Shown here: positions 1 through 37,933 of the stretch, piece after piece
How the letters are laid out: each line of letters starts with the position of its first letter
How positions within the stretch are numbered: the stretch's first letter is position 1
IMG/VR virus record: IMGVR_UViG_3300030380_003439
Location: 1-37,933 of that record
Source: a virus
Reading direction: 5' to 3' (one strand)
DNA length: 37,933 nt
Notes under the pieces: generated by a model
The model's database searches: none
What the model was told of the DNA's origin: nothing
Seen by the model: only the letters and a program-made list of their open reading frames with translations
Program-made: the position numbers and the translations under genes

Positions 1-69
1 GGACCAACTGGTGGAACTGGACCTACTGGATCAACAGGACCGACAGGACCTACAGGACCAACTGGTGGC
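1..69 (+). repeat. Collagen-like GPT-triplet coding repeat
   Basis: Degenerate 9-base repeats of the type GGA-CCA-ACT encode Gly-Pro-Thr triplets, with a few Gly-Gly-Thr and Gly-Ser-Thr. The repeat runs off the left edge, so the full length is unknown. Codons vary at third positions, which suggests selection on the protein and not recent DNA slippage. Confidence 0.8.
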
Positions 70-471
70 TTTACAACAAACTCAAATGCACAAGTAAATA
101 GTTTAGGTGTTGGCACAGCAGCATCAGGAACCGCTGGGGAAATTCGAGCAACTAACAACGTAACAGCATTTTATTCCGATTCTCGTTTAAAAGATTTTGA
201 AGGACCAATAGATAATGCTTTGGACAAAGTAAAAGCATTAAGCGGTTATTATTTTAAAGAAAATGAAGTAGCAAAATCACTTGGATATGATAACAATCAA
301 AGACAAGTTGGTTTATCAGCACAAGAAGTACAAGCTGTTTTACCAGAAGTTGTTACTGAAGCTCCAATAGACGATAAGTATTTAACAGTATGGTATGACA
401 AATTAGTACCCCTTTTAGTACAAGCAATTAAAGAATTAAAAAATGAAGTTGACGAAATAAAAAAAGGTTAA
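1..471 (+). CDS. Tail fibre C-terminal part with collagen-like repeats and S74 chaperone domain (5' partial)
   Basis: The frame is open from the first base, so the gene starts upstream of the window; 156 residues are visible. Residues 1-23 are collagen-like Gly-X-Y triplets (mostly GPT). A short linker follows, then an intramolecular chaperone domain of the Peptidase S74 family from about residue 58 to the end. The S74 signature SDSRLK (S59 to K64, the same five-residue Ser-Lys spacing as known S74 dyads) and the GLSAQEVQAVLPEV segment are visible. In this family the domain helps trimerise the fibre and then cleaves itself off before the Ser. The C-terminus is a Lys/Glu-rich helix typical of the trimeric stalk. 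It is followed 9 bases later by a fibre-like gene, the same order as the second S74 gene at 5009. Confidence 0.88.
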   Translation, partial: GPTGGTGPTGSTGPTGPTGPTGGFTTNSNAQVNSLGVGTAASGTAGEIRATNNVTAFYSDSRLKDFEGPIDNALDKVKALSGYYFKENEVAKSLGYDNNQRQVGLSAQEVQAVLPEVVTEAPIDDKYLTVWYDKLVPLLVQAIKELKNEVDEIKKG

Positions 472-480
472 AAAATTTTT

Positions 481-1101
481 ATGACGATTGTTAGTAGTGG
501 TGCAATTAGTATTAATTCCCTCGTAGGTGAATACGGGGGGTCTGCTCCTCATGCAATGAATGAATATTATAGAGGTGGCTCATTAGTTGCAAACCACTCC
601 AATAACGCAAATGTACCGACATCAGGACAAATATCATTAGATGATTTTTATGGAGCAAATAATACAAGCCCAGCTCCGACAGTTTATAGTTATAGTATGA
701 CTAGTGGTACTCAAGGTGGAAATTTCCCTGACAAGGGATTTGATACTGGTGTAGTCGCTACTTTTGGTTCATTAAGCAATAACCCTCAATCTGTTGCATT
801 TTCAAGTGGTTTTAATCCAACTATTAAGAGATGGTCTTCAGATCAATCTCTTACTAAAGTAGGAGCTGTACTTGTTAATATGTTCTTAACTGTTTCTGGC
901 AATGTTGCTAATAGTGGTTGGACAAGTTTATCAATACCTGGAGCTATGACTAGTCCTAATAACGGCACACTCACTTTAAATAGATCAGCAGCAACTTATC
1001 AGAGTCCCTCACAAGGCTTTACTGATACAACTTGGCAGTGGAGCGCTGTTGCTTCTCAATTTGTATCAGGTGTCACAGGAACAGTAACTATAACCGAATG
1101 A
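481..1101 (+). CDS. Putative tail fibre/adhesin with YGGS-type N-terminal module
   Basis: 206 aa. The N-terminal ~58 residues hold a module with IS-N-LVGEYGGS, NEYYRGGSLV and a VPTSGQISLDDFYGA end; a recognisably related module begins the glycine-rich protein at 5986. The rest is Ser/Thr/Gly/Asn-rich, without charged clusters, as in beta-structured receptor-binding tips. Each of the two proteins with this module follows directly after an S74 fibre gene, so it probably marks attachment to, or assembly beside, the fibre. No Shine-Dalgarno sequence is visible before the ATG, which sits 9 bases after the previous stop, so reinitiation is possible. The tail role is inferred from context and composition, not from a named family. 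Confidence 0.6.
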   Translation: MTIVSSGAISINSLVGEYGGSAPHAMNEYYRGGSLVANHSNNANVPTSGQISLDDFYGANNTSPAPTVYSYSMTSGTQGGNFPDKGFDTGVVATFGSLSNNPQSVAFSSGFNPTIKRWSSDQSLTKVGAVLVNMFLTVSGNVANSGWTSLSIPGAMTSPNNGTLTLNRSAATYQSPSQGFTDTTWQWSAVASQFVSGVTGTVTITE

Positions 1102-1454
1102 TTTTAGAATATGAAAAAAAACAATCTGTTTATGCAGAAAATGCTTGTGAGCATATAGTTAACGGTGTTATTCGTTTAGATGATTTAATACGAACTGATT
1201 ATATACCTACAAACTTTTCAGCAGAGCCTAAAAACTTTTTGTTAAGAGACGGTCACGTTGATTGGGATAAAATGCATTATGATTTTGAATTAAAAATACA
1301 CGAAGAATGGCTACAGGAACTTGGATATAGCACAGACAATTATTATGTTAATTTTACAACACATGAAATAATAGACAGAAGAAAAGAAAAATTTGAATAT
1401 CATCTTAATAATTTTGATGAAGAAAAAGAGGCAATAGAAAGCGAGAGTATATAA
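1098..1454 (+). CDS. Hypothetical acidic protein
   Basis: 118 aa, starting at the ATG that overlaps the previous stop (ATGA), which implies translational coupling. The protein is acidic and hydrophilic with many Glu, Asp and Tyr; the last 40 residues look helical and Glu/Lys-rich. No signal peptide, membrane segment or motif is recognised. Its position between fibre genes suggests a tail-associated or fibre-assembly (chaperone-like) role, but this is only context. Base composition here is markedly AT-rich, like the next five genes. Confidence 0.6.
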   Translation: MILEYEKKQSVYAENACEHIVNGVIRLDDLIRTDYIPTNFSAEPKNFLLRDGHVDWDKMHYDFELKIHEEWLQELGYSTDNYYVNFTTHEIIDRRKEKFEYHLNNFDEEKEAIESESI

Positions 1455-2162
1455 ATGTCAATAAAATACGAGTTTAATGCTAAAGATCCTTCGTGGTATA
1501 TGAATATTGATGCTTTATTTGAAATAACAATAGTATCTGGTGATACGGGTAAAGTTATAGAACGAGATTCAATGGAAGATGTACTAAAACCTGAAAGCAT
1601 TGAATATGATACTGAAAGCAATAAAGTTTTTATTAGAACTAACAGATTATCATTAATTCAAGGTAAAGTGCAAACAACTTCATATTGGAATGATAATATA
1701 ACTGAAACTGATGTTGAAAGAATGTTAGTTTTAAATGCAAACGATAAAGTTAAAAATGGTGATTTTACTGAAAGTACATTAGCTGAATCTGTTGCTAATA
1801 ATAAATATATTTTTACATATAAGTTTGGCGCAGATTATGATGTTATCAGTCCTAATTCAAATAGATATTTACTAGCGACAAATCAAAAAATAGAAGCCCT
1901 TGAAGATGACACAAGATTGTTTTGTCTTTTAGCTAAAGATAATAATTTTGACATAGATGTTTTAGATATTTCTGTGGGAGAAACAAAAACAATTAACCAA
2001 GATTACAGTTCAAACTCAACAAAATATATTTTCTTTACTCAAAATTGTACTGTAGGTGAAATTGCAATTAATCAATATTCATGTAAAAAATTTACAAGCA
2101 ACTCTATTGAAGTGCAAAATACATCAGATAAAATTTTAAGAATATTTTTAATATCAAGGTAG
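1455..2162 (+). CDS. Hypothetical protein, possibly virion-associated
   Basis: 235 aa, starting immediately after the previous stop. The sequence is rich in Asn, Ser, Asp and Ile with alternating hydrophobic residues, suggesting beta-sandwich structure, for example a C-terminal stretch with VGEIAINQY and ILRIFLISR. There is no signal peptide or membrane helix and no recognised catalytic motif. Context between fibre genes and the Coq4-like gene makes a tail accessory or carbohydrate-binding role possible; I cannot assign a function. Confidence 0.6.
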   Translation: MSIKYEFNAKDPSWYMNIDALFEITIVSGDTGKVIERDSMEDVLKPESIEYDTESNKVFIRTNRLSLIQGKVQTTSYWNDNITETDVERMLVLNANDKVKNGDFTESTLAESVANNKYIFTYKFGADYDVISPNSNRYLLATNQKIEALEDDTRLFCLLAKDNNFDIDVLDISVGETKTINQDYSSNSTKYIFFTQNCTVGEIAINQYSCKKFTSNSIEVQNTSDKILRIFLISR

Positions 2163-2166
2163 TTAT

Positions 2167-3000
2167 ATGTGGAATCCAATAAAAATAACAAAATCATTAA
2201 AAGACATAGTTAATTTTTATACTGTTGATTATGAACATCAAAACGAAAACGAAAAGTTAGGTGTTCCTGTCACAACATTATATAGAGAAATGCAATTTCC
2301 GTTTGGTATTATGATGATGAATAAAGTTACTCAAACAACTTTAGGACAAGATGTTGTATGGGGTAGAAAACATAACGATAAAGAGTACGTTGAAAATAAA
2401 GTTTTACCAATATTAATGGACAAAAAATATTTAGCTTCATTACCTGAAGGAACAGTAGGCAAAGAGTATTATAAAATTTGTGCGAATTTTGGAATTGAAA
2501 CTCTTTACAATCAAAGATTTAAAGATGAAGAAGTCAAATCTCGTCTTGATGTTGTAAGAACAAATTTATCTCGTCATACAGTAGTTTCTCACGATATCTT
2601 ACATACATTGTTTAAATACAATACTCATGCACTTGGTGAAGCTTTAATTCAAGAAGTCACAGGACATCTTTTAGACTACAAGCCTTCTAAAATAATTGGA
2701 TTTTTTATTCTCTTAGCGGTTGCAAGAACAACCAAAGATAAAGAAGTTTGGAAAGTCTACAAAGAATGTAAAGAAGTTTTGCAAAAGTGTAAAAAAGAAA
2801 TTGGTTATCGTAGCCCATTAGATTTTTTAGAGAGTGATTTAGAAGAAGTAAGGCAGAAATTTAATATTGGAGAAGTACCGCTTTATGAAAAATTTGAAAA
2901 AAAATATCACAATTATTTTTATCCTGACTCTTGTCGTAGTATAGAAAAATATGTTCACGCAATAAACGAAAAAAAAGAAAGTAGGTTAGAAGAAATATGA
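2167..3000 (+). CDS. Coq4-like protein (ubiquinone biosynthesis family)
   Basis: 277 aa. The central region carries the hallmark of the Coq4 family, HDxxH followed by 11 residues and Glu: H142-D143-I-L-H146 then E158 in the segment HDILHTLFKYNTHALGEA. Upstream are LPEGTVGKEYY and a basic helix with R136 just before the motif, in the family's usual order. Cellular Coq4 binds a divalent metal through this motif and acts on the ubiquinone head group (oxidative decarboxylation at ring carbon C1 in recent work), at a membrane. At 277 residues the length is close to that of cellular Coq4. The gene overlaps by four bases a small membrane protein gene, which is followed by a 2OG-Fe(II) oxygenase gene. 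The family call rests on the motif and the flanking pattern; the substrate in the phage is unknown. Confidence 0.72.
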   Translation: MWNPIKITKSLKDIVNFYTVDYEHQNENEKLGVPVTTLYREMQFPFGIMMMNKVTQTTLGQDVVWGRKHNDKEYVENKVLPILMDKKYLASLPEGTVGKEYYKICANFGIETLYNQRFKDEEVKSRLDVVRTNLSRHTVVSHDILHTLFKYNTHALGEALIQEVTGHLLDYKPSKIIGFFILLAVARTTKDKEVWKVYKECKEVLQKCKKEIGYRSPLDFLESDLEEVRQKFNIGEVPLYEKFEKKYHNYFYPDSCRSIEKYVHAINEKKESRLEEI

Positions 3001-3206
3001 CATGGAATTTTCCTTTATTAAGAAAATTAATTAACTTTTACAAAAATTACGGATTAATTAATACAATTCTATTTGTAATCTTTGTATTCTTAGGAACTAA
3101 AATAATAATTATTAATGGGTTTATTTATGCTGCTAACTTTCTATTTGGTTTCGGTTGGAAGTATGCTCCTGTTCTAGATTATTTAAATTTAATGGTTTAT
3201 TTATGA
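2997..3206 (+). CDS. Small membrane protein
   Basis: 69 aa. One strong hydrophobic segment at about residues 18-38 is followed by a second, aromatic-rich hydrophobic stretch at about 40-56, so one or two membrane helices are likely. Its ATG overlaps the stop of the Coq4-like gene and its stop overlaps the ATG of the oxygenase gene (ATGA at both ends). The three proteins are therefore likely made together, and this one could anchor a membrane complex. A holin is an alternative, but the lysis genes seem to be at 19823-20547. Confidence 0.6.
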   Translation: MTWNFPLLRKLINFYKNYGLINTILFVIFVFLGTKIIIINGFIYAANFLFGFGWKYAPVLDYLNLMVYL

Positions 3207-3772
3207 AATTAATTACGTCAACAACAGATAAAACAAAAGCAGAATTTACACAAAGTAATAACTTTTTTACTCAAGAAGAATTACATCAGATACAAAATAT
3301 AATTGATAAAATAGAATTTCAAAAAGCTACTACACAAAATTCTAATAGTGATGTTAGAAATTCTAAAATTAAATGGTTATATGAAAACTCAGAAACAAAG
3401 TTTTTATTTGAAAAATTAGGAATGTTAGCAGTTACTGTTAATAATCAATTTTATAACTTTAAATTAACTGATTTAGCAGAAGCTGTGCAATACACAGTTT
3501 ATGAACCTGATATGCATTATACCTGGCATGTAGATAGTGGAGTTGAATCATTATTACCTAGAAAATTAAGTATAACAGTACAGCTTTCAAATCCAGATGA
3601 ATATGAAGGTGGTGATTTACAAATATGGACTGGAGGAGCACCAAAAAATGCTCCTAGGGAACAAAACTGTGCTGTTTGTTTTCCAAGTTTTAGATTACAT
3701 AGAGTTACACCAGTTACTAAAGGAATAAGAAAATCATTAGTAATTTGGGTTGGTGGACCTTCATTTAAATAA
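3203..3772 (+). CDS. 2OG-Fe(II) oxygenase, prolyl-hydroxylase/PKHD type
   Basis: 189 aa. The iron and cosubstrate ligands of the double-stranded beta-helix dioxygenases are visible: H109-x-D111 (WHVDSG), H166 (FRLHRVTPV) and R176 ten residues later (GIRKSLVIW). A conserved YEGGDLQIW strand lies between them, typical of PKHD/PiuC and prolyl 4-hydroxylase-like enzymes. Such enzymes hydroxylate protein side chains or small molecules using O2 and 2-oxoglutarate. I chose the ATG that overlaps the preceding stop. The gene is last in the AT-rich block before a new promoter. Candidate substrates are the collagen-like fibre at 1-69 or a product of the Coq4-like pathway; neither is shown. Confidence 0.88.
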   Translation: MKLITSTTDKTKAEFTQSNNFFTQEELHQIQNIIDKIEFQKATTQNSNSDVRNSKIKWLYENSETKFLFEKLGMLAVTVNNQFYNFKLTDLAEAVQYTVYEPDMHYTWHVDSGVESLLPRKLSITVQLSNPDEYEGGDLQIWTGGAPKNAPREQNCAVCFPSFRLHRVTPVTKGIRKSLVIWVGGPSFK

Positions 3773-3779
3773 CAAATTG

Positions 3780-3809
3780 TTGTAAATTTGAATTGTTTAG
3801 TGATAGAAT
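3780..3809 (+). promoter_or_regulatory. Sigma70-like promoter of the virion module, with inverted repeat over the -35
   Basis: TTGTAA (3780-3785), an 18-base spacer and TAGAAT (3804-3809). The inverted repeat CAAATT-N6-AATTTG at 3773-3790 covers the -35 box and could be an operator. The first gene with a good ribosome binding site downstream starts at 3835. Inferred from sequence only. Confidence 0.55.
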
Positions 3810-3834
3810 GATCTGCGAAATAGAAGGAAGAAAA

Positions 3835-4272
3835 ATGTTAGGATTTCACCCATTAGGTACGCAAACTTTTAGCAGCGCACTACCTTTTGTTGATATACAG
3901 GCAACAACAAATTTAGTGAGCACAGCAATAGGAAGTGCTGTGTCTAATCCAACAGTTGTTATATCAAGCGCTAATTTAGAGATGACCGCGGCCCAAGGAT
4001 CGGTGACCGGGAGTCAACTCCCAATAATCGCATTTCCTAGCGGAAATGAGTTAGCAGCGGGAATCAATAGCGTTGCACCCTTTACATGGGCTCAAGTTAG
4101 TGATACAACTAATGAAACATGGTCTCAAGTCAGTCAAGCTAGTAGTGAAACTTGGACGGAAGTAAGTGATACAACTAATGAAACATGGTCTCAAGTCAGT
4201 CAATCTAGTAGTGAAACTTGGACGGAAGTAGATGATTCAACTGGTGGTAGTGAAACCTGGAGTAAAATATAA
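3835..4272 (+). CDS. Tail-associated protein with tryptophan repeats
   Basis: 145 aa. I chose the ATG at 3835 because AAGGAAG lies just upstream, in preference to in-frame starts further upstream that overlap the promoter. The N-terminal half is Ser/Ala/Val-rich with little charge. The C-terminal half is a run of Trp-centred repeats such as ETWSQVSQ, ETWTEVSD and ETWSKI, about 11 residues apart. Two of these pairs come from a 66-bp tandem duplication. Trp repeats of this kind occur in marine phage tail proteins and may make carbohydrate- or fibre-binding strands; that role is inference. The stop shares its last base with the next ATG. Confidence 0.65.
   Translation: MLGFHPLGTQTFSSALPFVDIQATTNLVSTAIGSAVSNPTVVISSANLEMTAAQGSVTGSQLPIIAFPSGNELAAGINSVAPFTWAQVSDTTNETWSQVSQASSETWTEVSDTTNETWSQVSQSSSETWTEVDDSTGGSETWSKI
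4099..4230 (+). repeat. 66-bp tandem duplication in the Trp-repeat gene
   Basis: Two adjacent 66-base units, 4099-4164 and 4165-4230, differ at one position (GCT versus TCT, Ala to Ser). Each encodes two Trp repeat modules. The near identity, including third codon positions, points to a recent in-frame duplication. A diverged part-unit precedes it and another follows it. Confidence 0.9.
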
Positions 4273-5009
4273 TGGCATCAACATATTCGGATAGATTAAA
4301 AATAGAACTTATTGGAGACGGAGAACAGTCAGGTTCTTGGGGTACTACAACTAATAACAATTTATCACAATCTTTAGAGCAAGCAATATCTGGAGTATTG
4401 CCTATTACAACTAATGGTAATTCTACTCTAACATTAACAACAGGCAGTGGTCCACAGGCACAAGCTGAAAATCAATCTAGACAAGCAGCAATTGTGTTTC
4501 ACAGTGCTGATCAAAACTGCACTGTTACTTTTCCTGATGTAGAAAAAACATATTTTTTACGTAACGCTAATACAGCATACAGAATTACAGTAACGGATGG
4601 AACTGACACTTTTGTATTAGAACCAAATAGAAGTTATTATTTAGTTCATGATGACACAGCAACTAGTGCTTTTACAGGTGCAAAATCATGGTACGAATTA
4701 GAAACAAGCGGTGGAACATGGATTGAAAAAACATCTGCGTACACAGCATTTGCTGGAGATAATATTTTTGTAGATACAAGTGGTGGTGCAGTGACTGTAA
4801 CACTACCGGCATCACCATCACAAGGTGATGAGGTTTCTTTTGTAGATTCAGAAGGAACATTTGATACTAATGCACTAACCGTAGAACCTGGAAGTGAAAA
4901 AATTATGGCACAAACAGCAGGTGATGAAATGGTGGTGGCAACAGAGAGCGCTGGATTTACACTGGTGTATCAAGATTCAACTTTTGGATGGAGGTTTAAG
5001 GATCACTAA
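4272..5009 (+). CDS. Tail fibre protein
   Basis: 245 aa. It begins with STYSDRLKIELIGDGEQSG and SWGTTTNNNL, an N-terminal module I recognise from marine phage fibre proteins. The middle is a beta-rich Thr/Asn/Gly region. The C-terminal ~85 residues (from about NIFVDTSGGAVTVTLPASP through TESAGFTLVYQDSTFGWRF) resemble the tip or collar of short fibre proteins. There is no S74 chaperone in this protein; the next gene supplies one. Start and stop overlap the neighbours by one base (TAATG), implying coupled translation. Confidence 0.7.
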   Translation: MASTYSDRLKIELIGDGEQSGSWGTTTNNNLSQSLEQAISGVLPITTNGNSTLTLTTGSGPQAQAENQSRQAAIVFHSADQNCTVTFPDVEKTYFLRNANTAYRITVTDGTDTFVLEPNRSYYLVHDDTATSAFTGAKSWYELETSGGTWIEKTSAYTAFAGDNIFVDTSGGAVTVTLPASPSQGDEVSFVDSEGTFDTNALTVEPGSEKIMAQTAGDEMVVATESAGFTLVYQDSTFGWRFKDH

Positions 5010-5986
5010 TGGCAACTTTTACATACGAATCGTTAAAGAATAAATTTTTAAACCCAACCGTTAAAGGTAATTTAGACTTACTTGATGATGGTGGCATTAT
5101 TAAAATTGGTGCTGACGATGATTTACAATTAACACATTCTGGTTCTGCTGGTACAATTACAAACGATCCAGGTGATTTAACTTTTGATGTCGCTGGAGAT
5201 ATAGTTTTAGATGCTGACGGTGGTGATGTTATATTAAAAGATGGTGGAACAGAAATTGGAAGATTTGCTAATTCAAGTTCTGATTTAGTAATTAAGTCCG
5301 CTGTGTCCGATAAAGACATGTTGTTAAAAGGCAACGATGGCGGTTCTGAAATAACTGCATTAACTCTTGACATGTCTGCTGCAGGAGCTGCTACGTTTAA
5401 CAACACTGTAACTGCTAATGCTGGAATAATTGTAGATAACATAACGATTGATGGAACAGAGATAGATCTATCATCTGGTACTCTAACAATTGATGTTGCT
5501 GATAATATAACATTAGATGCTGATGGCGGTAATATAAATCTTAAAGATGATGGAACTGAGTTTGGTTCTTTATCTAATTCCTCAAGTGATTTTGTAATCA
5601 CTTCTGCTGTTCAAGATAAAGACATTATATTTAAAGGCGATGATGGTGGTTCAGCTATCACAGCACTAACTCTTGACATGTCCGCGGCCGGCGCTGCAAC
5701 ATTTAATAACGAAGTTACAGCATTCTCTGACGAACGATTAAAAACAGATATAAAAACTATTGACAACGCATTAAGCAAAGTATGTGACATGCGTGGTGTA
5801 TACTTTAACAGGGACGGTGCAGCAAGGACCGGGGTTATCGCACAAGAGGTACAAAAAATCTTACCTGAAGTAGTACACGACAAACAAGAATACTTAAGTG
5901 TAGCTTATGGCAACATGGTTGGTGTTCTTATCGAAGCAATCAAAGAGCTTAAGAAAGAGGTTGAAACACTAAAGGAGTCTAAGTAA
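5009..5986 (+). CDS. Tail fibre/spike with internal repeats and S74 chaperone
   Basis: 325 aa. Residues ~20-235 form a repetitive beta-rich shaft: a module with VAGDIVLDADGGDVILKDGGT, SSSDLVIKSA and GGSEITALTLDMSAAGAATF appears twice, at about 62-132 and 164-233. The S74 intramolecular chaperone follows, with S240-D-E-R-L-K245 and GVIAQEVQKILPEVV. Self-cleavage before S240 would release the last ~85 residues, including the C-terminal helix IKELKKEVETLKESK. The protein is homologous over the S74 part to the partial gene at 1-471. One-base stop/start overlaps join it to both neighbours. Confidence 0.88.
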   Translation: MATFTYESLKNKFLNPTVKGNLDLLDDGGIIKIGADDDLQLTHSGSAGTITNDPGDLTFDVAGDIVLDADGGDVILKDGGTEIGRFANSSSDLVIKSAVSDKDMLLKGNDGGSEITALTLDMSAAGAATFNNTVTANAGIIVDNITIDGTEIDLSSGTLTIDVADNITLDADGGNINLKDDGTEFGSLSNSSSDFVITSAVQDKDIIFKGDDGGSAITALTLDMSAAGAATFNNEVTAFSDERLKTDIKTIDNALSKVCDMRGVYFNRDGAARTGVIAQEVQKILPEVVHDKQEYLSVAYGNMVGVLIEAIKELKKEVETLKESK

Positions 5987-6927
5987 TGACTATCAAAGCT
6001 AGTGGTTCACTAAATACTACAGAAATTGTTGCAGAATGGGGTGGCTCTCAGCCAAATAGTTTATCCGAGTATTATTCTGCAGGATCGTTAGTTTATGCTG
6101 GGGCGGCTGATGGTAGTGGTAATGCCATACCTAGTTCAGGTAATCCAATTAATTTTTCTGATTTTTTTGACACTACAAAATTTGTAACCACAAGTGAGTC
6201 ATCTACAACAGGTACAGTTACTGTCCCAACAGACGCTAATGCAATTTATATTGTAACAGCGTTAGGAGGTGGCGGTGGCGGTGTTGCTGGTAATGATTAT
6301 GATTCAGCTGGTGGAGAATCTGCTGGTGGTGGCGGTGGTGGAGGAGCATACGCTGCTGGAGTATATTTAACTGTTACTGCAGGAGAAGATCTAACTATAT
6401 CTGTTGGCAGTGGAGGTTCTGCTGGAGCGTCAAGTGGTTTTACATATAATGGTGTTGCCAGTGATGGTGGAGCAACAACAGTTGTTCGTGAAAATGGCAC
6501 AACTATATTATCTGCTGGAGGTGGCGGTGGAGCTCAGTCTATTAATGGTTCAGTGTCAGGACCACGTGTTACACACGTTCAAGGTTCGGCCGGTGCTATT
6601 TCTGTATCTGGTCAAGTTACGTCAGGCACAACAACCTCAGGTGTTTCTGTATCTTCTGGAACTACAGCTGCTGGTAGCGCTGGAACCATAGGAGCAGATT
6701 GTAGTGGTGACAACTGTAGAATTGATGGTAAAGCTGGAGGTAACAGTGGAGCAGGTTCTGGTGGTGGCTCTGGTGGTTCTTCATCAGGTAGTGGTACAGA
6801 CGGAACAGATGGCACTAATGGTGGCGGTGGCGGTGGTGGCTCTGCTCAAATTCCTACTATTGGCAGAAGACTTGGTGGTGACGGCGGTAGCGGATCCATA
6901 AATTACCAATTTGTGAGGATTGTATAA
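5986..6927 (+). CDS. Glycine-rich adhesin, likely receptor-binding tip
   Basis: 313 aa. The first ~58 residues contain VAEWGGSQPNSLSEYYSAGS and a PSSGNPINFSDFF end, related to the N-terminal module of the protein at 481. The rest is dominated by Gly clusters (runs of six to seven Gly, for example at about 92-97 and 112-118, and again near the C-terminus) separated by short hydrophobic strands. This is the pattern of polyglycine-II-type adhesins such as the gp38 tips of T-even-like phages and of Gly-rich phage tail domains. Location directly after an S74 spike gene supports a host-recognition role; this is inference from composition and context. Confidence 0.7.
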   Translation: MTIKASGSLNTTEIVAEWGGSQPNSLSEYYSAGSLVYAGAADGSGNAIPSSGNPINFSDFFDTTKFVTTSESSTTGTVTVPTDANAIYIVTALGGGGGGVAGNDYDSAGGESAGGGGGGGAYAAGVYLTVTAGEDLTISVGSGGSAGASSGFTYNGVASDGGATTVVRENGTTILSAGGGGGAQSINGSVSGPRVTHVQGSAGAISVSGQVTSGTTTSGVSVSSGTTAAGSAGTIGADCSGDNCRIDGKAGGNSGAGSGGGSGGSSSGSGTDGTDGTNGGGGGGGSAQIPTIGRRLGGDGGSGSINYQFVRIV

Positions 6928-9317
6928 TGCCATTAGCTTCAATAAAATTTGCACCAGGGTTTGATAAACAAAGCACTGAGTATGGTGCCGAAGGTAAATG
7001 GATTGATGGTGAGAACATACGTTTTCGTTATGGTAAACCAGAAAAAATAGGTGGTTGGACAAAACTTACAGGCGATAAATTAATAGGAGTGGTGCGTGAT
7101 CAGTTTGCTTGGTCTTCGCTCGATGGCACAAGACACTTGGCTCTTGGAACAGATAGAAAATTATATTTGTATATTGAAGGAGCTATTTCAGATATTACAC
7201 CTGTTCGTGCAACAGAAAGTAATCTTACAAATCCTTTTGTTACTACTAGTGGATCAGCTGTTGTAACTGTAACTGATTCTGGTCATGGTGCAACGGTAGG
7301 TGATTTTGTTACATTTAGTAATGCATCAGCTGTTGGTGGTCTTGACATGAACGCAGAGTTTGAGGTCACATCTGTTATTAGTCCTAGTCAGTACACTGTT
7401 ACTCATTCAAGTAATGCTAGCTCAAGTGCAACTGGCGGTGGATCGAGCACCGTGGATGTAGAATATCAAATTAGTGTTGGACCAGAAACAAACATTTATG
7501 GTTATGGTTGGGGTGTTTCAGCATGGAACGGTGTAAATGGAACGCTTATAACTGACGCAGTTAATATGGGCAGTGGTATAAACAACAGTGCAACAACACT
7601 AACCGTTGATGATGGCAGTAAATTTGCAAGCGGTGATTTTATTTTAGTAGGTCAAGAGATTATGAAAGTTACAGGTGTGTCAAGTAATAACCTAACTGTG
7701 ACTCGTGGAATAGCAACTATTAATACTACAACCACAGTTGCTTCAGGTTCTTCTCCTGGTAATACTGCAAGTAGTCACGTAGCAGCGGCTCATGCTGATG
7801 ATGCAGTTGTTACAATTATACTAGATGTATCAAACTCAGCTACAAACTACATAGGTTGGAACAAGCCTTCTACACAAACAGAAACAACCATTGATTCTAG
7901 ATATTGGGTATTTGAAAACTTTGGTGAAGATTTACTAGCGCTTGCTAGTAATAGTTCTTTGTATCGTTGGGATAAATCGGCAGGAGCATCTACTAGAGCT
8001 GCAGTTGCTAGTGGAAATGCACCAACAGCATCTAGACATTTAATATTATCTACACCTGACAGACATTTAATTTTAATGGGTACAGAAACAACAATAGGCA
8101 GCACAACGTCACAAGATGATTTATTCCTTAGATTTTCTAACCAGGAAGATTTTACAACATGGTCTCCTTCTAGCATAAATACAGCTGGGTCATTTAGAAT
8201 ACAAGATGGTTCTAAAATAATGACAGCTGTAAGGTCTAGGGGTTCTATTTTAATATGGACAGATACATCAATGCATTCATTGCAGTTTGTAGGACCACCT
8301 TTTATATTTGGTCTTAATCAACTTGCAGCTAACTGCGGAGCAGTGTCTGCGCATTGTGCCGTTGATGTAAATGGCACAAGTTTTTGGATGAGTCAGCAAG
8401 CTTTCTATATGTTTGATGGTGCTGTTAAAAAATTACCCTGTACAGTGCAAGATTATGTGTTTGATGATTTTAGTATTACACAACAACAATTAGTATATGT
8501 AGGATTAAACACAGACTTTAACGAAATAACTTGGTTCTATGCTAGTGAACAATCTGACTTTATAGATCGTTCTGTTACATATAATTATTTAGAAAATCTA
8601 TGGTATACAAATTCATTGGCTAGAACTACATGGTTAGACAGAGGTGTGTATCAAGTGCCTTATGCTACAGAATATGAGCCTACAACTTTAGGAACGACTC
8701 CAACTGTTCTTGGTTTAACAGACGGTGCGTCTGTTATTTATTCTCATGAAGACGGTAATAATGATGACGTTAATGCCATTGAATGTTTTTTACAATCAGG
8801 TGATTTTGACATACAAGACGGCGAAGACATGTTGTCTATTGGTCGTTTTATACCTGACTTTAAACAACAAAAAGGCAGTGCCGATGTGTTGTTAAGTTTT
8901 AAAAATTATTCACAAACAACAAGTACTACAGCGTTGTCATCAGCAATGTCAGCTACTTCACCGTCAGGTTCTGTTATATCATTAAAAGATTCAAATGAAT
9001 TTCCACTAGAAGGAACTGTATTGATTGGAACAGAATTAATTACATACACAGACAATAACAAAACAACAAATGAATTAGGTGGCACCATAACTAGAGGCAC
9101 AAATGGAACGTCAGCTGTTGCTCATGCTAGTAACAGAAAAGTTACAAACTACACAAATGTTAGAATAAATGCATCTACTGTAACACCTACAACTACAAAA
9201 ATTGATACGCGTGGACGTGGTCGACAAGCAAATATTGTTATATCTAGTAGTGCTGTTAATGATCAATGGAGATTTGGAACATTGCGATTAGATGTAAAAC
9301 CAGATGGAGGACGCTAA
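6927..9317 (+). CDS. Large tail protein, gp10-like hub/stabilisation candidate
   Basis: 796 aa. The start (LASIKFAPGFDKQSTEYGAE, then GKWIDGENIRFRYGKPEKIGG) and the middle segment around RSRGSILIWTDTSMHSLQF, FWMSQQAFYMFDGAVKKLP follow the pattern of P22 gp10-like DNA stabilisation/tail hub proteins, which are beta-propeller-like. Two Ser/Thr-rich insertions (about 95-270 and 660-740) with TVTDSGHGATVGDFV, VDDGSKFASGDFILVGQE and LIGTELITYT look like repeated small beta domains. It is the largest of the tail-module genes and sits before small connector-like genes. Structural role is fairly sure; the exact hub assignment is tentative. Confidence 0.65.
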   Translation: MPLASIKFAPGFDKQSTEYGAEGKWIDGENIRFRYGKPEKIGGWTKLTGDKLIGVVRDQFAWSSLDGTRHLALGTDRKLYLYIEGAISDITPVRATESNLTNPFVTTSGSAVVTVTDSGHGATVGDFVTFSNASAVGGLDMNAEFEVTSVISPSQYTVTHSSNASSSATGGGSSTVDVEYQISVGPETNIYGYGWGVSAWNGVNGTLITDAVNMGSGINNSATTLTVDDGSKFASGDFILVGQEIMKVTGVSSNNLTVTRGIATINTTTTVASGSSPGNTASSHVAAAHADDAVVTIILDVSNSATNYIGWNKPSTQTETTIDSRYWVFENFGEDLLALASNSSLYRWDKSAGASTRAAVASGNAPTASRHLILSTPDRHLILMGTETTIGSTTSQDDLFLRFSNQEDFTTWSPSSINTAGSFRIQDGSKIMTAVRSRGSILIWTDTSMHSLQFVGPPFIFGLNQLAANCGAVSAHCAVDVNGTSFWMSQQAFYMFDGAVKKLPCTVQDYVFDDFSITQQQLVYVGLNTDFNEITWFYASEQSDFIDRSVTYNYLENLWYTNSLARTTWLDRGVYQVPYATEYEPTTLGTTPTVLGLTDGASVIYSHEDGNNDDVNAIECFLQSGDFDIQDGEDMLSIGRFIPDFKQQKGSADVLLSFKNYSQTTSTTALSSAMSATSPSGSVISLKDSNEFPLEGTVLIGTELITYTDNNKTTNELGGTITRGTNGTSAVAHASNRKVTNYTNVRINASTVTPTTTKIDTRGRGRQANIVISSSAVNDQWRFGTLRLDVKPDGGR

Positions 9318-9484
9318 TGGCTAAGATAATAGTAGGTCGATTACCACAAGCAACAACAGAATATGAACGATCACAGTTTGACATATTAATTCGTGAACTA
9401 GAACAAATTGTAACACAGTTAAACTTTAGTTATGAACAACAATCAAAAGATGAAAATTTAGCAAGGAGTTGGTTCGTTGGCTGA
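9317..9484 (+). CDS. Small conserved virion-module protein
   Basis: 55 aa beginning MAKIIVGRLPQATTEYER. The start ATG shares a base with the previous stop and has GGAGG upstream. The rest is a helical, Gln/Glu-rich stretch (FDILIRELEQIVTQLNFSYEQQ) likely to form a coiled coil. Short proteins with this beginning occur between tail and connector genes in marine podoviruses. Function unknown; a chaperone or minor structural role is possible. Confidence 0.7.
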   Translation: MAKIIVGRLPQATTEYERSQFDILIRELEQIVTQLNFSYEQQSKDENLARSWFVG

Positions 9485-9827
9485 TACATTTTTATTAAAA
9501 CCAGTTGATTTAACAACTACGGATGCGACCACAATATATACTGTGCCGACAACAGATGATACAACTGTGCCTGCTACACCGTCCACTACATCTATTATTA
9601 AATCAATACGCGTGGCCAACGATTCGGGGAGCGCGGACACAATTACACTAACATTAACAAGAAGTTCTGCGGTATTTGCAATAGAAACGGTGAAATCAGT
9701 TGCAGCTAATACGTCAATGGAAGCGTTATCACAACCGTTAGTAGCTAACGAAGGCGACATAATAAAAGCCACTGCAGCTACAGCCAACAGATTACATGTG
9801 CTATTATCAGTGTTAGAGATTACATAA
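9477..9827 (+). CDS. Putative minor structural protein
   Basis: 116 aa from a TTG start at 9477, chosen because AAGGAG lies eight bases upstream and no ATG follows near the N-terminus. It overlaps the previous gene by 8 bases. The sequence is Thr/Ala/Ser/Val-rich with alternating hydrophobics (IKSIRVANDSGSADTITLTL) and no charge clusters, typical of a small beta-sandwich decoration or tail protein. No enzymatic motif. Assignment is by composition and position. Confidence 0.65.
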   Translation: MADTFLLKPVDLTTTDATTIYTVPTTDDTTVPATPSTTSIIKSIRVANDSGSADTITLTLTRSSAVFAIETVKSVAANTSMEALSQPLVANEGDIIKATAATANRLHVLLSVLEIT

Positions 9828-10072
9828 TGAAGTTAATTAAAGAGGGCAAGCCTATATCATATACGACTGTAAATGGTCAAGAAATACCTGTAATTCAACC
9901 TGAAGTTTATCAGAGAATTTATTGCAAAAGTTGTGAGAATGAGGTAGATTCAGAAGAACAAGCAATCGGTAACTGTTCGGGCTGCAATAGCCCTTGGTCC
10001 GAGGTCCTTGTCAAAGACATAACGGTACGTGTTTTAGAGATGCCGCCAATAGGAGCTGAGTCGGGAGACTAA
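9827..10072 (+). CDS. Zinc-ribbon protein
   Basis: 81 aa. Two Cys pairs, YCKSC (C33, C36) and NCSGC (C50, C53), make a likely zinc ribbon in the middle, flanked by short beta segments. The gene follows the previous one by a one-base overlap, and 30 non-coding bases separate it from the next. Its role in the virion module is not clear. Confidence 0.65.
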   Translation: MKLIKEGKPISYTTVNGQEIPVIQPEVYQRIYCKSCENEVDSEEQAIGNCSGCNSPWSEVLVKDITVRVLEMPPIGAESGD

Positions 10073-10102
10073 GCTAACAAGTTTAACCACCTTGCGTAAA
10101 AT

Positions 10103-10528
10103 ATGGATGACATAAATGACATACTAGACGTTATCGATTTGTACAAAGATGACTATCCGATATGGCAGAACAATAAAGTCAAAGAAATATTTTACCACAT
10201 ATACCCATCATTAATGTTAGGACAATGTAAAGTCCACAAAGACGAAGATGGTTTATATGGTTATAGAAACTGGGCATTCTTAAGTAAAGAAGCCGAGCAA
10301 AGATTTTTAGAAACTAGAGAGATTGGTTTCAATGATTGGCAAAGTGGAGAAAATCTATGGGTCATTGATTCTATCTTTAAAAGGAAACATAACGAGGCTA
10401 TGCTATACTACAGAACTTTCTTCACACACTTATTAGGCATTGGTAAACCAGTCCAATGGTTGAGGTTAGCACCTAACGGTTTAATACGTAGTCACGTCAA
10501 GCTTACAACTAGAGAGTATCATCTGTAA
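10103..10528 (+). CDS. HlyC-like acyltransferase homologue lacking the catalytic His
   Basis: 141 aa, about the length of RTX-toxin-activating lysine acyltransferases (HlyC/RTX_C; GNAT-like fold). The order of conserved segments matches that family: GYRNWAFLS (HlyC has YCSWANLS), then FNDWQSGENLWVIDSI (HlyC DWTSGDRKWFIDWI), then the YR-FFTHLLG and WLRLAPNG end. The aspartate of the family active site is present at D89. The N-terminal catalytic His, expected about 36 residues before W57 in a PLH motif, is replaced by PIWQNN (W21). So the fold is likely kept but acyl transfer may be lost or altered. No Shine-Dalgarno is visible. In the family the enzyme moves an acyl chain from ACP to a toxin lysine. 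Confidence 0.6.
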   Translation: MDDINDILDVIDLYKDDYPIWQNNKVKEIFYHIYPSLMLGQCKVHKDEDGLYGYRNWAFLSKEAEQRFLETREIGFNDWQSGENLWVIDSIFKRKHNEAMLYYRTFFTHLLGIGKPVQWLRLAPNGLIRSHVKLTTREYHL

Positions 10529-11562
10529 TGGGTTCATTAAAAAAAGCAGTAAAGAAAATAGCTAAGCCAGAGATAATTCTGCCTATTGCTTTATTAGCAG
10601 CGACTGGTGGACTAGGTGGTATCGCTGGAGCAGGTAAAGCAAAATTATTAGGAACAGCAGCTAAAGGAGCATCTGCAGCAGCAGCGCCTGGTAGTTTAAT
10701 GGGCTCTGGTATGGCTGCAGCAACATTTGCACCTGGCTCAGCCGCTGCAACTACAGGGTTGCTTGGAACAGGTGGTAAACTTGCGCTAGGCAAAGGCACT
10801 TTAGGTAAAGGTATAATGTATGGTTTAAAAAACCCTCTTACTAAAAAAGGTCTAGCTACCTATGGAACCGGAGCAGGACTACTTGGTTTGATGATGGGTA
10901 AAGATAAAACAGAAGCACAAAAGAATTTAAATACTGATCCACAAGCTGTCTATGACATGGGACGTTTGATGAATAAACAAATGGGCGGTGCATATACAGA
11001 CGAAGAATTAAACACTTACATGGCACCATTACTATCACAGTATGGTGGTAAGTATCAAATAGCTGATCCAGCACCTGAAAGAAAAAGAAGAATGATGTTC
11101 CCAGGATTAAATTATTCTGGATTGACTAGATATGCTGCTGATGGTGGAGCAATCGTTGGTGACGATGAGTTGTCACAACAACTGTATGACGAAATGCAAC
11201 GAGAGCAAGAAATAGAAGAAGCATTGTTTAGATTAAAAATGGGACAATCAATGTCTGACGAACCAATTATAATGGGTCCAGAAACATATAATACTGGCAG
11301 AGCTAACGGTGGTATTATGATGGCATTAGGTGGCAGCGTGCCACAAACAGAATCTATACCACAAGGTATGCAAATAGATGGTCGCGGTGGTGGCTTCATA
11401 CCTATGGGCGCAAAAGAAAAACATGATGATGTGCCAGCGATGCTAGCAAAGAATGAATTTGTAATGACCTCTGATGCAGTTAAAGCAGCAGGTGGCGGTA
11501 GCGTAAACAAAGGTGCACAAAGAATGTACGATTTAATGCACAGTTTGGAGTCTAAAGTATAA
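10528..11562 (+). CDS. Putative internal virion (ejection) protein
   Basis: 344 aa. Residues 1-12 are basic, then ~15-100 are Ala/Gly-rich and hydrophobic with several possible membrane-inserting helices. The middle holds GG-containing turns (YAADGGAIV, GRANGGIMMALGGSV). The C-terminal ~60 residues contain DDVPAMLAKNEFVMTSDAV followed by KAAGGGSVNKGAQRMYDLM, a motif seen at the C-termini of tape-measure or internal proteins of many marine phages. This architecture fits a protein carried inside the particle and injected, as with T7 gp14-16 or P22 gp7/16/20; the role is inferred. Confidence 0.6.
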   Translation: MGSLKKAVKKIAKPEIILPIALLAATGGLGGIAGAGKAKLLGTAAKGASAAAAPGSLMGSGMAAATFAPGSAAATTGLLGTGGKLALGKGTLGKGIMYGLKNPLTKKGLATYGTGAGLLGLMMGKDKTEAQKNLNTDPQAVYDMGRLMNKQMGGAYTDEELNTYMAPLLSQYGGKYQIADPAPERKRRMMFPGLNYSGLTRYAADGGAIVGDDELSQQLYDEMQREQEIEEALFRLKMGQSMSDEPIIMGPETYNTGRANGGIMMALGGSVPQTESIPQGMQIDGRGGGFIPMGAKEKHDDVPAMLAKNEFVMTSDAVKAAGGGSVNKGAQRMYDLMHSLESKV

Positions 11563-12872
11563 TGGGATCTAGTAAACAACAACAGCAACAAGGCACACAA
11601 ACCACTCAACAGTTATCATCACCATCGATAGAAGCTGCGTTAGCCCTATATACACCACAACTTATGGGAATGCTGTCAGGTAACATTGACACAGATTCTT
11701 TTGCACCGAAAGTTGCAGCACAAAATCAATTACAACAAGCAGCGATCGTATCTGCTTTAAAGGGTCAAGGATATAATTATGACCCAGCGACAGGCGCGGT
11801 CACCGGATCGGGGATCGGGGCTTATCAACCATTTTTAGATGCAGCAGGACAAGCTGCAGGACAAATTCAAGGTGCTGGAGCAGGCGCACTTAGACAAGCA
11901 CAAGGTGCGTTAGATCAATCACAGGCATTGACGCAAGGATTGTACGCAAGTAAAGCGGCTTCACCATTTATGACTAAGGCTAGCACTGCAGCAGACGCTG
12001 CACAAGCTGCAGCAGCTGCTGGCCAAGGCGCGGGTGATCCATACTTGCAAGCAGCCCAAGGATTTACTGGAGCTGGAGCTTACAAACAATTTATGTCACC
12101 GTATCAGCAAGAAGTTATTGACTCGACTATGGCTGACTTCCAACAGCAACTAGCATCACAACAAGCAAAGTTTGGAGCAGGGGCAGGATCAGCATTTGGC
12201 GGTAGTCGTGCGGCGGTAGCACAAGGAGAACTTGCAGGTCAAGGTATAAGAGGTATGGCTAGTCAATTAGCACAACTAAGACAGTCAGGTTTTGGTCAAG
12301 CACAAGCATTAGCAAACCAAGCTTACCAACAACAAATGGGCATGGGTTCTCAAGCTATGCAACAAGCAGCACAGAATCAACAACTTTATGGAACGGCTGC
12401 AGGTATACAATCAGGACTAGGACAACAAGCATTAGGAATAGCACAAGCTGATATTGGTAACTTAATGCAACAAGCTCAAGGACAACAACAATTAGCACAA
12501 TCACAAATGTCACCATATCAACAAGCGTTACAAGCAAACATGCAAATGGCACAAGCTATACCACAATTCCAAGCTCAACAGTTTGGTATCTTAAGTAGCT
12601 TCGGTGACCAACAACAGAAATATCAACAAGCTGGATTAGATGCGATTGCACAAAGAAATAAACTTGCGCAGTATGCACCATACGAACAAATGGGATTTGT
12701 AGGATCGCAGCTTGCAGCACTGATGGGTGGATACCCAGGCGGTACAACAATAGGATCAACAACAGCACCAGGACCAACAGGCATGCAATCAACAATAGGA
12801 GCGATTGGAGCAGGTACAGGTATCTTACAAAACCTAGGTGGTATATTTGGATGGGGGCAAGCAGGAGCATAA
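11562..12872 (+). CDS. Putative DNA-ejection protein, Gln/Ala-rich
   Basis: 436 aa, extremely rich in Gln, Ala and Gly. An early Gln tract is followed by long Ala/Gln helices and a central segment FMSPYQQEVIDSTMADFQQQ, then FGGSRAAVAQGELAGQG, which I recognise as typical of DNA-transfer proteins in marine podoviruses. The C-terminal 60 residues are hydrophobic and Gly-rich. No membrane anchor or enzyme motif. It lies between two other putative ejection proteins with one-base stop/start overlaps, matching a three- or four-protein ejectosome block. Confidence 0.65.
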   Translation: MGSSKQQQQQGTQTTQQLSSPSIEAALALYTPQLMGMLSGNIDTDSFAPKVAAQNQLQQAAIVSALKGQGYNYDPATGAVTGSGIGAYQPFLDAAGQAAGQIQGAGAGALRQAQGALDQSQALTQGLYASKAASPFMTKASTAADAAQAAAAAGQGAGDPYLQAAQGFTGAGAYKQFMSPYQQEVIDSTMADFQQQLASQQAKFGAGAGSAFGGSRAAVAQGELAGQGIRGMASQLAQLRQSGFGQAQALANQAYQQQMGMGSQAMQQAAQNQQLYGTAAGIQSGLGQQALGIAQADIGNLMQQAQGQQQLAQSQMSPYQQALQANMQMAQAIPQFQAQQFGILSSFGDQQQKYQQAGLDAIAQRNKLAQYAPYEQMGFVGSQLAALMGGYPGGTTIGSTTAPGPTGMQSTIGAIGAGTGILQNLGGIFGWGQAGA

Positions 12873-14458
12873 TGGGATCATCAAAATCAGGAAGTTTAGA
12901 TAAGTTTGCAGCGTTTAGTCCGGCAGCGGCACTAGCATCAGGTAAAGTTAAATTACCAGATACAGGTGTTATTGGTATGATGCAGGCTGATGCAGAAGAT
13001 AATAAAGTTATGAAAGAAAATAATCTTGCTAATCAAATGGCATATCAAAATCAACAAGACGAACAACAAAAATATATGCAAATGATGCAACAACAAATGA
13101 TGCCAGGTATGAACATGGGTGGTCAAGTAGACAGTATGAAATTTTTAAAACAACACTTACCTTATCAAGACGGTGGCCACGTAGCACTAAGAAGAAAAAT
13201 GTTTAAGATGGGTGGCGATGTCAACACGCACGGTGTTGGTATTACATCTGGACTATCTTACAATCAAGGTGGTTCTGTTAGACAAGGATATGGAAAAGGA
13301 GACATCGTTACCAAACTAGGACCTAAGCTTGCAAAGAAACTTAAAGAGTATATTTTTGGAAGCAAAGGACCAAAACCTTCAGGTCGTGAAATTGATAAAT
13401 ACATAGACACAGCCAGACCTGATATACTTAGAAGAACATACGACAAACTAAGAAACCCTATTAGATATACAATGGGTGATCCTAGTAAAATTTCTACCAA
13501 CCCATATGTTAGATTTGGTGGAAGAGCTCTTAGAGGTGCGGACGTAGCAACAACAGGTGCTTTAATAGCTGGAATACCTGGTGCAGCTCATGCTTTATTT
13601 GGAGAACGTGGTGGTTATGCAGACCCTAGATCAGAAGCAAAAGGAAGTGGTACTGAAAGACTTCTTAGAAATCTTTCAAATTTAAGTCAAACAGCATTAG
13701 ATTTTTCTGGTCCTGGTTATGGATATGAAGTACTAAATTATTTAGGTACAGACCCTGACGCAGAAGGTCCTGTTTATGGTGATCTTAGTGATTATTTATC
13801 AAGAGACCCTTCCGGAACAAATTTACCTAAAGGCTCTGGAGAAAATATTGGTGTTGATCCAGACTCTTTTGGTGAAGCAGCGGACCAAGTTTTTGATGAC
13901 GCCATGGAAGAACGTATACAAAAATACGTGTCGTATTTATCAGGTGAAGAAGAGGAACCTGATACAATGTTAGGTAAATTTTTTGCAGCTGAAGGATTAG
14001 GCGACGCATTAGTTGCTGGTGGATCAGAGTTGATGCAATCTGGAGACTATGGCGCAGCAGCTCAAGCATTTAACGAACCATTGTCAGCAGTAAGAAAAGG
14101 AGAGACAGCAGAAGAACGTGCGAATAGAGCAGCGGCAGCAAATTTAGTTCTTAGTGAAGACATGCAAATAGCTGCAGAAGATAGAGCATTAGCAAATGAG
14201 TTACTGGCAACAGGTGACTTTACTACAGCAGAACAAGCTGAGCTATATAAACTAGCACAACGTGCTGGTGTCAGACAGTTAGTACCTGAAGACGATGATG
14301 GCGAAATAGATGCTGATAAATTATTAAGCAGAGCAGGTGTGTACGCAGACCCTAAAGGATTGAACCCTCAAGGCACGTTGCTTGTAGCAGTAAACAGTGA
14401 AGGTAGTGTTGAGTACACTAACGAACCGCAGACGGCAAAAGAATTCGCCGCGAGTTAG
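12872..14458 (+). CDS. Putative internal virion protein with GGxV motifs
   Basis: 528 aa, starting at the ATG that overlaps the previous stop and has AGGAG upstream. An N-terminal Met/Gln-rich helix (about 60-80) is followed by four GGxV turns (NMGGQVDS, QDGGHVAL, KMGGDVNT, NQGGSVRQ) between residues 81 and 137. A basic segment with LAKKLKEYIFGSKGPKPSG, a short hydrophobic stretch ending GIPGAAHALFG, and an acidic Ala/Glu-rich C-terminal half follow. The segment MFKMGGDVNTHGVGITSGL recurs in marine phage virion proteins. Likely an ejection or internal core component; no catalytic motif seen. Confidence 0.6.
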   Translation: MGSSKSGSLDKFAAFSPAAALASGKVKLPDTGVIGMMQADAEDNKVMKENNLANQMAYQNQQDEQQKYMQMMQQQMMPGMNMGGQVDSMKFLKQHLPYQDGGHVALRRKMFKMGGDVNTHGVGITSGLSYNQGGSVRQGYGKGDIVTKLGPKLAKKLKEYIFGSKGPKPSGREIDKYIDTARPDILRRTYDKLRNPIRYTMGDPSKISTNPYVRFGGRALRGADVATTGALIAGIPGAAHALFGERGGYADPRSEAKGSGTERLLRNLSNLSQTALDFSGPGYGYEVLNYLGTDPDAEGPVYGDLSDYLSRDPSGTNLPKGSGENIGVDPDSFGEAADQVFDDAMEERIQKYVSYLSGEEEEPDTMLGKFFAAEGLGDALVAGGSELMQSGDYGAAAQAFNEPLSAVRKGETAEERANRAAAANLVLSEDMQIAAEDRALANELLATGDFTTAEQAELYKLAQRAGVRQLVPEDDDGEIDADKLLSRAGVYADPKGLNPQGTLLVAVNSEGSVEYTNEPQTAKEFAAS

Positions 14459-14466
14459 GGGGCGAT

Positions 14467-17400
14467 ATGACAGCACTATTAAAAATATTTAAACATTTAC
14501 CAAAAGCTGAACAACCTTCGCGGTTTGGTTTTAATAACAACGATATTTTAAAATATATAAAACTATCAAATAAAAATATTGATCAAGAAACCATAGCTAC
14601 TAAATTAAATAAATCTAGAAGCGCTGTTAGCTCTATGGAAAAAACTTTACGTTTACGTAGAGTTGCTGTCAACAGAGCTATAAATTCCGGTAAAATTAAA
14701 TATACAAATAATAAAATTTTTACAGAAAACTATTCTCCTTATGACCAAGTTAAAGCTAGAAGAGCACTATTACAAAATTCTGTAAACAAAGCTGCAAAAA
14801 AATTTAATCCTGATAAACCTGAAACTTGGCGTGGTATTATGGATATTGATCAATCGAAAGGCAAAATTAGTTTTATCTTGCCTGATAATAAAGAAGTAAA
14901 TAACTTTATTAAACTTAATTTTAAAAAAATAAGATCAACAAGATATAAAGGATTTGGTAATAAACAAAGAAGTTATGAAGAAAGTCAAGATTATTTTTTA
15001 AAACAAGTTGGAATTAGACCAGATAGATCAGGTCTTAAAGGAGCTATAGATGATCTAAAAAAGAAATGGAAAAGTATATCTGATTATGAATCAGCATTGA
15101 AAGGTAAAAAATCTTTTGCTGCAAAAGTTAGAACTGATTTAGAAAATTTGTTTTTTAAAGATAATAAAGAATTTGTTGTCTTTCCTATATCAAAACATAG
15201 ACCAAAAGCTGTTCAAGAAAAAGGTTTAATAAGTGCTAGAGAGTACTATGGAAGACTTGACGATAGAAAAAGAGCTTTTAATAAAGCAATGGGTTTCGCA
15301 GACGATGATCCTAATGCTTTAGAGTTTGAACATATTGATTCAATTATGGATGTTTACAAAAGAAGTGGCAATATAACCTCCCCAGAAGTAGCAGAAAAAG
15401 CAATGAACATTAGAAATATTCAATTTGTTAGAAAACAAGCTAACAGAGATAAGTCTGTATTGTTTGAAGGTAATACAAAAGATAGTTTTAAAACTATGGC
15501 AGAAGAAGCTAGACAGTTAGAAGCCACAGGTCAGTCTGAAAAATTAAATTTGTTAAACGCAAAAATACAAAAAAAAGTAGATGAGTTTGTCGAAGCTAGA
15601 CGATTAGATGCAGAAGATGGTTACCCTATGTTTTATGATTTTACTAAAAATGATTGGCTTCCTGAAGCTGCTCAGATTAAAAGTAATTATTTAAAAAATC
15701 CAATAAGAGGTGATGATCAATTTCGTAATTTAATTAAATCAAAAAACTTAACTCCTTTTTTCAAACAAGGTGGCCGAGTTGGCATGGACGAAGGTGGTAT
15801 GACTTTTGATGAGATGATAAAAGACAACATGGAGAACCATGGCATGGAACTAAAAGATGCTATCGAGTTTACTGTTAAAGAGTTGTATGGAGACAAAGCA
15901 GTATACGGACAAGGTGGTCGCGTAGGTATGAATGAAGGCGGACGTGTCAAGCTTGCAGCTGGTGGATTGTCAGACAAAAGAAAAAGATCACTAGAGTCAT
16001 TAACAAAAAATAAAGTTGGCACACTAGAGTCTATGCTTGCAGGTGTAGGTTCAGGTTTAATTGACATACCAAAAGGTGCATTCACACTAGGTGCTGCACT
16101 ATTAGATTTAGGTTTTGGTACAAGCAACGCAGCAAAAGTAGAACAATATTTTGATGACTTAACTGGTCTAGACGAAAAAGCAGAAGCAACATTCATGGGT
16201 AACTTAACTAAAATTATGGTTAACCTTGGTGTGCCTGGTGGTATTGCTGCTAAAAAAGGTGCTGAGCTTACAACAAAAGCATTGCTAGCAAAAAAGAATG
16301 GTAACTATTTCAAACTAACAGACCCTAGACTACAGAAAAAATTTAAGACATCACTAAATGCAAAAGGTAGATTGTTTGCAACACTTGGTGCAGCGGGAGC
16401 TGCCGGTGTAGCTGATGCAATCTTTGTAGGTGATCCAGAACACGTGGGTACAATTGGTGATTTGTTTGGTGGACCAACACAACTATTAGAAAATGATGAG
16501 AACAGCGCAGCGCGTGAAGTTATCAATCGTTTAAAGTTCGGTGTTGACACATCACTATTAATGGGTGTTGTCGGTGGATCAGGTTCCGCGATCAAGTCAA
16601 TGGTTAGAAGACGTAACGAATTAGAATCCAACAACGATGCAATCGACAAGTTTCTTGGTGCGTTCAGACCACGTGGTATGACACCGCAAGAGTTCTTTGA
16701 TTTACAAAGAAAGAATATTGGAGCGCGGGCCGGGGATATAAATTATGCCTCTCAGGTGTCACGTAGTTTAGATAAACACATTGATAAAATATTTCCATAC
16801 ACAAAAAATATTTTTAATAAAGAAGGTAACAAAGGTCGTCGTGAATTTATGGCAAAGTTAAACGACACATTGCTGTCAGGTGGTGTAAGTTTTGATGATG
16901 CAACAAAACAAGTTAGATTTGGTGAAATGAATGCAAAAAAAGTAGAAGAGATAACATCTATGATGAAAGCCAAAGGTGGCTCATCAGAAGACATACAAGG
17001 AGTGCTTGATGCGTTCGGTGACATACGTGGCGGGTGGGGCCATATGTTTACACGTCTTGGTGGTACCATGGATGACGCTGCATTTGGTGAATTTTCTACT
17101 TTGTTTGGTGAAAAATTTAAAAGTTATCTTGGTGCAACATACGATGTGTTTAGAAACAAATCACTTATACCTTTATTTAATTACAGGCCGTCAGAAGAAG
17201 CCATAGAAAAAACTGTTAAGGTATTTAGAGAAGCAGCAGAAGCAAAGGGCACGCCAATTACAAGAGAAGAAGCAGAATATTATGTAGACCAGGTGGTGAA
17301 ATCTGCACGAGCACCAGCATCAATTGCAACACGAGAAGACAAAACAGCTGGAGTTTATTTTAATGTACCTGATTTTTTTGTTAACAGTTCTACAATAGCT

Positions 17401-19821
17401 GATATAGAAAAAGTTGGTGTAGGTAGTAAAACTGTGCCTCTAGATGCAATAGAAGACTCCATTAAACCTGTGTTTGATGAAGTGCTAGGTAAGATAGAAG
17501 ATCCTATGCAAACTATCTTAACAGGTACAAACAAATTATCTTTGGTATCAAGACGTAACGAGTTTTTTCAAACATTAAAAAATGAAAACGCATCTATTGC
17601 AGCCGCAAGAAAAGCATTTTTAGAAGACCCTGAAAATGCAGGGAAAGTTTTACCGCCTGAGCTTCGTGGTTTTTTTAGAGAAACAGAACTAGAAGCGATG
17701 AATGAGTTAGGTAAAAACGTAAGACAGATTAAAATCGACGATACTCGTTCTATTGAAGCAGGTATTACAAACCCATTACATGATTTATATGCAGAGAAAG
17801 GTGTAGCTGATGCTATTGAAGAAGCTGGTATGTTGGCAAGAGACAATGGCACATTAAAACAACTGTATGATAATTTTATATTGTATCCAAAAGCAACATC
17901 ACAAATGGCAAAAACAATTTTAAGCCCTATCACACATGCACGTAACTTTATATCTGCAGGTGCATTTGCTACAGCAAATGGTTTAATACCAGGATTAACG
18001 GTTAGTGTTGATGATAGTGCTACAGCATTTAAAGAAGCATTTGGTATGTTGCAAACAAATATACCTGGCACACGTCAGGCAAACGACAGATACCGTGAGC
18101 TGTTAAGACTAGGTGTTGTGAACAGTGGTGTTAAATTAGGGGACTTACAGAAATTATTGAACGACGTAAACTTTGGTGAGTCGTTTACCGGCACACAACA
18201 ATTAAGAGATCAAATGCGTAAACTGTCTAAACTTAAAAAATGGACAGAAGATATGTATACAGCAGAAGATGATTTCTGGAAGATATCATCGTTTGCTATG
18301 GAGCGTGGTCGTCTTAAAAAAGTGTACGATAAATACGGCATGAAATATACAGACGATTTATTAGACAATGAAGCTGCTGAGATTGTTCGTAACAATATAC
18401 CTAACTATGATATGGTTAGTAGCTTTGTTAAAAGTTTAAGACAATTACCGTTTGGTAACTTCGTATCATTCCCTGCAGAAATATACAGAACTAGTTTTAA
18501 TATTATGGGTCGTATTATGAAAGAATTTAATACACCACATGTGCTTGATGATGGACGTACAGTATATCCGTTTAGATCAATAGCTATGAAACGAGCTCTT
18601 GGTTTTGGTACAACTGTTGTAGGTGTGCCTTATGCAACTGTAGAGGGGATGAAAGCGTTATACAATGTAACAGAAGATGAGATGCAGGCGCTTAGACGTT
18701 TCGTACCTGAGTGGTCTAAGAACTCTACACTTGTACCGGTGCGAGGTGATGACGGTAAACTAAAATACATAGACTTCTCTCATGCTAACGCGTACGACGC
18801 AATGATTAGACCATGGACAACAATGTTTAATGGTTTGCAAAAAGGTATTGCAGAAGACGATATTAAAAAAGAATTACTTATATCTATGATTGATGCAACA
18901 AAAGAAACTGCATCGCCGTTTGTTAGTGAATCAATTTGGACATCTGCTATTGCAGACATCTCACCTATCTTAGGTAGAAACGGTAGAACACAATCTGGTC
19001 GTAGACTATGGACAGATGAAACACCAATGGGTGACAAGTTTATGGAGTCGATAAAACATTTAGGTGCAACAGTTGTGCCTGGATCGTTGCCCGCGGTTAT
19101 TAGAATGAAGCAAGCAGTAACAGAAGAAGTTGATGAGTATGGTAGAACGTACGAGTTTTTAGATGAGGCATTAGGTATTGCTGGTTTTAGAGCAGTGCAA
19201 GTTGATCCTGTTGCAGCTATGAAATTTAAGATTGCAGATTTTAGAACAGGATTAAATGATGCACGTCGTGAGTTTACAGGACCACTATTAAAAGGTGGAC
19301 CTGTTACATCAGAACAAATTGTAGACCAATACCTGGTAGCAAACCAAGCTATGCACAGAGTACAAAAAAGAATGTTTGATGATTACTATGCAGCAAGAAC
19401 ACTAGGAGCTAGCACTGAAAAATTAAACAGAACGTTTGCAGACCGTGTGTCCAACACACAACTACGAGCAATTAGAGCAGGTCAATTTAAACCTTTTGTG
19501 CCATCAGAAAATATTGAACAGGCATTCAGAGATAATGCCAGAGCAATAGGTGAACCTGATAACTACAGGAGGGCTCGTGATTTTATAAGAAATTTAGTAA
19601 GAAGATTTAACAGAGTTAGCTTGCTTGGTGATTTACCAATTATAGAAAACCCTTATAGAACATCTTTAGGAACTAAAGTGTCAGAACCTTTCTCAGGACT
19701 TCCAACGCAACCACTACAGGATTTAGGTTTGACATCCCCTACAATAGGAACTAATTTAAATCAAACAGCAGTTCGGGGGCAACAAGTGTTTGGCTCCACT
19801 GACCCAATATTTGGAAGTTAA
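14467..19821 (+). CDS. Giant virion (internal/ejection) protein with HTH and HNH-like N-terminal part
   Basis: 1784 aa, the largest gene here, with AGGGGG before its ATG. Residues ~39-62 look like a helix-turn-helix (DQETIATKLNKSRSAVSSME). Residues ~285-330 resemble an HNH fold (FEHIDSI with H289, then NIRNIQFVRKQANRDKS with N317 and N326). Two copies of QGGRVGM(D/N)EGG at 434-444 and 482-492 mark a junction. The remaining ~1290 residues are a mix of helical and hydrophobic segments (for example about 530-560 and 640-660), as in large ejectosome proteins of podoviruses. The first ~440 codons are visibly more AT-rich than the rest, suggesting a fusion. It follows three putative internal proteins and precedes lysis genes. 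Virion role fairly likely; the HTH/HNH reading is tentative. Confidence 0.62.
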   Translation: MTALLKIFKHLPKAEQPSRFGFNNNDILKYIKLSNKNIDQETIATKLNKSRSAVSSMEKTLRLRRVAVNRAINSGKIKYTNNKIFTENYSPYDQVKARRALLQNSVNKAAKKFNPDKPETWRGIMDIDQSKGKISFILPDNKEVNNFIKLNFKKIRSTRYKGFGNKQRSYEESQDYFLKQVGIRPDRSGLKGAIDDLKKKWKSISDYESALKGKKSFAAKVRTDLENLFFKDNKEFVVFPISKHRPKAVQEKGLISAREYYGRLDDRKRAFNKAMGFADDDPNALEFEHIDSIMDVYKRSGNITSPEVAEKAMNIRNIQFVRKQANRDKSVLFEGNTKDSFKTMAEEARQLEATGQSEKLNLLNAKIQKKVDEFVEARRLDAEDGYPMFYDFTKNDWLPEAAQIKSNYLKNPIRGDDQFRNLIKSKNLTPFFKQGGRVGMDEGGMTFDEMIKDNMENHGMELKDAIEFTVKELYGDKAVYGQGGRVGMNEGGRVKLAAGGLSDKRKRSLESLTKNKVGTLESMLAGVGSGLIDIPKGAFTLGAALLDLGFGTSNAAKVEQYFDDLTGLDEKAEATFMGNLTKIMVNLGVPGGIAAKKGAELTTKALLAKKNGNYFKLTDPRLQKKFKTSLNAKGRLFATLGAAGAAGVADAIFVGDPEHVGTIGDLFGGPTQLLENDENSAAREVINRLKFGVDTSLLMGVVGGSGSAIKSMVRRRNELESNNDAIDKFLGAFRPRGMTPQEFFDLQRKNIGARAGDINYASQVSRSLDKHIDKIFPYTKNIFNKEGNKGRREFMAKLNDTLLSGGVSFDDATKQVRFGEMNAKKVEEITSMMKAKGGSSEDIQGVLDAFGDIRGGWGHMFTRLGGTMDDAAFGEFSTLFGEKFKSYLGATYDVFRNKSLIPLFNYRPSEEAIEKTVKVFREAAEAKGTPITREEAEYYVDQVVKSARAPASIATREDKTAGVYFNVPDFFVNSSTIADIEKVGVGSKTVPLDAIEDSIKPVFDEVLGKIEDPMQTILTGTNKLSLVSRRNEFFQTLKNENASIAAARKAFLEDPENAGKVLPPELRGFFRETELEAMNELGKNVRQIKIDDTRSIEAGITNPLHDLYAEKGVADAIEEAGMLARDNGTLKQLYDNFILYPKATSQMAKTILSPITHARNFISAGAFATANGLIPGLTVSVDDSATAFKEAFGMLQTNIPGTRQANDRYRELLRLGVVNSGVKLGDLQKLLNDVNFGESFTGTQQLRDQMRKLSKLKKWTEDMYTAEDDFWKISSFAMERGRLKKVYDKYGMKYTDDLLDNEAAEIVRNNIPNYDMVSSFVKSLRQLPFGNFVSFPAEIYRTSFNIMGRIMKEFNTPHVLDDGRTVYPFRSIAMKRALGFGTTVVGVPYATVEGMKALYNVTEDEMQALRRFVPEWSKNSTLVPVRGDDGKLKYIDFSHANAYDAMIRPWTTMFNGLQKGIAEDDIKKELLISMIDATKETASPFVSESIWTSAIADISPILGRNGRTQSGRRLWTDETPMGDKFMESIKHLGATVVPGSLPAVIRMKQAVTEEVDEYGRTYEFLDEALGIAGFRAVQVDPVAAMKFKIADFRTGLNDARREFTGPLLKGGPVTSEQIVDQYLVANQAMHRVQKRMFDDYYAARTLGASTEKLNRTFADRVSNTQLRAIRAGQFKPFVPSENIEQAFRDNARAIGEPDNYRRARDFIRNLVRRFNRVSLLGDLPIIENPYRTSLGTKVSEPFSGLPTQPLQDLGLTSPTIGTNLNQTAVRGQQVFGSTDPIFGS

Positions 19822-19822
19822 T

Positions 19823-20083
19823 ATGGACACAGTAAAAGGCATAACACCAGAGGATGAAAGAGAACACATTATATCTCTGTATGGTCATGTCAAAGGCGTA
19901 GAGCGTGAAATAGAATTAATAAAAACAAATCACCTCAAACATCTTGACGACAAAATTACACACGTACACGAAGACGTAGAAAAATTGGGTGGTAAAATAG
20001 ATACGATCTATTGGGTTGTTTTATCTACAGTGGGGGCTGTAGGATTAATTTTTATAGAAACATTATTAGGGATGATGTCATGA
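19823..20083 (+). CDS. XhlA-like holin candidate
   Basis: 86 aa from an ATG with GGAAG upstream. Residues 1-60 are charged and helical with a heptad-like pattern (VEREIELIKTN, LDDKITHVHEDVEKLGGKID), then one membrane segment at 62-84 and almost no tail. This is the layout of XhlA-type hemolysin/holin partners. It overlaps the M15 peptidase gene by four bases, the usual arrangement of a lysis pair. Alternative: an anchor for the peptidase. Confidence 0.62.
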   Translation: MDTVKGITPEDEREHIISLYGHVKGVEREIELIKTNHLKHLDDKITHVHEDVEKLGGKIDTIYWVVLSTVGAVGLIFIETLLGMMS

Positions 20084-20547
20084 ACTTATCGAATAACTTT
20101 ACACTAGCAGAGCTAACTAAATCTCAAACAGCGGTACGTAAAAATATTAACAATGAACCGGGGACCGCGGAGATTAACAATCTTATTCACCTAGCGGAGG
20201 CCATCCTACAACCAGTGCGTGAGCATTTTGGTAAACCGGTTATGATATCTTCAGGCTATAGAAGCCCAGCGTTGTGCGAGGCTATCGGCTCTTCGTCTAA
20301 GTCACAACATGCCAAGGGTGAGGCAGCAGACTTTGAGATAAATGGAGTTGACAACAAGGAACTTGCAACGTGGATTACAAAAAATTGTGAATTTGATCAG
20401 TTAATACTAGAGTTCTATGATGGTGTTGATCCAAATTCAGGATGGGTTCATTGCTCAGCGAAAAGAGAACCAGGAACAGGGCGCAAGCAAATACTACAAG
20501 CAAAGAAGATAGAAGGTAGAACAGCGTACGAACCGATAATTCTTTAG
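20080..20547 (+). CDS. M15 family peptidoglycan peptidase (endolysin)
   Basis: 155 aa. The Peptidase M15A zinc site is complete: H77-x6-D84 in SQHAKGEAADFEI and H124 in GWVHCS, with the preceding SGYRSPALCEAIG. These enzymes are D-alanyl-D-alanine carboxypeptidases or L-Ala-D-Glu endopeptidases; in phages they act as lysins. No signal peptide, so export would depend on the holin candidate just upstream. I chose the ATG overlapping that gene's stop. The 3' end overlaps the convergent SNF2 helicase gene by four bases with no terminator between. Confidence 0.85.
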   Translation: MNLSNNFTLAELTKSQTAVRKNINNEPGTAEINNLIHLAEAILQPVREHFGKPVMISSGYRSPALCEAIGSSSKSQHAKGEAADFEINGVDNKELATWITKNCEFDQLILEFYDGVDPNSGWVHCSAKREPGTGRKQILQAKKIEGRTAYEPIIL

Positions 20548-21989
20548 ATCCAATCTTTAATATCTTCTCCCATGATTTCATTTGCAATGTTAACCTTATC
20601 TTTAAGTGCTTTAATTATACGCTCATCTATAGTCTTTTCCGACACTAAATCCACATAAGTAACGCTGCCAGTTTGGCCGATACGATGCGCACGATCCTCT
20701 GATTGTAATCTTTTTTCTAAATCATAGCTGTTGGAATAGTAGATAACTGTGTTAGCAGCAGTCAAGGTAATTCCGTACCCTCCAGTAGAGGGGTTTCCGA
20801 CGAAATAGCGTGTAGGGCCCTTAACTTGCTGAAACTGAGCAATGTGGTCCTGGCGAAGGGTAGCATCCACCCCACCGTGATATTCGACTGTAGAGGCTTC
20901 TCCGTAAGCTTTTTTTAAAGAATCGACTATTTTTTTTATGTCTTCACGGTAAGTTGCCCATATTATGACCTTGCCTTCAGTTTCTTCTAGACAATCCATC
21001 AAAGCTGTGAGTCTGTTATTTTTAAGATGTATAATTGTGTCGTCGTCAGCTTTAAATGTGCCACATGTAATCTGATGCAGTCTTAATAATGTTGTTAGTG
21101 CTGTTGCTGAGCTCATAATCTTACCGTCATGTTCTGCAATCGCAGCTCTCTTCATAGTGTAGTATTTTTCTTGTTGCTCAGGTGTCATTTCTACAGTGCG
21201 TGTTGTAAATACTTTGGGTGGTAGATCTAAACAATCTTCTTTTAACACGCGATAAGAAAACTTTTCTAGTTTGTCAGCAAGCTCATCTAATCTTCTGTAG
21301 CTTGTAACAAGCTGTACTTGACGTCCGCCAAAGTTTCTTTTCATCATGTTTGCATAACGTGCACGGAATGAATAATAAGATTCGTGACCTAAATGATAAG
21401 GGTCCAGGAATTCACATTGACTATATAAATCAAGAGGTGATTTGGTTACAGGGGAGCCTGTTAATATTCTACGATACGACGCTAGATTCCCTATTGTTAA
21501 TATATTTTTTGTGCGTTTGGCTATCGGATTCTTGATTGTCGTTGATTCGTCAATTCCTATTAAAGCTTTCCCAAGGAATATGTTAAGGAAACGGTGAGCA
21601 AAGTCCAGACCTTTTGACGTAGAAAATGCTTCTATGTTCATTATCAATATCTTAAGATCACCTTTGTCATCAAATAATGTATCTAACTCAGCCTGTTTTT
21701 TCTTTGTTTGTGTTGGTTCCCATAATACTTTTGTATGATCTACATGATCTGGTAGGTGTACAGGAAACTCTATGTCGTGCCAGTTTTTGTACACGCCTTT
21801 AGGTGCCACAACTAACGCACCGCGGATCGCTCCTCTGTCATACAGCATAGCTATATTATCAACGAGGACCTTGGATTTACCTGTACCCATTTCCATAAAT
21901 AAAGCGTAGGTTTTTTGGGCCCACGACTTTTCTAATGCCTTGAGTTGATGCTCGTAAGGCTTAGTTTTAAACTTATAATGTTTTATCAT
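20544..21989 (-). CDS. SNF2-family DNA helicase/translocase
   Basis: 481 aa from the ATG at 21989, preceded by AAGAAAGA. SF2 motifs are clear: Q-like PYEHQLKAL, Walker A MEMGTGKSK (33-40), VVAPKGVYKNW (Ia), DEST (147-150, a DEAD-box variant), LTGSPV (III), VIIWATYR (IV), GYGITLTAANTVIYY (V) and QSEDRAHRIGQT (VI), the last diagnostic of SNF2 enzymes. It would use ATP to move along or remodel DNA in phage replication or recombination. It is the only minus-strand gene in the first 37 kb and faces away from the replication operon, sharing an overlapping promoter region with it. Confidence 0.93.
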   Translation of the reverse strand: MIKHYKFKTKPYEHQLKALEKSWAQKTYALFMEMGTGKSKVLVDNIAMLYDRGAIRGALVVAPKGVYKNWHDIEFPVHLPDHVDHTKVLWEPTQTKKKQAELDTLFDDKGDLKILIMNIEAFSTSKGLDFAHRFLNIFLGKALIGIDESTTIKNPIAKRTKNILTIGNLASYRRILTGSPVTKSPLDLYSQCEFLDPYHLGHESYYSFRARYANMMKRNFGGRQVQLVTSYRRLDELADKLEKFSYRVLKEDCLDLPPKVFTTRTVEMTPEQQEKYYTMKRAAIAEHDGKIMSSATALTTLLRLHQITCGTFKADDDTIIHLKNNRLTALMDCLEETEGKVIIWATYREDIKKIVDSLKKAYGEASTVEYHGGVDATLRQDHIAQFQQVKGPTRYFVGNPSTGGYGITLTAANTVIYYSNSYDLEKRLQSEDRAHRIGQTGSVTYVDLVSEKTIDERIIKALKDKVNIANEIMGEDIKDWI

Positions 21990-21999
21990 ATATTCTTTC

Positions 22000-22027
22000 T
22001 TGACATTTATATAATCATACTTATATT
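22000..22027 (+). promoter_or_regulatory. Promoter of the replication operon
   Basis: TTGACA (22000-22005), 16-base spacer, TATATT (22022-22027); GGAGA and the first ATG follow at 22056. Near-consensus sigma70 boxes imply use of the host RNA polymerase, in line with the absence of a phage RNA polymerase gene here. Confidence 0.68.
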
Positions 22028-22036
22028 CAAAGTCAA
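22008..22036 (-). promoter_or_regulatory. Minus-strand promoter for the SNF2 helicase
   Basis: Reading the minus strand: TTGACT (22036-22031), 17-base spacer, TATATA (22013-22008), followed by AAGAAAGA and the helicase ATG at 21989. It overlaps the plus-strand promoter so that each -10 box lies in the other's spacer. Confidence 0.6.
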
Positions 22037-22055
22037 CGACAAAACGGAGAAAGTT

Positions 22056-22220
22056 ATGGATGAACAAAAAACAATAAATTCTTTATTAGGTATGTTGCAA
22101 AAACGTAACAATGATATAATTAATTTAGAATTACAAGTTGCGCAGTTGACAGACAAACTGAACGCAGCTACACAGAAAGAAGAAAGTGATAATGACAAAA
22201 CAAAGGAACAAGATATTTGA
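22056..22220 (+). CDS. Small coiled-coil protein, first gene of the replication operon
   Basis: 54 aa from an ATG preceded by GGAGA. A heptad pattern (LLGMLQKRNNDIINLELQVAQLTDKL) covers residues 10-35 and the tail is highly charged. Unknown function; as the first product of an early promoter a regulatory role or host-takeover role is possible. Upstream in-frame extensions would run through the promoter and are rejected. Confidence 0.65.
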   Translation: MDEQKTINSLLGMLQKRNNDIINLELQVAQLTDKLNAATQKEESDNDKTKEQDI

Positions 22221-22608
22221 ACTATACGATCGTAGAAGTTTAGTAGATTTTTTAGATTATAAAGAAGCTCAACCTAACGATCCTTTAGTTTACGTACTAC
22301 AACACCCACCTAGGAATATGAATATTCTTGGGGCGACAGAGTTTGGTAACTTAGTGATTTGTTTACCGGAAAACTCGCAAATGATTTTTAGTTCTGGACC
22401 TTTCATTTTTAAAATGAAAAAGAATTTAAAAGATTTTACACCAAACGATTACATTTTATGTACAGGTGATCCTGCAGTGATTGGATTGTCTACAGCTATT
22501 GTCAGTGACAATACAAATGGAGAATTTAATTTATTGAAGTGGGACAAAAGAGAACAAACATATTATCCCCTACGGATAGATATATACCAGAAAGGAGAAA
22601 TGGAGTGA
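22192..22608 (+). CDS. Hypothetical protein of the replication operon
   Basis: 138 aa starting at ATG 22192, with GAAGAAAG upstream. Mixed alpha/beta composition with segments PLVYVLQHPPRNMNIL, GNLVICLPEN and KDFTPNDYILCTGDPAVIGL suggesting a small beta-rich fold. No motif identified. It overlaps both neighbours, the next one by GTGA, so it belongs to the early operon. Confidence 0.6.
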   Translation: MTKQRNKIFELYDRRSLVDFLDYKEAQPNDPLVYVLQHPPRNMNILGATEFGNLVICLPENSQMIFSSGPFIFKMKKNLKDFTPNDYILCTGDPAVIGLSTAIVSDNTNGEFNLLKWDKREQTYYPLRIDIYQKGEME

Positions 22609-23165
22609 GCACACTTACATTAGACGATTTAGAAGACGATCAACAAAATTTGATTGAAAGAACAGACATTCAAACACTAGCTGATTCTTGCAAAGAATTA
22701 CAGGCATTTGAAAATGAAATAGCTGAGCTAGAAGAAAAAATTAAATACAAAAAAGAACAGGCAGACAAGATTTCTTCGGAGGTGATACCTAACTTGCTAG
22801 CAGAGCAAGGGCTATCATCTTTGAAACTCGCTGACGGTAGCGGTGTAGAGGTTAGAAAATCCTACAGTTGCACTGTAAAAAAAGACTCGGTCGAATCAGC
22901 GTATACATGGCTTCGTGAGAACGGACTAGGTGATCTTATTAAAAATGAGATTGCTGTACAGTTCGGGAAGGGCGAAGATAACAAGGCGGAGCAGATGCTT
23001 TACCTTGCCGCCGAACAAGGTTATGAGCCTACCCAAAAACAAAAGGTAGAACCTATGACTTTGAAGGCGCTTTACCGGGAGCGTATTGAGGCCGGCCTCG
23101 ATATGCCCTCGGAGTTTTTTCACACCTTTGTGAAAGATCAAACTAAAATTAGCCGGAAATCATGA
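22605..23165 (+). CDS. Coiled-coil phage protein upstream of the ssDNA-binding protein
   Basis: 186 aa from GTG 22605, chosen because AGGAG is seven bases upstream and the codon overlaps the previous stop. Residues ~25-65 form a charged coiled coil (FENEIAELEEKIKYKKEQADKI). A small globular domain follows (LSSLKLADGSGVEVRKSYS, then WLRENGLGDLIKNEI), and the end is MPSEFFHTFVKDQTKISRK. Proteins of this layout directly precede SSB genes in related phages and resemble Gp157-type DNA-associated phage proteins; the role is not known. Confidence 0.6.
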   Translation: MSTLTLDDLEDDQQNLIERTDIQTLADSCKELQAFENEIAELEEKIKYKKEQADKISSEVIPNLLAEQGLSSLKLADGSGVEVRKSYSCTVKKDSVESAYTWLRENGLGDLIKNEIAVQFGKGEDNKAEQMLYLAAEQGYEPTQKQKVEPMTLKALYRERIEAGLDMPSEFFHTFVKDQTKISRKS

Positions 23166-23182
23166 AAAAGGAGAAAAGAACC

Positions 23183-23944
23183 ATGAACCAAGTAGTAGAA
23201 AAAAAGAAGACGGACGTAGCTCTTACAAGCATGTTCGAACAAGATGCTAACACTGCAATAGGAGAAATGGGAGCGGAAGATTTTGCGTTACCGTTCTTAC
23301 GAGTGTTAGGACAACTGTCACCCGAGACAAACAAACGGGATGCCAAGTATGTAGAAGGCGCAGAGCCAGGTATGATATTCAATACCGTGACGAAGCAGAC
23401 ATATGATGGTGAGAAAGGTATCAACATAATCCCATGTTATTATAAACGTGAGTATGTTGAGTGGTCGGATAGAGGACAGGGCACAAGTGCTCCTGTTGCA
23501 ATTCATGCGGCTAACAGTGGTATCATCAAGCAAGCTAAGCGTGATGCAAGTTATAAAGATAGACTAGACAATGGTAACTATCTTGAAAACACAGCGTCAT
23601 ACTTTGTATTGACTGAAGATATGCAAACAGCATTGATTTCTATGAAGTCAACGCAACTTAAAGTGAGTCGTAATTGGAATGCGATGATGGCTAGTATCAA
23701 ACTAAAAGGTAAAAATGGTTTGTTTACACCGGCGGCTTACAGTCACGTGTATAACCTTAAAACAGTAGAGCAATCAAATGACAAGGGAACTTGGTTTGGT
23801 TGGAGTGTTGAAAAGGTTGGACCTGTACAAGACAAAGCGATGTACGAGTCCGCAAAAAGTTTTGCTGATAGTGTTTCTACGGGAGACGTGAAAGCAAAAC
23901 ATGGTAATGACAGTACGGAATCAAAAGAAGACGTACCGTTTTAA
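23183..23944 (+). CDS. Phage single-stranded DNA-binding protein
   Basis: 253 aa. I prefer ATG 23183, which has AAGGAG nine bases before it, over an ATG 21 bases upstream without a good site. The core has the pattern of marine phage SSB proteins (FALPFLRVLGQLSP, GMIFNTVTKQTYDG, GINIIPCYYKREYVEW, LISMKSTQLKVSRNWNAMM). The protein ends in an acidic, flexible tail finishing EDVPF, like the DDIPF tip of bacterial SSB that docks partner proteins. It would protect ssDNA and recruit polymerase or helicase, analogous to T7 gp2.5. Confidence 0.75.
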   Translation: MNQVVEKKKTDVALTSMFEQDANTAIGEMGAEDFALPFLRVLGQLSPETNKRDAKYVEGAEPGMIFNTVTKQTYDGEKGINIIPCYYKREYVEWSDRGQGTSAPVAIHAANSGIIKQAKRDASYKDRLDNGNYLENTASYFVLTEDMQTALISMKSTQLKVSRNWNAMMASIKLKGKNGLFTPAAYSHVYNLKTVEQSNDKGTWFGWSVEKVGPVQDKAMYESAKSFADSVSTGDVKAKHGNDSTESKEDVPF

Positions 23945-23951
23945 CCATGGT

Positions 23952-23987
23952 GTAGCCCCTAGTTTACTCCCCCGTACTGGGGGCTAC
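23952..23987 (+). promoter_or_regulatory. Strong RNA hairpin between SSB and zinc-ribbon genes
   Basis: A 12-bp stem (GTAGCCCCTAGT at 23952-23963 with ACTGGGGGCTAC at 23976-23987, one G-T pair) closes a 12-base loop containing CCCCC. No U-tract follows; AAAGGA and the next start come 16 bases later. It is unusually GC-rich for this region. It may stabilise the abundant SSB transcript, be a processing site or attenuate downstream expression. Confidence 0.7.
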
Positions 23988-24002
23988 GAGAAAGGATTAT
24001 AT

Positions 24003-24146
24003 ATGATTGATGAAGAAAAGACATGTGTAAAATGCGGTAATACATTTAAAATACACCACCCTTCGCAAAGACGAAAACAATATTGTTCAGCACCATGCAG
24101 TAATGGTTATTACAATACAGCAAACAAAAAGAGAAAGAAGAAATGA
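24003..24146 (+). CDS. Small zinc-finger protein
   Basis: 47 aa with AAAGGA before the ATG. Cys pairs CVKC (C8, C11) and YCSAPC (C28, C32) would bind one zinc, and the C-terminus is a Lys/Arg run (NKKRKKK). The fold resembles short zinc ribbons that bind nucleic acid. It overlaps the primase start by four bases (ATGA) and could supply a zinc module to it. Confidence 0.7.
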   Translation: MIDEEKTCVKCGNTFKIHHPSQRRKQYCSAPCSNGYYNTANKKRKKK

Positions 24147-25663
24147 AGTTTAGAGAAATATTTGAGGGCAACAAAAGTGCGTATGGTCAGTTAGTTTTAT
24201 CTGGTGAAACTACAGACAAAGGCAAGGCCATAGGAAAAGCATTTATAAAACGTGAACCAATACCAGAAGACTTTTGGCAAGACCATCTTGATGGTAAAGA
24301 ACCTGCGTTAGGTGTAATACCTATAAACGAAAATAATGAGTGTCGTTGGGGCTGTATAGACGTTGACGAGTACAAAGGCCTAGATCACAAAAAAATAATG
24401 GCTTCCATCAAGTCCCATAAATTCCCATTAATAACTTTTAGGTCAAAATCTGGTGGTGCACATTTATTTTTATTTGCAACAGATTACATACCTGCTGCAT
24501 TAATGCAGTCAAAACTAAAGATGATGTCAGAAGCTTTAGGTTATGCAGGCAGTGAGATATTTCCAAAACAAACTGAAATATTAGTTGAACGCGGTGATAC
24601 AGGAAACTTTTTAAACTTACCATACCACGGTGGCATTAGGGGATTGCGTTATACTTTTGACGCAGAGGGAAACGCGGCTAGTTTAGAATCATTCTATTCT
24701 ATATATGATGAATGGGTACAGACACGAGAACAGATAGAAGCGATAGTTGCTGTAAAAAAAATTGAAACTAACGAAGCGTTTAAAGATGGACCACCTTGCT
24801 TAAATAAATTAGCGGACGAAGGTTTTGGTGAAGGATCACGAAACAATGCATTATTTAATGTAGCTGTGTATCACAAGCAAGCTAACCCAGACACATGGGA
24901 GAACGATGTGATGTCGTCTAATCAAAAGTATATGGACCCACCATTGAGCTTTCAAGAAGTAAAACAATTGATGAATTCTATTGGTAAACGTGGCTATGAT
25001 AAATACAGATGTAAAGACCAACCGATATGTGGTGTATGCAATGCTGCAAAATGTAGAACAAAAAAGTTTGGTGTAGGTTTTGAAGAAGAGCAGATGCCGG
25101 AGTTTGGTACACTGTCAAAAATTAATTCTAATCCACCACAATGGTTTTTAGATGTAGACAGCAAGAGAGTAGAATTAAAAACAGAACAGCTACACAATCC
25201 TAATTTGTTTGCGATAGCAGTATTAGATCAAGCAAATATTGTATCACCAATACCTAAAGCAAAAGATTGGAGAGAGGTATATGTAAAACCTTTGATGGGT
25301 AATCTACAAGAGATAGAACCTCTTGAGTCATTGAGTCCACAAAACCAAATAGAAAATTTATTATATGACTTTACAGTGCACAGAGCGATAGCGCGTACGA
25401 AAGACGATATACTTAATAAAGCTGCATGGACTGACGAGGGCTACACATACTTTAGAATGGAAGACTTTTATAGTTTTGCAAAAAGAAATAACTGGGAACT
25501 AGATAAAATAAAAACAGGTAATTTAATTAAACAACTAAAAATATTTGAAGAAGAAGTTAGAATGACTTTAAAAAATCAAACACCAAGAGTCGTTAAGATC
25601 AAAGCGATGAAGACATACAAACCAGATGTGTCTCATGTTACATATCAAGAGAGTCCGTTCTAA
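24143..25663 (+). CDS. Phage DNA primase, archaeo-eukaryotic primase type
   Basis: 506 aa. The N-terminal domain shows the AEP catalytic signatures: GCIDVDEY (D73, D75) and a nucleotide-binding SKSGGAHLFLF (101-111), with an ILVERGDTGNFLNLP strand following. Around 280-310 a Cys cluster (YRCKDQPICGVCNAAKC) is a probable zinc site following a PriCT-like helical region. The C-terminal third is helical and charged. It makes primers for the downstream polymerase. Neighbours are SSB, UvrD helicase and polymerase, joined by overlapping stops and starts. Confidence 0.8.
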   Translation: MKFREIFEGNKSAYGQLVLSGETTDKGKAIGKAFIKREPIPEDFWQDHLDGKEPALGVIPINENNECRWGCIDVDEYKGLDHKKIMASIKSHKFPLITFRSKSGGAHLFLFATDYIPAALMQSKLKMMSEALGYAGSEIFPKQTEILVERGDTGNFLNLPYHGGIRGLRYTFDAEGNAASLESFYSIYDEWVQTREQIEAIVAVKKIETNEAFKDGPPCLNKLADEGFGEGSRNNALFNVAVYHKQANPDTWENDVMSSNQKYMDPPLSFQEVKQLMNSIGKRGYDKYRCKDQPICGVCNAAKCRTKKFGVGFEEEQMPEFGTLSKINSNPPQWFLDVDSKRVELKTEQLHNPNLFAIAVLDQANIVSPIPKAKDWREVYVKPLMGNLQEIEPLESLSPQNQIENLLYDFTVHRAIARTKDDILNKAAWTDEGYTYFRMEDFYSFAKRNNWELDKIKTGNLIKQLKIFEEEVRMTLKNQTPRVVKIKAMKTYKPDVSHVTYQESPF

Positions 25664-27177
25664 TGAAAACAATTATTTTAGGACCACCAGGTACAGGTAA
25701 AACAACTACACTATTAGATTTAGTAGATCAGTTTTTAAAAGCAGGTGTTGATTCTAAAAGAATAGGATACTTTTCTTTTACACGTAAAGCTGCAGAAGAA
25801 GCATCAGGCAGAGCTGCAGAGAAGTTTAATCTTGATGCACAAGATGATCTGCCTTTCTTCAGGACACTACACTCGCTGGCATTTAGAACACTAGGTGTAA
25901 AACGTGAGCAGGTTATGCAGACACGTGACTACAAAGACTTTGGATCTAAGGTTGGTATCAGCATAAGATTACAACATGCAAACAACTCTGATTCTGATGG
26001 TACATTTACATCTGACAACGAATACCTATCATTGATAAACAAGGCTAGAGTTACAGAGCGCGATGTTATGGATTTGTACGACGATAACAACCACTATCTT
26101 GATATTGAACGCGATACATTGTATTTATTAGACCGAGAACTAAAGCGGTATAAGCAAGAGAAAGGAATGATAGATTATGCTGACATGTTACAAAGATTTG
26201 TTGAACAAGATGTATCACCATCTTTTGACGTATTATTTATTGACGAGGCACAGGACCTCTCACCTTTGCAGTGGCGAATGGTCAGGTCTCTTTGGTCGAA
26301 AGCTGACAAGACCTACATTGCAGGGGACGATGATCAAGCTATATTTAAATGGGCTGGTGCTGATGTTGATTCTTTTATCGCTCTTAAAGAAGAAGTAGAT
26401 CAGATCGACACACTAAAACAATCCTACCGTATTCCTGGTGGCCCAATACACGAACTGTCACAAAGTATAATAGAACGTGTAAACAATCGTTTTGACAAAA
26501 CATACAAGCCACGTGAAGCTGTTGGTAAATTGAACAGGTATTCAGACATTACACAGGTTGACATGAGCAAAGGCGAATGGCTAGTGTTGGCATCTGCACA
26601 TTATTTTTTAGACGACGTAAAAGATTTATGTGAGCTGCAGGGATGGTATTTTTCTCACAGAGGACGCAACTCTATACCGTTAGATTTATTAATGGCCATA
26701 CAGCATTGGCAAGAATGGTCAAAGGGTGGTATGTTAAATGTTATACAAATAAAAAATATTTATTCTTATCTAGGTGAAAACATTACGCGCGGTTATCGCA
26801 CCGGTAAAACGATGAACAATGATTTGTCATATACTCGAGAAGACTGTACCGCGGATCACGGATTGTTAACTGATAAAGTTTGGTATGAAGCATTTACAAA
26901 GATAGATACAAACACAGAGAACTACATACGAAACATGTTAGCAAACAGAGAAAAGATTTCACAAACACCACGAATTACAATGTCAACTATACACGGAGCG
27001 AAGGGAGGTGAAGCGGACAATGTATTATTACTTCCTGATATTACTAAGTCTAGTGTTGATCAGAATGATCGGGAACCAGACGAACTACATAGGTTATTTT
27101 ATGTAGCAGTGACAAGAGCAAAAGAAAATTTGCATATACTAGAACCAAGAAATTATGAGAGGGCATACGTGCTATGA
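25663..27177 (+). CDS. SF1 (UvrD/Rep-like) DNA helicase
   Basis: 504 aa, somewhat shorter than cellular UvrD (about 700). Motifs in order: Walker A GPPGTGKTTT (7-16), YFSFTRKAAEEA (Ia), LFIDEAQDLSPLQW (II), IAGDDDQAIFKWAGAD (III), LKQSYRIP (IV), TIHGAKGGEADNVLLL (V) and LFYVAVTRAKENLHIL (VI). It unwinds duplex DNA with ATP, probably at the phage fork because no DnaB-type helicase is present in the window. Its start shares a base with the primase stop. Confidence 0.93.
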   Translation: MKTIILGPPGTGKTTTLLDLVDQFLKAGVDSKRIGYFSFTRKAAEEASGRAAEKFNLDAQDDLPFFRTLHSLAFRTLGVKREQVMQTRDYKDFGSKVGISIRLQHANNSDSDGTFTSDNEYLSLINKARVTERDVMDLYDDNNHYLDIERDTLYLLDRELKRYKQEKGMIDYADMLQRFVEQDVSPSFDVLFIDEAQDLSPLQWRMVRSLWSKADKTYIAGDDDQAIFKWAGADVDSFIALKEEVDQIDTLKQSYRIPGGPIHELSQSIIERVNNRFDKTYKPREAVGKLNRYSDITQVDMSKGEWLVLASAHYFLDDVKDLCELQGWYFSHRGRNSIPLDLLMAIQHWQEWSKGGMLNVIQIKNIYSYLGENITRGYRTGKTMNNDLSYTREDCTADHGLLTDKVWYEAFTKIDTNTENYIRNMLANREKISQTPRITMSTIHGAKGGEADNVLLLPDITKSSVDQNDREPDELHRLFYVAVTRAKENLHILEPRNYERAYVL

Positions 27178-27383
27178 AGTCTTTAAAAAAACAAATTGGC
27201 GGTAGTCATTACAACCGATACAAGATACAACCCGCGGAATTCATCAATAAAAACAATTTGTTATTTGCTGAGGGAAATGCTATAAAGTATATTATGAGAC
27301 ACCCGCACAAGGGTAGCGGTAAGCAAGATCTAGAGAAGGCGATACACTACATAGAGATGATAATAGAAAGAGATTATGAATAA
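27174..27383 (+). CDS. DUF3310 protein (T7 gp1.7-type domain)
   Basis: 69 aa. The DUF3310 signature is complete: IGGSHYNRYKIQPAEFI, FAEGNAIKYIMRH, then KQDLEKAIHYIEMIIE. This domain is found in T7 gp1.7, a nucleotide kinase linked to dideoxynucleotide sensitivity, but here it stands alone. It overlaps the helicase end by four bases and the polymerase start by eight, so it is co-translated with the replisome and may act in nucleotide supply. Confidence 0.85.
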   Translation: MKSLKKQIGGSHYNRYKIQPAEFINKNNLLFAEGNAIKYIMRHPHKGSGKQDLEKAIHYIEMIIERDYE

Positions 27384-29235
27384 GCCGCTACAAATGCCTA
27401 TGTTTAAACCCGAAACAGAATGGGTTCCACCGACAAACTTACCAGATTTATCTGACCGCAAAGAAATTGCAATAGACTTAGAAACAAGAGATCCAAATTT
27501 ATTAACGTTAGGCTCTGGCAGTGTACGTGGTGATGGTGAAGTTATTGGCATTGCTGTTGCAGTAGAAGGATGGTCAGGTTACTTCCCAATCAATCACGAA
27601 GGTGGTGGGAACATGGACCGCGCATTAGTATTGGATTGGTTCGAAGAAGTTTTACACACCGACGCTACAAAAATATTTCACAATGCAATGTACGATGTAT
27701 CCTGGATACGTTCTATGGGTTTTCAAATCCGTGGTGGTATCATTGACACATTGATTGCAGCATCATTAATAAATGAAAACAGATGGGGCTATGCATTGAA
27801 TGCACTTGGTAAAGAATATGTAGGCATGGGTAAGAATGAAAAGATATTACAAGAGGCAGCAAAAGAATGGGGTATTGATCCCAAGTCAGAAATGTGGAGA
27901 CTACCGGCGCCATTGGTTGGTGAGTATGCAGAACAAGATGCAGTTGTAACGTTAAAGTTATGGCATGCACTACAACATGAAATATCTAAACAAGATTTAT
28001 GGGACGTATTTAATTTAGAAACTAATTTGTTTCCATGTCTGGTTGACATGAAGTTTAAAGGTGTACGCGTTGATGTTGCAAAAGCAGAAGCTACAAAGGC
28101 ACAACTGATCGATGCAGAAAAAGAAATACATCGTGACATACAAAAGCTAGCAGGATTTGAGGTCGAGATATGGGCCGCAGCTTCTATTGCAAAAGCATTT
28201 GACATAGTCAAGCTACCGTACGATCGCACAGAAAAAGGTGCGCCATCATTTACAAAAAATTTCCTGGCGACTCACCCTGCTGAGTTACCAAAACTAATTA
28301 ATCAAGCTCGAGAGATTAACAAAGCCAACACTACGTTTATTGATACGATATTAAAACATAACTACAAAGGACGTATACACTCAGATATCAATCAAATTCG
28401 TAGTGATGACGGCGGTACAGTGACAGGACGATTTAGTTATTCTAACCCGAACCTGCAGCAAATACCGGCACGACACAAGGAACTCGGACCGTTGATTCGG
28501 TCACTATTTATACCAGAAGAGGGCCACAAGTGGGGTTGCTTTGACTACAGTCAGCAAGAACCACGTATTGTTGTGCACTTTGCATCTCTGTTAAAGCTAG
28601 AAGGAACACAAACTATTGTTGACGGCTACAATTCAGGTGACGCTGACTTTCATCAGATGATCGCGGACATGGCCGGCATCGAACGTAAACAAGCAAAAAC
28701 TATTAACTTAGGATTAATGTATGGCATGGGCAAGAACAAGCTGATGGCTGAATTAGGACTTCTCAAAGAAGCTGCTGAGAAACTAATCAAGACTTACAAT
28801 CAGAAAGCACCGTTTGTACGTATGTTGTCAGATGCGGTCGCAAGACGCGCAGATGACAGCGGTAAGATACGCACGATCGGTGGTCGCCTATGTCATTTTG
28901 ATCTATGGGAACCACACGGGTTCGGTATCAAGAAACCATTGCCCCACGCTGATGCGTTAAGGGAGCACGGACCGGGGATTAAGAGAGCATTCACATACAA
29001 AGCATTAAACAAACTAATACAAGGATCAGCGGCAGACATGACAAAGATGGCTATGCTGGCCTTATACCGAGAAGGAGTTATACCCCATGTACAAATTCAT
29101 GACGAACTTGATATATCCATTGCATCACTTGAGGATGCAGATAAGATCATTAGAATTATGGAAGAAGCTGTGGAACTGCAAGTTCCAAACAAAGTAGATT
29201 ATGAAGAAGGGAGTTGTTGGGGTGACATACACTGA
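27376..29235 (+). CDS. polA: Family A DNA polymerase with 3'-5' exonuclease (T7/Pol I type)
   Basis: 619 aa. The exonuclease domain has all three motifs: AIDLET (D34, E36), HNAMYDVSW (N103, D107) and YAEQD (Y184, D188). The polymerase domain has motif A FDYSQQEPRIVVHFA (D390), motif B RKQAKTINLGLMYG (R437, K441, Y449) and motif C QIHDELDI (H575, D576). No 5'-3' nuclease domain is present, as in T7. The position equal to E. coli Pol I F762 is Leu445 (codon TTA at 28708), a variant known from marine virus polymerases. No thioredoxin-binding loop is obvious. It replicates the phage genome together with the neighbouring primase, helicases and SSB. Confidence 0.95.
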   Translation: MNKPLQMPMFKPETEWVPPTNLPDLSDRKEIAIDLETRDPNLLTLGSGSVRGDGEVIGIAVAVEGWSGYFPINHEGGGNMDRALVLDWFEEVLHTDATKIFHNAMYDVSWIRSMGFQIRGGIIDTLIAASLINENRWGYALNALGKEYVGMGKNEKILQEAAKEWGIDPKSEMWRLPAPLVGEYAEQDAVVTLKLWHALQHEISKQDLWDVFNLETNLFPCLVDMKFKGVRVDVAKAEATKAQLIDAEKEIHRDIQKLAGFEVEIWAAASIAKAFDIVKLPYDRTEKGAPSFTKNFLATHPAELPKLINQAREINKANTTFIDTILKHNYKGRIHSDINQIRSDDGGTVTGRFSYSNPNLQQIPARHKELGPLIRSLFIPEEGHKWGCFDYSQQEPRIVVHFASLLKLEGTQTIVDGYNSGDADFHQMIADMAGIERKQAKTINLGLMYGMGKNKLMAELGLLKEAAEKLIKTYNQKAPFVRMLSDAVARRADDSGKIRTIGGRLCHFDLWEPHGFGIKKPLPHADALREHGPGIKRAFTYKALNKLIQGSAADMTKMAMLALYREGVIPHVQIHDELDISIASLEDADKIIRIMEEAVELQVPNKVDYEEGSCWGDIH

Positions 29236-29422
29236 AGAATCACCAGCAGAGATAACGCTGGGCATTTGTGATAATTGCGATAACTACGTGCCGTTTATTC
29301 GTATACCAAAAGGCGAACGACGTGTGTATGAATGCTTGACATGCCATCACAAGTTTGAACAAAAAGTAAATGGTAAGGTTGTATTTAAAAAACTCGACGA
29401 GACGTACAGGATAGTTGTATGA
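29222..29422 (+). CDS. Zinc-ribbon protein after the polymerase
   Basis: 66 aa from GTG 29222, which has AAGGGAG eight bases upstream; an ATG at 29201 lacks a site. CDNC and CLTC pairs form a likely four-Cys zinc ribbon with basic beta strands (RIPKGERRVYEC, HHKFEQK). It overlaps the polymerase end by 14 bases. Likely nucleic-acid binding; function unknown. Confidence 0.65.
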   Translation: MTYTEESPAEITLGICDNCDNYVPFIRIPKGERRVYECLTCHHKFEQKVNGKVVFKKLDETYRIVV

Positions 29423-29689
29423 ATGGAAACAAGTAAACAACAAAAAGGTATTCGTGCTGAGCTGTTAGCGGCCATAGACTTCCTAGGAAAGCCAAATACG
29501 CACGTCTATTATGATTTAGGTGGTAAGGGTCCAGCGGACCTGGTTGTCGTGAACAGTGCGACGGGGACCGTGGATTTGTATGATGTCAAGAAAAAAAGTT
29601 ATCGTATGATGAAAGGTAAAATGAGGTTGATAAACAGGGTCAAAAACAAGTCAGCAAAGAATTTAGATGTTAAGGTTTTATATGTGTAG
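29423..29689 (+). CDS. Small putative PD-(D/E)XK nuclease
   Basis: 88 aa. Helix with E13 (GIRAELLAAIDFL), then GPAD (D39) on a strand and DVKKK (D54, K56), in the order and spacing of minimal restriction-like or Holliday-junction-resolvase (Hjc-like) nucleases. The rest is basic (MMKGKMRLINRVKNKS). The ATG follows the previous stop directly. Placement after the polymerase fits a resolvase role; substrate is inferred. Confidence 0.55.
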   Translation: METSKQQKGIRAELLAAIDFLGKPNTHVYYDLGGKGPADLVVVNSATGTVDLYDVKKKSYRMMKGKMRLINRVKNKSAKNLDVKVLYV

Positions 29690-29765
29690 AATGTCGGATG
29701 CCTATGAAAAACACCCGACATATGAAGGTGAGAAGATAGTTACTAAAATAAATTAAAATAAACTC

Positions 29766-29795
29766 TTGTCAAATATTATATTTACACTATATAAT
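29766..29795 (+). promoter_or_regulatory. Promoter of the second early/middle block
   Basis: TTGTCA (29766-29771), 18-base spacer, TATAAT (29790-29795), followed by AAGGAGA and the ATG at 29828. The 138-base gap 29690-29827 holds only this, a possible 21-codon ORF (29691-29756, MSDAYEKHP...), and a weak TGTCGG/CCGACA stem. The spacer contains the palindrome AAATATTATATTT, which may be chance in AT-rich DNA. Confidence 0.65.
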
Positions 29796-29827
29796 CCCAT
29801 AGATTAATACAATAAGGAGAAAGAAAC

Positions 29828-29992
29828 ATGCCAGATACAAGCAGTTTTAAATCAGTGTCAGTCTCTGTGACTACACACAACCAACTGAAATCATTAGCAG
29901 AAAATCGATTTGAAGTTCCTGTTAGTATACAAAAGGTCATAGACTTTTTGTTAGAGAAAGAATTAAAAAAGAAAAATGGTAAAACTCGTTGA
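29828..29992 (+). CDS. Ribbon-helix-helix-like regulator
   Basis: 54 aa, first gene after the promoter and with a strong AAGGAGA site. A strand FKSVSVSV is followed by helix HNQLKSLAENR, a turn EVPVSI and a second helix QKVIDFLLEKELKKK, the Arc/MetJ/CopG layout. Such dimers bind palindromic operators through the strand. Candidate targets are the inverted repeats at 3773-3790 and 35825-35850. Its end overlaps the next gene by 17 bases. Confidence 0.6.
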   Translation: MPDTSSFKSVSVSVTTHNQLKSLAENRFEVPVSIQKVIDFLLEKELKKKNGKTR

Positions 29993-30215
29993 GACAATAT
30001 GCCCGCGCTGTAACGGCAACGGCTACATTGTTGTCCAAAATGAGGACATAGATTGCCCTATGTGTGAAGAAGAATTTATGCATCTGGGCGGTACAGTGAC
30101 GACTCACAATGGCTATGTAATGCTGCCGGTAGAGCAGACGCGCAGGAACGTTGAGGGTGGTCGTGAGTCAATAGTAAAATGGTCAGGGGAAACCCTACCA
30201 GAAAAGGGCCAATAA
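29976..30215 (+). CDS. Zinc-ribbon protein, DnaJ-type CxxCxGxG
   Basis: 79 aa. CPRCNGNGYI (C10, C13) and CPMC (C28, C31) form a DnaJ-like zinc finger at the N-terminus. The C-terminal half is polar with no motif. It probably binds a peptide or nucleic acid; function unknown. Confidence 0.6.
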   Translation: MVKLVETICPRCNGNGYIVVQNEDIDCPMCEEEFMHLGGTVTTHNGYVMLPVEQTRRNVEGGRESIVKWSGETLPEKGQ

Positions 30216-30237
30216 TGGACCCGGAACAGGAGTATGG

Positions 30238-30405
30238 ATGGTAGGAATGTTAATGCAAAAAAGAATATCTAATATAGAATGGGTGATTACGCGTTGTAAT
30301 CCAGAGTTTAAAAAAGTCTGGGAACGTAAATTAGAACAATTATTAGATAGAAGGGTGGAGAAGGCTTATGAAAGAATGGTTGAAAACGCTCGAAGGGTAC
30401 ATTAG
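30238..30405 (+). CDS. Small basic helical protein
   Basis: 55 aa from an ATG with AGGAG about seven bases upstream. Helical and basic, with KVWERKLEQLLDRRVEKAYERM across residues 26-47. No motif. It overlaps the next gene by 38 bases, more than its neighbours do, so it is less certain than they are. Confidence 0.45.
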   Translation: MVGMLMQKRISNIEWVITRCNPEFKKVWERKLEQLLDRRVEKAYERMVENARRVH

Positions 30406-30583
30406 TTTTTGTATACTAGGGTTTACTATTTTTATTTGTGTAATAGTTATTATTGTAAATTGTAGATATATCATTAAACTAGAGAATACGATTGAAACAA
30501 TGTGGCACGAGATAGTACAGGTGAAGGAGACTAATATTAGTTTATACCAATTTATCGAGGAACACAAAAATGACTTTGATTAA
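30368..30583 (+). CDS. Single-span membrane protein
   Basis: 71 aa. A membrane helix at about residues 11-30 (SFCILGFTIFICVIVIIVN) is followed by a charged coiled-coil tail (KLENTIETMWHEIVQVKE). GGAG precedes the ATG. Layout resembles small spanin- or holin-like early membrane proteins; function unknown. Confidence 0.6.
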   Translation: MKEWLKTLEGYISFCILGFTIFICVIVIIVNCRYIIKLENTIETMWHEIVQVKETNISLYQFIEEHKNDFD

Positions 30584-30965
30584 GGAAAACAAAACGGTGA
30601 GAAAAGAAATCCCTAACAGGATGATGAGTGCAACTTTCGCTCTACCAATCGATGGTAGACGGGTTGTCGGCATTCTAGACTATACAGCAAACAAGACAGG
30701 GCTCACGCCTATGGCTTTTTGGATTAAACTAAAACCAACAGATTCTTATTTAGACAGAGAACTACGCGCAAGTGGTAAACTTATATCTAGGTGTCTGCAA
30801 CACGGTGAGTCCTTGAAAGAATTAGTCGACACACTATCACAAGACAATGTCATTGGTCAGATGGCAAACTATCTACACAAGAACATGGAAGAAATTATTA
30901 TGGGCAAGCAGCCGGAGAAAAAACAACGTGAGTTGTCTACTGATCCGTATGCAATGAAGGAGTAA
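30570..30965 (+). CDS. Stand-alone TSCPD-like protein (ribonucleotide-reductase-associated domain)
   Basis: 131 aa. The region 16-95 resembles TSCPD domains: a strand with MMSATFALPIDGRRVVGIL, a second strand MAFWIKLKP, then DRELRASGKLISRCLQHGE and a helix SLKELVDTLSQDN. TSCPD domains are found fused to class II ribonucleotide reductases; here it is separate and no reductase catalytic gene is in the window. The call rests on pattern memory and needs a profile check. GAGGA precedes the ATG and the gene overlaps the preceding one by 14 bases. Confidence 0.42.
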   Translation: MTLIKENKTVRKEIPNRMMSATFALPIDGRRVVGILDYTANKTGLTPMAFWIKLKPTDSYLDRELRASGKLISRCLQHGESLKELVDTLSQDNVIGQMANYLHKNMEEIIMGKQPEKKQRELSTDPYAMKE

Positions 30966-30967
30966 CT

Positions 30968-31183
30968 ATGGCAAAAGACGGCAAACACTATCCATCTAAA
31001 AAATTTAAAGACAATTTTGATGAAATATTTAGACCAGCACATTTAACAGATGCTGATGTCGAATACATCAAAGAACACACTGAACGAGTATTCAATTTAA
31101 AACAGCATAAAGAAGATAAAATTAGACAAATGGAACGTGATAACGAGAAAGAGCTAGAGCAGTGTTCGACGAAATTGAAATAG
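30968..31183 (+). CDS. Hypothetical charged helical protein
   Basis: 71 aa with AGGAG upstream. Lys/Asp/Glu-rich; the second half (ERVFNLKQHKEDKIRQMERDN...) is a likely coiled coil. No motif or membrane segment. Function unknown. Confidence 0.55.
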   Translation: MAKDGKHYPSKKFKDNFDEIFRPAHLTDADVEYIKEHTERVFNLKQHKEDKIRQMERDNEKELEQCSTKLK

Positions 31184-31404
31184 AGTGGATACCAGAAGAT
31201 ACGGGAGCACCGTACGAGGTAGACATGAACGTTGTAGAAGCTGATACACCAGCACACATCGTAGATAAGTGGTGTAAAGAAAAATACGGACACACAAATT
31301 GGGCGCGTATGGGGGTAATGTCGCCTGAAGATTTATTAGGTAACCCCCACGATTTTGATTTTGACGAGGGGATTATATACTTTAAGAATGCTCATCTGGT
31401 ATGA
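31162..31404 (+). CDS. Hypothetical acidic protein
   Basis: 80 aa from a GTG that overlaps the preceding gene by 22 bases; the first internal ATG would remove a third of the protein. Acidic, with segments DTPAHIVDKWCKEKYGHTNW and FDFDEGIIYFKNAHL. No recognised family. The stop overlaps the exonuclease ATG (ATGA). Confidence 0.5.
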   Translation: MFDEIEIEWIPEDTGAPYEVDMNVVEADTPAHIVDKWCKEKYGHTNWARMGVMSPEDLLGNPHDFDFDEGIIYFKNAHLV

Positions 31405-32093
31405 AGCTCGTAAAAAAGTATGACTATCCTACTTCTACAAGAGCTAGCATTAAAGGTCTTAGACACTATTCTCTTACAGATGATATTCACGGACAGCGCC
31501 TACCATCGGTCACGACGGTTCTTGGCCAAACTCAGCCAAAAGATAAAGCAGATTCTCTTCAACGATGGCGAGACAAAGTAGGTCACGAAGAAGCCAGACG
31601 AATTACACAGGAAGCAGCGGCGCGCGGTACGTCTATGCATTTGTACCTGGAGAAGTATTGTCTAGGAGAAGGGTACCTAGATCTAACGGATGTTGGTAAT
31701 ACAGCCAAGCATATGGCAGAAAAGATCGTGGACCGCGGGATTGATAACAGGCTTACAGAGATATATGGAAACGAGGCTACGCTTTATTATCCAGGATTAT
31801 ACGCAGGGTCAGTCGATTTAGTTGGACAACACGACGGATCTATGGCTATCATCGATTTCAAGCAGACAAATAAACCAAAACAAAGAGAATGGATTGGCGA
31901 TTATTTTCTGCAGATGGCGGCGTATGGTATGGCTCATGATGCAGTTTACGGTACAACAATTGAGAAAGGGGTGATTTTGATGTGCTCAAAGGACCTTTAC
32001 TATCAGGAGTTTACGATAGAGGGTGAGGAGTACAGGCAAGCTAAACATGACTTCCTACGTCGCCTCGACCAATTCTACAAGGAGAACGGATAA
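31401..32093 (+). CDS. RecB/Cas4-like PD-(D/E)XK exonuclease
   Basis: 230 aa. The nuclease core is evident: RGTSMHLYLEKYC (H80), E120 in LTEIYG, GSVDLVG (D139), AIIDFKQT (D152, K154) and the QMAAY motif (Q171 to Y175) typical of RecB-family nucleases (PDDEXK_1). Phages with this gene use it as a processive exonuclease for recombination or host DNA breakdown, the functional equivalent of T7 gp6. It starts by overlapping the previous stop. Confidence 0.85.
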   Translation: MKLVKKYDYPTSTRASIKGLRHYSLTDDIHGQRLPSVTTVLGQTQPKDKADSLQRWRDKVGHEEARRITQEAAARGTSMHLYLEKYCLGEGYLDLTDVGNTAKHMAEKIVDRGIDNRLTEIYGNEATLYYPGLYAGSVDLVGQHDGSMAIIDFKQTNKPKQREWIGDYFLQMAAYGMAHDAVYGTTIEKGVILMCSKDLYYQEFTIEGEEYRQAKHDFLRRLDQFYKENG

Positions 32094-32317
32094 TGTACTT
32101 TGTTATTACAATATATTTACTAGTAGCGGGGACCGACGAAGCAGTACTAAAAGAGTATACAGCAAAATCTTTTAGGGATACTTGGCAGTGTCATAGTTTT
32201 GTGCATAGAAACAAGATGGAATTACTAACACCACATATAATTAAATACGGAGATCAATTAAAAAGCTGGGAAATTTTTTGTGAGTCAAGATATTTGAAAG
32301 ATTTGAAAGAAGCATGA
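32093..32317 (+). CDS. Small protein with hydrophobic N-terminus and two Cys
   Basis: 74 aa. Residues 1-13 are hydrophobic (YFVITIYLLVAG), perhaps a short signal or a buried strand. Single Cys residues at QCHSF and FCESRY could pair if exported. The layout resembles the protein at 35415. TAATG overlap with the exonuclease gene. Confidence 0.6.
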   Translation: MYFVITIYLLVAGTDEAVLKEYTAKSFRDTWQCHSFVHRNKMELLTPHIIKYGDQLKSWEIFCESRYLKDLKEA

Positions 32318-32400
32318 TAGGCTGTGCTATAGTGGAGATTAGACCCAACGATGTTTATTTTGTACGAACTTGCAGAACAGGCGGTAACGGTGGTAATTGA
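32314..32400 (+). CDS. Possible 28-aa peptide
   Basis: Starts at the ATG overlapping the previous stop (ATGATAG) and ends CRTGGNGGN. The overlap suggests coupling, but there is no other support. The wider 257-base stretch to 32574 holds only this, the next ORF and two hairpins. Confidence 0.25.
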   Translation: MIGCAIVEIRPNDVYFVRTCRTGGNGGN

Positions 32401-32409
32401 GGTAAATGT

Positions 32410-32565
32410 ATGATATTATTAAGGAAACAGTCTACCACAGGGTGTTTTTGCAACGGTAGAGGCGGTAGAGTAGAACAATTTTTGGCAGTTTTACGTTCTA
32501 ACCCGTGTGAGAGGGGTAGTTGTGTCAAATTTCTGACACTAGGGGGTCAAATCCCTACTATATAG
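32410..32565 (+). CDS. Possible 51-aa Cys-containing protein
   Basis: ATG with GAGGT about seven bases upstream. Contains CFCNGRGGR and two more Cys (NPCERGSC), which could bind a metal. It overlaps two DNA hairpins (GTGTCA/TGACAC at 32522-32539 and TAGGG/CCCTA at 32540-32557), so the stretch may be regulatory instead of coding. Confidence 0.35.
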   Translation: MILLRKQSTTGCFCNGRGGRVEQFLAVLRSNPCERGSCVKFLTLGGQIPTI

Positions 32566-32574
32566 GAGAATAGA

Positions 32575-32979
32575 ATGATTAGAAAAAAACAAACACTAAC
32601 AGAGGCACATGAGGTACCAGCAAACGGCAGGCCTACTGAAGTTAAGGTTGGTTATAGAACTATAAAGATTAAGTATGTAAACCCTAGTTTTGTATTGGAC
32701 GACATGACAGACAGCTACGGTGAGTACCGGGCCAGAGAGGGTGTTATTTATATACAAGATGCGTTAGTGGGACAAGAGCGCTGCAATACTACATGGCATG
32801 AAATTTTACATGCGGTGGTGTATGTATCTAGTCTTAACCAAGCAAACGGCCCACTAAAAGAGGATGATGCAGAAGAATTAGTAGTAAATACTATTAGTAA
32901 TTTTATGATGGGTGTGTATAGGGACAACCCCTGGTTGTTAGATATGCTTAAAAAACATTTAAATGAAATCGATAACTGA
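32575..32979 (+). CDS. Putative zinc metallopeptidase (HEILH)
   Basis: 134 aa with TAGGAGA upstream. The zinc motif TWHEILHAVVY (H75, E76, H79) is followed about 22 residues later by EEL (E100/E101), as in minimal ImmA/IrrE-like peptidases. ImmA-type proteins cleave repressors; a phage copy could cut host or phage regulators, or process virion proteins. No signal peptide. Family placement tentative, metal-binding motif clear. Confidence 0.7.
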   Translation: MIRKKQTLTEAHEVPANGRPTEVKVGYRTIKIKYVNPSFVLDDMTDSYGEYRAREGVIYIQDALVGQERCNTTWHEILHAVVYVSSLNQANGPLKEDDAEELVVNTISNFMMGVYRDNPWLLDMLKKHLNEIDN

Positions 32980-33499
32980 AGATATACTTGATTGGTCTAA
33001 AAACTATATAGAACAACCAAGTGAAGCCTTGGGCAATGTTCCTGTATGCCCATATGCAAAGAAAGCTAGAGAAACCAAAGCACTAAAGATCCTGGAAGTA
33101 ACAGACCATGAGAAACTTATAGACAGCATTGTAGAAGGCACAGAACTTATTAAAGATCCCGGCACAGACATAGTAATTGTAGGTTGTAGCGACATAGAAA
33201 TTACAGTTGATGAGTTGAATGCTACAATACATGCCTACAATGTAATATTTGTGCCTCAGGACATATACCTGATGGCATCTCATCCCTACGACGATGAGGA
33301 AGATGAGCCTGTAGAGTTTTTAGAAACAGGTGATTGGGAGCCAGCCAATGAGTTCTTGATGGTACTGATACAAAATTTTGATAAACTAGAAAAGGCTAGT
33401 GACATGATGAATAAAAAAGGATATTATTCGGCATGGCCTCGTGATTATTACGAGGGTACAGTTTTAAAACGACAATCTTATAGGAGATACAGACTATGA
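32963..33499 (+). CDS. Conserved hypothetical marine phage protein
   Basis: 178 aa. Features: ILDWSKNYIEQPSEALGNV then VCPYAKKARETKALKILEV, TDIVIVGCSDIEITVDEL, and a C-terminus ending RDYYEGTVLKRQSYRRYRL. The first part recalls conserved CPYAKKA-type proteins in marine phages. A mixed alpha/beta fold is likely. Overlaps the metallopeptidase end by 17 bases. Function unknown. Confidence 0.6.
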   Translation: MKSITEDILDWSKNYIEQPSEALGNVPVCPYAKKARETKALKILEVTDHEKLIDSIVEGTELIKDPGTDIVIVGCSDIEITVDELNATIHAYNVIFVPQDIYLMASHPYDDEEDEPVEFLETGDWEPANEFLMVLIQNFDKLEKASDMMNKKGYYSAWPRDYYEGTVLKRQSYRRYRL

Positions 33500-33888
33500 T
33501 GGGTATGAAAAAAAGAATGAAACGTGGAGGTTCAGCCAAAAAGAAACGTGCTAAAGCTATGGGCGGCGGCATGATGAAAAAAAGAATGAAAGCAGGCGGT
33601 GTAGCTAAAAAAAGATTTCCAGATTTATCTGGTGATGGCAAAGTTACTAAGAAAGACGTTCTTATGGGACGTGGTGTTATAAAAAAAGGCACACCTAAAG
33701 CAGCTATGACTGATAAAGAAACCAGATCGAAAGTGCAAAAAGGGAAACTATCCAAGCTAATGGAACGTGTAAACAAAATGAAACGTGGTGGTGTAGCTAA
33801 AAAGAAACGTGCTAAAAAGAAACGTGCTAAAGCCATGGGTGGCGGTATGATGAAGAAACGCATGAAACGCGGCGGCAGGGCTAAGTAA
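33496..33888 (+). CDS. Ultra-basic repeat protein with an EF-hand-like loop
   Basis: 130 aa, about one third Lys/Arg. Near-identical basic repeats at each end (KKKRAKAMGGGMMKKRMK at about 15-32 and 108-125) flank a loop D43-L-S-G-D-G-K-V-T-K-K-D54 that matches the 12-residue EF-hand/dockerin calcium loop at positions 1, 3, 5, 6, 8 and 12. First of five consecutive basic proteins. Probably DNA-associated, perhaps packaged in the capsid; not a known enzyme. Confidence 0.7.
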   Translation: MMGMKKRMKRGGSAKKKRAKAMGGGMMKKRMKAGGVAKKRFPDLSGDGKVTKKDVLMGRGVIKKGTPKAAMTDKETRSKVQKGKLSKLMERVNKMKRGGVAKKKRAKKKRAKAMGGGMMKKRMKRGGRAK

Positions 33889-34037
33889 TGGCAGGCCCAG
33901 GTTTATACGCAAACATTGCAGCAAAAAGACGTAGAATTAAAGCTGGTTCTGGTGAGAAGATGCGAAAAAAAGGATCTAAAGGTTCACCAACAGCAGCAAA
34001 TTTTAAAAGAGCGGCAAAAACAGCGAGGAGTAGGTAG
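33888..34037 (+). CDS. Small basic conserved protein
   Basis: 49 aa, starting at the ATG sharing a base with the previous stop. The sequence MAGPGLYANIAAKRRRIKAG, then SGEKMRKKGSKGSPTAANFK, is a pattern I recognise from many marine phage small proteins. Strongly basic, no Cys, probably unstructured in isolation. Likely nucleic-acid binding; role unknown. Confidence 0.75.
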   Translation: MAGPGLYANIAAKRRRIKAGSGEKMRKKGSKGSPTAANFKRAAKTARSR

Positions 34038-34270
34038 TGACTAAACTTTGTCCAAGAGGAAAAGCAGCAGCTAAAAGAAAGTTTGATGTGTACCCATCAG
34101 CGTATGCAAACGCATACGCATCTAAAATCTGTGCTGGTAAAATCAAAGACCCTTCTGGAAAAAAGAGAAAAGACTTTAAAGGACCTAAGCCAATGAACAA
34201 AGGTGGTTTTGTTGCAAGAGGTTGTGGAGCTATCATGTCGAACAGAAAAAAGAAAACTAGGTTTGCTTAA
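34037..34270 (+). CDS. Basic small protein, phage DUF type
   Basis: 77 aa from GTG 34037 with GGAG upstream. Contains KLCPRGKAAAKRKFDVYPSA, YASKICAGKIKDPSGKKRKD and a C-terminal NKGGFVARGCGAIMSNRKKK. The GCGA-M-NRRK ending recurs in marine phage basic proteins. Three Cys might bind a metal. Overlaps the previous stop by one base. Confidence 0.7.
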   Translation: MTKLCPRGKAAAKRKFDVYPSAYANAYASKICAGKIKDPSGKKRKDFKGPKPMNKGGFVARGCGAIMSNRKKKTRFA

Positions 34271-34639
34271 ATGGCCAGCCGTAATGGACTAGATAAATGG
34301 TTCAAGCAGGACTGGGTAGATATTGGATCTAAGAAAAAAGGCGGGGGTTTCAAAAAATGTGGAAGAAAGTCAGCCAAAGGCAGCAAAAGAAAATACCCTA
34401 AGTGTGTTCCTGCTGCAAAAGCAGCTAGCATGTCAGAGGGACAGAGACGTTCTGCTGTGTCAAGAAAAAGATCAAAGGCACAGGGTGTTGGTGGTAAACC
34501 TACAAATGTATCTACGTTTGCAAAAAGAAAAAAAGCAGCTGAAGGTGGATACATAGGCAGTTTTATAGATTTACCTGTTCCTGATGGTGGTAGGGTTGGA
34601 AATCCTAGTTACAAAAAATATTATAAGGGGATGATTTAA
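34271..34639 (+). CDS. Basic protein, DUF5872-like
   Basis: 122 aa. Starts NGLDKWFKQDWVDIGSKKKG, then FKKCGRKSAKGSKRKYPKCV and MSEGQRRSAVSRKRSKAQG, the features of the widespread DUF5872-type phage/algal-virus family (DUF number from memory). The C-terminus adds a DGGRVGNPSYKK segment shared with virion proteins at 12872 and 14467. Function of the family is unknown. Confidence 0.7.
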   Translation: MASRNGLDKWFKQDWVDIGSKKKGGGFKKCGRKSAKGSKRKYPKCVPAAKAASMSEGQRRSAVSRKRSKAQGVGGKPTNVSTFAKRKKAAEGGYIGSFIDLPVPDGGRVGNPSYKKYYKGMI

Positions 34640-34935
34640 TGGCAATAAGCAGGGGCAACATACCTAAGACCACAACTGGTAAAGGTGCGAACTATCGCAA
34701 AACCAAAGCAGGTGCAGGTATGACACGTAAAGGTGTTGCAGCCTATAGACGTGCAAATCCTGGAAGTAAATTAAAAACAGCCGTTACTGGTAAAGTTAAA
34801 CCTGGTAGTAAAGCTGCAAAGAGACGTAAGTCTTATTGCGCACGATCTGCTGGTCAATTAAAAAGATCAAGTGCAAAAACAAGAAACGATCCTAATTCTA
34901 GAATTAGACAAGCAAGAAGGAGATGGAAATGTTAA
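34639..34935 (+). CDS. Basic protein, DUF6321-like
   Basis: 98 aa. Contains GAGMTRKGVAAYRRANPGSK, then LKTAVTGKVKPGSKAAKRRK, SYCARSAGQLK and the ending SRIRQARRRWKC, the signature of the DUF6321 family found in many phages (DUF number from memory). Strongly basic with two Cys. Last of the basic cassette; linked to the previous gene by TAATG. Confidence 0.75.
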   Translation: MAISRGNIPKTTTGKGANYRKTKAGAGMTRKGVAAYRRANPGSKLKTAVTGKVKPGSKAAKRRKSYCARSAGQLKRSSAKTRNDPNSRIRQARRRWKC

Positions 34936-35048
34936 CGTGTAAAAACTGTGGACATAAGTGTCATTGTAATAGTGATGACACATGTGACAAATGCAGTTGT
35001 ATTGACTGTATGCATGACACCCTTACGAAACAATATGAAGAGATATGA
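34929..35048 (+). CDS. Cys-rich 39-aa protein
   Basis: Eight Cys and three His in 39 residues: CKNC, CHC, CDKC, SC and DC pairs between positions 4 and 27 (MLTCKNCGHKCHCNSDD...). Likely binds two or more metal ions, like a zinc knuckle pair or a tiny metallothionein. It overlaps the previous gene by seven bases and the next by four. Confidence 0.7.
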   Translation: MLTCKNCGHKCHCNSDDTCDKCSCIDCMHDTLTKQYEEI

Positions 35049-35428
35049 AAAGATTAGATGTCAGTGAAAACACCGCCATCAGCATGCCGGCGCGTAACCT
35101 TCTTAGTATTATTGGCGCTTGTCTTGTTGGTGCTTGGTTCGGGTTTGGCGTCCTTGAGCGGCTTAATTCTATAGAGTCAGATTTAAGATTGATGTCTAAG
35201 GATTTAGAAGCTGCAAACGCTTTTATTGATTCTGTCCCCAAAGGGGGCATGGTCAGTCCACAAGTCCAAGAGCTCTACATGTTGGTTGAGTACCTTGGCG
35301 AGAATGTAGACAAACTAAAAGAACAGATGGAGTCAGAGATACCCATGATATTAAAGAACGACATGGTTATACAATTCCACGAAGAACGATTAATAGACTT
35401 GGAGTCAAAAACAAATGGAAACCATTAA
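35045..35428 (+). CDS. Membrane-anchored coiled-coil protein
   Basis: 127 aa. One membrane helix at about residues 19-38 (LLSIIGACLVGAWFGFGVLE) near the N-terminus, then long amphipathic helices (RLNSIESDLRLMSKDLEAAN; LVEYLGENVDKLKEQMESE). The layout resembles i-spanins, though the lysis pair is elsewhere. Overlaps the Cys-rich gene by four bases. Function uncertain. Confidence 0.6.
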   Translation: MKRLDVSENTAISMPARNLLSIIGACLVGAWFGFGVLERLNSIESDLRLMSKDLEAANAFIDSVPKGGMVSPQVQELYMLVEYLGENVDKLKEQMESEIPMILKNDMVIQFHEERLIDLESKTNGNH

Positions 35429-35648
35429 AGTTGTATTCGCAATACTCATGATACAGAACGGTTCGACAGTAGAGATGGTGCCGACTGATGGTCTTAGCGA
35501 CTGTCTTAAACAAAAGAGGCTTATCACCAGAAACATTGGAGAAGAGCAAGAAGGTATTTATATGCAATGCAAAGAAGTAAAAGCAGAAGTATATGAAGAC
35601 ATGGGGAGATTAAAAATTGCTAAAATACTTACGGAAGATCCGGAATAA
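35415..35648 (+). CDS. Conserved small protein with hydrophobic N-terminus
   Basis: 77 aa. Begins with a hydrophobic stretch (KVVFAILMIQNGSTVEMV) and has two Cys (LSDCLKQKR and YMQCKEVKAE). Short proteins with this Cys spacing are common in marine phages. Possibly exported; function unknown. Overlaps both neighbours. Confidence 0.6.
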   Translation: METIKVVFAILMIQNGSTVEMVPTDGLSDCLKQKRLITRNIGEEQEGIYMQCKEVKAEVYEDMGRLKIAKILTEDPE

Positions 35649-35832
35649 ATATATTACCGTAGACAATGCAGTTGATGTAGGAGTTGACGTAGCAATTGTT
35701 GTGTTTAATGTTTCACTTAGTCCAATATTGATTGTGATGCGTGTAGTAAGATGGTTCCTAAATGAATTTGTAATTAGTCACATAAAAAGATTTATCAAAT
35801 ACATAATAAAACGCTTCATAAAAAACTTGTAA
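35617..35832 (+). CDS. Small cationic membrane-active protein
   Basis: 71 aa from TTG 35617, chosen because GGGGAG is eight bases upstream. A hydrophobic central segment (DVAIVVFNVSLSPILIVMRVV) is followed by an amphipathic cationic helix (HIKRFIKYIIKRFIKNL). Holin- or pinholin-like, or membrane-disrupting; inference. The stop codon lies inside the -35 box of the next promoter. Confidence 0.5.
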   Translation: MLKYLRKIRNKYITVDNAVDVGVDVAIVVFNVSLSPILIVMRVVRWFLNEFVISHIKRFIKYIIKRFIKNL

Positions 35833-35855
35833 TCACAAGTAAAATTACTTATATT
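35825..35855 (+). promoter_or_regulatory. Terminase promoter with overlapping palindromic operators
   Basis: TTGTAA (35827-35832), 17-base spacer, TATATT (35850-35855). Two palindromes share the spacer: ACTTG-N6-CAAGT (35825-35840) and AAGTAAAATTACTT (35837-35850). The terminase ATG is at 35863, seven bases after the -10, with no Shine-Dalgarno, so the mRNA would be leaderless or nearly so. Confidence 0.6.
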
Positions 35856-35862
35856 TACATCC

Positions 35863-36339
35863 ATGGGATTACCCAAGCTATTAACTGAACAGCAAAAGAA
35901 ATTTGCGGAACTATTGGTATACAATGAAGGACGTAAAACACCTACTGAATGTGCTAAAGAAGCTGGCTATGCAGAAGGCTCTTGCCATGTACGGGCATCT
36001 GAACTTCGTAATCCCAATAAGTTTCCGCTCGTTGTCAAATACATTGGTGAACTCAGATCAGAAGTACAGAAGAAGTACGAGGTTAGTTTTGAACGTCACA
36101 TCACAGAACTCGGTCGTATACGCCAAGAAGCTCTTGCAAAAGGAGCTTTCTCGGCAGCTACAAATGCGGAAGTTGCGCGAGGCAAAGCAGCAGGATTATA
36201 CATCGAGCAAAAAATAATCAGAACAGGTAAGTTAGAAGACATGTCTATTGAAGACTTGGAAGCTAAGATGAAAAAGATATATCAAGAGAATGAAGTATTG
36301 ATAAAGGGAGAGTACACACTCGTCGATGAAAAAAGCTAA
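35863..36339 (+). CDS. terS: Terminase small subunit
   Basis: 158 aa. N-terminal LLTEQQKKFAELLVYNEGRK, then TPTECAKEAGYAEGSCHVRA, the helix-turn-helix pattern of small terminase subunits, then a long helical oligomerisation region and an acidic C-terminus (EDLEAKMKKIYQENE). It would recognise the packaging site. Unlike the usual order the large subunit does not follow inside the window. It is preceded by its own promoter. Confidence 0.75.
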   Translation: MGLPKLLTEQQKKFAELLVYNEGRKTPTECAKEAGYAEGSCHVRASELRNPNKFPLVVKYIGELRSEVQKKYEVSFERHITELGRIRQEALAKGAFSAATNAEVARGKAAGLYIEQKIIRTGKLEDMSIEDLEAKMKKIYQENEVLIKGEYTLVDEKS

Positions 36340-36469
36340 ATCATATCAAGAGCACACTCCTGGTCCAAAGAAACGGACATCAATAGGGAATAGCATACGC
36401 TCACGTCCCAAAAATAAACATAAACGTAGAAGTCACAAGAAATACAGAGGTCAAGGCAAAAGGAGATAG
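36326..36469 (+). CDS. Small basic conserved protein next to the terminase
   Basis: 47 aa, nearly half Lys/Arg/His (MKKAKSYQEHTPGPKKRTSI, then SRPKNKHKRRSHKKYRGQGK). I recognise GPKKRTSIG plus a RPKNKHKRR and KYRGQGKR ending from marine phages, near terminase genes. Overlaps the terminase end by 14 bases. Nucleic-acid binding is likely. Confidence 0.7.
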   Translation: MKKAKSYQEHTPGPKKRTSIGNSIRSRPKNKHKRRSHKKYRGQGKRR

Positions 36470-36470
36470 T

Positions 36471-36758
36471 ATGGATGACGCAGATAAATTACAGGCCAAG
36501 TTTGATGAATACATAGGCAACGCTCTTGTAGATAAAAAACTGCATTCAGGTCACTTACAGTATACAGTTAGCAACCTGTTAACTGTCTTAACTAACTTTT
36601 CAAAAAGCCCAGAGGGTGCAACAGCAAAGGTTATGTTGGTGCTACCAGACGGTCGTAGTCCACTACAAAAAGAATTTAATATTAGAGAAATAAGGCTAGT
36701 AGAGAATAAAATGATAGGTGCTGTTGAGAAGTATCGTTGTGTTATTCTCGTTGATTAA
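36471..36758 (+). CDS. Hypothetical protein
   Basis: 95 aa. AGGAG precedes the ATG. Helical first half (YIGNALVDKKLHSGHLQYTV) and beta-like second half (AKVMLVLPDGRSPLQKEFNI). No motif. Function unknown; placed between terminase and a nuclease. Confidence 0.55.
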   Translation: MDDADKLQAKFDEYIGNALVDKKLHSGHLQYTVSNLLTVLTNFSKSPEGATAKVMLVLPDGRSPLQKEFNIREIRLVENKMIGAVEKYRCVILVD

Positions 36759-36763
36759 TTACT

Positions 36764-37138
36764 TTGAAAGAAGAATCAAAACTTTGGCAAAAAGTTAAGA
36801 AAAATACGCCAGGAATTAGATGGACACGCGTTGAATCTTGGGCATCTTTTGGCTTTCCTGATCTAGTTGGATACACTGAAAAACAAGGATTCTTTACAGT
36901 TGAACTAAAAGTAACGAAAAGTAATAAAGTTGCTCTCTCACCACACCAAATTGGCTTCCATTTAACACATCCAACAGACACCTTCATCTTGGTCCAGCCG
37001 CACGGTCAACGATCCGTGATACTTTGTCCAGGATCCATGGTCCAAGAGCTTGCGGACCGTGGCTTGAGCGCTTGCACGCTTGAGCGTGTGCCCCTACCCG
37101 AGCTTGAGCACCGGCTGCTTGAGTCCTTGCGCGCTTGA
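36764..37138 (+). CDS. VRR-NUC-type PD-(D/E)XK nuclease
   Basis: 124 aa from TTG 36764; no Shine-Dalgarno and no ATG are near, so the start is uncertain. Active-site pattern: E24, FPDLVG (D33), VELKV (E47, K49) and Q62 in SPHQIGF, as in the VRR-NUC family of resolvases and repair nucleases. The N-terminal part has the usual AT-rich composition; the last ~40 codons turn GC-rich and include the first octamer array, which encodes the C-terminal tail (LSACTLERVPLPELEHRLLE). The tail may be an addition from the adjoining GC-rich segment. Confidence 0.72.
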   Translation: MKEESKLWQKVKKNTPGIRWTRVESWASFGFPDLVGYTEKQGFFTVELKVTKSNKVALSPHQIGFHLTHPTDTFILVQPHGQRSVILCPGSMVQELADRGLSACTLERVPLPELEHRLLESLRA

Positions 37139-37148
37139 ATGCTTGCGC
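37062..37148 (+). repeat. Octamer (NCTTGNNN) array 1
   Basis: Eight 8-base units with the core CTTG: GCTTGAGC 37062, GCTTGCAC 37070, GCTTGAGC 37078, then after 16 bases GCTTGAGC 37102, after 7 bases GCTTGAGT 37117, CCTTGCGC 37125, GCTTGAAT 37133, GCTTGCGC 37141. The last four are contiguous. They lie partly in the nuclease gene. The period of eight is not a codon multiple, so coding does not explain it. Confidence 0.85.
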
Positions 37149-37168
37149 GCTGGCTAGTATGGGGGGAT

Positions 37169-37184
37169 GGGGCCCGTAGGCCCC
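37169..37184. terminator. GC hairpin between convergent genes
   Basis: GGGGCC-CGTA-GGCCCC, a 6-bp stem with a 4-base loop, lies between the plus-strand nuclease stop (37138) and the minus-strand coiled-coil stop (37191). No clear U-tract follows on either strand, so it is a weak or Rho-assisted bidirectional terminator at best. Confidence 0.42.
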
Positions 37185-37190
37185 GGTTAG

Positions 37191-37493
37191 TTATTCGTCG
37201 TCGAAGTTGATTGGCGTCTCCAGCTGGGACCTGAGGTCGTCGATGACCTCGCTCTGCCCGTGGATGATGCCTTTGTTGAGCTCTTTGTCTGCCTCCAGCT
37301 TCTCCAGCTCGTGCTTGTACTCCCGGATAGATGCGCGATGGCCTTTGTCCAGGATTTCCAGATCGTTGATCTTTTCGTCCCGCTTCGCTACCATGAGCAG
37401 CAGCTTTTCGCTTTTCTCCTGTAGCAGTTTGATCTGAGCGCGCAGCGCATCTTCCAGTGAACTGAATTCGCCTTTTACTAAGTTTAACGTCAT
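37191..37493 (-). CDS. Coiled-coil protein between octamer arrays
   Basis: 100 aa on the minus strand, with AGAAAGGA before the ATG and a promoter upstream. Nearly the whole protein is a charged coiled coil (LRAQIKLLQEKSEKLLLMVA, KRDEKINDLEIL, then ASIREYKHELEKLEADKELN). GC content is much higher than in the rest of the phage. It is flanked on both sides by octamer arrays. It could be a DNA-binding accessory or host-takeover protein; unknown. Confidence 0.7.
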   Translation of the reverse strand: MTLNLVKGEFSSLEDALRAQIKLLQEKSEKLLLMVAKRDEKINDLEILDKGHRASIREYKHELEKLEADKELNKGIIHGQSEVIDDLRSQLETPINFDDE

Positions 37494-37521
37494 AAGTATC
37501 CTTTCTGTTATTTAATATCAT

Positions 37522-37550
37522 GTTATCCCATATCCTGAGTCTTTTGTCAA
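37522..37550 (-). promoter_or_regulatory. Minus-strand promoter of the coiled-coil gene
   Basis: Minus-strand TTGACA (37550-37545), 17-base spacer, GATAAC (37527-37522); TAACAT two bases further is an alternative -10. The second octamer array begins at 37551, touching the -35 box. Confidence 0.55.
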
Positions 37551-37598
37551 GCTTGAATCCTTGCGCCCTTGCGCGCTTGAACGCTTGCGCTTGCGCCC
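37551..37598 (+). repeat. Octamer (NCTTGNNN) array 2
   Basis: Five contiguous 8-base units: GCTTGAAT 37551, CCTTGCGC 37559, CCTTGCGC 37567, GCTTGAAC 37575, GCTTGCGC 37583, then TTGCGCCC. The stretch 37568-37590 matches 37126-37148 of array 1 at 22 of 23 positions. It is non-coding and sits upstream of the minus-strand promoter. Confidence 0.88.
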
Positions 37599-37619
37599 GT
37601 ACTTGTAAAAAGGCTCGAT

Positions 37620-37642
37620 CCTTTCCTTTGTTAAAGGAAAGG
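37620..37642. repeat. Perfect 10-bp inverted repeat
   Basis: CCTTTCCTTT-GTT-AAAGGAAAGG, a perfect 10-bp stem with a 3-base loop, with a smaller CCCG/CGGG stem at 37647-37659. It lies 3' of the minus-strand gene ending at 37660, so could act as its terminator, but lacks a U-tract. Confidence 0.7.
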
Positions 37643-37659
37643 TCCGCCCGATTAGCGGG

Positions 37660-37933
37660 TTAGTGTTTGCCATATGCTATATTTGGAATCGACTGGTCCC
37701 AGCATGCGCGGCACGTCTTGCATTCGTTATTTTGATCAGGTGCCGGACACGTGCGGCCACTGGATACGACGGTACTTGTCAGAGCCCAGCTCTTAGGCGC
37801 GCTGCCGTCTACCATTGTTGCGCTCAATCTAATCGTCAGATTGCCCGGCACCTCGGCCGGGTCAATCTTAGAAAGGATCCCAGATTCCCGGGTGGGTATC
37901 CAGTGCGCGACGTCAGGGGTTAGCCTGCATACG
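37660..37933 (-). CDS. C-terminal part of a conserved phage Cys-containing protein (5' end outside window)
   Basis: The minus-strand frame is open from the right edge; 90 residues are visible. The beginning includes HWIPTRESGILSKID, then NLTIRLSATMVDG, STVVSSGRTCPAPDQNNECK and the end CRACWDQSIPNIAYGKH. This C-terminal pattern (CP, then C-x2-C-x2-CWD and a YGKH or YKKH end) is one I recognise from phage proteins annotated as gene product 88/DUF7227-like, of unknown function with probable zinc-binding Cys. GC-rich like its neighbour. Confidence 0.7.
   Translation of the reverse strand, partial: VCRLTPDVAHWIPTRESGILSKIDPAEVPGNLTIRLSATMVDGSAPKSWALTSTVVSSGRTCPAPDQNNECKTCRACWDQSIPNIAYGKH

Follow-up and report, generated by a model that had tools for sequence, protein, structure and literature searches.

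Why would a marine phage carry, between its tail-fibre genes, a gene resembling Coq4, a protein of ubiquinone synthesis? The question is raised by an open frame in the window (the whole stretch of DNA analysed here, 37,933 bases of marine virus record IMGVR_UViG_3300030380_003439). The frame lies at 2167–3000 on the plus strand, has an ATG start codon and a TGA stop codon, and encodes a 277-amino acid (aa) protein. Reading frames run off both ends of the stretch, and the virus record is probably incomplete. A sequence-only reading had called the product a phage-encoded Coq4 homologue, citing a complete HDxxH-x11-E metal-site motif and the EGTVGKEYY segment before it. Both are exactly as it described (H142-D143-I-L-H146-x11-E158, preceded by 94-EGTVGKEYY-102).

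Assignment to the Coq4 family

The window protein alone scores 24.2 bits against PF05019, the Pfam model for Coq4, which has a gathering cut-off of 22.9 bits. All 22 of its aligned relatives match this model (best E value 2.1e-9), and the cut-off is exceeded in each of the six contigs tested. The nearest viral relatives are located on 16 contigs, and broader searches recover viral relatives down to approximately 27–30% identity. In a set of 28 viral sequences with identity as low as 27%, the putative ligands H142, D143, H146, and E158 are invariant, as are T96-V97-G98, N133, H137, Y151, T153, G157, and Q162. The four ligands align with the invariant H, D, H, and E of the cellular Coq4 set.

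A phmmer search of the PDB with the single window protein gave no match, but profiles did match: a profile of the viral proteins found 3msq (a putative ubiquinone biosynthesis protein from Nostoc) with an E value of 2e-4. A 27-protein bacterial Coq4 profile found 6e12 at 1e-28 and 3msq at 1e-26. When the 28-member viral profile was aligned with these 27 bacterial proteins using hhalign, the match had a probability of 99.8% and an E value of 1.3e-28 over 222 columns, indicating that homology to cellular Coq4 spans the whole domain and extends beyond the motif.

The predicted fold agrees with this assignment. An AlphaFold model based on a 28-row alignment has a pLDDT of 81.9 and a pTM of 0.81 (11 close sequences gave a pLDDT of 42, an effect of alignment depth that the 28-row alignment remedied). 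Comparison using Foldseek and VIA-align shows approximately 204 residues of the model aligned with 6e12 (Z 18.7) and 3msq (Z 17.8), the two solved Coq4-family structures. These are the only convincing matches, as the next-best chain has a Z score of 3.5. No fold match to viral Coq4 was found in BFVD at E ≤ 0.001. The fold domain covers approximately residues 1–236 and is followed by a C-terminal extension that is modelled with low confidence from residue 252.

A chance motif is ruled out by the combination of profile and fold evidence. The homologue proposed by the sequence-only reading is thus borne out by two of the checks it had named, an HMM search and a structural comparison, and we regard membership in the Coq4 family as settled on the basis of these profiles and the model. 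Viral coq4 is a real and widespread gene, and dN/dS values of 0.07–0.35 (from a codon comparison of unsaturated pairs) indicate that it is under purifying selection.

A virus-only branch

When the 28 viral proteins were placed in a tree with 49 cellular ones, a single branch set all of the viral sequences apart; this branch has full SH-aLRT support and is 2.57 changes per site long (a rough depth, as the tree is a quick build with long branches). The viral relatives form one virus-only branch far from the sampled bacterial Coq4 proteins. Recent capture from sampled hosts is unsupported, given this single deep branch and the lack of Coq4 in SAR11 (discussed below). What is new is a virus-borne Coq4 branch that is absent from PHROGs (no match for any viral member), from 50,697 phage records (zero matches), and from the papers found: a literature search with Coq4 and phage terms returned no relevant paper and no report of a phage Coq4. 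Patterns drawn from the viral proteins also gave no relative when genome contigs were scanned. A related idea, that of phages touching ubiquinone synthesis, is found in a report of ubiG in Baltic Sea viruses (PMC9301287). UbiG is a methyltransferase, unlike Coq4, and that report does not mention Coq4.

Bacterial PF05019 proteins (6e12, Alr8543; 3msq; Nostoc) and the viral proteins have in common the fold over residues 1–236, the HDxxH-x11-E motif, a T-x-G-x-x-Y/GSLG-x-AY segment, a Y-x-T-x-x-x-GE-x-x-x-Q core, and a C-terminal E-V-R-x-x-x-N-I motif. Despite these similarities, viral Coq4 has just 17% and 14% identity to 6e12 and 3msq, respectively, and is distinguished by its separate branch, a longer C terminus, and a dedicated membrane partner. 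Eukaryotic COQ4, a zinc-dependent C1 decarboxylase (PMC7615680), has the same metal-ligand motif; the residue numbers of the viral ligands are, by coincidence, also those of the ancestral COQ4 in that study. In contrast to the eukaryotic protein, viral Coq4 has no mitochondrial context and no known COQ metabolon partners, and its activity is putative.

A proposed membrane partner

The feature of the locus that recurs most consistently, which the sequence-only reading missed, is the gene c1 immediately downstream (2997–3206, plus strand), identified by profile search of the loci and by hydropathy. It encodes a 69-aa single-helix membrane protein with a hydropathy peak of 2.4, in which the pattern W-[ND]-[WF]-P-[IL] is followed by a helix with K and N and then by P. 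No match to c1 was found in Pfam or PHROGs. In the window, the c1 start overlaps the coq4 stop as ATGA at 2997–3000, and across loci the start mostly overlaps or touches the stop.

Neighbour clustering in 37 loci, followed by a c1 profile search, places a single-helix protein of 60–80 aa directly 3' of coq4 in 35 of the 36 readable loci (the exception is L058; L061 ends within coq4). Three of these 35 loci are outside the training set of the profile. Because identical or near-identical genes recur in some of the 36 contigs, the independent cases number fewer than 36. A search of cellular Coq4 loci, mostly with about 1.5 kb of flanking sequence, gave no c1 match. The pairing is found in unrelated phage lineages (HTVC027P-like, T5-like, and T4-like), which argues that coq4 and c1 make up a mobile cassette of two genes rather than a tail-fibre component. 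Nothing points more strongly to the two genes working together than the persistence of the pair while the other neighbours differ, and the two proteins would then be in physical contact. We propose that c1 is a membrane anchor or partner of Coq4.

Genomic context

The genes surrounding coq4 in the window form an AT-rich island (1001–4000, from the composition profile) with the order c7-c2-coq4-c1-oxygenase and a GC content of 28–30%, as compared to 33–46% elsewhere. Its left border is the C-terminal end of a tail-fibre protein (1–471, plus strand; PF13884, PHROG tail) with collagen-like GPT repeats and an S74 chaperone domain. A second S74 chaperone domain is encoded at 5009–5986, placing coq4 between tail-fibre genes. 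The gene c7 (1098–1454, plus strand) encodes an unknown protein of 118 aa and is conserved upstream in the window's own phage lineage only. The gene c2 (1455–2162, plus strand), identified by neighbourhood clustering, encodes a 235-aa protein of unknown function. It immediately precedes coq4 in 27 of the 37 loci, from HTVC027P-like, T5-like, and one T4-like context, and is missing from the redox-island context described below. The c2 protein has conserved W, C, and R positions. It has no match in phage records, PDB, or Pfam, and one weak PHROG hit was obtained for 1 of 17 members.

On the 3' side of c1 is a gene for a 2OG-Fe(II) oxygenase (3203–3772, plus strand; PF13640, E value 5e-14; phrog_61). 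An oxygenase of a different subfamily also follows c1 in L019, L021, and L023 (the L021 copy matches PF13640), and we consider the enzyme to be loosely associated with coq4-c1. The proximity of this gene to the GPT repeats encoded at 1–471 raises the possibility of prolyl hydroxylation of the fibre. Separately, a product encoded in the structural-gene region (10103–10528, plus strand) matches HlyC of the RTX acyltransferase family (PF02794, E value 3e-15) and may acylate lysines of a virion protein.

The tail-fibre location pointed out by the sequence-only reading is thus correct for the window, but it does not extend to other phages. In T4-like relatives (so labelled because their RNase H is closest to that of T4-like phages), coq4 is found among genes for a peroxiredoxin, a phosphoribosyltransferase, IscU-like and IscA-like proteins, and a glutaredoxin, while in T5-like relatives it adjoins nrdAB. 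Those neighbours that were scanned with family models are tail, redox/Fe-S, or nrdAB genes. In L040 (6862–10068) and L055 (6836–10317), the redox island also holds a small membrane protein gene along with coq4-c1. Upstream of the island are genes that are unusual for phages: one for a FecR-domain protein in L055 (194–1336), and one for a CHASE2-adenylate/guanylate cyclase in L040 (3635–5500) with a homologue in L055.

These contexts bear on whether the protein is a tail or virion component, or a tail-fibre chaperone, that has put the Coq4 fold to a new use. Such a role would fit the position of coq4 in the window and the presence of c2 before coq4 in several lineages. It is weakened, however, by the differing context between lineages, with redox/Fe-S or nrdAB genes adjoining coq4 in the T4-like and T5-like relatives, as well as by the conserved metal site and by the pairing with a membrane protein, for which a tail-fibre chaperone has no need. 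We consider a tail role to be the least probable of the explanations discussed here.

Likely host and ubiquinone pathway

The DNA polymerase A of the window's phage is 68% identical to that of 023Pt_psg01 and 56% and 53% identical to those of the Pelagibacter phages HTVC027P and HTVC023P, respectively. A large structural protein is common to this phage, 023Pt_psg01, and HTVC027P, and gene order is shared with these phages, including a reverse-strand SNF2 helicase gene after the large structural gene. This likeness to Pelagibacter phages suggests that SAR11 is the likely host.

No PF05019 match was found in 197 genomes of the SAR11 order, and none of 97 matched the UbiD model PF01977 (E. coli and Caulobacter controls were positive). 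UbiA exceeds the cut-off in 55/58 and UbiG in 56/58. Judging from these gene inventories, the SAR11 order appears to make ubiquinone without either known C1 decarboxylase, UbiD or Coq4, and the C1 decarboxylation step seems to proceed in SAR11 without a known enzyme. To such a host, a phage-borne C1 decarboxylase would add a function of consequence. In the Alphaproteobacteria as a whole, Coq4 is found in 26 and UbiD in 122 of 289 genomes. There is no significant complementarity between the two (8 of the 26 Coq4 genomes have UbiD, p 0.30), and so absence of UbiD alone is no proof of replacement by Coq4. About half of the sampled Alphaproteobacteria have neither, indicating that Coq4 is not a general bacterial solution.

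As SAR11 is without Coq4, a foreign Coq4 could also misroute precursors. Viral Coq4 might then lower or hijack host ubiquinone synthesis (as a decoy, scaffold disruptor, or precursor sink), disabling respiration or blocking superinfection. An organising role for yeast Coq4 in the CoQ complex, stated in the title of Marbois 2009 (cited in PMC12938788), would be compatible with such interference. The catalytic site is, however, fully conserved and under strong purifying selection, unlike that expected of a decoy, and the genes around coq4 in T4-like phages look like ones that would support redox metabolism. Interference is thus very unlikely.

Proposed function

In ancestral animal COQ4, zinc-dependent decarboxylation of the C1 carbon is abolished in H142A-H146A and D143A-E158A double mutants (PMC7615680). 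Because the four ligands and their surroundings are kept in the viral proteins, we favour, with a probability of roughly one half, the reading that viral Coq4 is an enzyme of Coq4 type that is tethered to the membrane and has a prenylated ring (probably a precursor of ubiquinone) as its substrate; the substrate, metal, and anchoring are predicted from sequence, the structural model, and analogy. In this proposal, Coq4, soluble by itself, would be kept at the inner membrane of the host by c1, the pocket would take a prenylated aromatic ring, and a bound metal ion would drive C1 decarboxylation as in animal COQ4. Ubiquinone synthesis would then be raised or sustained, supporting respiration during infection. 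The coq4-c1 pair may be an auxiliary metabolic cassette whose mobility has carried it between unrelated phage lineages.

The evidence for this reading consists of the PF05019 match in all relatives tested, the fold, the ligands, the dN/dS values, c1, the T4-like redox context, and the SAR11 pathway. Against it are the great divergence of the viral branch (2.57 changes per site) and bacterial PF05019 proteins that are not tied to ubiquinone: the cyanobacterial 6e12 and 3msq have no known role in it, and in Sphingobium a PF05019 gene sits between genes for a nitronate monooxygenase and an acyl-CoA dehydrogenase. In addition, the neighbours in the 37 loci, part of them scanned with family models, yielded no further gene of quinone synthesis, and SAR11 is assigned as host on indirect grounds.

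Several of these observations would also suit a protein that genuinely has the Coq4 fold, as a metalloenzyme or a lipid binder, and is tethered by c1 but has some other lipid as its target (a fatty acid, an envelope lipid, or a different prenyl compound), in which case coq4 would not be a ubiquinone gene. The closest solved relatives are cyanobacterial, and 6e12 holds oleate and magnesium; cyanobacteria make plastoquinone, not ubiquinone. The Sphingobium gene context, the wide separation of phage and cell branches, and the many Alphaproteobacteria with neither Coq4 nor UbiD point in the same direction. We consider this explanation somewhat less probable than the favoured one. It does not sit easily with the retention of the G-x-Y segment and of all four ligands in their Y/T/GE/Q setting, and the redox/Fe-S neighbourhood of the T4-like relatives suits respiration better than envelope lipids.

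An auxiliary metabolic role touching ubiquinone and respiration is plausible, given the intact catalytic site and the redox and Fe-S genes near coq4 in T4-like relatives. As looked for in an auxiliary metabolic gene, coq4 is flanked by phage genes in many contigs, is under purifying selection, and has cellular homologues. A more specific proposal, that this virus-only, two-gene membrane Coq4 supplies the C1 decarboxylation of the ubiquinone precursor in SAR11 and other hosts with neither UbiD nor Coq4, is rather doubtful. If it were true, marine phages would hold an enzyme for a step that the hosts themselves perform in some as yet unrecognised way.

Significance

The chemistry of the Coq4 family was assigned only recently (2024), and the family is now seen to include a viral branch that is present, with its dedicated membrane partner, in several marine phage lineages. 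Two questions become testable: by what route ubiquinone is completed in SAR11, where UbiA and UbiG are present but UbiD and Coq4 go undetected, and whether Coq4 and its small putative anchor together make up the least that a working member of the family requires. If quinones are what the viral protein acts on, these phages would have a direct means of influencing the electron carrier of respiration in bacteria that are very abundant in the ocean.
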